Below, piece by piece: positions 1 through 42,316 of a DNA stretch of 42,316 nucleotides. The translations under genes were made by a program, and so were the position numbers. Under the pieces are notes generated by a model that worked only from the letters and a program-made list of their open reading frames with translations, was not told the origin of the DNA and did not search any database. The stretch spans positions 1 to 42,316 of IMG/VR virus record IMGVR_UViG_3300017706_000182, one strand, 5' to 3'. The number at the start of each line of letters is the position of its first letter. The stretch's first letter is position 1. This DNA is from a virus.

Positions 1-123
1 AACGAGGTTTAGCTCCTTCATATTTAACAAAGGTTTCATCCCCCGCTACATTGTATCTTAGTGTGTCTACTGAAGTTTCAAGTACATCGTCAAAGTTGAC
101 GGAAGATACTTCTTCACTAGTTA
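1..123. repeat. Terminal direct repeat (left copy), contig closure
   Basis: These 123 bases are identical to 42194-42316. One open reading frame runs unbroken across the join, which shows that the contig closes on itself. The repeat lies inside a tail-region gene rather than next to terL, so it looks like an assembly overlap of a circular or circularly permuted map, not the physical terminal repeat of the virion DNA. Confidence 0.95.
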
Positions 124-148
124 TAATTACGTATTGTCTATCGTTCAT
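1..148 (-). CDS. Small partner of LamG protein, 5' part (gene spans the contig join)
   Basis: The ATG is at 146-148 (minus strand). The frame runs off the left end and continues at 42193 down to a TAA at 42105-42107, giving a 78-residue protein beginning MNDRQYVII. It is a clear paralogue of the protein at 41059-41289: both share EVSSV, DTLRYNVAGD-like, FVKYEGA, GKDT.SH and WTQP segments, and are roughly two thirds identical by eye. It directly follows the LamG gene at 163-1020, as the paralogue follows the other LamG gene. The function is unknown; a chaperone or tail-attached accessory of the LamG protein is an inference from the repeated pairing. Confidence 0.85.
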   Translation of the reverse strand, partial: MNDRQYVIITSEEVSSVNFDDVLETSVDTLRYNVAGDETFVKYEGAKPR

Positions 149-162
149 AGTTATTAAGTTTA

Positions 163-1020
163 TTAAGAAGGTATGTCAGTTACGAAGGTTGGACTATTTG
201 ATGTAACAAGATCAGCACCTGAACCCACAGAACCACTATTTGCTACAGATGCTCCACTTCCTTCTTCCATACGATACCAATAAGTAGGATACAGAGTACT
301 TAGGTCTCCTGCTACTCCACTATTGTAGAGCGTAGAAATACTTGAACTTAAATCAGAACCAAAAAATGCTATTTCATCTAGATAAGCGTCAGGTGTTGCG
401 GTGTTTGCTCTTCCGTAAATCCAGCCGTAAGTTTGAAAATCACCTGTATAAGTAGCAGTTCCATCACCATATCCAGCAAAAACAGGTAGCGACCCATTGA
501 CAAACATTTTGTGAAGCCCTGAACCGTCGTGCGTGTATGCCACGTGCGTCCAATTCCTCAAATCAATTGATGGTTGGTTTCCCGTTCTTACTCTCATCCC
601 CCCATCATAAACCATGATGTTTGCGTGGCCGGATGAGTTGACATTAAATCTGAAATAATCACTTCCAGCACCGTTAAATAAACTAGTATCATTAATACTT
701 ACGTTGTCATTCTTGTACCAAAAACTTATAGTCCAAGCGTCTGTGCTTCCTAGTGTAATTTGAGAAGAAGCGATAGGCGAGTTGTTGCCATCTAGTGGAC
801 CATGCAAAGACTCGTTAGTACCATCAAACTTTAAGCTGTACTGCTGAACAAAACTTACTGCTTCATTAGCAAATGTTCTCCACACTCCGTTATCATAAGC
901 AACAATAGCACCAGCACTGGTACTCCCTGCTTTCTTTAAATAGAGTTCGCCATTCTTAGCAAGCCCATTAGTTACTAGCGAAGACTGCTCGCTATCATCA
1001 ATTAATGTAATATCACTCAT
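163..1020 (-). CDS. LamG/concanavalin A-like lectin domain protein (probable receptor-binding protein)
   Basis: The protein has 285 residues. Residues about 61-250 form a LamG-type jelly-roll pattern: a YSLKFDGTNE start, then WTISFWYKND, WTHVAYTHDGSG, a small-residue strand, and YLDEIAFFGSDLS near the end, followed by YWYRMEEGSG. In phages this fold is found in tail-tip or fibre proteins that bind surface glycans. The N-terminal 55 residues carry a short module (GAIVAYDNGVWRTF) resembling modules in neighbouring small proteins, probably for virion attachment. It is paralogous to the protein at 41301-42098; with the small gene that follows each, it forms a tandemly duplicated cassette. Exact ligand unknown. 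Confidence 0.8.
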   Translation of the reverse strand: MSDITLIDDSEQSSLVTNGLAKNGELYLKKAGSTSAGAIVAYDNGVWRTFANEAVSFVQQYSLKFDGTNESLHGPLDGNNSPIASSQITLGSTDAWTISFWYKNDNVSINDTSLFNGAGSDYFRFNVNSSGHANIMVYDGGMRVRTGNQPSIDLRNWTHVAYTHDGSGLHKMFVNGSLPVFAGYGDGTATYTGDFQTYGWIYGRANTATPDAYLDEIAFFGSDLSSSISTLYNSGVAGDLSTLYPTYWYRMEEGSGASVANSGSVGSGADLVTSNSPTFVTDIPS

Positions 1021-1036
1021 TGTGTTTTATTTATTT

Positions 1037-1294
1037 TTAGCTGTTGTTGTAGACCTGCCAGTTGCTTCCGTCAAAGACATACAAGTAGTAGGTATCGCTA
1101 CCGTACATAATAGTACCTTGGTCGTCGCTATTTCTAGCCGTTATGTTTGCTGCCGTGTCTACTTCTGGTGAAACGGTGTCTTCAGGGAACCCTAGTATAG
1201 ACTTTAAGAAGTCTGTAACTGCATCCGTTTTGTTTACCTTTTCATCCAGCTTCGACTTAACGGTTGTTCCGATTTGTTGAAGTATGTTAGCCAT
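1037..1294 (-). CDS. Small modular tail-region protein (DTxxLYVFDGxxW module)
   Basis: The protein has 85 residues. The N terminus (ILQQIGTTVKSKL) resembles the starts of the 64-residue protein at 1336-1530 and the fibre at 39844-41025 (YQIGQSTKSAI). The C-terminal 35 residues (GTIMYGSDTYYLYVFDGSNW) match the module in 1336-1530, 22599-22826 and the N terminus of 41301-42098. This suggests a small protein that docks on the tail through the N terminus and presents a beta-hairpin module. No enzyme motif is seen, and its function is unknown. It sits between a LamG gene and the other small tail genes. Confidence 0.7.
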   Translation of the reverse strand: MANILQQIGTTVKSKLDEKVNKTDAVTDFLKSILGFPEDTVSPEVDTAANITARNSDDQGTIMYGSDTYYLYVFDGSNWQVYNNS

Positions 1295-1335
1295 TAGTGT
1301 TTTATATTTATGTTAGTGTTTATAAGATGTCAAAA

Positions 1336-1530
1336 CTATTGAGCGGCTTGCCAACCTGAGTCAGTAAATACATACAATTTATTAGTATCGGTAGCATAAG
1401 CCATCGTTCCTAAATCATCGCCTGTTCTTGCTTGGATATTACTTTCAGTATCCAGGATTGCTTTGCTAGTACTCGTAAGAGAGATTAATAAATTTCTGAC
1501 ACTTTGTCCCATTAGATACCATACGCTCAT
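1336..1530 (-). CDS. Small modular tail-region protein, paralogue of 1037-1294
   Basis: The protein has 64 residues and starts with ATG. It begins MSVWYLMGQSVRNLL and ends with the shared module around GTMAYATDTNKLYVF and a tryptophan five residues from the end. The same module appears in the neighbouring 85-residue protein, so the two are probably a duplication. No strong Shine-Dalgarno sequence is seen before the ATG, only an A-rich AAGAAAAT. Role unknown; a minor tail or host-recognition component is likely from context. Confidence 0.65.
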   Translation of the reverse strand: MSVWYLMGQSVRNLLISLTSTSKAILDTESNIQARTGDDLGTMAYATDTNKLYVFTDSGWQAAQ

Positions 1531-1577
1531 ATTTTCTTTTCATTTTTAGGTGTTTAAATCCGACACTTGTTAGTGGT

Positions 1578-1814
1578 TTACGGATCACCTGTCAAGCCTT
1601 CAAGAAACTCGTCATGATCTCCTACCTCTTCTTCACGTGCATCTAGGAAGTAAGGAAGGTCATTCCAAGCAGAAGTGCCGTCACCTATCTTGATACGATT
1701 ACGACCTGCATCTAGCTCAATAGCTACTTCTCCTTCTAACAACACAGGGTTCTCGCTACTCCATTCCGAAGCAGTTCCTCTTCTTAATTGTATACGTTTA
1801 GTAAAACTAGGCAT
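1578..1814 (-). CDS. Small protein with Mtd N-terminal-like domain
   Basis: The protein has 78 residues from the ATG at 1812-1814, chosen because GGAGG lies 8 nt upstream. A longer frame would need a TTG at 1832 and would overlap the upstream gene more. The sequence reads FTKRIQLRRGT, then LLEGEVAIELD, IKIGDGTSAW and LPYF, the pattern of the major-tropism-determinant N-terminal fold used by phages to attach receptor-binding proteins. Unlike the two larger relatives at 2660-3523 and 3539-4084, it has almost nothing after this domain. It may be a cap or adaptor for another fibre. Overlaps the preceding gene by 8 bp. Confidence 0.75.
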   Translation of the reverse strand: MPSFTKRIQLRRGTASEWSSENPVLLEGEVAIELDAGRNRIKIGDGTSAWNDLPYFLDAREEEVGDHDEFLEGLTGDP

Positions 1815-2037
1815 CAGCTTGTCCTCCGTCAAATATATCAGTCTCGTCTAATACAGGACTACCTCCGTCAATCGTAACGAAAAACGGATCGCTCTCCAAG
1901 GACCTTACTTTAGTTTGCAAGTTTTCCGCTTTCTCTTTGTTCTCAGTAGCAACAGCAGACGACACAGCAGAAATAGTACGCTGTTGAAACGTCAACGGAT
2001 TAGGACGAACTACAGGTCTTCTAGCAGGTCTAGCCAT
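1807..2037 (-). CDS. Hypothetical tail-region protein
   Basis: The protein has 76 residues: a basic, proline-rich start (MARPARRPVVRP), a middle helix-forming stretch rich in Ala, Glu and Lys (about 25-50) and an acidic end (LDETDIFDGG). It lies one base after the stop of the basic DUF6321-like gene and overlaps the Mtd-N-like gene by 8 bp, so it is translated as part of the same tail operon. I do not recognise the family. Confidence 0.65.
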   Translation of the reverse strand: MARPARRPVVRPNPLTFQQRTISAVSSAVATENKEKAENLQTKVRSLESDPFFVTIDGGSPVLDETDIFDGGQADA

Positions 2038-2038
2038 C

Positions 2039-2302
2039 CTAACACTTCCAACGACGCAACGCTAAAGCTTTACGAGTAGGTCTACCTTTACTGTCTTTCA
2101 TCGGTCCTTTATTACCACTCATGCGAGCACAGAAAGAACGCTTACGAGGACCACCACCAGGCTGAGGAGCTTTAAGTTTAGAACCTGTAGCTCTATTATA
2201 CTTACGTCTTCCTTTAGCAGTGAGCCCACCTTTACGACTCTTCTCGCCTCTACCTATTGACAGTGATACACCCACCTTACTTCTTCTTCTTAGGGAACCC
2301 AC
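2039..2302 (-). CDS. DUF6321-like basic protein
   Basis: The protein has up to 87 residues and is strongly basic. It shows the pattern I recall for the DUF6321 family of marine phages: KVGVSLSIGRGEKS, KGGLTAKGRRKYN, KSFCARMSG-like (here RSFCARMSGNKGPMKD) and a final ALALRRWKC. The function of the family is unknown; the charge suggests nucleic-acid contact. The 5' end is a GTG at 2300-2302 inside the preceding 35-codon ORF; a second GTG at 2273-2275, just before the conserved block and after GAAGAAG, is an equally possible start. Family identity is from memory of motifs. Confidence 0.75.
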   Translation of the reverse strand: MGSLRRRSKVGVSLSIGRGEKSRKGGLTAKGRRKYNRATGSKLKAPQPGGGPRKRSFCARMSGNKGPMKDSKGRPTRKALALRRWKC

Positions 2303-2384
2303 GCTTCATGTTAGCGTATGCTTTAGGTGTAACGGTAGACTTCTTCTTACTACGGCTAATGCCGAGCTTCTTCCGTCTGTTCAT
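2277..2384 (-). CDS. Short lysine/arginine-rich peptide (35 residues)
   Basis: ATG at 2382-2384, TAA at 2277-2279. The peptide begins MNRRKKLGISRSKKK and ends GFPKKKK, so nearly half of it is Lys or Arg. It lies between the holin-like gene and the DUF6321-like gene and overlaps the start of the latter by 26 bp in another frame. With only a weak upstream Shine-Dalgarno sequence, it could be real or a leader that couples translation of the DUF6321-like gene. The strongly basic composition of both reading frames is notable. Confidence 0.5.
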   Translation of the reverse strand: MNRRKKLGISRSKKKSTVTPKAYANMKRGFPKKKK

Positions 2385-2401
2385 GTTTTTATATAAGCTC
2401 A

Positions 2402-2653
2402 TTATCGTTTAATTAATATCTCCATCATTCTATCTAACTTACTATTGATTTCTTTAACAGTAGTCTCTAATCCACTCATACGGTTCTCAACAGCAGTATC
2501 TCTTTCACTCTGTGCTGCTAACTCAACCTCTATCTTAGTCAGGCGTTTCTCGTCGTTCTCTAAGCGATCCGACAGTTTCTTTATCATCCAACCAATCACG
2601 GCAAGTATTACGCCAAGAGCAGTATCTAAGAAGTGGGAGAGTGATTCAGTCAT
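2402..2653 (-). CDS. Holin-like membrane/coiled-coil protein
   Basis: The protein has 83 residues. One hydrophobic segment near the N terminus (about residues 8-24, TALGVILAVIGWMI) is followed by a charged heptad-like coiled coil to the end (LSDRLENDEKRLTKIEVEL and onward). Position directly after the tail-fibre genes matches T7 gene 17.5, the holin, and small membrane proteins with this build are often holins or their partners. A spanin-like or tail-anchored role is the alternative. No endolysin lies beside it. Confidence 0.55.
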   Translation of the reverse strand: MTESLSHFLDTALGVILAVIGWMIKKLSDRLENDEKRLTKIEVELAAQSERDTAVENRMSGLETTVKEINSKLDRMMEILIKR

Positions 2654-2659
2654 TAGTTT

Positions 2660-3523
2660 TTATTTAGCTGCCCAACCCGTTGCACCTGTTCCTGTCTCTT
2701 TAACATATAAACTTGTACCTGCTCCTCCGTCTGTACGGCTGAATAGAGAACCCACAGGTGCAGGAACAACTCCTTCAGGAGTACCTGCTCCACTTGTCCA
2801 TATTACTTCACCGTCTACATTAAACTTATAAGCTTTAACGTTTTGCCATCTAGAACCTGTTGACCCACAATTTTGTGAGTTATTAGCGTCAGGATTAAAA
2901 GACCCGTCTGTAACATTAAAGTTCCAAACAAAACCCGCAGTACCGTTGTCGTTCTGAGCAGCTAAAGTAAACTCACCCGCTGTATCACCCATGCTTAAAA
3001 GAAAACGTTTTTGATCTACAGCTTGTCCGTTTGCATATACTTCAAAAGCAGAAGTACTGTTTGTTGATGTTGCCCTGATAATTCTAGCTCCTGAACCTTG
3101 TGCCACTATGTTACCGTCTAACAACTGTGATCCTCCTACATTCAAAGCTATTCCAGCAACAGCCGCAGCAGCTATACCTACGGCATCTTCACTAGCATCC
3201 GCTACAATTAGATTAGTATTTGTATCACCTTCCACTCGAAAGTCTACATCAGCACCGCCTTCGTTTACTACGACATCAGTAGCAGATACTTTGAATTTGT
3301 CATCACTGTCACTAATCTTGTCAGAAGTAATTGCACCCGCATCTATCTCACTCCCAGCAATCGTATCGTCTTTCCTGCGTAACTCGCGTCCACCAGCCGT
3401 AGCGTTATCGTGCACTATAACTGTATCTTTATCAGTGTCTACGGTTACTTCTCCTTCAGCACCTGTAAATCCTGCGTGTTGTGCTGTGGTTCCTCTTCTA
3501 AGTTTTACTTGTATGTTTGGCAT
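2660..3523 (-). CDS. Tail fibre/tailspike-like protein with Mtd N-terminal-like domain
   Basis: The protein has 287 residues. Residues 1-45 (IQVKLRRGTTAQHAGFTGAE, TVDTDKDTVIVHD) are an Mtd-N-like attachment domain. Residues 60-150 contain small-residue, fibre-like sequence with a VVVNEGGADVDFRVEG strand pattern typical of head-domain regions of phage fibres. The C-terminal part (about 200-287) includes QNCGSTGSRWQNVKAYKF, TPEGVVPAPVGSLFSRTDGG and a final GTGATGWAAK, a common tail-fibre/collar C-terminal pattern. It should bind host surface structures. It follows a shorter gene with the same N-terminal domain. Confidence 0.7.
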   Translation of the reverse strand: MPNIQVKLRRGTTAQHAGFTGAEGEVTVDTDKDTVIVHDNATAGGRELRRKDDTIAGSEIDAGAITSDKISDSDDKFKVSATDVVVNEGGADVDFRVEGDTNTNLIVADASEDAVGIAAAAVAGIALNVGGSQLLDGNIVAQGSGARIIRATSTNSTSAFEVYANGQAVDQKRFLLSMGDTAGEFTLAAQNDNGTAGFVWNFNVTDGSFNPDANNSQNCGSTGSRWQNVKAYKFNVDGEVIWTSGAGTPEGVVPAPVGSLFSRTDGGAGTSLYVKETGTGATGWAAK

Positions 3524-3538
3524 GGTTCTATGTAGTTG

Positions 3539-4084
3539 TTATGCGATTGATCCAAAGTCTAATGTTGTTGATAGCTTATCGGAGTCTACTGCACTGTTTG
3601 CAATAGTAAGAGTGGTTGCTCCTGTTACGTCTCCTGAGTGTGTAGCGTTTGTTACCTTAGCAGTGTTAGCAGTAACAGCAGAGTTGTTAGCTACTTCTGT
3701 ATCGAAGTCAGATATAGTAGATGCAGCTTGTGTGCCTGTGTGGTTAGCTCTGCTCTTTAAGTTAGCGTCGCTATCATTAGCAGTAGCACCGTCAGCTACG
3801 TTTAATAACGACTGAGTCTGTGCTACACTTAACTCTATTATATCAGAAGAACTACCAGTATTATTACCTAATATCGTATTAGCAGGTATCTCTTCTATCT
3901 TAGCGAAGGTAACAGAATCATCTGCAATAGCAGCTAAAGAACCTACTACTTGTCCGCCCACTGTCGTACCGTCGTGTACATATAAATCTTTAGTGTCAGT
4001 AGTGTAAACAAGCTCTCCTTCTTGACCTGTAAACGCAGCGTTCTCAGCATCTGTTCCTCTTCTTATTTGTACTTCAATACTCAT
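3539..4084 (-). CDS. Short fibre-like protein with Mtd N-terminal-like domain
   Basis: The protein has 181 residues. Residues 1-45 (IEVQIRRGTDAENAAFTGQE, LVYTTDTKDLYVHDG) are again Mtd-N-like. The rest is rich in Ala, Ser, Thr and Asn, with fibre-type motifs such as NHTGTQAASTISDFDTEV and THSGDVTG, which recur in phage tail-fibre stalks. The start ATG overlaps the stop of the T7-type fibre gene (ATGA, 4 bp), so the two are translationally coupled and probably assemble together: the gp17-like base and a following host-recognition subunit. Confidence 0.7.
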   Translation of the reverse strand: MSIEVQIRRGTDAENAAFTGQEGELVYTTDTKDLYVHDGTTVGGQVVGSLAAIADDSVTFAKIEEIPANTILGNNTGSSSDIIELSVAQTQSLLNVADGATANDSDANLKSRANHTGTQAASTISDFDTEVANNSAVTANTAKVTNATHSGDVTGATTLTIANSAVDSDKLSTTLDFGSIA

Positions 4085-5049
4085 GCTATTCCTCCATAAC
4101 TAAATGATGCACTTACTGGGTCTCCTACTATACTGCCGTAATCATAATCTGTAGGTATATCTGTTATAGCTGTTTTATACCCTCGCTCAATAACAAGTAT
4201 CTCAGCAAGATTAGTAGGTGGTGTGTTAAATCGTATTAAGTTACTTGCTCCTATAATAGTGTAGTCATCAGGGTCTTGTACTTCTCCCGCTATTGTAACT
4301 AACATAGCACTCGAACTGCTGATATTAACAGTAAAAGTCAAAGCAAACTCAACATCACTGCCGTTCCCTGTAAACTTACTAAAGCTTGGAGGACTGCTTA
4401 TACCTGTTGTTACTCCTGATATAGCTGAGTCAACATACGACTTAGTCGAAGCATCTGTAGCGTTAACAGGAGTGCCTAAGTCAGTTATATTATTGGCCCC
4501 CATAGCTAACGCACCCGTCATCGAGTCACCAGCTTTAGCTACCTTTAGTGCTAATCCTGCTATACGAGCTGTCTCTTCTGCTGCTATCTCAGTATCTACG
4601 AAACTTTTAGTGGTAGCGTCTTGAGGGTCTACAGGATCAGCTAAGTCTTTTAAGTTTTGATCTTGTACAGAGAAGTCATTAGAACCTTGTACCCGCTGTA
4701 AAGATGAGTCATTAAGTTCTCCGATCTCTTCGTTTAAGAAACGGTTGTGTTGATAAGCTCTATCTAATTCCGACTCAGTAAGTACTGATCCGTTCTCAAA
4801 GTCTACTAGGTTTAAGTCAGGTTGACTCTTTCTTCTTACTCTTACATTGTCACCTGCAACAACGCCTATAGTAGGAAACACACGAGTAACACCTGAAGTA
4901 GTAGCTACTGAGTAGTTTTCTAAAGCTAGTGAAGAACCGTTAACTTCTACTGTTATATGGATTTCTTCCAGGAACGGAAACGTTACAATAAACCCTGCTG
5001 TTATGTCAGAGGCTGAAACGCTGTTATAGTCTACGTAGGTGTTAGCCAT
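4081..5049 (-). CDS. T7 gp17-like tail fibre, N-terminal tail-attachment domain
   Basis: The protein has 322 residues. Residues 1-130 match the T7 tail-fibre N-terminal domain: MANTYVDYNS, ITAGFIVTFPFLEEIHI, ENYSVATTSGVTRVF, RVRRKSQPD, then LTESELDRAYQHNRFLNEE. The middle has LKDLADPVDPQDATTKSFVD and LGTPVNATDASTKSYVD fibre repeats. The C-terminal 90 residues contain FTGNGSDVEFALTF and DDYTIIG, a short beta domain. T7 gp17 has 553 residues, so this is a shortened fibre that probably acts as a base on the nozzle for the receptor-binding proteins encoded next. Confidence 0.85.
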   Translation of the reverse strand: MANTYVDYNSVSASDITAGFIVTFPFLEEIHITVEVNGSSLALENYSVATTSGVTRVFPTIGVVAGDNVRVRRKSQPDLNLVDFENGSVLTESELDRAYQHNRFLNEEIGELNDSSLQRVQGSNDFSVQDQNLKDLADPVDPQDATTKSFVDTEIAAEETARIAGLALKVAKAGDSMTGALAMGANNITDLGTPVNATDASTKSYVDSAISGVTTGISSPPSFSKFTGNGSDVEFALTFTVNISSSSAMLVTIAGEVQDPDDYTIIGASNLIRFNTPPTNLAEILVIERGYKTAITDIPTDYDYGSIVGDPVSASFSYGGIA

Positions 5050-5093
5050 GATTAATATTATATTATTACTTATTGAGCGAGGAGTTCAAGCAC

Positions 5094-8000
5094 TTAGTCA
5101 CTGATTCGCATTTGAGGGTTAGCTTGTAAAAGTTCATCTAAATCATTTCTTCCTAAAACTTCTTCTACTGATATAGGTTTACCTGTTAAAACAGATTGAC
5201 CTCTAGCTGAATCAATTACTTGTTTAAGAGTTTTATTCTTACCGTACTTATAGTACTCTACAGTCCCTACTTCGTTCTCCTCTTCACTTATAAACTCGTT
5301 TAACAAAGCTTCGTTTTTCATCATGTTCTTAGCTGCTCTTTCATAAGCCAATCTAAACTTTGTATTTAATTTTTGTAAAGCAGGGTTTGAGACAGAACCT
5401 AAGTCTGCTGTGCCTGTTCTTTTCCTAGAACCTTTTAACCACGCTTCTCTCCATCTTTTATCTTTAACAATGTCTATGATTAACTTATCTACATTTAACT
5501 TTTTTACTTCTTGATTGAATCTGTAATGTAAAGATACTCCGTTATTATCTACAAACTTATACATATCAATTCCACTGACTGTAGGAAATTGGGAAGGTGT
5601 TTTAATTAACTGCCCATCTCCCTCTATGTCTTTCTTATACACTTCATCAAAAGCATTTAACTCTTGTGATCTATCAGGGGCCCATCTAATAAAAGTATTT
5701 AACAAAGTCTTGGGAGATTGCATATCATGCCCAAAGTGGTCCGTCTTTTTATTACCTGTTGGATTGTGACCTACTGCTCTATACGCTGTTCTATCTTGCC
5801 ATGACCCTCCTTTAAGTTCCTCTACGCTTCCTTTTTCAGAATATAACTTCATTACTTTATTTACTAGAGAAGGCACTAAACCAAAAGAACCTAACCAATC
5901 AGCAAGCACTGAGTTTATATTTTCATTTTCACCTGTAGCTATTTTCTGTAAAGATTTTATACCACCTGCTACAGGTACTTCTTTAAAAAGTTCTGCCATT
6001 GACCTTATAATAAAACCTACAGCATTTTGATCTTTGGTTAAAATAGGCTTTCCATCTTCATCTGTGAACTCTTTCATTTCACTGTACATTGCGTAGTCAG
6101 CTCCGATAGCAAAAGCAATAGATAAAGGAAAAAACTCTCTATATCCCCATCCTTCTATTGTATTTGCTTTTGCTTTAGGGTTTTTATGTTGAAACTTCTT
6201 ACGCTGCTCAGGTGTCATCCAAGCTAAAGTTCCTACAGCTACACCAGCTGCACCCATTCCAAACCCAGTAGCCATCATACCACTTCCCATTAGAGTATCC
6301 GTTATAGCATCTCGATGGTACGCTATCCTTCTTCCTTTCAACTCTTTTATTGTTTGCTCTAGTTCTTCTTTTTCTTTTTGTAACTCTTCTCTTCTTTGGG
6401 GTGTAGTTTCTTCGTGTGCTATGTAATTATCTTTATCTCTAATTTGTCCCTCTACTTTTTTAATTCTGTGATTGTAAGGGTTCCGAGCTGCTTGTGCTAT
6501 CGGTATAATAGGAACCCCCACTCGTATAGAACGACCTGCACCTCTAGCTACAACAGTCATTATAGGAGCAAGTAAATGTATAAATGTTCCTATCGCTGGG
6601 TTATCTTTTAATAGTTTCAGTTCTTTAACAAACTTCAATACCTTATCAGATATAGGTTGTGCTATCTCACTTGGGTCTAAATTAGCTACATTAGAATCAA
6701 ACAATAGTTCTTTGTTGATAGCATCAGTAGCAGTAGCGTTCACACCTTCTTGGCTTAATATCTCAAGTCCTTGATCCTTAGTCCATTTCTGTTTGTAAAG
6801 ATCAGCAGCTAACTCAGAAGCTTTCTTCGGATCATTAGGGATAGCATCAAAAGCATCTTTCCACGCTTCAGCCATTAACTCTGATCTTAATAATTGTCTC
6901 CTAAAAAGTTCATCTATAGGCATTATGCCTCGTAGGGGTAGCTTCATAAATTCATTGAACATCTTACCTATAGGCATACGAGCAAAAATATGTTGAACAC
7001 CTTTTATATCTTCTCCCCTTAAACGCTTTCTTCTCGCTTGTTCCTCAGCCGCTTCTAGCAGTTTAACAGGATCACCTAGTGATATATCCCCAGTTAATCT
7101 ATTTCCTCCTGCCGCACCTGTTGCACTCTCTAAATTCTTAGCTGTCATAGCCACTGCTCTACCTGTTCCCTTCCAGTTCCTCAAACCTTCTGCGAGACCG
7201 TGACCATTGGCTTTTAAAACTTGTAAGGCATTTATCTGAGTACCTCTATAGTTTTTGGTACTAAACATTAAATCAGCTATAGGTTCTGCTCCTAGTTTAG
7301 CAAACTGCTTAAATGTACTCGCAATACCACCTAAAGCACTGGCTAAAACAGAACTTGTTTGCCATATCATCGAGTAAACCCTGTTGTTGCCCCAACCTTT
7401 AAAGAACCTAGAAAGCTTCGTCTCTACATCTCTTTGTGCTGCAAGCATTGCTTGTTTACGCACAGACTCATATATCCTTTCTTCTCTAAAAGAGTCTTGA
7501 GCAGCGTCTACATCTTTCACCATATCACGCATTCTTTTATCGGAGTCTCTGATCTCTTGTCTGATCTTATCCGTACTCCTGACTTTCTGCGGGCCAGTAG
7601 GTTTAGGTGCTAAGTGTGCTCTCATCTCGGACATCATGCCCCTACCTTCCATCTCAGCTCTTTTAGCTAACTCTTCTTTAAGTTGTTTTTTCTTTAAAGC
7701 CTCAGCCTCTAACTCATCGTAGAACTTAATCGTTTCTTGTGTCTCTACTAATACAGGATCAGTTTCTTCTATGTTTCTACCTGCTCTTTCTGCTGCTCTT
7801 CTATCTAAATCTGTATCATCAGCAAAGCGTTCTCTTCTTTCATCTAACTTTTTCTGTGCTATAGCTCTTCTTTTACGTATCGACTCAAACATCTTAGCTT
7901 CCTGGAAAGCTTCATCCCTTTCTAGTTCAGCTCTATCAATCTCATCAACACGCTTACGCATATTGCTTCTAAGAAAAGCGATGTCTTTATCTAACTCAGC

Positions 8001-11000
8001 TATTACACCTTCAGATTTTTTAGGACCAGTAGGTTTAGGAGTTACTTCTGCGCGTTGAGCACCTAACGGTCCTGTCTCTAATTTTAATAACCGTGCTCTT
8101 TCAGCGTATCTTTTTTTAAGAGTTATGACTTGCTGTCTAGCTTCTTTATAATAAGCTATCTTATCTTCCTTTTCCTTAACCCTTGGGTCTTTATCTTTAG
8201 GTTTCTTAACACCAGGTTCAATAGGTTCTTTAGCAAAAGATGATCTTAATTCTTCAAGTTCTTTATCTAGCTTAGTAAGTTGTTTGTTTATTTCAGCCTC
8301 AGCTTTAGCAGCTTGAAACTCATCAGTCATCTCAAGAGCAGCTTTGTCTATTTCCTTGACCCTACTCTTTATGTTTTTCTTTAAGAAGTTTATGTCTTCG
8401 TTGACCTTCTCCAACTCACCTGAAACTTTAGTCGGTCCTTTAGGTTTAGTTATCTCAGCTCGCTGCTGTCCTAGTGGACCTGTTTCTACTTTAAGTAGTC
8501 TAGCTCGTTCTTTTAACGCTGCCTCTAACTTTAAAGCATCACCTTCATTAGCTTCGTGAAACTTTATCCTATTCTTTAAATCTTCTATCTCAGCGTCAGC
8601 TTCTGCTTTCTTAGGTTTATCTTTAGGACGAATTTTATTTATATCGCCAAACCTTTTCTGTAATTCTTTAAGACGCTTCTCTAATTGTGCTTTCTGTTTA
8701 GCTTGTGCTTTAGCTACCTTCTTAGGGTCTTGTAAAGATATGTCAGACTCGACTACTTGTTTCTGTAGTAACTTCTTAGTCCTGTTGTTTACCTGTCTAA
8801 TTTTAGCTAAGTATGAACCAACTTCTTTTTTATTCGCCCAATCAGGAGCAGGACCAACTTCTTGTCTTATTTTTGCTAGGTCTCCTTCTTCAAGTAACTC
8901 TAAATATGTTTCAAGTTTAGATTCTTCTTGTGCGATCTGCTTGGCTTCTCGTTTACCTGTAGCGTAAAAGTCTAACCTATTCTGTATGTCTATCTCTTCT
9001 TGAGACTTCTCCTTACCTTTCTTAGCTTTTTGTTCTGGTCTTAATCCTACAAATTCTTCCTGTGCTTCTCTAAGTTTCTTTTGTAACCTAGATATTATAA
9101 CTTCTTGCGGTATCTCTTTAGGTTCTTTTTCAGTCGCTTCTCTTAATTTGTTTTTAAAATCTTGCGTAGCTTGTCGATCAAGTTCCTCTCCTAATCTTTT
9201 AAAGCGAGGTCTAACATCTAAAGCATCTTGTATGTTTTTAAATAAACTAACATCAGCTTCGTTTTCTATTGTTTGCCTTAAAGATTTTTCTACATCACTC
9301 CAAGCATCGCTTTCCGCTCCTGCTCTTTCACTAAGAACTGTTTGATAGTTATACTTCGCAGCGTCTTGTCTATGTGATTGTAAACCTCTACCTACTAAAG
9401 TAGACAGTGGATCACTAACTTTTTGATTTAACTTTCTTAAAAATACAACTTCATCTAAAGCAATCTGTAAAGCCCTGACATCTTTGTTACCACCTTCTCT
9501 GAAAGTATGTATAGCTTTTGTGAATATAGAAATAGAATTATCGTAAAGTTTTTTACCTTCTCGAATAATATTAGCACCTTCAATAGTGGGTACATCTCCT
9601 CCTGAAAAAGCTGCTTTAGTTCTGTCTATTAAACTTTGTAACTCACCGTCTCTCTTTAATGCTTTAGGTTTAGGAGCTGCTTCAGTTTTCTTAGGTTCTT
9701 CAACAACTTCAGGTTCTTTTACTTTTACCTCTTCTTTTTTAAAAGCCCCAGGTTGTTGTTCTATTACTTCAGGTAAAGCGGCAGTGTCTCCTTGTTTAAG
9801 TTTATCTTCAGTTTCTTTATAAACAATTGAATCAGTTTGCTTCCCTCTACTACCATCAGGCTTTAACTCATAAGTTTTAGTTCCTTTGTATTTACCGTCG
9901 TGCCATTTTACTACAACTTCAACAGGGTCTCCGTATTCGTCTACACCTTTCCAAGAACTTGTTTGTACTTCTACTTTAGAATCGCCCTTTACTTCAGCAG
10001 TAGTTTGCCAACCTTCTTTACTTACTTCAGGCTCTTCTGTCTTAGGTTTTAAAAGATCATCAAGTTCAAAAGATTCATCTACAAAATTATTAGGTTCTTC
10101 TACAGTTTCTTCCGCTTCTCTTAGATTTTCATCAGGTGCATCTAACTCTTCTTCTGTTAAAGTCTGTTCTTCTTCGATAGGTTTAGGATTAGCTTCTGCT
10201 TCATCAACCCTGGCATTCTCTTCTTGTATCTCCTCTTTGAGTTGTTGGTTTAATTCCTTAGCTTCTTCTACTTGCTTTTTCTTTTTCTTTAAAGCAGCGA
10301 TTCTAGCGTTCTTTTCTTTAAAGTTTGTAGTTAAAGCGGAGAATATTCCAACACCGTCAGCTTCCTCTTGTATCTCTTTATTTATGTCATCTATCTGTTT
10401 AACTAAATCACCATCCATCAAGTCAGTGAGTTTAACAGCTTCCGCTCTACCTGCCCTACCCTTGGTCCTCCAGTAACTAAACAATCCAACACCTCCGTGC
10501 ATAGCTGTATTTAAAGTTGCCCCTACTCCTGCGGACACTAATAAATCTCTGTAGACGCCTTCTTTTACATTCCCCGCTTCATCGAACAGTTCTTCTTCTT
10601 TCAGCAGCCCCGAAACGGATTGCCTAAAAGCAGACTCTAGTAAACCTATAGTAGCACCGCTAACAAGTTTCTCTCCTGTTTTGGTTATAATATTCCTGTA
10701 AGCAAACTTACTTCCTGTTTTTGGTTGTAGAAATTTAAACACAGGTAATCCATCTACGAACTTAACAACAGGACTAGCGTTAAAAACAGCAGCAGCCATT
10801 ATTTCTGACCACTTAAATTTTTTCTGTGATTTGTAATGTAACTGTATCTGTTGGTTAGCGTAGTTAGATGCCGCCCCTATTCCTAGCTCTGCTAAACCAA
10901 AACCTAACATACCTAAAGGAGTAGCTTTTAAACCTCTAGTAGCCTTAGCTGCTGTCTTTGTTCTGTTTAACCATTTAAGATAAGCGATGTTACTGGCAAT

Positions 11001-11258
11001 AGGAGCAGTAAGTTCTACGCCAGTTCCTAAAGCTAGACCAAACCACTGTTCACTTGTAAACTCTTCGCCACTTTCTTGTTGCTTTGTTGTAAGCTGAGGG
11101 TTTTGATCAAGAAGTTCACTTACCATTATATCTCCTGCATCTTCATACGGAGCAGGTGGTCTTTCTTCTACTGGTACTGTAGATTCGTCCAACTCTTCTG
11201 CTTGCTGCGGCTCCCCTTCACCGTACTTAATTTTTCTTAACTCTTCAAAAGTTGGCAT
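5094..11258 (-). CDS. gp16-like giant internal virion protein
   Basis: The protein has 2054 residues, against about 1300 for T7 gp16. It lies directly after a gp15-like gene and before the fibre, exactly the gp16 place, so it is probably ejected with the DNA to form the channel across the envelope. The N-terminal third has hydrophobic Gly/Ala-rich stretches (about 75-260). The middle (about 540-1270) is a long Lys/Glu-rich coiled coil with three repeats about 140 residues apart, each marked by a GPLGxQRAE-like and KPTGPxK-like block near 930, 1065 and 1210. The C-terminal third contains GWGNNRVYSMIWQTSSVLA and a hydrophobic Gly/Ala/Met segment near 1650-1680. I do not see a lytic transglycosylase motif. 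Confidence 0.75.
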   Translation of the reverse strand: MPTFEELRKIKYGEGEPQQAEELDESTVPVEERPPAPYEDAGDIMVSELLDQNPQLTTKQQESGEEFTSEQWFGLALGTGVELTAPIASNIAYLKWLNRTKTAAKATRGLKATPLGMLGFGLAELGIGAASNYANQQIQLHYKSQKKFKWSEIMAAAVFNASPVVKFVDGLPVFKFLQPKTGSKFAYRNIITKTGEKLVSGATIGLLESAFRQSVSGLLKEEELFDEAGNVKEGVYRDLLVSAGVGATLNTAMHGGVGLFSYWRTKGRAGRAEAVKLTDLMDGDLVKQIDDINKEIQEEADGVGIFSALTTNFKEKNARIAALKKKKKQVEEAKELNQQLKEEIQEENARVDEAEANPKPIEEEQTLTEEELDAPDENLREAEETVEEPNNFVDESFELDDLLKPKTEEPEVSKEGWQTTAEVKGDSKVEVQTSSWKGVDEYGDPVEVVVKWHDGKYKGTKTYELKPDGSRGKQTDSIVYKETEDKLKQGDTAALPEVIEQQPGAFKKEEVKVKEPEVVEEPKKTEAAPKPKALKRDGELQSLIDRTKAAFSGGDVPTIEGANIIREGKKLYDNSISIFTKAIHTFREGGNKDVRALQIALDEVVFLRKLNQKVSDPLSTLVGRGLQSHRQDAAKYNYQTVLSERAGAESDAWSDVEKSLRQTIENEADVSLFKNIQDALDVRPRFKRLGEELDRQATQDFKNKLREATEKEPKEIPQEVIISRLQKKLREAQEEFVGLRPEQKAKKGKEKSQEEIDIQNRLDFYATGKREAKQIAQEESKLETYLELLEEGDLAKIRQEVGPAPDWANKKEVGSYLAKIRQVNNRTKKLLQKQVVESDISLQDPKKVAKAQAKQKAQLEKRLKELQKRFGDINKIRPKDKPKKAEADAEIEDLKNRIKFHEANEGDALKLEAALKERARLLKVETGPLGQQRAEITKPKGPTKVSGELEKVNEDINFLKKNIKSRVKEIDKAALEMTDEFQAAKAEAEINKQLTKLDKELEELRSSFAKEPIEPGVKKPKDKDPRVKEKEDKIAYYKEARQQVITLKKRYAERARLLKLETGPLGAQRAEVTPKPTGPKKSEGVIAELDKDIAFLRSNMRKRVDEIDRAELERDEAFQEAKMFESIRKRRAIAQKKLDERRERFADDTDLDRRAAERAGRNIEETDPVLVETQETIKFYDELEAEALKKKQLKEELAKRAEMEGRGMMSEMRAHLAPKPTGPQKVRSTDKIRQEIRDSDKRMRDMVKDVDAAQDSFREERIYESVRKQAMLAAQRDVETKLSRFFKGWGNNRVYSMIWQTSSVLASALGGIASTFKQFAKLGAEPIADLMFSTKNYRGTQINALQVLKANGHGLAEGLRNWKGTGRAVAMTAKNLESATGAAGGNRLTGDISLGDPVKLLEAAEEQARRKRLRGEDIKGVQHIFARMPIGKMFNEFMKLPLRGIMPIDELFRRQLLRSELMAEAWKDAFDAIPNDPKKASELAADLYKQKWTKDQGLEILSQEGVNATATDAINKELLFDSNVANLDPSEIAQPISDKVLKFVKELKLLKDNPAIGTFIHLLAPIMTVVARGAGRSIRVGVPIIPIAQAARNPYNHRIKKVEGQIRDKDNYIAHEETTPQRREELQKEKEELEQTIKELKGRRIAYHRDAITDTLMGSGMMATGFGMGAAGVAVGTLAWMTPEQRKKFQHKNPKAKANTIEGWGYREFFPLSIAFAIGADYAMYSEMKEFTDEDGKPILTKDQNAVGFIIRSMAELFKEVPVAGGIKSLQKIATGENENINSVLADWLGSFGLVPSLVNKVMKLYSEKGSVEELKGGSWQDRTAYRAVGHNPTGNKKTDHFGHDMQSPKTLLNTFIRWAPDRSQELNAFDEVYKKDIEGDGQLIKTPSQFPTVSGIDMYKFVDNNGVSLHYRFNQEVKKLNVDKLIIDIVKDKRWREAWLKGSRKRTGTADLGSVSNPALQKLNTKFRLAYERAAKNMMKNEALLNEFISEEENEVGTVEYYKYGKNKTLKQVIDSARGQSVLTGKPISVEEVLGRNDLDELLQANPQMRISD

Positions 11259-11259
11259 A

Positions 11260-13539
11260 TTATAAAGCTTGTCTAGGTCTATCTATTAAATCGTACTGAA
11301 TGATCCCAAAATCTATTAAGTCTTCTGTAGTTGCAATACCTAATTCAACATATTCCTCTGCTGTCTTTTCTTCTTCAGCTGTTAATTGTTCGCCTTCTAA
11401 GTCTTTAACTAATATAGCAGTCCACTCGTCTAACTTCATCTCGGCTTCCAACCTGCTTCCAAACAAAACAACATCGTCGGTGTCTAAACCTAACTCCGCT
11501 ATTTTCTTTATATCATCCCTGTTATACCTCGATAGACCGAAATTGTAATAAGACAGCTTACGTTGCTCCACGTAGTTCCTTGACTCCATGTCTCTCCTAT
11601 CTTCCTCTACTTGTCTGCGACTTATAGAGTTTATAGGTGCTCCTCTTTTAATACGCATTAATGAAGGATACGCAACGCCTGGAGTCTTAGTTCGTACTTC
11701 TTTAATTTCTTGTTTTGGTTTTGCTATCACACGCTCACCTCGTATTGCTTCCACCTTACCGTCTACGATTTTAGTCTCAGGCTTCATTTCTAAAACATCT
11801 CTTTTGGCGTTAACAATACGCAACCAACGGTCTTTTTCCTGTTGCTCTAGCCCTCTTAAAACACTTATGGTTTCCTTATCGTCTTTTGGTGCTGCGTTTC
11901 TTAATCCTTCCTGTATTCTTTCTGTCGCACTACGCTGAAACTCTCGCCCTGATGTCCCTAGATAAGTTTCGTCTATCAACCGCTCTTGAGCTTCGGGACT
12001 CATTGGATCAGCAGGATAAGCAGCTTCTGTCTCATACTTCATCATTTTACCGATAGATGAGCTAACACCCTTGTAGTAATTAGAATTTAAAACAGCTCCT
12101 CTTCCCTCTGCCTCAATGCCCAGCTGATTTAACTTGTCCCAAGATTCGTAGTTTTTCTTTTTACTTAATATAAACTCTTTAACTGTGGGTGGTTTATCTG
12201 TCTGACTTTCAGCCCACGCTAAAAACTCTTCTTCCTGTTCCTTTTTGTAATCATCTGATAAGTTCTCAGGCATTCGAGGACGTACTAATACATCCTCTCT
12301 TACTTTGTTTAATCTCGATCTGTTACCTATGTATAATTCTACAGCTAAGTCAGGAGCATCAGGTGATTGAGAAAGTTCAGACAATTTATTTTCGTATGCA
12401 GCTAATGGATTGGAACTGTTTATAATTTCATTTGCCGCTCCTTCCAGCAAGTTTGGGTCGTCTGATAAATCAGAACTTAAAAGTTTCAAACTACTTTTTA
12501 AAGCTGAAAACTGGTTTGGTTCTATCGCTCCTCCAAACTTCTCACTACCGTACAAACCAATCAAAGCCGACTCATAATAACCAGCATAGTTTGATTGCTG
12601 TGTAGTTTTAGATACTGACTTCTGCTCGCTTTCAACTCTAGAAATTTCAACACTATATCTATTCAGTTCTTCTTGGTTTACATCTGAACCAAACACACGT
12701 CTTCCGTCCATCTTAGTCAACGACATGACGTTCATAAAAGAACGAGCGTCCTTATATCTTCCTTTAGCTTTTAATGTATCCAAGGTAGCAAAAAATCCTT
12801 TCTCTAATACACGCTGACGTGCCGCTGCGTCGTCTACCCCGTTCTCTTTTAGAAGTGCTTCACGACCCTCTGCGATTGCTTGTATATTTACGACATCTAT
12901 AGGACCTGTAGTGGCGGTACGAAGTGTTTCCATTAACTGTACGGTCTGTTGATCGATAATATAATCGTCTTGAGCTTTCTCGTACTTTCCTAATGCATTT
13001 ATCTTCCACTTGGAAATAACAGAACTAATTAATAACTGAGAAGGTAAACTACTTGCTGCATCCTCCCCCAATGAATCAGTAATACCTTGCATCACTTCTT
13101 CTATCCTCGCGTCAAGTTGTTGAGATGCCTCTGCTTTGCTAGTGTACTGCTCAACATCTAGTATCTCACCTTCTACAGAAGCTAAAAACGGATTCCATTT
13201 ATCGTGGAGCTCCTTCTTTAACAGATTCTCCTGGATACCTTGTTGCTTAGCTAATTGTCTTTCAGCCTCTGCCTGTCGCCTTTCAGCCAAAGCTTGTTGC
13301 TCTTTAAACTGCAAAGCCTTACCTCGTTCTAAAGCTTGAGTACGCTGTTGCTGTTGTTGTACAATACCTGCGTAACCTTTTGTTAGTAGTCCCACTTGCT
13401 CTAAGTTACCTGCAAGTTGTAATAAATTATTAGTACCCGCTTTGGGTTGAGAGATTCCGTAGTTAAAACCAGGTAGAGCTACAGGAGCAACAACTGGTGC
13501 TTCTCCTACTCCTTGTACTTGTTTTCGTGGTGTAGCCAT
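11260..13539 (-). CDS. gp15-like internal virion protein
   Basis: The protein has 759 residues, similar to T7 gp15 (747). The N terminus (MATPRKQVQGV, APVALPGFNYG) leads into a Gln-rich helical stretch (about 55-115) rich in QQQQ, EQQALAERRQAEAE and similar segments. The remainder is largely helical and charged, with no membrane segment. Its identity rests on order: gp14-like, this gene, then the giant gp16-like gene, with a one-base overlap and one-base gap between stops and starts. It would be part of the internal core and the periplasmic ejection tube. Confidence 0.75.
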   Translation of the reverse strand: MATPRKQVQGVGEAPVVAPVALPGFNYGISQPKAGTNNLLQLAGNLEQVGLLTKGYAGIVQQQQQRTQALERGKALQFKEQQALAERRQAEAERQLAKQQGIQENLLKKELHDKWNPFLASVEGEILDVEQYTSKAEASQQLDARIEEVMQGITDSLGEDAASSLPSQLLISSVISKWKINALGKYEKAQDDYIIDQQTVQLMETLRTATTGPIDVVNIQAIAEGREALLKENGVDDAAARQRVLEKGFFATLDTLKAKGRYKDARSFMNVMSLTKMDGRRVFGSDVNQEELNRYSVEISRVESEQKSVSKTTQQSNYAGYYESALIGLYGSEKFGGAIEPNQFSALKSSLKLLSSDLSDDPNLLEGAANEIINSSNPLAAYENKLSELSQSPDAPDLAVELYIGNRSRLNKVREDVLVRPRMPENLSDDYKKEQEEEFLAWAESQTDKPPTVKEFILSKKKNYESWDKLNQLGIEAEGRGAVLNSNYYKGVSSSIGKMMKYETEAAYPADPMSPEAQERLIDETYLGTSGREFQRSATERIQEGLRNAAPKDDKETISVLRGLEQQEKDRWLRIVNAKRDVLEMKPETKIVDGKVEAIRGERVIAKPKQEIKEVRTKTPGVAYPSLMRIKRGAPINSISRRQVEEDRRDMESRNYVEQRKLSYYNFGLSRYNRDDIKKIAELGLDTDDVVLFGSRLEAEMKLDEWTAILVKDLEGEQLTAEEEKTAEEYVELGIATTEDLIDFGIIQYDLIDRPRQAL

Positions 13540-14165
13540 TATGGAGTGTAAAATGGATTAGTGTATTGATCAGTCTCAGGCATATAAACAGAAAGACCTG
13601 CACCTGTATCTATAGCAGGAGGACGTGCAGCTGATTGCATACCTTGATATAAACCGTAAGAACCTAGTCCTGCTTGTATTCCTTGCAGTGCTGCTCCTAA
13701 ACCGCTTGGCTTTTGTATGGGTTGCTCTATGCCTATAAGTTCTTGTTGAGAAGCTAACTCTATTTGTTGTAATCCTAAACCACGCCTGAGCTCTAAACGT
13801 TCTTCTTGTGTTGTTAGCCCTGCCAAACGTGTAGCTTGTTGTCTTCTTAGGTCGTCCATTAAATGCTGAACGGATACTCCTGATACACCTGCTTGACCTG
13901 CTGCCACTCTTGCGGTCGCTAAATCTGCTTCAGTCTTCTTACTTACTAGACCTTTTTCTTGAGCAACTGCTTTTCTCTGTTGAGAAGCCTCTATCTTTGC
14001 GGATGTTCTTTGATAAGCTTTCTTTTGCCGTGCAGCTGCTGCAGCTTGAGCTTGGTATTGTGCTTGCTGTTTAGCTTGTCGCCTAGCACCTGCGTAACCT
14101 ACACCCGCTGACGCAACGCCTGTGGCTGCACTAATACCCGCAATAACTAAAGTAGGACTACACAT
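13539..14165 (-). CDS. gp14-like internal virion protein
   Basis: The protein has 208 residues (T7 gp14 has 196). It begins MCSPTLVIAGISAATGVASA, a hydrophobic start of the kind seen in gp14 proteins, followed by an Ala/Gln-rich helix (KQQAQYQAQAAAAARQKKAY) and KRKAV-type charged helices. AARVAAGQAGVSGVSVQHL-like sequence (about 85-110) is typical of this family in marine podoviruses. The hydrophobic N terminus suits its proposed role as the outer-membrane part of the ejection channel. Stop and next start overlap by one base. Confidence 0.8.
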   Translation of the reverse strand: MCSPTLVIAGISAATGVASAGVGYAGARRQAKQQAQYQAQAAAAARQKKAYQRTSAKIEASQQRKAVAQEKGLVSKKTEADLATARVAAGQAGVSGVSVQHLMDDLRRQQATRLAGLTTQEERLELRRGLGLQQIELASQQELIGIEQPIQKPSGLGAALQGIQAGLGSYGLYQGMQSAARPPAIDTGAGLSVYMPETDQYTNPFYTP

Positions 14166-14166
14166 A

Positions 14167-14604
14167 TTACTTTCTCTCTAATATAAATGACATATACCCA
14201 TCGAACTGGCAATCGCTAAACTCAGCACCTAACCACTTCAACCACTTGACGCTCAACTCGTTAGTCTTCATCACTACATTTGTTAAGCAGTCGTATCCGA
14301 TCATCAAGTCGTCCATCCACTTCTTCGAGTTAACTACGAAATACTTCTTAACTTCTACTAATCTACGAGTACCTAACAACCACGCAACGCCTACATTACC
14401 TGCATTTGTAACACCAAAGCTACAGTATAAACCGTTGTCGTCTCTTAAAGAATACACCTTCTCACTTGTTTCAAATGACATATACACAGCATCTTTAGGG
14501 TGGTGCATCAATCCGATACACTCCATCATATCCTCTTCCCTCATGTCGTCGTACAATGCAAACGCATCCATGTCACGCTGTGCTGGTTCTATTCTAAGAC
14601 CCAT
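14167..14604 (-). CDS. gp13-like / acetyltransferase-fold internal virion protein
   Basis: The protein has 145 residues from the ATG at 14602-14604, preferred because AGGAG lies 8 nt upstream; the longer frame starts with TTG at 14637 inside the nozzle gene. It begins MGLRIEPAQRDMDAFALYDD and has VYMSFETSEKVYSL, FGVTNAGNVGVAWLLG and LSVKWLKWLGAEF, a pattern like GNAT-fold phage proteins that occupy the T7 gene 13 position. T7 gp13 is needed for gp6.7/internal protein assembly. Whether this one binds acetyl-CoA is not visible. Confidence 0.65.
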   Translation of the reverse strand: MGLRIEPAQRDMDAFALYDDMREEDMMECIGLMHHPKDAVYMSFETSEKVYSLRDDNGLYCSFGVTNAGNVGVAWLLGTRRLVEVKKYFVVNSKKWMDDLMIGYDCLTNVVMKTNELSVKWLKWLGAEFSDCQFDGYMSFILERK

Positions 14605-17600
14605 ATCTTCTACTCCTCGGTATAAACATCGATTCAAATTCTGCAGCTAATAGCTTAACTGGCAAGGCTGAATCACTCTTAACTTCAATTGTTACCTCAT
14701 CAGGTTGTGCTTGTACTGCAAATCTAAAGTGTCCGTCTTGTGGTTTAAACTCATTCAACGATAGGTTAGCTCCTACTATGTCAGGATTAAACACATACTT
14801 GTAAGTGTCTCTGTATAGAGGAGTTACTTCTACTGTGAAGTGTCCTGTGTCTGCATAGTTCAAGCTACCGTTCCGTATTGTTTGGAAGGTGTAATCAGAA
14901 GCAGATCGTCCTCCTCTTTCAGTAGGTTGCTTGAGTGATTGATTGGAGAACCTGTACAACATATTGTACGGCTTACCTATAAAGAAATATTTGTCGTTGT
15001 TATAGAAGTTACCACTAGACCATATAGTAGCAAAGTTAACATCAGAGTTAACAGTCCATTTATCACTTGTAGCAGGACTATCAGAATCAGAAGCAGTATG
15101 AGTCTCTACACATTTATAGATAACACCTTTACTGTAAGCAGTAGCAGCTGTCCAATCAGGAGTACCGTCAGGAACCTCTGTTACTTCTCTCCAGTTACTC
15201 GCAACAAAGTCAGAGCCTGAAGTATGAGCTGTTACACAGTAATAGAGTTTACCTTCATGAGCTACATAATCACCGCTTCCATCATCTGCATAACTAGCTA
15301 AAGTACCTGTAACACTGATAGAACTAGAACTAGCGATACTTACCGCTCTCTCTGTTCCTATCTTTGTATATAGTTGTAGTCCTGTCGTGTCGTAAGGTAT
15401 ACCGCTAATTGTAGTTTTCTTAGTAGTAGGATTATATAACGATACGGTAACATCTTCTCCGTCCACCCTGCTATCAAGATATAAACTATAATCTAAACCA
15501 GTGTCCTTTAATCCGTCCTCTAAGGTCAACGATTCTAGGTGTAGTCCTTCTGTATCAGATGTAAGCATAAACAACTTACTGTCTATAAAGTCACACCCTA
15601 CGATGTCACGCTCAAAAGTAAACTTCATCCAAGCACTCTGTATCTTCTCCTTGTTACTCCAGAAGTACTTATATACAAACAGAGTTTTAGGATCAGCATC
15701 AGTAGTTATAACAAGTGTATTCTCAGTAGGACTACCTACGATACGAGTAGCTTTCTTACTGATGTACTTAGGTATCTGTTGAGTAATCTCTTCAGCGTTG
15801 AATGTTTCAGTGTTGTTATCGACAAAGTATTCGTACACACCTTCGTAATCATTCCGTTGAAAGGTAAAGTATATATAGTTACCTACTGCTAATGGATTGA
15901 TACTGTCTGATATATCGTACTCAGTGACAGGAGATATAGCTACCGTCTTAGGGCTTAGTATATCTGCACCTCTCAACACAAACTGTGACTGCTTACTGAA
16001 TAACATAAGCTTCTCTTGGAACGGTATAGCGTGTTGTAGTACTGCTACTTTTGTGTGACTGAGTCCTACATCTATCGGTGCACTGTCTAGCAATTGTTGA
16101 GTAGTAGTACGGAAGAAGTTAAAGTAAGCATCTGCTTCACTAAAGATAACAGCGTTGTTAGTTAGGAATCCTAGACGGTTCTTAAAGAAGAAGATATCAT
16201 TGATCGTCTGTCCTACAAACGACGGGAATGGATTGGTAAAGTCGTCACCTGCTTGTCGTGATACGTAACCATACGGTCTACTTGCATCTTCTGTTGATCT
16301 TTCTTCGTTAGGTATCTCCACCCTAAAGCTGTATACTACATCAGGGTTTTGTCCGAGCGATACTTGACCAAATGCAGGTACGACAGTGACAGGCATAGTG
16401 CCAAAGTCTAATGTAGTGTCTATACCTGTGGAATCCCCAGCGGATGTCTCGTCATTCTCCCATCCTGCACACTCCACCCAACTACCTTCACCGTACTCCT
16501 CTTTATCTTTTGTTTGAAAACGCACGTAGTAATCATCCTGTGCTATATCAGCATCACCACGCACTCTTATACGAAAGTCATTAAAACAACGCTTAGGTAA
16601 GTCTGTGATGCTATCTACTTCTTTGTAAGCAACACCTAAACCTTGATTAGCTAAACCGTCTTCTGTGCGTATACTAAAGTCGTTATCCGCTGTTATTTTT
16701 ATTACAGCACCTTGACGCTTTATGTCGTATGTTGTGGCAGCTATAGTTATGTTACTTGGTGTGATGTTAGGTAAAGTAACACTAACGGTAGTACCCGGTG
16801 TACCTTCATAAACATTAGTCTTGCTAGTAGAGTTATAAGTATAAACCTTGCCTTGCCGAACCCTCCCACCCATACTGTACTTGTAGTAAGAAGACTCGCG
16901 CACCGTAGTTATATGCTGTGTTATCTTTAAGGTTAAAGGGTTAGTCGTAGTATCTGAATCATAACCACTACCGTTGTGAGTCTTTGTTTGAGAGGATACA
17001 CTACCACCACTAAACGTTAGCTCACCTTGACAGCCGTCTCCTATAATATTACCGCTACTATTCTTCTGTATTAATCGATAAGTATATTTATAGTATGTTC
17101 CTGCTTTATCACCTACAACACTACCACTGTTAGGAAAACTACTACCTCCTGATAACGTTAAACTGGTAACACCTAACAGAGAAGATACGCCGCCTTCTAA
17201 AATTTCCTTTAAATGAGTTGCTATATATTCTGTATCTGCAAACTCGCCATTATTATTTGACGCAGCCCCGCTTTTGTATGTATGCCCAGCTCCGGGATCA
17301 AAACTATTATGCACACCACCACCGAAAGGTACTACTTTACCATCTAAATATACATCGTATGTCTTCTCGTAATCACCTAGCTTAACAAACACTAACGCTT
17401 CGTGTTCTAAGTCTTTACTCTTTAGATCAGCATCTGTATTAATTGCTACCGTCTTACTCTTATTAACAAGAAAGGTATAGTCAGCTACTGTCAAAGCTCT
17501 TACTTCTTTAATCGGGTCTGTTATGCTGCTTAGGTAAGACTGAGCAATAGAAGTAGTAACAACAGGAATAGAAGTACCCAGTGATAAGTTAACAGCACTG

Positions 17601-17854
17601 ACGCTACCACCTATCGATACATTGATAACGTACTTGTTCTTCTCGTCCCGCTTAACAAAGTGTGTGAATAGATTGACAGGTTGACTGCTATCTACATTCT
17701 TAACGTAGCTAGTGTGTGGTCTCTTTACCAAGCCTTCAACAACAGTAGCCCAAGCATTTATCTGCTCGTCACACTGTCCAGGATATCTTAGGTTATCGGG
17801 TTGTTGTGATACGCCCTGAGCTAAGTTGGGTACACTGTTGACTAACAGAGGCAT
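14594..17854 (-). CDS. gp12-like tail tubular protein B (nozzle) with carbohydrate-binding-like insert
   Basis: The protein has 1086 residues, against 794 in T7. The start MPLLVNSVPNLAQGVSQQPD and the DEQINAWATVVEGLVKRPHT block are diagnostic of the nozzle family. Later blocks include FPSFVGQTINDIFFFKNRLG, the NAVIFSEADAYFNFF strand, and LMLFSKQSQFVLRG. Extra length comes partly from about residues 860-935, where two short modules (VAHEGKLYYCVTAHTSG and WTAATAYSKGVIYKCVETHT) look like CBM5/12 chitin-binding-type repeats, suggesting a glycan-touching surface on the nozzle. It overlaps the gp11-like gene by one base and the next gene by 11 bp. Confidence 0.9.
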   Translation of the reverse strand: MPLLVNSVPNLAQGVSQQPDNLRYPGQCDEQINAWATVVEGLVKRPHTSYVKNVDSSQPVNLFTHFVKRDEKNKYVINVSIGGSVSAVNLSLGTSIPVVTTSIAQSYLSSITDPIKEVRALTVADYTFLVNKSKTVAINTDADLKSKDLEHEALVFVKLGDYEKTYDVYLDGKVVPFGGGVHNSFDPGAGHTYKSGAASNNNGEFADTEYIATHLKEILEGGVSSLLGVTSLTLSGGSSFPNSGSVVGDKAGTYYKYTYRLIQKNSSGNIIGDGCQGELTFSGGSVSSQTKTHNGSGYDSDTTTNPLTLKITQHITTVRESSYYKYSMGGRVRQGKVYTYNSTSKTNVYEGTPGTTVSVTLPNITPSNITIAATTYDIKRQGAVIKITADNDFSIRTEDGLANQGLGVAYKEVDSITDLPKRCFNDFRIRVRGDADIAQDDYYVRFQTKDKEEYGEGSWVECAGWENDETSAGDSTGIDTTLDFGTMPVTVVPAFGQVSLGQNPDVVYSFRVEIPNEERSTEDASRPYGYVSRQAGDDFTNPFPSFVGQTINDIFFFKNRLGFLTNNAVIFSEADAYFNFFRTTTQQLLDSAPIDVGLSHTKVAVLQHAIPFQEKLMLFSKQSQFVLRGADILSPKTVAISPVTEYDISDSINPLAVGNYIYFTFQRNDYEGVYEYFVDNNTETFNAEEITQQIPKYISKKATRIVGSPTENTLVITTDADPKTLFVYKYFWSNKEKIQSAWMKFTFERDIVGCDFIDSKLFMLTSDTEGLHLESLTLEDGLKDTGLDYSLYLDSRVDGEDVTVSLYNPTTKKTTISGIPYDTTGLQLYTKIGTERAVSIASSSSISVTGTLASYADDGSGDYVAHEGKLYYCVTAHTSGSDFVASNWREVTEVPDGTPDWTAATAYSKGVIYKCVETHTASDSDSPATSDKWTVNSDVNFATIWSSGNFYNNDKYFFIGKPYNMLYRFSNQSLKQPTERGGRSASDYTFQTIRNGSLNYADTGHFTVEVTPLYRDTYKYVFNPDIVGANLSLNEFKPQDGHFRFAVQAQPDEVTIEVKSDSALPVKLLAAEFESMFIPRSRRYGS

Positions 17855-18432
17855 TATCTGTCAATTACTCGTAAGACGCTGTAGTTGTCGAAGATCGTTC
17901 TGTCGGCTGCTTCAGAGTCAGCGTCAATAGCACGTGCTTTAGCTTCTATCTCATCACGAGTAGCGAAGCCTTCTATCTCACGACTACCTAAGAAACGAGC
18001 AGCAAATATACGTGCAGACTTAACTGCTATGTAATGTCTGAATTGTTCAGGTAGTTCTTCAAAGGGTAAATCAAAAGTAATGGAGGCTTTAACCTCCTTG
18101 GACCATACATCCGTGTGATTCTTGCGGTCGTATAATTTAGTACCGCGTTGCACAGGATCAGTGTCCGTATAAAGTTGTGGGTCAAGATCAACTCGTAACG
18201 TATTGTTAGGTAGTATAATCTTACTGTCGAAAGTGTTAGGAGTAAGAACGTATTCGTGTTCTGTATTGAAATGCCATCCTTCTGATTGTACGGCTCTACT
18301 CGTCTCGTCTAATGTACTCTCCGCTTGAACAACAGTAACAGGGACTGCTGATCCTCCTAACGAATTGACGGGTGCTTCTCCGATGACGCTTATCATCGTG
18401 TTGACTGCGTTGAGTTTAGTTGTAAGAGCCAT
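17854..18432 (-). CDS. gp11-like tail tubular protein A (gatekeeper)
   Basis: The protein has 192 residues, close to T7 gp11 (196). It begins MALTTKLNAVNTMISVIGEA and continues with PVNSLGG, LDETSRAVQSEGWHFNTE, and LPEQFRHYIAVKSARIFAAR, all characteristic of the adaptor between portal and nozzle. It is the first gene after the terminator-like hairpin that follows the capsid gene, as in T7. Confidence 0.92.
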   Translation of the reverse strand: MALTTKLNAVNTMISVIGEAPVNSLGGSAVPVTVVQAESTLDETSRAVQSEGWHFNTEHEYVLTPNTFDSKIILPNNTLRVDLDPQLYTDTDPVQRGTKLYDRKNHTDVWSKEVKASITFDLPFEELPEQFRHYIAVKSARIFAARFLGSREIEGFATRDEIEAKARAIDADSEAADRTIFDNYSVLRVIDR

Positions 18433-18491
18433 AATAAAAAGGAATCTCGGAGAAGGGAGCGGAACGAATCACAGACCTCCCAACACCGAGA
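18433..18491 (-). terminator. Terminator downstream of capsid gene (T7 T-phi position)
   Basis: On the minus strand TCTCGG (18491-18486) pairs with CCGAGA (18450-18445). An inner GGGAG pairs with CTCCC, and the stem is followed by ATTCC and a TTTTTATT run at 18440-18433. It sits between the capsid gene and the gp11-like gene, the position of the T-phi terminator in T7, where partial read-through gives excess capsid mRNA. The terminator overlaps the upstream untranslated region of the gp11-like gene. Confidence 0.75.
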
Positions 18492-18500
18492 GAAAGTAGG

Positions 18501-19559
18501 TTAAGCTACTAGTTCGATAGCACACTCAGGACGGAGAACTCCGTGACCCATTGCGTACTTAGCGACAAACAATGTACCTTGACGCTCAATCTGATATTCA
18601 GACTCAGTAGCAAGATCAAGTAGTTTGACGGTTCCTACAGCAGCAGAGTGAGAAATGATTCCCAAGCTGTTACGGAAGTCTCCGTTGTATCCTACACCAC
18701 TACCACCAAACACGTCATTAGCAGAAGACCCGTCTCCAGTAGAAACAGCTGATAAGTCAGTTGATGGGATGTGGTTAGATTTAAGAATGCTGATTCCAGC
18801 GATCTGTGGTATTTGTCCTGAAGCAAGACTTCCTTGACCACCGATGTCAGAGTTAACAGCAGAAACAAGGCTGAAGCTATTAGAGCTATCTGCACCTGTT
18901 ACTAACTTGTAGTACTCTTGTGGACGAAGAACGCAGAAACGACCGTCACTAGGAACGTCATTCTCGTCAAGCTTCTGAGCAGCAGTAAAGAAAGCAGCAA
19001 CAAGGTCAGCACCTGTAGTTGCAGCAACCGTACCTGGCGTATCAGCAGCAGAGAAGTCGTTGTTAGCTACGTCAAGCTGTCCGCCTGAAACGCCTACTTG
19101 ACTCAAGTTAGCGGAATCACGAGCAGCTGCACAGAATACTTTAGCTAAAGCTGTATCGAAACGTTTAGCAAGAGCCTTACCCAACTCGTTAGCGTAGACG
19201 CTGCGGATGTCGTAGTGGTTCTTAACGTCGTCGATGTTAGCCAAGAAAGTAGAAGCAACAAGCATCTTATCGATGGTGATGATCTTCTCAGTCTTAGCGA
19301 TGTCGCTTAAGTAACTGTTACCTCCGTCAGCAATGTTCTCGCCTGGAGTGTGGTAGTTAGCCGAAGCAATACCCGTTACTGGGAACTGTGCGGACTTACC
19401 GTTTTCGATTGTTCTGATTGTATGTAGTGCCTTGAATACGTTGGACTCGTCGAATGTTTGCAGAATCTCTCCAGAAAATTTCTTGAGAAACAAAGCATCG
19501 TTGTCAGCTCCACCTTCAATAAGACCTACGCGACTTGGGGATGTATTTCCATTTGCCAT
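18501..19559 (-). CDS. Major capsid protein (gp10-like)
   Basis: The protein has 352 residues (T7 gp10A 345). It shows the family blocks ALFLKKFSGEILQTFDESNV, HTIRTIENGKSAQFPVTGIA, FDTALAKVFCAAARDSANLS, GRFCVLRPQEYYKLV, and AKYAMGHGVLRPECAIEL at the end. It should form the HK97-fold icosahedral shell. A strong AGGAGA Shine-Dalgarno sequence at 19574-19569, 9 nt before the ATG, and a dedicated 123-bp leader fit its need for high expression. No gp10B-like frameshift extension is obvious, because the stop is followed at once by the terminator. Confidence 0.95.
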   Translation of the reverse strand: MANGNTSPSRVGLIEGGADNDALFLKKFSGEILQTFDESNVFKALHTIRTIENGKSAQFPVTGIASANYHTPGENIADGGNSYLSDIAKTEKIITIDKMLVASTFLANIDDVKNHYDIRSVYANELGKALAKRFDTALAKVFCAAARDSANLSQVGVSGGQLDVANNDFSAADTPGTVAATTGADLVAAFFTAAQKLDENDVPSDGRFCVLRPQEYYKLVTGADSSNSFSLVSAVNSDIGGQGSLASGQIPQIAGISILKSNHIPSTDLSAVSTGDGSSANDVFGGSGVGYNGDFRNSLGIISHSAAVGTVKLLDLATESEYQIERQGTLFVAKYAMGHGVLRPECAIELVA

Positions 19560-19682
19560 AATATATAGTCTCCTATGTTTTTGTTGTTGATATAGTTAGT
19601 TGTTGGTTGGTTGACTCTTACTTCTTTCGTGCTCACAGGATTGTCTACCGCAGTAGGTCTAGGGACTAATTGTCGCAATCGT
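19560..19682 (-). promoter_or_regulatory. Capsid gene leader with ribosome-binding site
   Basis: This 123-bp non-coding stretch lies between the 41-residue membrane peptide and the capsid gene. It contains AGGAGA (19574-19569) and a short CTAC-TGCG-GTAG hairpin near 19655-19644. In T7 a strong phage promoter precedes gene 10. A promoter here is expected, but I could not recognise its consensus. Confidence 0.5.
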
Positions 19683-19808
19683 CTATAAATTATATATGTT
19701 ACCGATTACTATAAGACCAATAAATACACCAATTGTCAACACTAGTGCTTTCTCTTTAGTCTTTAAGCCACGGTATATCCGCAGTAATCGCTTAACTTGA
19801 AACTCCAT
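19683..19808 (-). CDS. Small membrane peptide before capsid gene (41 residues)
   Basis: ATG at 19806-19808, TAG at 19683-19685. The peptide has a basic N-terminal half (VKRLLRIYRGLKTKEKA) and one hydrophobic helix (LVLTIGVFIGLIVIGNIY). It overlaps the end of the lipoprotein gene by 17 bp in another frame, which suggests coupled translation. The two may work together in the envelope, for example in lysis or superinfection exclusion. This is inference. Confidence 0.6.
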   Translation of the reverse strand: MEFQVKRLLRIYRGLKTKEKALVLTIGVFIGLIVIGNIYNL

Positions 19809-20229
19809 TCTTTGTCTTCTTGTGAACGTACCTCGTATATATGATCGGTATGACATTCCATAAGACTACACCCACGAGGCATAGTTTTAGCAAGCCATAA
19901 ATTTCTGTTAACATACCGTCAAAGAAGCCATCATCCATAGATTCGTCTAGCTGATTCTTAACAAGTTGCTGTACATCTCCTTCACTTAACGCCTTTACTT
20001 GATCCGTTAAATGTTTGTTTTCTTCCACATATTTGGATACTTCTCCCACTCCCCATCCGAGGGCAGCACCACCAGCAGCAGCACCAGGACCACCGAGGCT
20101 ACCAACAGCAGCACCACCTGTAGCTCCTAAAGCGGGATAGAATGAAGCCTTGGAACATCCGTTAAAGAAACTCCCGAAACCCAATAAAACGAGAGAAAAT
20201 AAAATACGGATGTGTCCAAGGCTTCTCAC
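19792..20229 (-). CDS. Predicted lipoprotein with glycine-zipper and C-terminal membrane helix
   Basis: The protein has 145 residues. The N terminus (IRILFSLVLLGFGSFFNGC) looks like a lipoprotein signal with Cys25 as the modified residue; the lipobox FNGC is imperfect. Residues 33-64 form a Gly/Ala zipper (GATGGAAVGSLGGPGAAAGG), followed by an acidic amphipathic helix, then a hydrophobic helix at about 111-131 (YGLLKLCLVGVVLWNVIPII) and a basic tail. Such proteins can sit in the host envelope. It lies between scaffold and capsid genes, where T7 has none. A role in lysis, exclusion or virion assembly is open. Confidence 0.65.
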   Translation of the reverse strand: MRSLGHIRILFSLVLLGFGSFFNGCSKASFYPALGATGGAAVGSLGGPGAAAGGAALGWGVGEVSKYVEENKHLTDQVKALSEGDVQQLVKNQLDESMDDGFFDGMLTEIYGLLKLCLVGVVLWNVIPIIYTRYVHKKTKNGVSS

Positions 20230-20250
20230 ACACTATTAATTCAATATGTA

Positions 20251-21024
20251 CTAGAACTTACTAACTGAGAGTCGTCTGTCAACCTCATTATGATAAGCTT
20301 TATCACCACTCTTATATCGAGGGTCTGCTTGAGCACGAGCTAACTCCTGCATGGATTGGTAAGGCATTGTAGATGAACCGCTTACAGCACCTTGTACAAG
20401 CTGTGGTTTAGAACCGTTAGCATTTTGAAACCTAGCGTATAATCCTTGGACTGCTAACTTAGCTTGTTGTACTGTGCCTGATGTAACGGCTTCATCGAAA
20501 GTGTCGATCTCTTCTTGCGGTAGTTGTTCGTTGGCCCATTCAGCCATAGCATCGTAGTCATTACCTGCCACTCCTTTGATCTGTGCTTCTTCTGTTTGCA
20601 GTAAAGCTTGTTGACCAGCAGCGTAACTATCGACGATGTCACGAGGCAATCCTATCCCTTCAAGTTTCTTATAAGTATCTTCGGAAAGTTTACCATCATT
20701 AGCAAAGAACTCCTGACTAGCTTCCACAACAGCTTCGTTATAATTACTAGCTTCTTCTGTGGACTCATCTTGTTGTTGTGGTTGTTCTTCTTCATTAGCT
20801 TGTTGTTCAACTTCTTCAGGCTTAGCTCCGATCTTTGCTTCCAACTCGGTGTATGATTTAGCCATAGCTTCCGCTGATGCAAACTTTTCAGGTAACCACT
20901 CAGGACGCTCTTGCGTTTCCTCAACTTGTGGCTCCTCTTGTTGAACTTCAACAGCTTCTTCAGCTTCGGGTTCGATCTCATTCGGTGCTTTATCGTTTAT
21001 CTCTACTCGGTGTAATTCTGCCAT
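20251..21024 (-). CDS. Scaffolding protein (gp9-like)
   Basis: The protein has 257 residues and is very acidic and Gln/Glu-rich, predicted mostly helical. It has ERPEWLPEKFASAEAMAKSY near residue 40, a motif common to podovirus scaffolds, and a short basic C terminus (KAYHNEVDRRLSVSKF) suited to capsid binding. It directly follows the portal gene (6 bp gap). It should guide procapsid assembly and then leave. Confidence 0.85.
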   Translation of the reverse strand: MAELHRVEINDKAPNEIEPEAEEAVEVQQEEPQVEETQERPEWLPEKFASAEAMAKSYTELEAKIGAKPEEVEQQANEEEQPQQQDESTEEASNYNEAVVEASQEFFANDGKLSEDTYKKLEGIGLPRDIVDSYAAGQQALLQTEEAQIKGVAGNDYDAMAEWANEQLPQEEIDTFDEAVTSGTVQQAKLAVQGLYARFQNANGSKPQLVQGAVSGSSTMPYQSMQELARAQADPRYKSGDKAYHNEVDRRLSVSKF

Positions 21025-21030
21025 TGTATG

Positions 21031-22593
21031 TTATTCCTCTGGTGGTGGTGGTTCTTGTGTTGCCATGTACTGCTCCTGTGCAGCATTGATAGCAGGTGCT
21101 ACAGCAGGTCCACCCAACTTCATCATCATCTCTTGTTGTTGAGCTTGTTGCATAGCTTGTTCAATTTCTTCCTGCGTCTTAATAAGTCCTTCAGTTTCAA
21201 TACCAAGAGCAGTAGCACGACGCTTAAAGTAATCAGATACATTGAGGTATTGTGTTACTGCTTGTGGTCCTACTATTTGGTTAGCACCTGCAAGGAATAG
21301 ATCAAGTCGTTGTAAGTCGTTACCTCTACCCAAAGCTTCAACACCAGTAACGATAGTAGGTTTAACAATATCTTTAGGTAGCTTAGGTAGTCTCTTCTCT
21401 TTGGACATCTTATCCATCAAGCGAGTAACGATAGGTAGTTGTAGTTCTTGTGACAACAGAGAGTAGAGACCGCCAAGGGCAGCTTCCAGTTCTTGACTGA
21501 GCATTCTTATTTCCTCAGCGGTCACTCTCTCAGCGTCTCTAACAACCCCACTTGTCAGAAGAAAGGCTTGGCTCAATCTATCCGTGATACCCTGCATAGT
21601 AGTCTGAGCAGTACGGAAGTCATTGAACTTATTAAGTTGTAACACAGATACATCTCCTTCAGACCCTTGTACGATTGCACCATTAGGAGCTTCAGCTAAT
21701 GTCCTTGCTCTAGTTGTACCGTTAGGATTAACCATGAACAATACTTTAGCTGCTGCTGCACTACCTTCTACGATAGCTTTTGTTAATGCTTCAAGGGACT
21801 TGATGTCTCCGATGTACTCTTCAACAAAACCTCTACCGTAGTCTTCACCATCTATCTGAGTGTAGCGTAGTGGCAACCAAGGTGACTTATCAATAGGATA
21901 CTCACCGATACTTTCCTCGATGACCATACCTTTGACGTCTTGCTTTACTTTAAATTTATCTCCTTCTCGGATGACTGAAGTGTAGAGGTCACAAGTATTC
22001 TCCTTCTCTTGACGATATACTTCTTCTCTTACACTCTCAGGTAACATCATAGGTGCTACTGTTTCTTTGATAGCTATATGTGTTACGTTACCCATAGGGT
22101 CTCTCTTAACTACATAGCGATCTAAACGAAACACACGCATACCACCTTCATCAGGTAAGTACAACAGACTGTTACCACTGATAAGTAAGTTCTTCAGTGC
22201 CTGGAATATACCGTTCCTAAAGTTCTGTATCTCAACCTCTTGTGAAACACTACGCTCCACATCAGCTAATGCTTTCTCTAAGTCAGTACGTAACTGCTCT
22301 GCTCCTTCTGGTCCCAACTCAGCCTTGGCTTTATCTAACTCATAGCGATCTATAACTAGACGGAAGAAGGGAGCGTTAGGTGGAAGTAGTGCAAGCAATA
22401 ACTTACTACTTAGATTAAGTACACCTCTAGCTCCTATACCTTGATAAGGTGTGTAGTATTTAGTAGCGTAGTTGTGACCGTCAGGCGGTAGCACATAAGG
22501 TAGAGTCAACTCAGAAGAAGTACGACCTCTATCTAAGTATGAGTACCTTTGGTTCTCTAAGCTGTGGTAAAGTCCTTGTGCTGTTTCTTCCAT
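21031..22593 (-). CDS. Portal (head-tail connector) protein (gp8-like)
   Basis: The protein has 520 residues (T7 gp8 536). It has the family blocks LPYVLPPDGHNYATKYYTPY, GARGVLNLSSKLLLALLPP, FRNGIFQALKNLLISGNSLLY-type, GEDYGRGFVEEYIGDIKSLE and a Gln-rich C terminus. Twelve copies should form the DNA-translocation ring at one vertex and bind terminase during packaging. The C-terminal EEIEQAMQQAQQQEMMM is typical of marine podovirus portals. Confidence 0.95.
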   Translation of the reverse strand: MEETAQGLYHSLENQRYSYLDRGRTSSELTLPYVLPPDGHNYATKYYTPYQGIGARGVLNLSSKLLLALLPPNAPFFRLVIDRYELDKAKAELGPEGAEQLRTDLEKALADVERSVSQEVEIQNFRNGIFQALKNLLISGNSLLYLPDEGGMRVFRLDRYVVKRDPMGNVTHIAIKETVAPMMLPESVREEVYRQEKENTCDLYTSVIREGDKFKVKQDVKGMVIEESIGEYPIDKSPWLPLRYTQIDGEDYGRGFVEEYIGDIKSLEALTKAIVEGSAAAAKVLFMVNPNGTTRARTLAEAPNGAIVQGSEGDVSVLQLNKFNDFRTAQTTMQGITDRLSQAFLLTSGVVRDAERVTAEEIRMLSQELEAALGGLYSLLSQELQLPIVTRLMDKMSKEKRLPKLPKDIVKPTIVTGVEALGRGNDLQRLDLFLAGANQIVGPQAVTQYLNVSDYFKRRATALGIETEGLIKTQEEIEQAMQQAQQQEMMMKLGGPAVAPAINAAQEQYMATQEPPPPEE

Positions 22594-22598
22594 CTATC

Positions 22599-22826
22599 TT
22601 AGGTCCCTGTGTAGTACTGCCAGTCAGTACCATCGTAAACATATATACGAACAACATCAGAAGCTAAGTAAGTAGTACCAACAGGATCACCTGATCTAGC
22701 TTCTATGTTTGCTTGTATGTCGTAGTAAGCTTGGAAGGTGTTGTCAAAATTATCTAACGGATAAGTAGTTCCCCAACTCGGTACAACAAATTGAGAGGGA
22801 TTATTAAACTCCGATGGAGATGGCAT
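22599..22826 (-). CDS. Small protein with DTxxLYV-type module, next to portal
   Basis: The protein has 75 residues. Its C-terminal half (NIEARSGDPVGTTYLASD, then IYVYDGTDWQYY) is the same module seen in the tail-region proteins at 1037-1294 and 1336-1530. Here it lies between a small head gene and the portal gene. The module probably folds alone and mediates contact between virion proteins. I do not recognise a named family. Confidence 0.7.
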   Translation of the reverse strand: MPSPSEFNNPSQFVVPSWGTTYPLDNFDNTFQAYYDIQANIEARSGDPVGTTYLASDVVRIYVYDGTDWQYYTGT

Positions 22827-22829
22827 GAC

Positions 22830-23147
22830 TTAAAGTCCTTCCACTGAACCCGTAGCAAACACATCGTAACTTCCGTCTGTGTAAGCTGTGATCGAAGCTC
22901 TTATCTTTTCGTAGTGTCCGTGGTCATCTCTGATTAGAGTGTTACCTGTGGCTGCGATCGTACGACTGTCTACTGTTCTCCAAACATCACCGATATAAGC
23001 TTCGATTGCTACAGTAGCTCCTGAAGTTACACCTGATGATTCTATACAGTATGTCCAGCCCTTAGACCTTTCGACACTAAATGAACTACCTGCCGCAGCT
23101 GAAGTACCTGCTGAAAGTAGAGTTAGTTTTGCGAGAGAGCGAAGCAT
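22830..23147 (-). CDS. Hypothetical small virion protein
   Basis: The protein has 105 residues. After a hydrophobic start (MLRSLAKLTLLSAGTSAAAG), residues 25-100 look like an all-beta domain (GWTYCIESSGVTSGATVAIE, then GSYDVFATGSVEGL). Proteins of this type precede the portal in other marine podoviruses and may decorate the head. Role inferred from position only. Confidence 0.65.
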   Translation of the reverse strand: MLRSLAKLTLLSAGTSAAAGSSFSVERSKGWTYCIESSGVTSGATVAIEAYIGDVWRTVDSRTIAATGNTLIRDDHGHYEKIRASITAYTDGSYDVFATGSVEGL

Positions 23148-23171
23148 GATATATATCCTTTTGTTATTTTG

Positions 23172-23378
23172 TTACGATGAAAGTTGTACACCTGTACCAC
23201 CGCTACCACCCATAGCTACAGACGGACGACGAACTGTCAACTGAGCCGTACCTCTACGACGCTTCTGCTGTGGTTTAGCTTGACGACTAGACACTGCTTT
23301 CTCTGCTAAAGGTAGCGGAGGAGGAGGAGGTGCAGGAGGTGGAGGTGGTGCTGGAATTTTAGGCGATGACATACACAT
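23172..23378 (-). CDS. Proline-rich conserved protein upstream of portal
   Basis: The protein has 68 residues. The N-terminal part is a polyproline stretch (PAPPPPPAPPPPPLPLAE), followed by RRRGTAQLTVRRPSV and a glycine-rich end. Proteins with this polyproline plus RRGT..L.(I/V)RRP pattern are common just before the portal in podoviruses. The function is not known, although an extended connector or head-tail joining peptide is plausible. The start could be Met1 or Met3. Confidence 0.75.
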   Translation of the reverse strand: MCMSSPKIPAPPPPPAPPPPPLPLAEKAVSSRQAKPQQKRRRGTAQLTVRRPSVAMGGSGGTGVQLSS

Positions 23379-23382
23379 AGTA

Positions 23383-23580
23383 TTAATCCTTGGTAATAAT
23401 GTTATCTTGAAGTTGTTCGTCGTATATATTTTTTAAGTAGTTAATTACACTACGTTGTCCTGACTTATACCATACCATTCTCTCTTCGTCTGTCAAGAGG
23501 GGACATTTATCTGGGTAAAGCTTGTCAAGCTTATCTATCAAATCTTTGCTGAGAGCAGGGAGTACTAGTTCGTCATTCAT
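23383..23580 (-). CDS. Conserved hypothetical podovirus protein
   Basis: The protein has 65 residues. It contains the pattern LDKLYP, PLLTDEERMVWYKSGQRSVI and a final helix, which I recall from other T7-like marine phages between the exonuclease and portal genes. No catalytic motif is visible. Its first 8 bp overlap the upstream gene. Confidence 0.7.
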   Translation of the reverse strand: MNDELVLPALSKDLIDKLDKLYPDKCPLLTDEERMVWYKSGQRSVINYLKNIYDEQLQDNIITKD

Positions 23581-23803
23581 CTATACCTTCCGTCCATACA
23601 TATATAGGTGTCATCTCTCCTACATAAGCACACCCTATGTTGTGATCGAAGTACTCTATAGCTTCTTCCATACTCATCTCATCCCTTATCATTAGCGTCT
23701 CGATTATTCTTTCTATAGAGTACACCATCCTTAGCTGCTTATAATCCTGACCTATAATAGCTTCGTCGTGTCCGTCTACTTTAAGTGGTTTATCTGTCAT
23801 CAT
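23573..23803 (-). CDS. Conserved hypothetical phage protein
   Basis: The protein has 76 residues. The pattern DEAIIG, ERIIETLMIRDEMSMEEAIE, and NIGCAYVGEMTPIYV is shared with small proteins found in many myo- and podoviruses. Function unknown. Two adjacent ATGs (23803 and 23800) are possible starts. It overlaps the DUF5664 gene by 14 bp. Confidence 0.75.
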   Translation of the reverse strand: MMTDKPLKVDGHDEAIIGQDYKQLRMVYSIERIIETLMIRDEMSMEEAIEYFDHNIGCAYVGEMTPIYVWTEGIDE

Positions 23804-24155
23804 TCTCTATGTCATCTAATTCTAGTGGTAAATTACCACGCTTTATCTGATCCTTGATCCATATCCAAGCAGTAGCGTTCCAAAGTATAGCACCTGCGTG
23901 GTCTTCTGTTTCATCTCCTTCAGCCAGTGCTAACAGATGTCTGAACATACTGTCGTACAGTCTTGTTAAAGGGAATCCTTTCCTCCAGTTGTTGTCTCCG
24001 TAAAGCTTGCCGCCATCTTCAAATCTTTTGGCGAGACTGCGTAAGGCGATCGGAGGAATAAGCGAGGGTCGTCCCCGTCCAATGTCCCCGTCACGTTTAG
24101 CCCCTGTGGTGAAATCTTTAGTATATCCTTGGTTTGGTAGTTTCTCGGTGTCCAT
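23790..24155 (-). CDS. DUF5664 / dATP-dGTP diphosphohydrolase-domain protein
   Basis: The protein has 121 residues. Residues 16-100 match the family pattern: TTGAKRD, RPSLIPPIALRSLAKRFEDG, LYGDNNWRKGFPLTRL, FRHLLALAEGDETEDHAGAI and LWNATAWIWI. The acidic and histidine residues resemble MazG-type all-alpha nucleotide pyrophosphohydrolases, and relatives are annotated as dATP/dGTP diphosphohydrolases, which may shape the dNTP pool during phage replication. It overlaps the exonuclease frame by 190 bp, which is unusually long. The conserved part starts by residue 16, so at most a few residues could be lost by a later start. Confidence 0.75.
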   Translation of the reverse strand: MDTEKLPNQGYTKDFTTGAKRDGDIGRGRPSLIPPIALRSLAKRFEDGGKLYGDNNWRKGFPLTRLYDSMFRHLLALAEGDETEDHAGAILWNATAWIWIKDQIKRGNLPLELDDIENDDR

Positions 24156-24886
24156 AGTTTTTTAATAGTATTAGTTCTGAATGAATAGTTATCTGCTCGG
24201 AGTAGTCGTGCCATCCAAGCGTTCATTAATGCATCTTGTTCTGTGAGTCCTGCTTTCTCGTAAGCTTTAACAACTGTCTCCCAAGTGTATCCGTCTTTGT
24301 CCAATAATTTTTTAGCCCCAACTGGACCGACTCTAGGTACACCACTGAATCCATCTGTTGCATCTCCCATTATGGTTTGCATCAAGTGAAAGTTATCTGC
24401 TTCCTCTTCTGTTGGATGGTGGTACTCTCCTTTGTTGTAGTCGTAGAATACGCCAGGCACTGACTTGAAATCTTTATCGATGCTGACTATAACAGTCTCT
24501 TCGTCCATCTCTTTGTCAGTAGCCAGTATAGATATAACATCATCAGCTTCTAAGTTAGGCCACATCTGTCCGTCGAACTCCTCGATGATCCACTGCTTAA
24601 CTTGTCTAAGTATGATCGGCAGTCTGCTCTTTGATCTGTTAGCTTTGTAGTCAGGGTTCAAGATTCGTCGGAAGTTAGCACGATCAGTCAAGCACATGAC
24701 AACTCTATCTGTCTTCATCATGTCCTTGAACTCTTCCACTCTGTTAACGACACGAGCTTTAGCCATTGCCATGTCAGCGTGTACCGTCCACATCTCCTCC
24801 TTCCACTCGATTGATTCTTCTGCAACAATAGATGCTTCAAACGCTAGTACATCTGCGTCTATTAATAGGGTTGTTTTCTTACTCAT
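23966..24886 (-). CDS. 5'-3' exonuclease (T7 gp6-like, FEN family)
   Basis: The protein has 306 residues. It shows the metal-binding acids of the flap-nuclease family: LLIDADVLAFEAS (D10, D12), NLEADDVIS (113-119), VSIDKDF (134-140) and a helix-hairpin-helix-like DGFSGVPRVGPVGAKKLL (178-195). T7 gp6 degrades host DNA and removes RNA primers. Relatives usually end near the LWTP motif, here about residue 245; the last 60 residues overlap the DUF5664 gene in another frame and look like read-through to the next stop. It starts 8 bp inside the PD-(D/E)XK gene. Confidence 0.9.
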   Translation of the reverse strand: MSKKTTLLIDADVLAFEASIVAEESIEWKEEMWTVHADMAMAKARVVNRVEEFKDMMKTDRVVMCLTDRANFRRILNPDYKANRSKSRLPIILRQVKQWIIEEFDGQMWPNLEADDVISILATDKEMDEETVIVSIDKDFKSVPGVFYDYNKGEYHHPTEEEADNFHLMQTIMGDATDGFSGVPRVGPVGAKKLLDKDGYTWETVVKAYEKAGLTEQDALMNAWMARLLRADNYSFRTNTIKKLWTPRNYQTKDILKISPQGLNVTGTLDGDDPRLFLRSPYAVSPKDLKMAASFTETTTGGKDSL

Positions 24887-25388
24887 AGTATAAGCTCCAG
24901 TTCTCTTGGTATTTTTTATATTTACTTTTTGATGTGTGCTCAGGGTTTAGCTTGATCGATACACCGTTGATTTCATTGCGTGGTATCATCCACCACATCT
25001 TCGCAGGTCCAACATAACAACCTACCACATCAATCGAATCACACATAAGGTCTTTGTTCCTGCATCCTGTGCTAGTATTAATTTGATAGCTTTCACCTGG
25101 TGTCTTTGCGTTGGTCGATTTAATCTGTACCTTGAGTGTACCTGCTGGACAAGTGACGATGAAGTCCCAAGGCATAGGTGTAGTAGGTACATGAGGTTCG
25201 AAGTTACGCTCTAAGCATTCAGTTATAAACCTAGACTCTGCTATCGCACCAATTCTTTGTGATTTAGATGTTGGCATATCTTGTTGTTGTTGTTTCCAAT
25301 CCCACGGGACGTCTAAGTCGATGGTATCGTAGAGTTTAGCTAGACTCAAGTAGTAATCATATTGTAGTTCTAGTGTGTCTGTGCCCAT
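24879..25388 (-). CDS. PD-(D/E)XK endonuclease-like protein
   Basis: The protein has 169 residues. Residues 44-92 fit the PDDEXK_5-type pattern: QRIGAIAESRFITECLERNF (E51), PMPWDFIVTC (D75) and TLKVQIKST (Q88, K90). Later GESYQINTSTG, IDVVGCYVGPAKMWWMIP and an SLYYE-type end follow the same fold. The catalytic set D-QxK is complete. Its role is not known; it could trim host DNA or resolve branched DNA, but T7-like phages already have endonuclease I (29987-30502). It overlaps the DNA polymerase gene by 19 bp. Confidence 0.75.
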   Translation of the reverse strand: MGTDTLELQYDYYLSLAKLYDTIDLDVPWDWKQQQQDMPTSKSQRIGAIAESRFITECLERNFEPHVPTTPMPWDFIVTCPAGTLKVQIKSTNAKTPGESYQINTSTGCRNKDLMCDSIDVVGCYVGPAKMWWMIPRNEINGVSIKLNPEHTSKSKYKKYQENWSLYYE

Positions 25389-27244
25389 GACTCTCCTATC
25401 TTAGCTTCACCATCAAGCATTACATTTAGCTTCAACTCTAGTCCTGCTGCTTTGATAGCCAAGACTGCCAACTCACCGAAGTGCTGTGCTTTCTCAGGTA
25501 ATACTTCTGCTTGGAACTCATCATGTACATTAGCTACAAAGCTGTACTCTCTACCGTGTTGCCACTTCATTGAGTTCATCTTATGAAACAGTTGTATCAG
25601 TGCTACCTTCATACACACAGCACCTGCACTCTGTAACAACATATTAAGTGCGGAGTGACTAGAGCGAACAGGCAGTACCCGACCATCTAATCCAATCAGC
25701 TTACCCTCAGCTGCTACCTTCCTCTGTACATCTGCTTGTAACTTCTTCAGTGCAGGCAGGTTGTTTAAGAACTTACGCTTTAACATCTGTCCTTCTTTAG
25801 CAGAACCTCCTACTATCTCTCCGATCTTAGCGTCACCTGCTCCGTAAAGAAAAGCGTAGATGAATGTCTTGGCTTGGTCACGAGTCTCCAGTCCTGCTGC
25901 TTCTTGGTTGAGTGTATGAATGTCTCCTTCTACTACTGTCTTGGCGTAAGCACCTCTGTCGTAGAAAGCTAAGTAGTGAGCAAGCATCCGTAGTTCTAAC
26001 CCTGCTGCATCTGTCCCAACTAACTTGTATCCCTCACCTGCTTTGAATAACTCACGACACTCCTCTCCGTACTCAGCACGACACGCAGGTACTTGTGCTA
26101 CATTAGGATTCTGATGCGTACATCTACCTGTTACTGCACCGTTGGTGTTGACTCTACCGTGTATCCGTCCGTCCTTCTGTAGTTTTAACCACGCTTGATT
26201 GCCTTCTGCTAGTTGTCCTAACCTCTTGGTAACTAACAAGTAATCACATAGTACCTCAGCGAACGGATGGTCTATACCTCTAAGTACACCTTCGTCTACC
26301 TTCGGAGTCTTAGCATCAGGTTCTTTAGGTAAGTCGTATCCTAGTTCACCTAATCGTTCAGCTATTTGCTTACGGCTGCCAGGATTGAACAAGGTAGTCT
26401 TAGTCTTAGGTGCTAACTGTACAGCTTCTTTAACTAAAGTCTGTTTTAAGTTACGACTCTTCAGTTGTTGTTTAAGTGCTGTCTTGGTCGGAGCTGTAAT
26501 AACTTCAATACCATCTTTACAATCTAACTCTAAGCACCAACCACTCGGAGTCTTCATCTCTTCTGTCTTGGATGGAAACTCTTTCTGTAATCTATCTAAC
26601 AGATCAGCACGACGACTAGCTAACACAAGCTCTAGCTTCTCTGCTTTATCTATATCAAACGCAAAGCCTTTCTTCTCTTGCAGTCTCATAAGGAAAGCGA
26701 ACCAGTGTTCCAGTGCTAACATCTCACCGCTCGGTTCTTTCTTCATCAAGTAATCAAACAGTAAGTGTGTTACAACTACATCACGCTCACAATACTTACG
26801 CATCTCGTCGTTGTAGCTGTCGAACGCACCGTCCTCCTCACCGTAAGTTAACTTGGTCAGCTTGCTCATTCGTTTACCCCAAGCTTTCAGTGAGTGGCTG
26901 CCTACTAAACTCTTATCAAAGTCCTTACGTAGGAAGTCATCGTTCCTTACATCAGCTACTATACACTTAGCCATGACCATCGTATCTAGTATTCGGATCA
27001 ATGGAGGTGCGAAGCCGTACAGTTTAGACAGAGCAGGTAGATCAAAACCTATGACATTATGTCCACAGATACGATCTGCTTTAGCTAACTCTCTTAGTCC
27101 GTTTTGTATACCGTCACCGTGATAGGTTACCATCTTGGCGTTCATTGGTTCGTAGATAGACAGGCAGTGTACCGTGTCAAGATCGGTCAAGTTCGACCAG
27201 TCCTGTATCTTATTAGTTTCTATATCAAAGAATAGTGTTTTCAT
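25370..27244 (-). CDS. Family A DNA polymerase with 3'-5' exonuclease (gp5-like)
   Basis: The protein has 624 residues (T7 gp5 704). Exonuclease motifs are LFFDIETNK (D7, E9), CGHNVIGFDLPAL and RDVVVTHLLFDYL. Polymerase motifs are VGTDAAGLELRMLAHYL (D412), RDQAKTFIYAFLYGAGDAKI and VHDEFQAEV (D575). It replicates the phage genome. A thioredoxin-binding loop like that of T7 gp5 is not obvious, in line with the shorter length. It overlaps the 111-residue gene by 4 bp. Confidence 0.96.
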   Translation of the reverse strand: MKTLFFDIETNKIQDWSNLTDLDTVHCLSIYEPMNAKMVTYHGDGIQNGLRELAKADRICGHNVIGFDLPALSKLYGFAPPLIRILDTMVMAKCIVADVRNDDFLRKDFDKSLVGSHSLKAWGKRMSKLTKLTYGEEDGAFDSYNDEMRKYCERDVVVTHLLFDYLMKKEPSGEMLALEHWFAFLMRLQEKKGFAFDIDKAEKLELVLASRRADLLDRLQKEFPSKTEEMKTPSGWCLELDCKDGIEVITAPTKTALKQQLKSRNLKQTLVKEAVQLAPKTKTTLFNPGSRKQIAERLGELGYDLPKEPDAKTPKVDEGVLRGIDHPFAEVLCDYLLVTKRLGQLAEGNQAWLKLQKDGRIHGRVNTNGAVTGRCTHQNPNVAQVPACRAEYGEECRELFKAGEGYKLVGTDAAGLELRMLAHYLAFYDRGAYAKTVVEGDIHTLNQEAAGLETRDQAKTFIYAFLYGAGDAKIGEIVGGSAKEGQMLKRKFLNNLPALKKLQADVQRKVAAEGKLIGLDGRVLPVRSSHSALNMLLQSAGAVCMKVALIQLFHKMNSMKWQHGREYSFVANVHDEFQAEVLPEKAQHFGELAVLAIKAAGLELKLNVMLDGEAKIGESWAQTH

Positions 27245-27576
27245 GATGCAATGTAGTCAACCATCCTAGCATCCTTAAATGCTTCTTCGAGCTTGATTAA
27301 TACTTCATCGTACTCGTCTTTATAACTGTCGGGTACTTCTATATCTCTCATAGGTTCAAGGTCGGATGCTTTTAAGGCTATACCCATATCTATAAGTTTA
27401 TCTGGATTCTTAACACCGTACACATTTTCCCCTAGTCTACCCCTATCTACCCACTGCTGTTGTATGGCGTTGTGTAAAGTGTAGAAGTTTCTGAAGTAAT
27501 GTTTTTCGTGATCATCTTTCCTACTACCAAATTTATTGTAGTCCTTTTGTATATATATTGTCTGATCTAGTCCCAT
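27241..27576 (-). CDS. Conserved hypothetical protein (MGLDxxIY type)
   Basis: The protein has 111 residues. It starts MGLDQTIYIQKDYNKFGSRK and has YFRNFYTLHNAIQQQWVDRG, a pattern like the phage proteins that begin MGLDMYL and contain a conserved Arg/His-containing helix. No function is established. It is coupled to DNA polymerase by ATGA overlap and to the methyltransferase by a 10-bp overlap. Confidence 0.65.
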   Translation of the reverse strand: MGLDQTIYIQKDYNKFGSRKDDHEKHYFRNFYTLHNAIQQQWVDRGRLGENVYGVKNPDKLIDMGIALKASDLEPMRDIEVPDSYKDEYDEVLIKLEEAFKDARMVDYIAS

Positions 27577-28532
27577 GTTAATTGTTCTCCTTGTTTAGAA
27601 TGGTTGGTTGTTAGTTGTTGTTGTATTAATGTTTTGAATGCTAACTCGCAGGTATCAGGTACTACTCCGTTGCCCAAGAGCCTAAGTCTGTCCACCCTGT
27701 GCTGAGTCCCATTAGTTGCTCCACCCAATTTGGATTGAGCTTCGGTGACAGTCCCTGCCTTGTCATGTCTCGCCCTAGACACTTCTGATTGCTGTCCGTT
27801 TTGTTCCTGCAACTTGTCGAGTGATGATCCTCCGCTTGCGGTGTTGCCCACGACCCGTGGTTCTTCCCACTCGTATTGCTCTTCTCCTGGTCTTGCAGGC
27901 CATTCATCTGATTCAAGTCTCTCCCCAAGCACTTCTGATTGCTCTCCTGCGCAGTTCTCGCTCCCTCGATGTGGTCGCTCGCTTGTGGTGTTGCCCAAGA
28001 TGAACACTCGTTTCCTTTGGTGTGGCGCGCCAACTTCTTCCGCACTGAATACTCCCCACGTACACGAGTAACCTCTTTCTTCCAAGTCTCCGAGGACATA
28101 TTTAAGTACCGGTTCTCCGTCTGCGGTCTTGGCTGAGATGATTCCTTCAACATTTTCGAGGAGCACATATCGTGGTCGCATAGCGGTAACTCCATCTGCG
28201 ATGAATGGGTAGAGGTGTCGTGGGTCTTCTGTTGCTTTTCGTTTTCCTGCACTACTGAATGGTTGGCAAGGGAACCCTGCACTGAGGATGGTAACTTTGT
28301 CACGAAGCTCTCGATATGGAAATGTTTTGAGGTCCGTGAAAATAGGACACGCATCCAAGAATCCCGCTTCCATTTTCGCAATAAGGTTGGCAACTGCATA
28401 GGCTTCGATCTCACAGTGAGCAACAGTTCGCAGGTTTGGAATAGCTCGTTTAAGTCCGATTCCGATTCCGTCGTACCCGCTGCACAATGAGACATAGGTA
28501 GGAATACTAGTGGTTTCTTTTTCATAGTTCAT
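27567..28532 (-). CDS. C5-cytosine DNA methyltransferase
   Basis: The protein has 321 residues. Motif I is LCSGYDGIGIG (16-26), motif IV AGFPCQPFSSAG with catalytic Cys89, motif VI LLENVEGI, motif VIII PHQRKRVFILG and motif X LRLLGNGVVP near residue 283. Motifs VIII and X bracket a Glu/Gln/Gly-rich stretch of about 100 residues that would hold the target-recognition domain. No restriction partner is nearby, so it probably protects phage DNA from host restriction. It lies between primase-helicase and DNA polymerase, which is not its place in T7, and both its boundaries carry a copy of the same direct repeat. Confidence 0.93.
   Translation of the reverse strand: MNYEKETTSIPTYVSLCSGYDGIGIGLKRAIPNLRTVAHCEIEAYAVANLIAKMEAGFLDACPIFTDLKTFPYRELRDKVTILSAGFPCQPFSSAGKRKATEDPRHLYPFIADGVTAMRPRYVLLENVEGIISAKTADGEPVLKYVLGDLEERGYSCTWGVFSAEEVGAPHQRKRVFILGNTTSERPHRGSENCAGEQSEVLGERLESDEWPARPGEEQYEWEEPRVVGNTASGGSSLDKLQEQNGQQSEVSRARHDKAGTVTEAQSKLGGATNGTQHRVDRLRLLGNGVVPDTCELAFKTLIQQQLTTNHSKQGEQLTWD
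27594..27626. repeat. Direct repeat at 3' end of methyltransferase gene (copy 2)
   Basis: TTTAGAATGG followed, after a 3-4 bp difference, by GTTGTTAGTTGTTGTTGTAT (27607-27626). The same two blocks end the primase-helicase gene at 28532-28561. The two copies are read in different frames, so this is a DNA-level, not protein-level, similarity. Confidence 0.8.
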
Positions 28533-28561
28533 TTAGAATGGGTTGTTAGTTGTTGTTGTAT
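28532..28561. repeat. Direct repeat at 3' end of primase-helicase gene (copy 1)
   Basis: TTTAGAATGG joined to GTTGTTAGTTGTTGTTGTAT (28542-28561), covering the last codons of the primase-helicase gene. The partner copy at 27594-27626 lies 3' of the methyltransferase, so the two enclose that gene. Confidence 0.8.
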
Positions 28562-30119
28562 CTTCGAACACATTAGTGTCCTCCTTGTATCGTCCTGTGT
28601 CGTGGTCATAACCAAGAGTAGTACAATGTCCTGTCTGTCCGCTGAATCTATTCTTCAACACACGAACACGAGTCTCGTTGCTTGTTGTACCTGCCTGTTG
28701 ATTACGTTCCAATCCAATTACCATGTCACTTAGCTGTGCGATTGCTTGACTGCCCCGTAGATGGTGAAGACTTACTCGTCCTCCTTCTTCGTGACCATTG
28801 TCTACTCGCTTTAAATGTGATACTAATATCATTCCACATCCTGTCTCTTCAACTAGACTTCTAAGTTTAGTCATGGTGTTATCAATTAACCGTCGTTCAT
28901 CATCTCCTTGGATACCACTGATAACAATCGATAGATGATCTAAGAATATCCACTTACAATCGAATCCTTTAATCAAGTATCTGATCTTACTCAGTAGGTT
29001 GTCACTATCCATTGATCCGAAGTGGTCGTAGGTATAGAACTTACCGTTACCTACTGTCTCTTCAAATGCAGGTAACAAAGCTTCTTGTTCTACCTCATCC
29101 TCTTCTAAGTGTAACGGTTTGTTTAAGTGAATACCCATGATACCAAGACAAGTACGCCTGACGGATTCCTCTAACGCTATATAACCTACCGTCTCGCCAA
29201 GACCCAGTAGATGATGAGCTATCTCACGACAGAACAGAGACTTTCCTATTCCACTGCCCGCGCATACCGTAACTAATTCTCCTAGTCTCATGCCGTGGGT
29301 TAACTCATTTAAGCTGAAGTAAGGATACGGTACTGCTTTGTGTTCGTCGCGATTGCTCACTAAATCCCACAACTCTTTACCGTTTACTATTCCATCAGGT
29401 CGGTACTCTCTTGCGTCATATAAACAACTGATCAAGTCCTTCGACTTACCACTGGTCAACATATCATTAGGGTCTTTGAGTGGTAGTTCTGCTATGTATC
29501 CCTTGCCAGGAGTAAGGAGTGCTGCACATTCAGCTGCCCCTTTCCTTCCGACATCATCCATATCAAAACAGAAGACTACTTTCTCGTACCGTTCTAACCA
29601 ATCGATAGCTTGTGCTACATATTTTTTTGCAGCTCCTGCACCATTAGGTACGGACACTACAGGCCACTTGTTATCCATAGCTTGACTGACACTAAGTGCA
29701 TCGATCTCTCCTTCAGTGACAACCACTCGTCGTCCACCGTCTCGCCACAGGTGCTGACCGTACAATCCCATCAGCTCACCCTTCACTGCGAACTTCTTAT
29801 CTGCTCGCCTGATCTTTTGACCTACAGGTTTACCGTCTCGTGTCTTATAGTTAGCTATCTGTACCCACTCACCTTGGTCCTTACCTACCCAGTATCCCCA
29901 CTTCCGACACGTTTCTTCTGTCAAGTTTCGACGTGCTATAGCTTGTGGTTCTCCGTTAATGAAACTTGTTGGTGTTGGTGTAGTAGTCATACGTTGTCCT
30001 CCACTTCGTCCACTATGATCTTGGCAACTGAAACAATAGGAGCTTCCGTCATCGTTGAAGGCTCTTGCATCACTTGACCCACACTTGTCACAGGGTTGAT
30101 GTGCTTGGATAATAGCCAT
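28533..30119 (-). CDS. Primase-helicase (gp4-like)
   Basis: The protein has 528 residues (T7 gp4A 566). The N-terminal zinc site is C10/C13/C29/C32 (PCDKCG, YCFSCQ). A TOPRIM domain follows (VTEGEIDALSVSQAM, FCFDMDDVGRKGA). The RecA-type helicase has Walker A AGSGIGKSLFC (K293), IFLDHLS and RGSQAIAQLSDMVIGLERN. It ends in an acidic stretch with a terminal phenylalanine (NNPF), as in T7 gp4, where that tail contacts DNA polymerase. The start overlaps the end of the endonuclease gene by 133 bp; the zinc site fixes the start near this ATG. Confidence 0.95.
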   Translation of the reverse strand: MAIIQAHQPCDKCGSSDARAFNDDGSSYCFSCQDHSGRSGGQRMTTTPTPTSFINGEPQAIARRNLTEETCRKWGYWVGKDQGEWVQIANYKTRDGKPVGQKIRRADKKFAVKGELMGLYGQHLWRDGGRRVVVTEGEIDALSVSQAMDNKWPVVSVPNGAGAAKKYVAQAIDWLERYEKVVFCFDMDDVGRKGAAECAALLTPGKGYIAELPLKDPNDMLTSGKSKDLISCLYDAREYRPDGIVNGKELWDLVSNRDEHKAVPYPYFSLNELTHGMRLGELVTVCAGSGIGKSLFCREIAHHLLGLGETVGYIALEESVRRTCLGIMGIHLNKPLHLEEDEVEQEALLPAFEETVGNGKFYTYDHFGSMDSDNLLSKIRYLIKGFDCKWIFLDHLSIVISGIQGDDERRLIDNTMTKLRSLVEETGCGMILVSHLKRVDNGHEEGGRVSLHHLRGSQAIAQLSDMVIGLERNQQAGTTSNETRVRVLKNRFSGQTGHCTTLGYDHDTGRYKEDTNVFEDTTTTNNPF

Positions 30120-30502
30120 GATTTAGGTATAACTTTGTTTGCATATTTAATTCCTTTCTTTTCGCACCAATGAGCGTAGGATGTTGAGCTTCCCTTTCGT
30201 ATCTTGTTAGCTGCATTCATGAACACCATTCTTATATCTAGGTGTGGATGTTGCTCGCGGACTAACAGATGTTTTGTCCTGTCCTCCGTGACCCATAACC
30301 CCTTGGCTTCAATGATGATGCCGTTGGGGAGTATGAAGTCAGGAGTGTAAGTCGATACTTTTTTATACTCAAGTTGTAATGTCTCGTATTGAAACTCAAC
30401 ACCACTACGCTGTAATTGATTTGCTAGTTTAGCTTCGAATCCAGAACGATAATTAGAAGTTCGCTTTGACGGTCTCTTCTTCTTCGCTTGTCTCTTCGGC
30501 AT
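29987..30502 (-). CDS. Endonuclease I (gp3-like Holliday-junction resolvase)
   Basis: The protein has 171 residues from the inner ATG at 30502; the open frame begins at 30532, deeper inside the SSB gene. T7 gp3 core is clear: YRSGFEAKLANQLQ (E23), YTPDFILPNG (D55), IIEAKGLW (E65, K67), KHLLVREQHPHLDIRMVF and SYAHWCEKKGIKYANKVIP. The spacing of D55, E65 and K67 equals that of T7. It resolves branched DNA and breaks down host DNA. The last 45 residues run into the primase-helicase gene and are probably not conserved. Confidence 0.93.
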   Translation of the reverse strand: MPKRQAKKKRPSKRTSNYRSGFEAKLANQLQRSGVEFQYETLQLEYKKVSTYTPDFILPNGIIIEAKGLWVTEDRTKHLLVREQHPHLDIRMVFMNAANKIRKGSSTSYAHWCEKKGIKYANKVIPKSWLLSKHINPVTSVGQVMQEPSTMTEAPIVSVAKIIVDEVEDNV

Positions 30503-31097
30503 CGAATACTTGGTCAAGGGTTTCACCGCCATTTGCTACGTATCCTTCTTCACTGGTAAACCCGAAAGACTCAGCAGCAATGTTACTCACTCCACCGTTG
30601 TTCAGCTCGATCACTTGCACTGCTTGCAACTCAAAGCTTACACCGAATCCAATCGAACCTACATAGTAAAACTTAGGACGAAAAGCTACATTAACTTTAC
30701 TTCCACCCCATACTTTTACATCTTCAGGTAACGCTTTACCTTGGGCATCGTACAAAGCAATGGATAAGTGATACTCAGTACCGTCCTTGCGTCGTCCACC
30801 TGCTTTAAGTTTGACCTTTGCTAACCAAGTACCATCTTCTTGTTCTTCAAGTGGCAAGTCTCGTTCGCTGATCTTCTTCTTAGAAGGGTTAGCTTCCTTA
30901 ACTGCTTGCAACTCCTGCTCGTACAACGGACGAATCTTATCTTTTAATAGCTTCGCTTGATCTCCATCGATTATTACATCACAGCTGTACGCTCCGTAAT
31001 CAGGTTCAAACCTTTTATTAGGTTCATTTAAGTGGCAGTACTTAGCTGTGCCTTTGACTTTGATTATGTCGTGTTTCTTTCTTGCTTGTATACTCAT
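30453..31097 (-). CDS. Single-stranded DNA-binding protein (gp2.5-like)
   Basis: The protein has 214 residues (T7 gp2.5 232). It has KGTAKYCHLNEPNKRFEPDY, YSCDVIIDGDQAKLL and VNVAFRPKFYYVGSIGFGVS, the OB-fold pattern of phage T7-type SSBs, then a strongly acidic C terminus ending in phenylalanine (SEEEETVKANF). In T7 this acidic tail with terminal Phe contacts DNA polymerase and helicase. It follows the RNA polymerase gene by 29 bp and overlaps the endonuclease I gene. Confidence 0.92.
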   Translation of the reverse strand: MSIQARKKHDIIKVKGTAKYCHLNEPNKRFEPDYGAYSCDVIIDGDQAKLLKDKIRPLYEQELQAVKEANPSKKKISERDLPLEEQEDGTWLAKVKLKAGGRRKDGTEYHLSIALYDAQGKALPEDVKVWGGSKVNVAFRPKFYYVGSIGFGVSFELQAVQVIELNNGGVSNIAAESFGFTSEEGYVANGGETLDQVFDAEETSEEEETVKANF

Positions 31098-31126
31098 TTT
31101 ATCTCTCGATTTATTTATTGTTGTTG

Positions 31127-33442
31127 TTAAGACAGCAGGTACATTGCTCGATCTATTTGCGAGACATCTAGTGCCCCAAGTTCAGGCAGGTCAGGCAGTT
31201 TTGCTGTCGGGTATTGATTCTGTAACTCACATCTGAACTCAGCTAGTAAGTCAACAGAAAAGAAAGTCTTGTATGTGTTTCGTACATCTTGGTGTACCTT
31301 TCGTGCGTTGGAAGCGTGACTGATAAAGCAGTCGTGAACAAAACCCATGTCGTACGCCATACCGTACGCTAAACGATGAACGATAGAAGCATCCAATCCG
31401 TGGATAAAGTTAGCAGTGATACTCTTTCGTTGTTGCTTCGGATCAATCTCATCAGTCGGTCCTTGGTATTCAATCTTAGTCTCTATATTACCTACAATCG
31501 TACGACATTGAATACGCTTAGTCTTTGTTAATCCTTGTACTACTTTAAAGCCTGACGGTGTAGTCCACCTTAACATCTCGTTACCTACTGCTGTAGTGCA
31601 CGGTCTAAGGAATCGTCTTACTCGGTCAACACTCTCCAACTCATCACGTGCTACCTCATTAAATTGCCTGGCTAAGTAATTGATACCGTCAATCTGTTCT
31701 CCATCTTCAAACGGATGATTGTCTTCGATGATAGATAAGAACCTACCCAACACAGGAAAGAATCCTTGACCGTACGGTTTATTCATAACAGCAGCTTTAG
31801 CCATAGCTCTAGTTACTCCGTACTTTAACCACTCACTTGCTATGTAACTTTCACTTGCTTGTTCTTTCAATCGTTCGTAAACAAGATCAGCTATGTGCTG
31901 GTACATATCTCCAACAGGTTGGTCAGGTACGATGTTGCAATGTTTAGCGTGTGTTGTATCTCTGAGTAGCAGGTGTAGTATTTGCATACCGTTATTACTG
32001 CAATCCATACGGACAGGAAAGTGTGAGGTGTATCCGTAACCTTCTGCTGTAAACTGTTGATACTCAAAACAAAACGCAAGAAATCCAAACGGTTCACCCG
32101 CTTCAGTCCACCAGTCGTTAGTCATAGGGTCTTCAGCACACTCCAGTATCTCCTGCTTACGACTATCTATCCAAGCTAACCGTTCGTTTAAACTACCCTT
32201 CACACCCCAAGCATTAGCACCGTGGATTAACACACGCTCCAGGTCCTCTTCATCTACTACTTGCTCACCTCTTCCAAACTGTAACAAACCTCTAGCTAAG
32301 TCGGAGCCTTGCGGATGGAGATAAGCTGGCATATAATACACACGACCTCTGTAATCTACGCGAGTAGGAAAGTAAACATCATCCCATTCACTATACTTCT
32401 TAGCTAAGTGCATGACTTTGGCGTGTTGTAGCCTTTTGCTACGTCTTGCTTCATTCATTCGCCTGATCTTATCTTGCTTACACTTCCAAATCCTTAACTC
32501 TTCAGGCTTCTCGTGTCCACCTTCAAGGTACGGTTGCATAGGCACTTCGTGAAACTCAAACACACGCTCCAAGTCCCAACACTTCTGTGCTACATCCAGT
32601 ATCTTTTTGTTGATCTTCCAAGGTACTCTTTGAATGTTGTTCACTGCCCCGTAAATGTTCTTCATGCTTGCAAACTCGTAGTTGCTACCGTTTACACGGT
32701 TCATTACAAAGCAGTCGTTAAAGGTTTCGTATCCACCTGTGTAAAAGTCTACCCAATCTCTAGGTTTATCAGGTAAAGCCATTCGCATAGGGTCTAACAT
32801 CTCACGCCACGCATCAAACCTTCGGACCCAATCAGTAAACTCTTTAGTAAGTACTACATCTTTACGCTTCTTTATACCCATGCGTTCAATTCTAAATTCA
32901 ATCAAGCCAGTGTGCTTCTGTATCTCTCCCAATAACCAAGCTCCTAAAGATACTTTGTGCCTTTTATCCCACACTTTAAACCGTCGGTTATTCTTCTCTA
33001 CTTTGTAGAACCTACGGAACTTAGACTGTCTGCTTTTCTTATGCTTGATGCCGTGCATCTTATTCTTAGGTACAGTCTCTTCAGCTACCTTCTGCCGTGC
33101 TATCTGTTCAAATGCTTTACCTATTTCAAGAGCAAGAGCAGTGAAGTGTCGGTCGGGTGCGTACATACGGTCTAACAAAGTCTTTAATCCTATATGTGCT
33201 ACCATTTGAGGGTGAAAGTCTGCGATATAACACAACCACAAAGGCATGGACGGACTATCTTCGCTGGTAAATCGGTTAAAGAAGTCTTCAATAGGTACGG
33301 ATAGCTCAGGTGCAAGCTTGCCAAGGATACGCTTACTGCTTTCCAATTCACTCGCTCTCTCCGCCTCCTTATAGAGTTGTTGGAACTGACGGTAAGTTGC
33401 CTTCCCCCATTCCTTCATCTCGTTCTCAGCTTTACTTGGCAT
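31127..33442 (-). CDS. Single-subunit phage RNA polymerase (gp1-like)
   Basis: The protein has 771 residues from the ATG at 33440-33442; the open frame extends 19 codons further to a GTG inside the previous gene, which is less likely. Catalytic residues are visible: RMDCSNNGMQ (D480), RAMAKAAVMNKPYGQG (K549, Y557) and VHDCFISHASNA (D704), matching D537, K631, Y639 and D812 of T7. DYRGRVYY is also present. It transcribes the middle and late genes from phage promoters. It is shorter than the 883-residue T7 enzyme, and the T7 C-terminal FAFA is replaced by MYLLS. Confidence 0.96.
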   Translation of the reverse strand: MPSKAENEMKEWGKATYRQFQQLYKEAERASELESSKRILGKLAPELSVPIEDFFNRFTSEDSPSMPLWLCYIADFHPQMVAHIGLKTLLDRMYAPDRHFTALALEIGKAFEQIARQKVAEETVPKNKMHGIKHKKSRQSKFRRFYKVEKNNRRFKVWDKRHKVSLGAWLLGEIQKHTGLIEFRIERMGIKKRKDVVLTKEFTDWVRRFDAWREMLDPMRMALPDKPRDWVDFYTGGYETFNDCFVMNRVNGSNYEFASMKNIYGAVNNIQRVPWKINKKILDVAQKCWDLERVFEFHEVPMQPYLEGGHEKPEELRIWKCKQDKIRRMNEARRSKRLQHAKVMHLAKKYSEWDDVYFPTRVDYRGRVYYMPAYLHPQGSDLARGLLQFGRGEQVVDEEDLERVLIHGANAWGVKGSLNERLAWIDSRKQEILECAEDPMTNDWWTEAGEPFGFLAFCFEYQQFTAEGYGYTSHFPVRMDCSNNGMQILHLLLRDTTHAKHCNIVPDQPVGDMYQHIADLVYERLKEQASESYIASEWLKYGVTRAMAKAAVMNKPYGQGFFPVLGRFLSIIEDNHPFEDGEQIDGINYLARQFNEVARDELESVDRVRRFLRPCTTAVGNEMLRWTTPSGFKVVQGLTKTKRIQCRTIVGNIETKIEYQGPTDEIDPKQQRKSITANFIHGLDASIVHRLAYGMAYDMGFVHDCFISHASNARKVHQDVRNTYKTFFSVDLLAEFRCELQNQYPTAKLPDLPELGALDVSQIDRAMYLLS

Positions 33443-33653
33443 CTTTATCTTTCTTAACTCTGATCGGCATATGATTAAACCACACACGAGGACGGACACG
33501 TGGAATGTCGCTTCTGACTACGTTTAAGTGTTTATCGTACTTCAACTCGGTGTTAGCCCAGAACAATTCACATCCATCAGTGACCATTTGCATGATCGTT
33601 TCAGCTTCTCTCTGTGTGATCTCGTGTCCGTCCTCGTCTTCGTCTTCGTCCAT
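33432..33653 (-). CDS. Hypothetical early protein
   Basis: The protein has 73 residues, with a very acidic start (MDEDEDEDGHE) and a basic end (MPIRVKKDKDAK). It overlaps the RNA polymerase start by 11 bp, so the two are probably coupled. In the middle is a helical stretch, IMQMVTDGCELFWANTE. I do not recognise the family. Confidence 0.65.
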   Translation of the reverse strand: MDEDEDEDGHEITQREAETIMQMVTDGCELFWANTELKYDKHLNVVRSDIPRVRPRVWFNHMPIRVKKDKDAK

Positions 33654-33672
33654 CTCTCGTTTGTTTGTTTGT

Positions 33673-33813
33673 TTAGTCCAAATCTTTAATCAAAGCTTCC
33701 TCTCGTCTTGCTTCGATGTCTTCCTCAGTAAATTCTTCTTCGGGATTAAAGTCGTCATCATCCTCATAGTCAAGGAAAGAAGTTAAATAGGAGTCGTAGT
33801 TACAGTTTCTCAT
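33673..33813 (-). CDS. Short acidic early protein (46 residues)
   Basis: ATG at 33811-33813, TAA at 33673-33675. The protein starts MRNCNYDSYLTSFLDYEDDD and stays acidic (EEEFTEEDIEARREEAL). It overlaps the end of the upstream gene by 14 bp. Small acidic early proteins of T7-like phages often inhibit host enzymes, which is a possibility here but not shown. Confidence 0.6.
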   Translation of the reverse strand: MRNCNYDSYLTSFLDYEDDDDFNPEEEFTEEDIEARREEALIKDLD

Positions 33814-33985
33814 TTTTTACGGACACGTAATCATTGTTTAACTTATCCAAGAGCTTCTGCAACTCTAGATAGAGAGGGAAAAATCGGTTATCAGGATCGA
33901 GACACTCGCCCCCCATTTCGTTTTGATGAATGTAAAACATAAGTTCCTCGATCATATCGCTTGGTTGTAAAACTTTAACAGTCAT
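33800..33985 (-). CDS. Hypothetical early protein
   Basis: The protein has 61 residues, starting MTVKVLQPSDMIEELMFYIH and mainly helical. It overlaps the preceding 25-codon membrane peptide by 11 bp and the following acidic gene by 14 bp, so the frame is held in a chain of coupled small genes. No known family is recognised. Confidence 0.65.
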   Translation of the reverse strand: MTVKVLQPSDMIEELMFYIHQNEMGGECLDPDNRFFPLYLELQKLLDKLNNDYVSVKNEKL

Positions 33986-34052
33986 CTGAATATAAAATAC
34001 TGATTAATATTATTGCCAGCATAACCAGCGAGAGAAAACTTATCATAGTCAT
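33975..34052 (-). CDS. Small membrane peptide (25 residues)
   Basis: ATG at 34050-34052, TAA at 33975-33977. The peptide MTMISFLSLVMLAIILISIL ends in YSDDC, so it is a single hydrophobic helix. Its ATG overlaps the stop of the zinc-ribbon gene (ATGA) and its end overlaps the next start, which supports translation. Too short for homology, but placement among coupled early genes suggests a real membrane micropeptide. Confidence 0.55.
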   Translation of the reverse strand: MTMISFLSLVMLAIILISILYSDDC

Positions 34053-34264
34053 GATTCTTCATCTTTCTTGTTTAGGTTGTTGTCGTTTTGAGTTTGTTTA
34101 ATCTTTATGAGGGCTTGTGGACTATAATATCCACCGTCAAAGCTGACATGTGGAGTTAAAGCCTGAAGGCACGTAAGGCAGTAATCGCCTTCTCTATCGT
34201 GCCCCCGTAGCTCTAAGCCACAGGTGATGCAAATCTTAGGCTTATTTTCTCTATCACTTGTCAT
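34049..34264 (-). CDS. Small zinc-ribbon early protein
   Basis: The protein has 71 residues. Two CxxC pairs are visible: ICITCG (C12, C15) and YCLTC (C29, C32), spaced as in a zinc ribbon. The C-terminal half is polar and helix-prone (PQALIKIKQTQNDNNLNKKD). Small zinc ribbons may bind nucleic acid or the host transcription machinery. It overlaps the preceding gene by 11 bp. Confidence 0.75.
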   Translation of the reverse strand: MTSDRENKPKICITCGLELRGHDREGDYCLTCLQALTPHVSFDGGYYSPQALIKIKQTQNDNNLNKKDEES

Positions 34265-34442
34265 ATATTTCTTGATAAGCCTCTAGAGCTTTCCCTAGAT
34301 AAAGATTCGTTTCATGTAAGCATACTTCAGCTTGCCATCCGTTTTTCCTATCGTCTTTGACTTGTTGCAAGTGTCTTAGAAGGTTAAAAAGGTTAGTTTC
34401 TAAAGCCTGTATGTGCTCTTGGTTTTCTTCTGTATCGGTCAT
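34254..34442 (-). CDS. Hypothetical early protein
   Basis: The protein has 62 residues, acidic, with a heptad-like helix (ALETNLFNLLRHLQQVKDD) and a second helix near the end. The start is preceded by AAAGAGGGGAACTAAACTTATG-type sequence, a strong Shine-Dalgarno sequence within the first copy of a 27-bp direct repeat. Family unknown. Confidence 0.65.
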   Translation of the reverse strand: MTDTEENQEHIQALETNLFNLLRHLQQVKDDRKNGWQAEVCLHETNLYLGKALEAYQEIYDK

Positions 34443-34466
34443 AAGTTTAGTTCCCCTCTTTCATGC
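34440..34466. repeat. 27-bp direct repeat, copy A (gene boundary/RBS)
   Basis: Twenty-seven bases with a single mismatch to 34659-34685. It covers the stop of one small gene and the ribosome-binding site and ATG of the next. The two copies enclose exactly the gene at 34461-34661. Confidence 0.85.
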
Positions 34467-34661
34467 GTTGTGAGATTTAATGTAATCATCAATACATTCG
34501 TAAGTTGATTTGCTAGTATTATTATACTTAGATTGCATGAATATCTTTAGATGAGCGCTTGCATTACTCCATCTTTCATCGCAAGTTTCATCATTAAAGA
34601 ATCCAGTGCATTCCATTAAGTGTAAAACTAAGTAAGTTGTATAGCCTTGTTCTTCTTTCAT
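34461..34661 (-). CDS. Hypothetical early protein bounded by direct repeats
   Basis: The protein has 66 residues, with YTTYLVLHLMECTGFFNDET, DERWSNASAHLKIFMQ and a final IDDYIKSHNA. Its start lies in the second copy and its end in the first copy of a 27-bp repeat (34659-34685 and 34440-34466), so the gene looks like a small inserted unit. Family unknown. Confidence 0.65.
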   Translation of the reverse strand: MKEEQGYTTYLVLHLMECTGFFNDETCDERWSNASAHLKIFMQSKYNNTSKSTYECIDDYIKSHNA

Positions 34662-34685
34662 AAGTTTAGTTCCCTTCTTTCATGC
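34659..34685. repeat. 27-bp direct repeat, copy B (gene boundary/RBS)
   Basis: Partner of 34440-34466, 219 bp away. It contains the end of the 57-residue membrane protein gene (MKEGN) and the AAAGAAGGGA ribosome-binding site of the next gene. Confidence 0.85.
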
Positions 34686-34839
34686 AAAGGATTAATAAGA
34701 CAACCCATCCACCCAGTGCGATAAAAGGGCTTAGAAGAATGACAAGTGCCATTTGCTTCTTAGATGTGGATTGAAAAGGTTGCGGTTCGCTTTGAGCTTG
34801 TGCAAACTTTAAGAGTTTAGGGTCGATTGAGTTTTTCAT
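34666..34839 (-). CDS. Small membrane protein with LLKFAQAQSEPQ N terminus
   Basis: ATG at 34837-34839, TAA at 34666-34668, 57 residues. Starts MKNSIDPKLLKFAQAQSEPQ, then a hydrophobic helix (MALVILLSPFIALGGWVVLL) and a short end MKEGN. The first 20 residues closely match the N terminus of the protein at 35168-35395, and the DNA behind this is a 28-bp exact repeat. The two different bodies attached to one N terminus suggest domain shuffling. Confidence 0.7.
   Translation of the reverse strand: MKNSIDPKLLKFAQAQSEPQPFQSTSKKQMALVILLSPFIALGGWVVLLILCMKEGN
34784..34811. repeat. 28-bp direct repeat, copy A (N-terminal coding block)
   Basis: Twenty-eight bases identical to 35340-35367. Both encode KFAQAQSEP near the start of a small early gene. 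Confidence 0.88.
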
Positions 34840-34883
34840 AATGTTCGTTTTCTGTTTTGGTGTTGGTGTTATTTTTGCGAGGC

Positions 34884-35171
34884 TTAAAATTCATCCTTGT
34901 AATCCCCTAATGCTTCCCAGTCTGCTTTGCTAGTTCCAGTTTTGTTTTCCGTTTCTGCGATGCTCCATATCTCCCCTACAAAGAAGGATGTATTATGAAT
35001 GTGTTCACCAATTCGCTGAAAATCCTCTGATACATCTGCACTGGTAGCCCATAATGATTTATCATCATCATCTAGGTTATGCCTTTCCTCAATGTTAAGA
35101 ATAATGTCAGTAAATCTATTATATAAAGACTCAAGTGCCTTAACATCTGATTTTCGAAAGAATTTTTTCAT
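34884..35171 (-). CDS. Hypothetical early protein
   Basis: The protein has 95 residues, beginning MKKFFRKSDVKALESLYNRF, then acidic (ERHNLDDDDKSLW) and helical (EDFQRIGEHIHNTS), and ending YKDEF. The start overlaps the stop of the upstream gene by 4 bp. It lies between the 28-bp repeats, so it may be part of an inserted block. Family unknown. Confidence 0.68.
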   Translation of the reverse strand: MKKFFRKSDVKALESLYNRFTDIILNIEERHNLDDDDKSLWATSADVSEDFQRIGEHIHNTSFFVGEIWSIAETENKTGTSKADWEALGDYKDEF

Positions 35172-35395
35172 ACCTTGAAATGCCCCCTTAGTTCTACTAT
35201 CTGATCTTTAATTTCTTGAACGGTTAGTGGTGATTGAATTCCGCTTTGCTTAATAACCTGTAAAGCGATTTTAAGAGTTATGATCGAATTTTCTGCGACA
35301 TCCTTGTTGGTTAATTTTTCTTGGCTCATTTTTGTTTGTGGTTCGCTTTGAGCTTGTGCAAACTTTAGTAATACTTGATCGGGTTTAGTTTTCAT
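35168..35395 (-). CDS. Hypothetical early protein with LLKFAQAQSEPQ N terminus
   Basis: The protein has 75 residues, with an N terminus DQVLLKFAQAQSEPQTK matching that of the membrane protein at 34666-34839 and a body AENSIITLKIALQVIKQSGI, then LTVQEIKDQIVELRG. The shared part comes from a 28-bp DNA repeat. The conserved start may be a signal for a common partner or a remnant of duplication. Family unknown. Confidence 0.65.
   Translation of the reverse strand: MKTKPDQVLLKFAQAQSEPQTKMSQEKLTNKDVAENSIITLKIALQVIKQSGIQSPLTVQEIKDQIVELRGHFKV
35340..35367. repeat. 28-bp direct repeat, copy B (N-terminal coding block)
   Basis: Exact partner of 34784-34811, about 556 bp apart, inside the start of the 75-residue gene. 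Confidence 0.88.
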
Positions 35396-35416
35396 AATTG
35401 TATATATTAGTGTGTT

Positions 35417-36289
35417 TTAGTTTTCTATTAATTCTATTACTTGCTTAAGCTTGTCAATGGTAAGAATGAAACCTTTATCTACTCCATTCTGTAAATCTTC
35501 GGTCAACTTAGCTTTAAGGATTCCATACTTTCCACTCCTATCTAAAAAACGCAAGTCTGTCGTGTCCATATCGTAAGTATCGGATAGAGATAAAGCTTGA
35601 TCTACGTCAGTAGAAACAACAGGGAAAGCAATAGATTGACCGCGTTTTAATGCTTGCTTGTAATGTTTTATTCTAGATTTTGCATTGTTAGCGTATGAAA
35701 AAGTCAAATGATAATTAGGCAATTCAATGCGATTCGGATCTTTGGTATAATCGTAAAATTGAACGTCAGGAAAGCTATTGTATACATTTGAGAAGTCTAG
35801 ATCACTTGTGCCATTCAATCGCACTGCGAACTTATTGCCATTCTTATGTGCACGCTTTTTTGCAAGCTTTATTTCAGCAGTCAAAACGCTTTCCGCTAAG
35901 TCAGGTCTATAAATGGCAATCCAAGACTTAACAATCCTTGCAATATTGATCTTATCTTTCCCGCTCCTCTTTTCTATAAGCCTATGGCCACTTTCCACTA
36001 AACAAGCCAAACGGCAACCTGTAGAAGCATAAGTGCACAAGTCTTTGCCTGCGTTTTTACTGGCTGATAGATAAAGTACTAAGGTGTCAAAGTTATCCTT
36101 TTTACCTTTTTCTATTTTTTGTGAACTGTTAACGCTCGCATAATAACTTATCTCAAAGTCTTTAAGGAATTTACCTCTAGACTTGAAAGAGTAATTGGCA
36201 AGCGTTTGTTCTACTTGTAAGAGGATACCAAAACGTTTGACGGGTAAAGGCTCTTTTAAATAGTTTTTTGCAAGTTCTTTAATATTCAT
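35417..36289 (-). CDS. GP88-family protein (first gene of early region)
   Basis: The protein has 290 residues. It has the GP88 family pattern: LYLSASKNAGKDLCTYASTG with C85, C92 and C96 (GCRLACLVESG), INIARIVKSWIA, FAVRLNGTSDLDF, FPDVQFYDYTKDPNRI, LPNYHLTFSY, and SIAFPVV. The family is common in phages of marine and soil bacteria, and its function is unknown. The three close cysteines and conserved Asn/Asp suggest a metal site. It starts the early gene block after a 642-bp non-coding stretch, so it is probably among the first genes expressed. No Shine-Dalgarno sequence is obvious before the ATG at 36289. Confidence 0.8.
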   Translation of the reverse strand: MNIKELAKNYLKEPLPVKRFGILLQVEQTLANYSFKSRGKFLKDFEISYYASVNSSQKIEKGKKDNFDTLVLYLSASKNAGKDLCTYASTGCRLACLVESGHRLIEKRSGKDKINIARIVKSWIAIYRPDLAESVLTAEIKLAKKRAHKNGNKFAVRLNGTSDLDFSNVYNSFPDVQFYDYTKDPNRIELPNYHLTFSYANNAKSRIKHYKQALKRGQSIAFPVVSTDVDQALSLSDTYDMDTTDLRFLDRSGKYGILKAKLTEDLQNGVDKGFILTIDKLKQVIELIEN

Positions 36290-36483
36290 AGGTAAGTAAT
36301 AATATAGTTGAGTTAGTAATAATGTGATGTCTATCTTTAAGCCATAACTTTAACAGCTTGTAAATAAAAACTTTTTAATTGTGTTGTAAGTAGCTGATTA
36401 ACAACTAATAGAAATATTAAAAAAAGTTTTAGATAATTGTAAGTAAAACTATTTAAAGCGAAAACAAGGTGCTATTTGATAGA

Positions 36484-36523
36484 TGATCGTTTGTGATCGT
36501 TTGTGATCGTTTGTGATCGTTTT
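36484..36523. repeat. 10-bp tandem repeat array (TTGTGATCGT)
   Basis: Three exact copies of TTGTGATCGT at 36491-36520, with partial copies on both sides (TGATCGT before and TTT after). A period of 10 bp, close to one helix turn, would place sites on one face of DNA. Confidence 0.85.
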
Positions 36524-36557
36524 GGAGACGGCAGAAAGCGTAAAAAATACAAGTAAA

Positions 36558-36590
36558 TGATGTCATGACGTCAAGATGTCAATACGTCAA
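36558..36590. repeat. 8-bp repeat array (GATGTCAA/GACGTCAA)
   Basis: Four adjacent 8-bp units: GATGTCAT, GACGTCAA, GATGTCAA, TACGTCAA. The junction of the first two makes a perfect TGACGTCA palindrome at 36566-36573. It could be a protein-binding array. Confidence 0.75.
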
Positions 36591-36607
36591 ACGACGCAAT
36601 TAACTGG

Positions 36608-36623
36608 GTCGATCTGTCGATCT
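36608..36623. repeat. 8-bp direct tandem repeat (GTCGATCT x2)
   Basis: GTCGATCT occurs twice in a row at 36608-36623. It is the third short tandem array in the control region. Confidence 0.7.
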
Positions 36624-36809
36624 GCGAACTATGTTAATGCAACTTACTTGCAATAAGCGAAACATTACTAAGCATCTGCTTTACTCGTGTAAAACGCTAA
36701 ACAACTAGACATAATACATATTTGACGAACCGCTTTCTAGTACATAGCTTATAAATCAGTGCTAAAATGTAACATATCTACCAAGTTGTCATAAATCGCA
36801 TACAAAAGT

Positions 36810-36851
36810 ATCCCCCGCCCTGCAGAAAAACTTAGGGTACCCGTGGGGGAT
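36810..36851. other. Strong bulged hairpin
   Basis: ATCCCCC at 36810-36816 is the exact reverse complement of GGGGGAT at 36845-36851. An inner CCCT pairs with AGGG, and a GGGTACCC palindrome lies in the right arm. On the plus strand TTTT follows, so it may end transcription in that direction; on the minus strand the flank is ACTTTTG. It could be a terminator or a DNA structural element near genome ends. Confidence 0.65.
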
Positions 36852-36931
36852 TTTAAAGCTCGCGTATATAGCGTAAGCCCTTCAGATTTTTTCGACTAAT
36901 CTTAAACGTAACTTTAGATTTGCTACAGCTT

Positions 36932-37138
36932 TTAGAAGTTAGGACTGATTAAATCGTCGTCAGAATCGTCCAGGTCTTCAGGAGTAAATAGTATATCACC
37001 GTCAGTCAAAACGGTCAGTTTAGCGAACTCCAACGAGCCTACTATTGTCTGATCGTTAAGGTCGAACTCCTGCTGGTATCTTCTGATCAGGTTATCTAAG
37101 TCGAACATAAAAGAGTCTGTTTGGTCGTTGTTATTCAT
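36932..37138 (-). CDS. Small acidic protein between terL and early region
   Basis: The protein has 68 residues, beginning MNNNDQTDSFMFDLDNLIRR, then YQQEFDLNDQTIVGSLEFAK and an acidic end (TPEDLDDSDDDLI). It reads as a small, helical, acidic phage protein of a type seen in several marine podoviruses. It is isolated between two non-coding stretches, with no clear Shine-Dalgarno sequence before the ATG. The family is not named; a very early function is plausible. Confidence 0.6.
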   Translation of the reverse strand: MNNNDQTDSFMFDLDNLIRRYQQEFDLNDQTIVGSLEFAKLTVLTDGDILFTPEDLDDSDDDLISPNF

Positions 37139-37619
37139 ACTTGCTTACTACTCTACCTAAAGATGTTTAACAAGTAAAGACTCTTGCTTTAAATCAGGTG
37201 TGACAAAATGTCCCATGTTATAACTCACTAACAAATAGCTACTTAGGACTTTAGGCTTTACAACAAACCTGTAATGGTTCATAAATGCTATAATGCCTCT
37301 AACGGCTAGTTAGACTTCGCTTTAGACGAATAACATACATAATAATATTAACAGTAGTAAGTAGTAGACGCTTTAAACTACTCCTACTTAAAAGTTGTTG
37401 TAGCTTTCTCATACATTCGTTCTTTCGAAAACTAAAGTTATAACGTTCTTTAAACAAAGCTTTTAAAAAGGGGAGATGTGTTTACACATATAAACCAGTA
37501 GGAGGAGTAGCAGTTTTAGCGTCAGCTATATAGATAACTTATAACTGTATCTACACTAAGTAAGAAAACACCTTACAATACAGAAGAGTAGTAACAGTAG
37601 AGTAAGCAGAGTTGTTATA
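37139..37619. other. 481-bp non-coding region after terL, probable genome-end region
   Basis: No credible gene. It is AT-rich with many TATAA-like tracts, a GTTATAAC palindrome near 37217 and 37437, a hairpin ATGTGT/ACACAT near 37486 and a short stem GTAAG/CTTAC near 37561-37576 just downstream of terL. In T7-like phages the direct terminal repeat lies between terL and the early genes. This region plus 36290-36931 is therefore the best candidate for the true physical ends. Confidence 0.55.
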
Positions 37620-39308
37620 TTAACTCCAAAGTAAAGCTCTATCAGCTTTGTTAGATTTCTTATAGAAGGAGTCAGTAAACTTTGTTAACTCTTGTTGTAA
37701 CAGTTCTTGTTTTCTATCAACCATACTTTGGTCTACATCAGCAGCCATTTGCTGCACCCAATAACCAACAGCGATTGATAGAGCATCAAGACGGTCATCA
37801 TGAGCCAAGCTACCTCTATCTCTTGTTATCCTGGTTAACTGATAGAACAGCATATATTTAGTCTGTTGTTCTATAGGGTAGCTAAGAGCACTCTTATAGT
37901 CATCAGTAACACAAGAAGGATCAAAGATAAGTCTATGACTATTTAACACAGGTTCTAAGGTGTCTACGATTCTAAGCTCCTTCTGTTTGTTATGTCTTAC
38001 TTCTTCTATGGTTACAGGGTAAGAGGTACGAAACAGAGGTTTAATCAGTTCCATAAACATACCGTCACCAAAGTTAGACTCTATAACTACTTTGTTAACT
38101 TTGTTATCCTTAGCGATAGCGACCAGTCGTTTAAGAGTTACTTCATCGTACCCACCTTTAATACCACCGACACTGGGGACGAACAGTTGACCGTTAAGCA
38201 TCTTGACAACAGCGTACCCTGTTTCATCCTTACCTCGTCCTGACGGGTCAATAGATAGAACAGAACCACTATAAGGTATGTTATCCCCGATAGTCTTAAA
38301 GGGTCGTTTAAAGCGGTCACCACTCAAACCTACATTAGGCAGTGTCTTATCAGCTAGATCGTTATCAGAGGACCACAGCACCTTCTCAGGAGCCGTATCA
38401 ACATCTACATCTAATATGATAAGGTCGTTGATCTTCAAAGGGTATCTATCAGCATCAGAGAGCTTAGGATTAAGCATGAACTGTAGAGCGTACCCAGTAC
38501 GACCGTACGACATCTTACGTTCCTCAAGGTCCATGTTAGTGAAGCGAGTAGGTTCTGTAGTCGTACCCACAGTGTCTTCATCTATGTTATTACTCAGGAG
38601 AGGTGCTAGATCCCCTCCGTAGTTCGTATCGACTTCTATCTCATTAGGATACTCAGAAGGCCATATACGTGCGTTGTAGCCTCTGTCTCGTAGTTTGTTG
38701 TATATAGAGTCTTCACATTGAGGAGTACCGAGAAAGAGTATCCTTGAGGTGTCTAAGGGTTTAAGGATAGCTTCGAACTCTTTTACTTGTTCATCCAGCT
38801 TATCCCGCATACCTTGAGTAGCAGAGTTGTTAGGTACTTCTACGTCGTCAGCAACGATGATGTCAGCACGACTACCTGTTAACTGTGAGGAGATACCTAG
38901 AGATTTAACAGAGGGAGCGTGAGAAGCAGGACTAGGTCCGACGTCAAAAGCTATCTTACTGAATCGTTGGTTCTCTGTAGGTTTAAGGTGATGAAGTATA
39001 GGTATCTCCTGGATGATCCGTAGAGTGAAAGTAGAGAAGTCATCAGCACGATTCTTACTGGCAGATACAACAAGTATGTTCTTACTAGGGTTGAGTAGGA
39101 GTTGATGTACTACATATGCACTACAAACCCAGGACTTACCTACTCCACGAAACGCCATGATTAACGACCGCTTAGGACCGTGCTGCATATAGTCAGCTAT
39201 GTCGTATTGTAATTCAGTAGGATCAGGAAGGTTAAGATGTTTCCATACGATGTACAGGAAGTTACGGAAGTCTTTAAGACTCTCAGGTATCTCTTGGTGT
39301 TTCTTCAT
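37620..39308 (-). CDS. terL: Terminase large subunit (gp19-like)
   Basis: The protein has 562 residues (T7 gp19 586). The ATPase has Walker A MAFRGVGKSW (K58) and Walker B IIVADD (acids 154-155). The nuclease domain has SIDPSGRGKDE (D354), VVIESNFGDGMF and AHDDRLDALSIAVGYW. It pumps DNA into the procapsid through the portal and cuts the concatemer. The ATG is immediately preceded by a U-run of a terminator-like hairpin with no clear Shine-Dalgarno sequence. Confidence 0.96.
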   Translation of the reverse strand: MKKHQEIPESLKDFRNFLYIVWKHLNLPDPTELQYDIADYMQHGPKRSLIMAFRGVGKSWVCSAYVVHQLLLNPSKNILVVSASKNRADDFSTFTLRIIQEIPILHHLKPTENQRFSKIAFDVGPSPASHAPSVKSLGISSQLTGSRADIIVADDVEVPNNSATQGMRDKLDEQVKEFEAILKPLDTSRILFLGTPQCEDSIYNKLRDRGYNARIWPSEYPNEIEVDTNYGGDLAPLLSNNIDEDTVGTTTEPTRFTNMDLEERKMSYGRTGYALQFMLNPKLSDADRYPLKINDLIILDVDVDTAPEKVLWSSDNDLADKTLPNVGLSGDRFKRPFKTIGDNIPYSGSVLSIDPSGRGKDETGYAVVKMLNGQLFVPSVGGIKGGYDEVTLKRLVAIAKDNKVNKVVIESNFGDGMFMELIKPLFRTSYPVTIEEVRHNKQKELRIVDTLEPVLNSHRLIFDPSCVTDDYKSALSYPIEQQTKYMLFYQLTRITRDRGSLAHDDRLDALSIAVGYWVQQMAADVDQSMVDRKQELLQQELTKFTDSFYKKSNKADRALLWS

Positions 39309-39321
39309 GTTGTAAAATAAA

Positions 39322-39354
39322 AGAGCCGTCCCCGACTAATGCAGTGACGACTCT
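39322..39354 (-). terminator. Terminator-like hairpin upstream of terL
   Basis: On the minus strand AGAGTCGTC (39354-39346) pairs with GACGGCTCT (39330-39322), with one G-U pair, around a 15-nt loop. TTTTATTTTA follows at 39321-39312. This ends 4-6 nt before the terL ATG. It may attenuate transcription into terL or act as a processing or translation-control hairpin. Confidence 0.7.
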
Positions 39355-39380
39355 AAGGGTGTGTAGGGGAGAGCAAGTTA

Positions 39381-39629
39381 TTAAAGCTGTTTCTCTATAG
39401 GTGTTTCTTGTTCTTCGTTAAAAGGTAACGTATTGAAGTCAGTACCTAGTTGATCCAAAGCAGTACCGCTACGGTTGTCAACAGTTACATTGTTATCCTT
39501 TAAGTACTGTCTAATCATATTCATCAACGAAGGATTATACTCCTCCATAGACTTCATAAAATCAATAGATGCTGAACATAGTTTTGTTAACCCGTCAGCA
39601 AGTTTAGCTCCTTCTACGTGATCTTTCAT
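39381..39629 (-). CDS. terS: Terminase small subunit (gp18-like)
   Basis: The protein has 82 residues from the ATG at 39627-39629, preferred over a GTG at 39704 that would overlap the upstream gene by 67 bp. T7 gp18 has 89. The pattern NPSLMNMIRQYLKDNNVTVD, then LPFNEEQ near the end, matches the small terminase of marine T7-like phages (the S.(D/M)LN..RQ(F/Y)LKDN block). It should recognise phage DNA and activate TerL. It sits directly upstream of terL. Confidence 0.8.
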   Translation of the reverse strand: MKDHVEGAKLADGLTKLCSASIDFMKSMEEYNPSLMNMIRQYLKDNNVTVDNRSGTALDQLGTDFNTLPFNEEQETPIEKQL

Positions 39630-39637
39630 ATAATTTT

Positions 39638-39829
39638 TTAGTCTCTCAGCAGTTGGTCGTGGTCGCCTCGTCCGTTCATGTTGTTGAGTATACGGGTAAC
39701 CCACGATTGCAGAAGAGCGGAGGAGCTAAGGCCGAGCGTATTGGCGACCTTAGCTACCTCCTTCTTTTGCGAGCTTGCGAGACGAAAAGTTAAAGCGACT
39801 GTATCCTTCTTCTTACTTTTCGAACTCAT
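39638..39829 (-). CDS. Ribbon-helix-helix-like small protein
   Basis: The protein has 63 residues. After a basic start (MSSKSKKKD), TVALTFRLASSQKKEVAKVA and NTLGLSSSALLQSWVTRIL look like the strand-helix-helix of CopG/Arc-type DNA-binding proteins. It lies between the fibre gene and terS. It may bind DNA near the packaging site or control late genes. Identity from pattern only. Confidence 0.6.
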   Translation of the reverse strand: MSSKSKKKDTVALTFRLASSQKKEVAKVANTLGLSSSALLQSWVTRILNNMNGRGDHDQLLRD

Positions 39830-39843
39830 ATAGCAAACTGGTG

Positions 39844-41025
39844 TTAGGCCATTGCAGCTGTAAAGTCAGCCAATGATCCAAGATTGTTTCCGTCTCCAAG
39901 AACAACGTCGTTAGCTTTAACGTCGATCAAAGAAGCACTTCCGTCGTCTCCACTGATGTCAGTAGAAGTAGCACCAGCTGAAGTTTTGTAGAAAGCGAAC
40001 TTATCTTCACCTTCGTCGTATACAGCAGCGATGTTTCCGTCGTCGGAAGAACCACGCTCAATGATAAACCCAGCGTCGTTACCGTTGTTAGCACCTGAAC
40101 CAGCTCCGTCATTGAGAAGCATGATAGCATCTTTAACTTGGGAGTTGGTGGTTTCAAGGGAAGTAGTCGTGCCTTGAACGGTTAAGTTACCGCTAAGTAC
40201 AAGATTGGTTCTACTTACGTCTCCTGTGAAGGAAGCACCACTAAGGTTAGCTTTAGCAACATCAAGAGCGGACTCAGCTGCACGAGCAGTTGAAGCTTCA
40301 GAAGTGATATTCGATTGAAGAGTCGTGTCAGCAGATGATCTAGCAGTAGCTTCACCACTAACAGCAGCAATACGAGCAGTTTCTTCGCTGTCGATATTGG
40401 ACTGTAAAGTCGTATCAGCAGAAGTCCTGGCAGTTTCTTCGTCGTCAATGTTAGTTTGAAGAGTAGAATCAGCAGCTTGACGTGCAGTTTCTTCAGAATC
40501 AATGTTGCTCTGTAAAGTCGAGTCAGCACTGGCTCTTGAGGAAGCTTCACTAGTAATGTTCGACTGAAGAGTTGTATCGGCAGATGCACGAGTACTTGCT
40601 TCAGAAGAGATAGCGTCAGCGTTAGTTTTGATCTGTCCGTCAAGAGCTTCATCAGCACCAACCAACGTACTTACAGAAGTAATGTAGTTAGTAGAAGCAT
40701 TAGCTGAGTACGAACCACCAACACCTAGACCAGCACCACTTTGAGTAGCGTCAAGTTCGGATTGGATAGCGGAGTCAGCGGATGTTCTGCTACTTGCTTC
40801 TGAGTCGATGTTACCTTGTAAGGTGCTGTCAGCAGATGCTCGGCTTGAAGCCTCAGCAGTGATGTTAGATTGCAGGGTAGTATCAGCACTTGCACGACTG
40901 GAAGCTTCGGAGTCGATGTTCGACTGAAGTGTAGCTTCGGCAGCTTCTGCACGTGATTTCTCTACTGCAATAGCACTCTTGGTCGATTGACCAATTTGAT
41001 AGAATATAGATGATGTATCTGGCAT
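39844..41025 (-). CDS. Coiled-coil repeat tail fibre protein
   Basis: The protein has 393 residues. The N terminus (SSIFYQIGQSTKSAIAVEKS) resembles those of the small proteins at 1037-1294 and 1336-1530. Residues 22-100 and 140-245 are near-perfect 15-residue repeats of the kind TLQSNIDSEASSRASAD, a trimeric coiled-coil fibre stalk. Residues 265-393 (LSGNLTVQGTTTSLETTNSQ, DAIMLLNDG and GFIIERGSSDDGNIAAVYDE) are a common phage fibre C-terminal or shaft domain. It is expected to be part of host recognition. The repeat DNA could recombine to change fibre length. Confidence 0.8.
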   Translation of the reverse strand: MPDTSSIFYQIGQSTKSAIAVEKSRAEAAEATLQSNIDSEASSRASADTTLQSNITAEASSRASADSTLQGNIDSEASSRTSADSAIQSELDATQSGAGLGVGGSYSANASTNYITSVSTLVGADEALDGQIKTNADAISSEASTRASADTTLQSNITSEASSRASADSTLQSNIDSEETARQAADSTLQTNIDDEETARTSADTTLQSNIDSEETARIAAVSGEATARSSADTTLQSNITSEASTARAAESALDVAKANLSGASFTGDVSRTNLVLSGNLTVQGTTTSLETTNSQVKDAIMLLNDGAGSGANNGNDAGFIIERGSSDDGNIAAVYDEGEDKFAFYKTSAGATSTDISGDDGSASLIDVKANDVVLGDGNNLGSLADFTAAMA

Positions 41026-41058
41026 ATTAGTATTTAACTATAGTTGTTATTGTTGATG

Positions 41059-41289
41059 TTAAAGTTCCAAGGGTTGCGTCCACTCTTCACCTGCTAAAAC
41101 CTCAAGGATTTGAGCGTGGCTATAAGTGTCTTTACCTAATAGAAAAGGTGGCATAGCTCCTTCATACTTAACAAAGGTCTTATCACCTGCAACATTATAC
41201 CGAAGGGTATTAGCTGAGGTTTCAAGAACGTTATTAAAGTCTACAGAAGATACTTCCGAAGCGTCGATGATTACATAGTTTCTGATCAT
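41059..41289 (-). CDS. Small partner of LamG protein, second copy
   Basis: The protein has 76 residues, beginning MIRNYVIIDASEVSSVDFNN. It is paralogous to the 78-residue protein that spans the contig join. It follows a LamG gene (41301-42098) just as the paralogue does. Repeated pairing suggests a dedicated partner such as an assembly chaperone, but no function is known. Confidence 0.8.
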   Translation of the reverse strand: MIRNYVIIDASEVSSVDFNNVLETSANTLRYNVAGDKTFVKYEGAMPPFLLGKDTYSHAQILEVLAGEEWTQPLEL

Positions 41290-41300
41290 AATAGTATATG

Positions 41301-42098
41301 TTAGCTAGGGACTGAACTTGAGAAGGTAGGCCCGTTCGTAAGTGTACCGTCATTAGAACCGCTACCTTGATCTGTGATTGTAGTGCCTGTTCCTGAGTCA
41401 TTATCTCCCATTCTCCAATACCCTAGAGGACTAAGTGAAGATATATCCGCAGGTACTCCACTGTTCCAAAGTGTTGCAGAGTCTGAGCTACTAAGTTCGC
41501 TACTAAAAATAGCAACCTCATCAATGAGTCCATCACTATAAGCAGTAGGATAACCTTCGTACTTTCCAATTCTAAAGCCATCTCCAGCTGAAGCCCCTAA
41601 TGCGGTAGCGGATGCTGTAGACGCAGAGGTTGTGCTTCCATTAAAATAAGCTTTAACACTTCCTGACGAGTTGTAAGTAACCAACACAAAGTTCCATTGA
41701 TTGTAACCAGGTAGAGTTATGGCAGATCCAAAAACATTCGAAGCACCAGCGTGTACATAAAAACTTCCGTTACTCCACTGATACATCCCGATGCCTGTTG
41801 TACTGTCAGAGCCTACCATTATTTTCTCAGAACTACTAGGTGTTTTCCACCACATTGACATGGAGAAAGTCGAAGCACTATTAAGGGCTGTTAAATCACC
41901 TATATCGACATATTCGTTAGTACCGTCAAATTCTACACTGTAAGCGTTACTAAAAGCAGGTACACTATCCGAAGCAAGCTCTGTCCAAGCAGACCCATCC
42001 CAAATGATAACTTTATTAGTGTCCGTCTCAAAGTACGTTTCACCAGCAGCTGGCGACGCAGGACGGGTTCCTGATGTGACTGTATTTAATTTAGCCAT
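41301..42098 (-). CDS. LamG-like lectin domain protein, second copy
   Basis: The protein has 265 residues. The N-terminal 45 residues contain the small module GETYFETDTNKVIIWDGSAW. Residues 52-245 form the LamG domain: YSVEFDGTNEYVDIG, FSMSMWWKTPS, WNFVLVTYNSSGSVKAYFNG, LIDEVAIFSSELSS, and LGYWRMGDNDSG. It is related to the protein at 163-1020 in domain order and motifs, but with a different N-terminal attachment part. It probably binds a cell-surface glycan. It sits between two copies of the small partner gene. Confidence 0.82.
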   Translation of the reverse strand: MAKLNTVTSGTRPASPAAGETYFETDTNKVIIWDGSAWTELASDSVPAFSNAYSVEFDGTNEYVDIGDLTALNSASTFSMSMWWKTPSSSEKIMVGSDSTTGIGMYQWSNGSFYVHAGASNVFGSAITLPGYNQWNFVLVTYNSSGSVKAYFNGSTTSASTASATALGASAGDGFRIGKYEGYPTAYSDGLIDEVAIFSSELSSSDSATLWNSGVPADISSLSPLGYWRMGDNDSGTGTTITDQGSGSNDGTLTNGPTFSSSVPS

Positions 42099-42104
42099 GA
42101 TGTC

Positions 42105-42316
42105 TTATTCTTCCTCCATAGGTTGTGTCCAAGCTTCGTCTGCTAATACCGTAAGCATAGCTGAGTGGCTGAGAGTGTCTTTACCGTACAAGCAACGAGG
42201 TTTAGCTCCTTCATATTTAACAAAGGTTTCATCCCCCGCTACATTGTATCTTAGTGTGTCTACTGAAGTTTCAAGTACATCGTCAAAGTTGACGGAAGAT
42301 ACTTCTTCACTAGTTA
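42105..42316 (-). CDS. Small partner of LamG protein, 3' part (gene spans the contig join)
   Basis: TAA at 42105-42107. The frame is open to the window end and continues at position 123 down the left copy to the ATG at 146-148. The visible end reads GKDTLSHSAMLTVLADEAW and TQPMEEE. Joined to the 5' part it makes a 78-residue protein paralogous to the one at 41059-41289. Confidence 0.85.
   Translation of the reverse strand, partial: TSEEVSSVNFDDVLETSVDTLRYNVAGDETFVKYEGAKPRCLYGKDTLSHSAMLTVLADEAWTQPMEEE
42194..42316. repeat. Terminal direct repeat (right copy), contig closure
   Basis: Exact copy of bases 1-123. It should be removed once when the sequence is drawn as a circle. Confidence 0.95.

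Follow-up and report, generated by a model that had tools for sequence, protein, structure and literature searches.

A row of small early genes lies on the minus strand of a phage genome that is hereinafter called the window, meaning the whole stretch of DNA analysed (42,316 nt; metagenome-derived IMG/VR record IMGVR_UViG_3300017706_000182). Read along that strand, the row contains a GP88-domain gene identified by a domain match (PF17338; 35417–36289), a 75-aa open reading frame (ORF; 35168–35395) followed by a 95-aa gene, a 57-aa gene whose product has a hydrophobic segment (34666–34839), a 66-aa gene (34461–34661) and a 62-aa gene (34254–34442). The 57-aa gene has homologues in many relatives; a peptide-pattern search confirmed no other carriers of it, and the homology search among the fetched loci found many. 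Three tandem TGATCGTTTG units are located upstream of the early genes (36484–36522), in a stretch that relatives match. A word with ACGTGTCCGT recurs near the early genes (33486–33500, 33623–33637 and 33819–33833), and words of this type are found in L003, L034, L042 and L055 as CTTTACGTGTCCGTGAA, 1–2.4 kb apart. The word is possibly a phage promoter.

The record has a 123-bp end repeat, so it is likely to be a complete genome, of about 42.2 kb. Among its genes are those for a single-subunit RNA polymerase, a T7-type helicase-primase, a family A polymerase and a head-tail connector, by which T7-like phages (Autographivirales) are recognized. Also encoded, on the minus strand, are a gp2.5-like single-strand binding and annealing protein (30453–31097), endonuclease I (29987–30532) and a phage exonuclease (phrog_107, with a 5'-3' exonuclease domain; 23966–24886), and by this gene content the marine phage is T7-like. 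These last three proteins are candidate machinery for the joining discussed below. The nearest named RNA polymerase, that of Pelagibacter phage Eistla EXVC025P, is only 29.5% identical, and a megablast of the window against named phages gave no match. A search with the RNA polymerase yielded 62 relatives; the records used for comparison are labelled L002, L003 and so on. Elsewhere in the window, an Mtd N-terminal domain is found at 2660–3523, and a 191-bp stretch occurs twice near the record ends (41066–41256 and 42115–42305; 72% alike, 1049 bp apart), in what is a probable tail-protein region.

Repeat A is 28 bp long with one mismatch (34439–34466 and 34658–34685) and reads GCATGAAAGARGGGAACTAAACTTATGA on the minus strand. 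As originally predicted for a repeat of about 27 bp, it encloses exactly one gene and carries a ribosome-binding site and an ATG. Specifically, the ATG of the 66-aa ORF is at the end of one copy and its TGA is at the start of the other. The upstream copy (34658–34685) consists of the true 3' end of the 57-aa gene, the ribosome-binding site and the ATGA start of the 66-aa gene. The downstream copy (34439–34466; GCATGAAAGAGGGGAACTAAACTTATGA) consists of a copied 3' end of the 57-aa gene (MKEGN and stop), the ribosome-binding site and the start of the 62-aa gene, and its GCATGA doubles as the end of the 66-aa gene. The signal GARGGGAAC and the ATG of the next gene thus fall inside the repeat. The copies differ by one G/A (GAG/GAA), a difference that is mirrored in the relatives: GAG is found in L002 and L048, while the A of the upstream copy is also present in L079 (GAA).

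Repeat B is 32 bp long with one mismatch (34780–34811 and 35336–35367), with an exact core of 28 bp (34784–34811 and 35340–35367). It codes for LKFAQAQSEPQ in the 57-aa gene, which holds the resident copy, and in the 75-aa ORF, two proteins that are otherwise unrelated. The predicted sharing of KFAQAQSEP through 28 exact base pairs was thus borne out; in the 75-aa ORF, however, the repeat is not at the extreme N-terminus. Over their first 28 bp, the two ORFs show a likeness of only 50%. In the 75-aa ORF, 22 residues including KFAQAQSEP are fused in frame to a 53-aa gene body that begins at an internal ATG (35329), so that the second copy of repeat B lies in the 5' part of the ORF, just before a 53+95-aa cassette (34884–35329). 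A parallel is seen in L050 (222–660), where two unrelated proteins have a common N-terminus, MIQPRK, through a 21-bp exact repeat.

Repeats A and B are real and far beyond chance. Each core occurs exactly twice in the window with 3 mismatches allowed (mean of 0.00 in shuffles), and 40 Markov simulations gave longest exact repeats of 14–17 bp, and once of 20 bp. The exact direct repeats of at least 20 bp in the whole genome are repeat B, a 21-bp repeat at a methyltransferase gene (27606–27626 and 28541–28561) and the tandem array at 36484–36522. Because there are only these three, repeats are not randomly scattered inside genes, as the genome-wide listing suggested with the original prediction was meant to reveal.

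Several known kinds of element were rejected. No inverted repeats were found at the insert ends and no transposase or nuclease family among the inserted early proteins, which argues against a transposon or an ultra-small mobile element with target-site duplication. The repeats show neither a stem-loop nor an excess of promoters. A scan for sigma-70 promoters and terminators, which does not cover phage-type promoters, gave no excess and no minus-strand site in 34200–35450; by that scan the inserts have no promoter or terminator of their own, and a moron was rejected. Start-associated sequences were rejected as well, since each core occurs only twice and is not one motif before many start codons, and so was a leader motif shared by the entire early region, as the window has nothing like one universal boundary sequence. 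Across the loci, certain words are nevertheless over-represented ahead of starts.

Comparison of early regions among related phages showed that the genes between the repeats are absent from close relatives. In L002, whose RNA polymerase gene is 94% identical in nucleotide sequence, the 62-aa gene follows immediately on the 57-aa gene; repeat A and the KFAKAQSEP block are each present once, and the 53+95-aa pair is absent. L048 and L079, which have other neighbours, are in the same state, with one copy each of A and B and neither the 66-aa gene nor the 53+95-aa pair. In L003 and L032, a GP88-domain homologue is followed directly by a 57-aa-type gene, an order broken by the cassette in the window and, by this comparison, likely the ancestral order of site B. 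At 34244–34264, the window lacks a small Cys-rich lipoprotein-like gene that is present in L002 (6299–6445), L048 and several others, upstream of a zinc-ribbon-like gene. The window joint at this position shares ATGACA and looks like a deletion.

Copies of the inserted genes are found in other surroundings. The 66-aa gene is 95.5% identical in nucleotide sequence to L064 2916–3116 and 93% to L065; the match to L064 (95.6%) covers exactly 34459–34661, from start codon to stop. Its neighbours in L064 and L065 are not related to those in the window. The 53+95-aa cassette is 83% identical to L074 3863–4288 and 79% to L075 and L076. The two genes are adjacent in all three records, and in L076 they adjoin a terminase of another family (phrog_2, versus phrog_38 in the window). 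No relative of the RNA polymerase or terminase of the window was found in the donor-type records (L064, L065 and L074–L076), and their comparison with the 33.4–37.7 kb region gave only the transferred genes and one short weak match in L065; L064 and L065 are fragments, so the absence of other shared genes there weighs little. That the empty relatives have the repeat in single copy gives the direction of transfer, which could not be taken from identity by itself. The predicted gain of small genes at gene boundaries is thus strongly supported by both the empty sites and the donor-type copies.

The ends of repeat A coincide with the ends of the transferred gene. Specifically, GCATGAAA opens the repeat and ATGA closes it, and these are the two ends of the 66-aa gene. 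GCATGAAA is found in the window only at the two copies of repeat A. In the donor it is the stop and next start, while in the recipient it is read as codons for Cys-Met-Lys in the tail of the 57-aa gene, 24 bp before the ATGA at the start of the 62-aa gene. At site B, the joints at the internal ATG (35329) and at the stop codon (34884), where the match to L074 ends, are clear; 44 nt past the stop have no traced source. As read from the sequence, repeat B is not a simple duplication, because of these 44 nt, the 50% likeness of the first 28 bp and the fact that no microhomology was demonstrated at the joints.

A third site, at the helicase-polymerase junction, is built in the same way. A C5-cytosine methyltransferase gene (PF00145; minus strand, 27567–28532) matches L052 at 98.7% identity in its first 534 bp, while the flanking helicase and polymerase genes are 81% and 79% identical. 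The site is empty in L040, whose helicase is 97.9% identical. The resident copy of the 21-bp repeat (28541–28561) lies at the 3' end of the helicase-primase gene, and the second copy (27606–27626) lies at the 3' end of the methyltransferase gene, so that the tail of the upstream helicase gene is copied behind the insert. At the 3' joint, donor-type ATACAACAA runs into the copied tail, which continues with the AACCAACCATTC variant of L014 and L052. The two tails differ (AACAACCCATTC/AACAACCAACCATTC); the copied one carries AACAACCAACCATTC, which is present in L014 and L052 and absent from the window's own helicase tail. The source of a 111-aa gene at 27241–27576 was not found in the records of seven relatives.

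The helicase-polymerase junction (27241–28532) is an insertion hotspot, empty in L003, L032, L040, L053 and others. It is occupied by a C5 methyltransferase gene in the window, L014 and L052, by an N6/N4-type methylase gene in L002, and by PTPS-domain and deoxyribosyltransferase genes in L060. It thus marks a spot where relatives bear different DNA-modification genes. A second hotspot is located before the gene at 33673–33813 (window ~33816–33834, L002 6905–7682, L048 2797–3738), with inserts of ~200–1100 bp that differ between relatives.

The 66-aa gene, the 53+95-aa pair and the methyltransferase gene are probably recent horizontal gains by microhomology recombination, and the repeats are probably scars of insertion. 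Since the empty relatives have a single copy and repeat A shares both its ends with the transferred gene, the repeats most likely arose from offset joints and were not pre-existing sites of swapping. Recombination would have used very short matches in translation signals and gene tails to join a foreign gene or gene pair into the densely packed row of early genes. Consistent with this, the joints at site A and at the methyltransferase site lie on microhomologies of 4–10 bp. For the 66-aa gene, the matches would be ATGA, at the start codons, and GCATGAAA; exit from the recipient at ATGA and return at GCATGAAA would give exactly the 28-bp duplication seen. With the return joint upstream of the exit joint, the 3' end of the upstream gene, the ribosome-binding site and the next start would be doubled, and each newcomer would be left under a copy of the translation-start signals of the recipient.

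The joining may have occurred by template switching or by unequal crossing-over between co-infecting genomes, carried out by the T7-type annealing proteins of the phage. The size of the joints would fit single-strand annealing or template switching, and the phage has T7-type proteins for single-strand annealing. Because the differences between copies (GAG/GAA at repeat A, and those of the helicase tails) match variants found in relatives, they suggest, short of proof, that the two copies come from two parental genomes by unequal crossing-over, and not from one sequence copied twice. The repeats might also allow later loss or exchange, and none was observed.

The original prediction regarded the repeats as the agents of gain and swapping, namely as pre-existing boundary sequences, common to many genes or phages, at which homologous recombination inserts or swaps genes. 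Such sequences would account for the position of the repeats at gene edges and for their translation-start signals, and in L059, L041 and L050 the leader, the ATG and sometimes the first codons are common to the inserted gene and the next gene. This explanation is nevertheless unlikely, given that each core is confined to two places in the window, that the three empty-site relatives have one copy, and that the donor-type flanks in L064, L065 and L074 lack the repeat.

Alternatively, the 57-aa gene may have been duplicated in tandem and the extra copies partly replaced by foreign genes, so that a 5' piece remained upstream (B) and a 3' piece downstream (A). In both repeats, one copy is indeed a piece of this gene, one on each side of it, but the limited likeness of the first 28 bp of the B copies, the need for a duplication and two replacements, and a methyltransferase site left unexplained make this very improbable. 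An assembly artefact, in which reads of co-occurring phages were joined at short shared words, is similarly improbable. The record is metagenome-derived, and no exact junction or repeat strings were found in other viral contigs, so that the site rests on one assembled genome; against this, reading frames and translation signals continue unbroken through the joints examined, the same anatomy is found at three separate sites, and the record is complete with its end repeat. It is extremely improbable that the genes are ancestral and that relatives lost them when the two repeat copies recombined: such deletion would leave exactly the single-copy state of L002, but L002, L048 and L079 differ in neighbours and yet all lack the genes, the 66-aa gene diverges by 4.5% in nucleotide sequence from L064 while its two neighbours diverge by 12–17% from L002, and the methyltransferase gene is 98.7% identical to L052 within flanks of 79–81%.

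Insertion at gene edges extends to the relatives. In 76% of 123 filled/empty differences, neither end is more than 25 bp from a gene edge, versus 2.8% expected from random placement, and the insert is exactly one gene in 83; the events have sites in common and are not independent, and part of the pattern is due to selection against broken genes. Of 124 insertions, 12 have flanking overlaps of at least 20 bp, versus 8 of 230 in a gene-boundary simulation; the excess is modest and the data are non-independent. For overlaps of at least 12 bp there is little excess (21 of 124 versus 31 of 230). The simulation led to the rejection of the idea that relatives as a rule have long flanking repeats. Insertions are generally precise to gene edges, whereas long flanking repeats accompany a minority of them and are presumably easiest to see when the insertion is young.

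The kind of event is already known. Pope et al. 2011 (PMC3029335) reported Island3 gene 68, a small gene absent in the near twin Brujita, with ~60 bp of its 3' end common with the 3' end of the upstream gene, and a 1.35-kb segment with 29-bp direct repeats in LRRHood versus Cali; both boundary-sequence and illegitimate recombination were discussed. In the Island3 case the empty relative has one copy, and the arrangement is that of site A and of the methyltransferase site; in LRRHood, as in the window, a direct repeat at gene ends flanks the insert and is single in relatives. The same two features are found here: the genes are absent in close relatives (L002, L048 and L079, and L040 for the methyltransferase), and a direct repeat flanks the insert with a single copy in the empty relative. 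For Island3, neither donor nor direction could be given, whereas the window offers donor-type copies, three empty relatives and joints that coincide with the ends of the transferred gene. The LRRHood insert has four genes and its partner is not known, in contrast to the one or two small early genes, plus a methyltransferase, gained here. In Cluster K mycobacteriophages, start-associated sequences (PMC3203893) also sit just upstream of start codons of non-structural genes; they are a single 13-bp motif that precedes many genes of several genomes, whereas the repeats of the window occur twice each and are private to their own site. The promoter-stem-loop cassettes of T4-type phages, as summarized in PMC4503421 (Arbiol 2010; Comeau 2014), are intergenic sequences tied to gene shuffling between related phages; the repeats of the window differ from the cassettes so summarized in having neither promoter excess nor stem-loop. 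A literature search on phage gene gain by microhomology or template switching found nothing. The window thus adds better evidence on origin and joints to a known kind of event, in that a filled site can be viewed next to its empty counterpart and a donor-type copy of the gene.

How phages gain single small genes neatly, with the neighbours unharmed, is an old question, and ancient joints have decayed. Three fresh joints in one genome, together with empty relatives and donor-type copies, make boundary-sequence exchange and microhomology joining testable against each other. We tentatively raise the possibility that, in this group of phages, translation signals, namely ATGA overlaps, start-codon leaders and gene tails, serve as standing microhomologies and thereby as a general, ready-to-express route of gene gain. 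If so, gene-sized DNA would be joined at offset positions, and the newcomer would automatically receive the start signal of the recipient.
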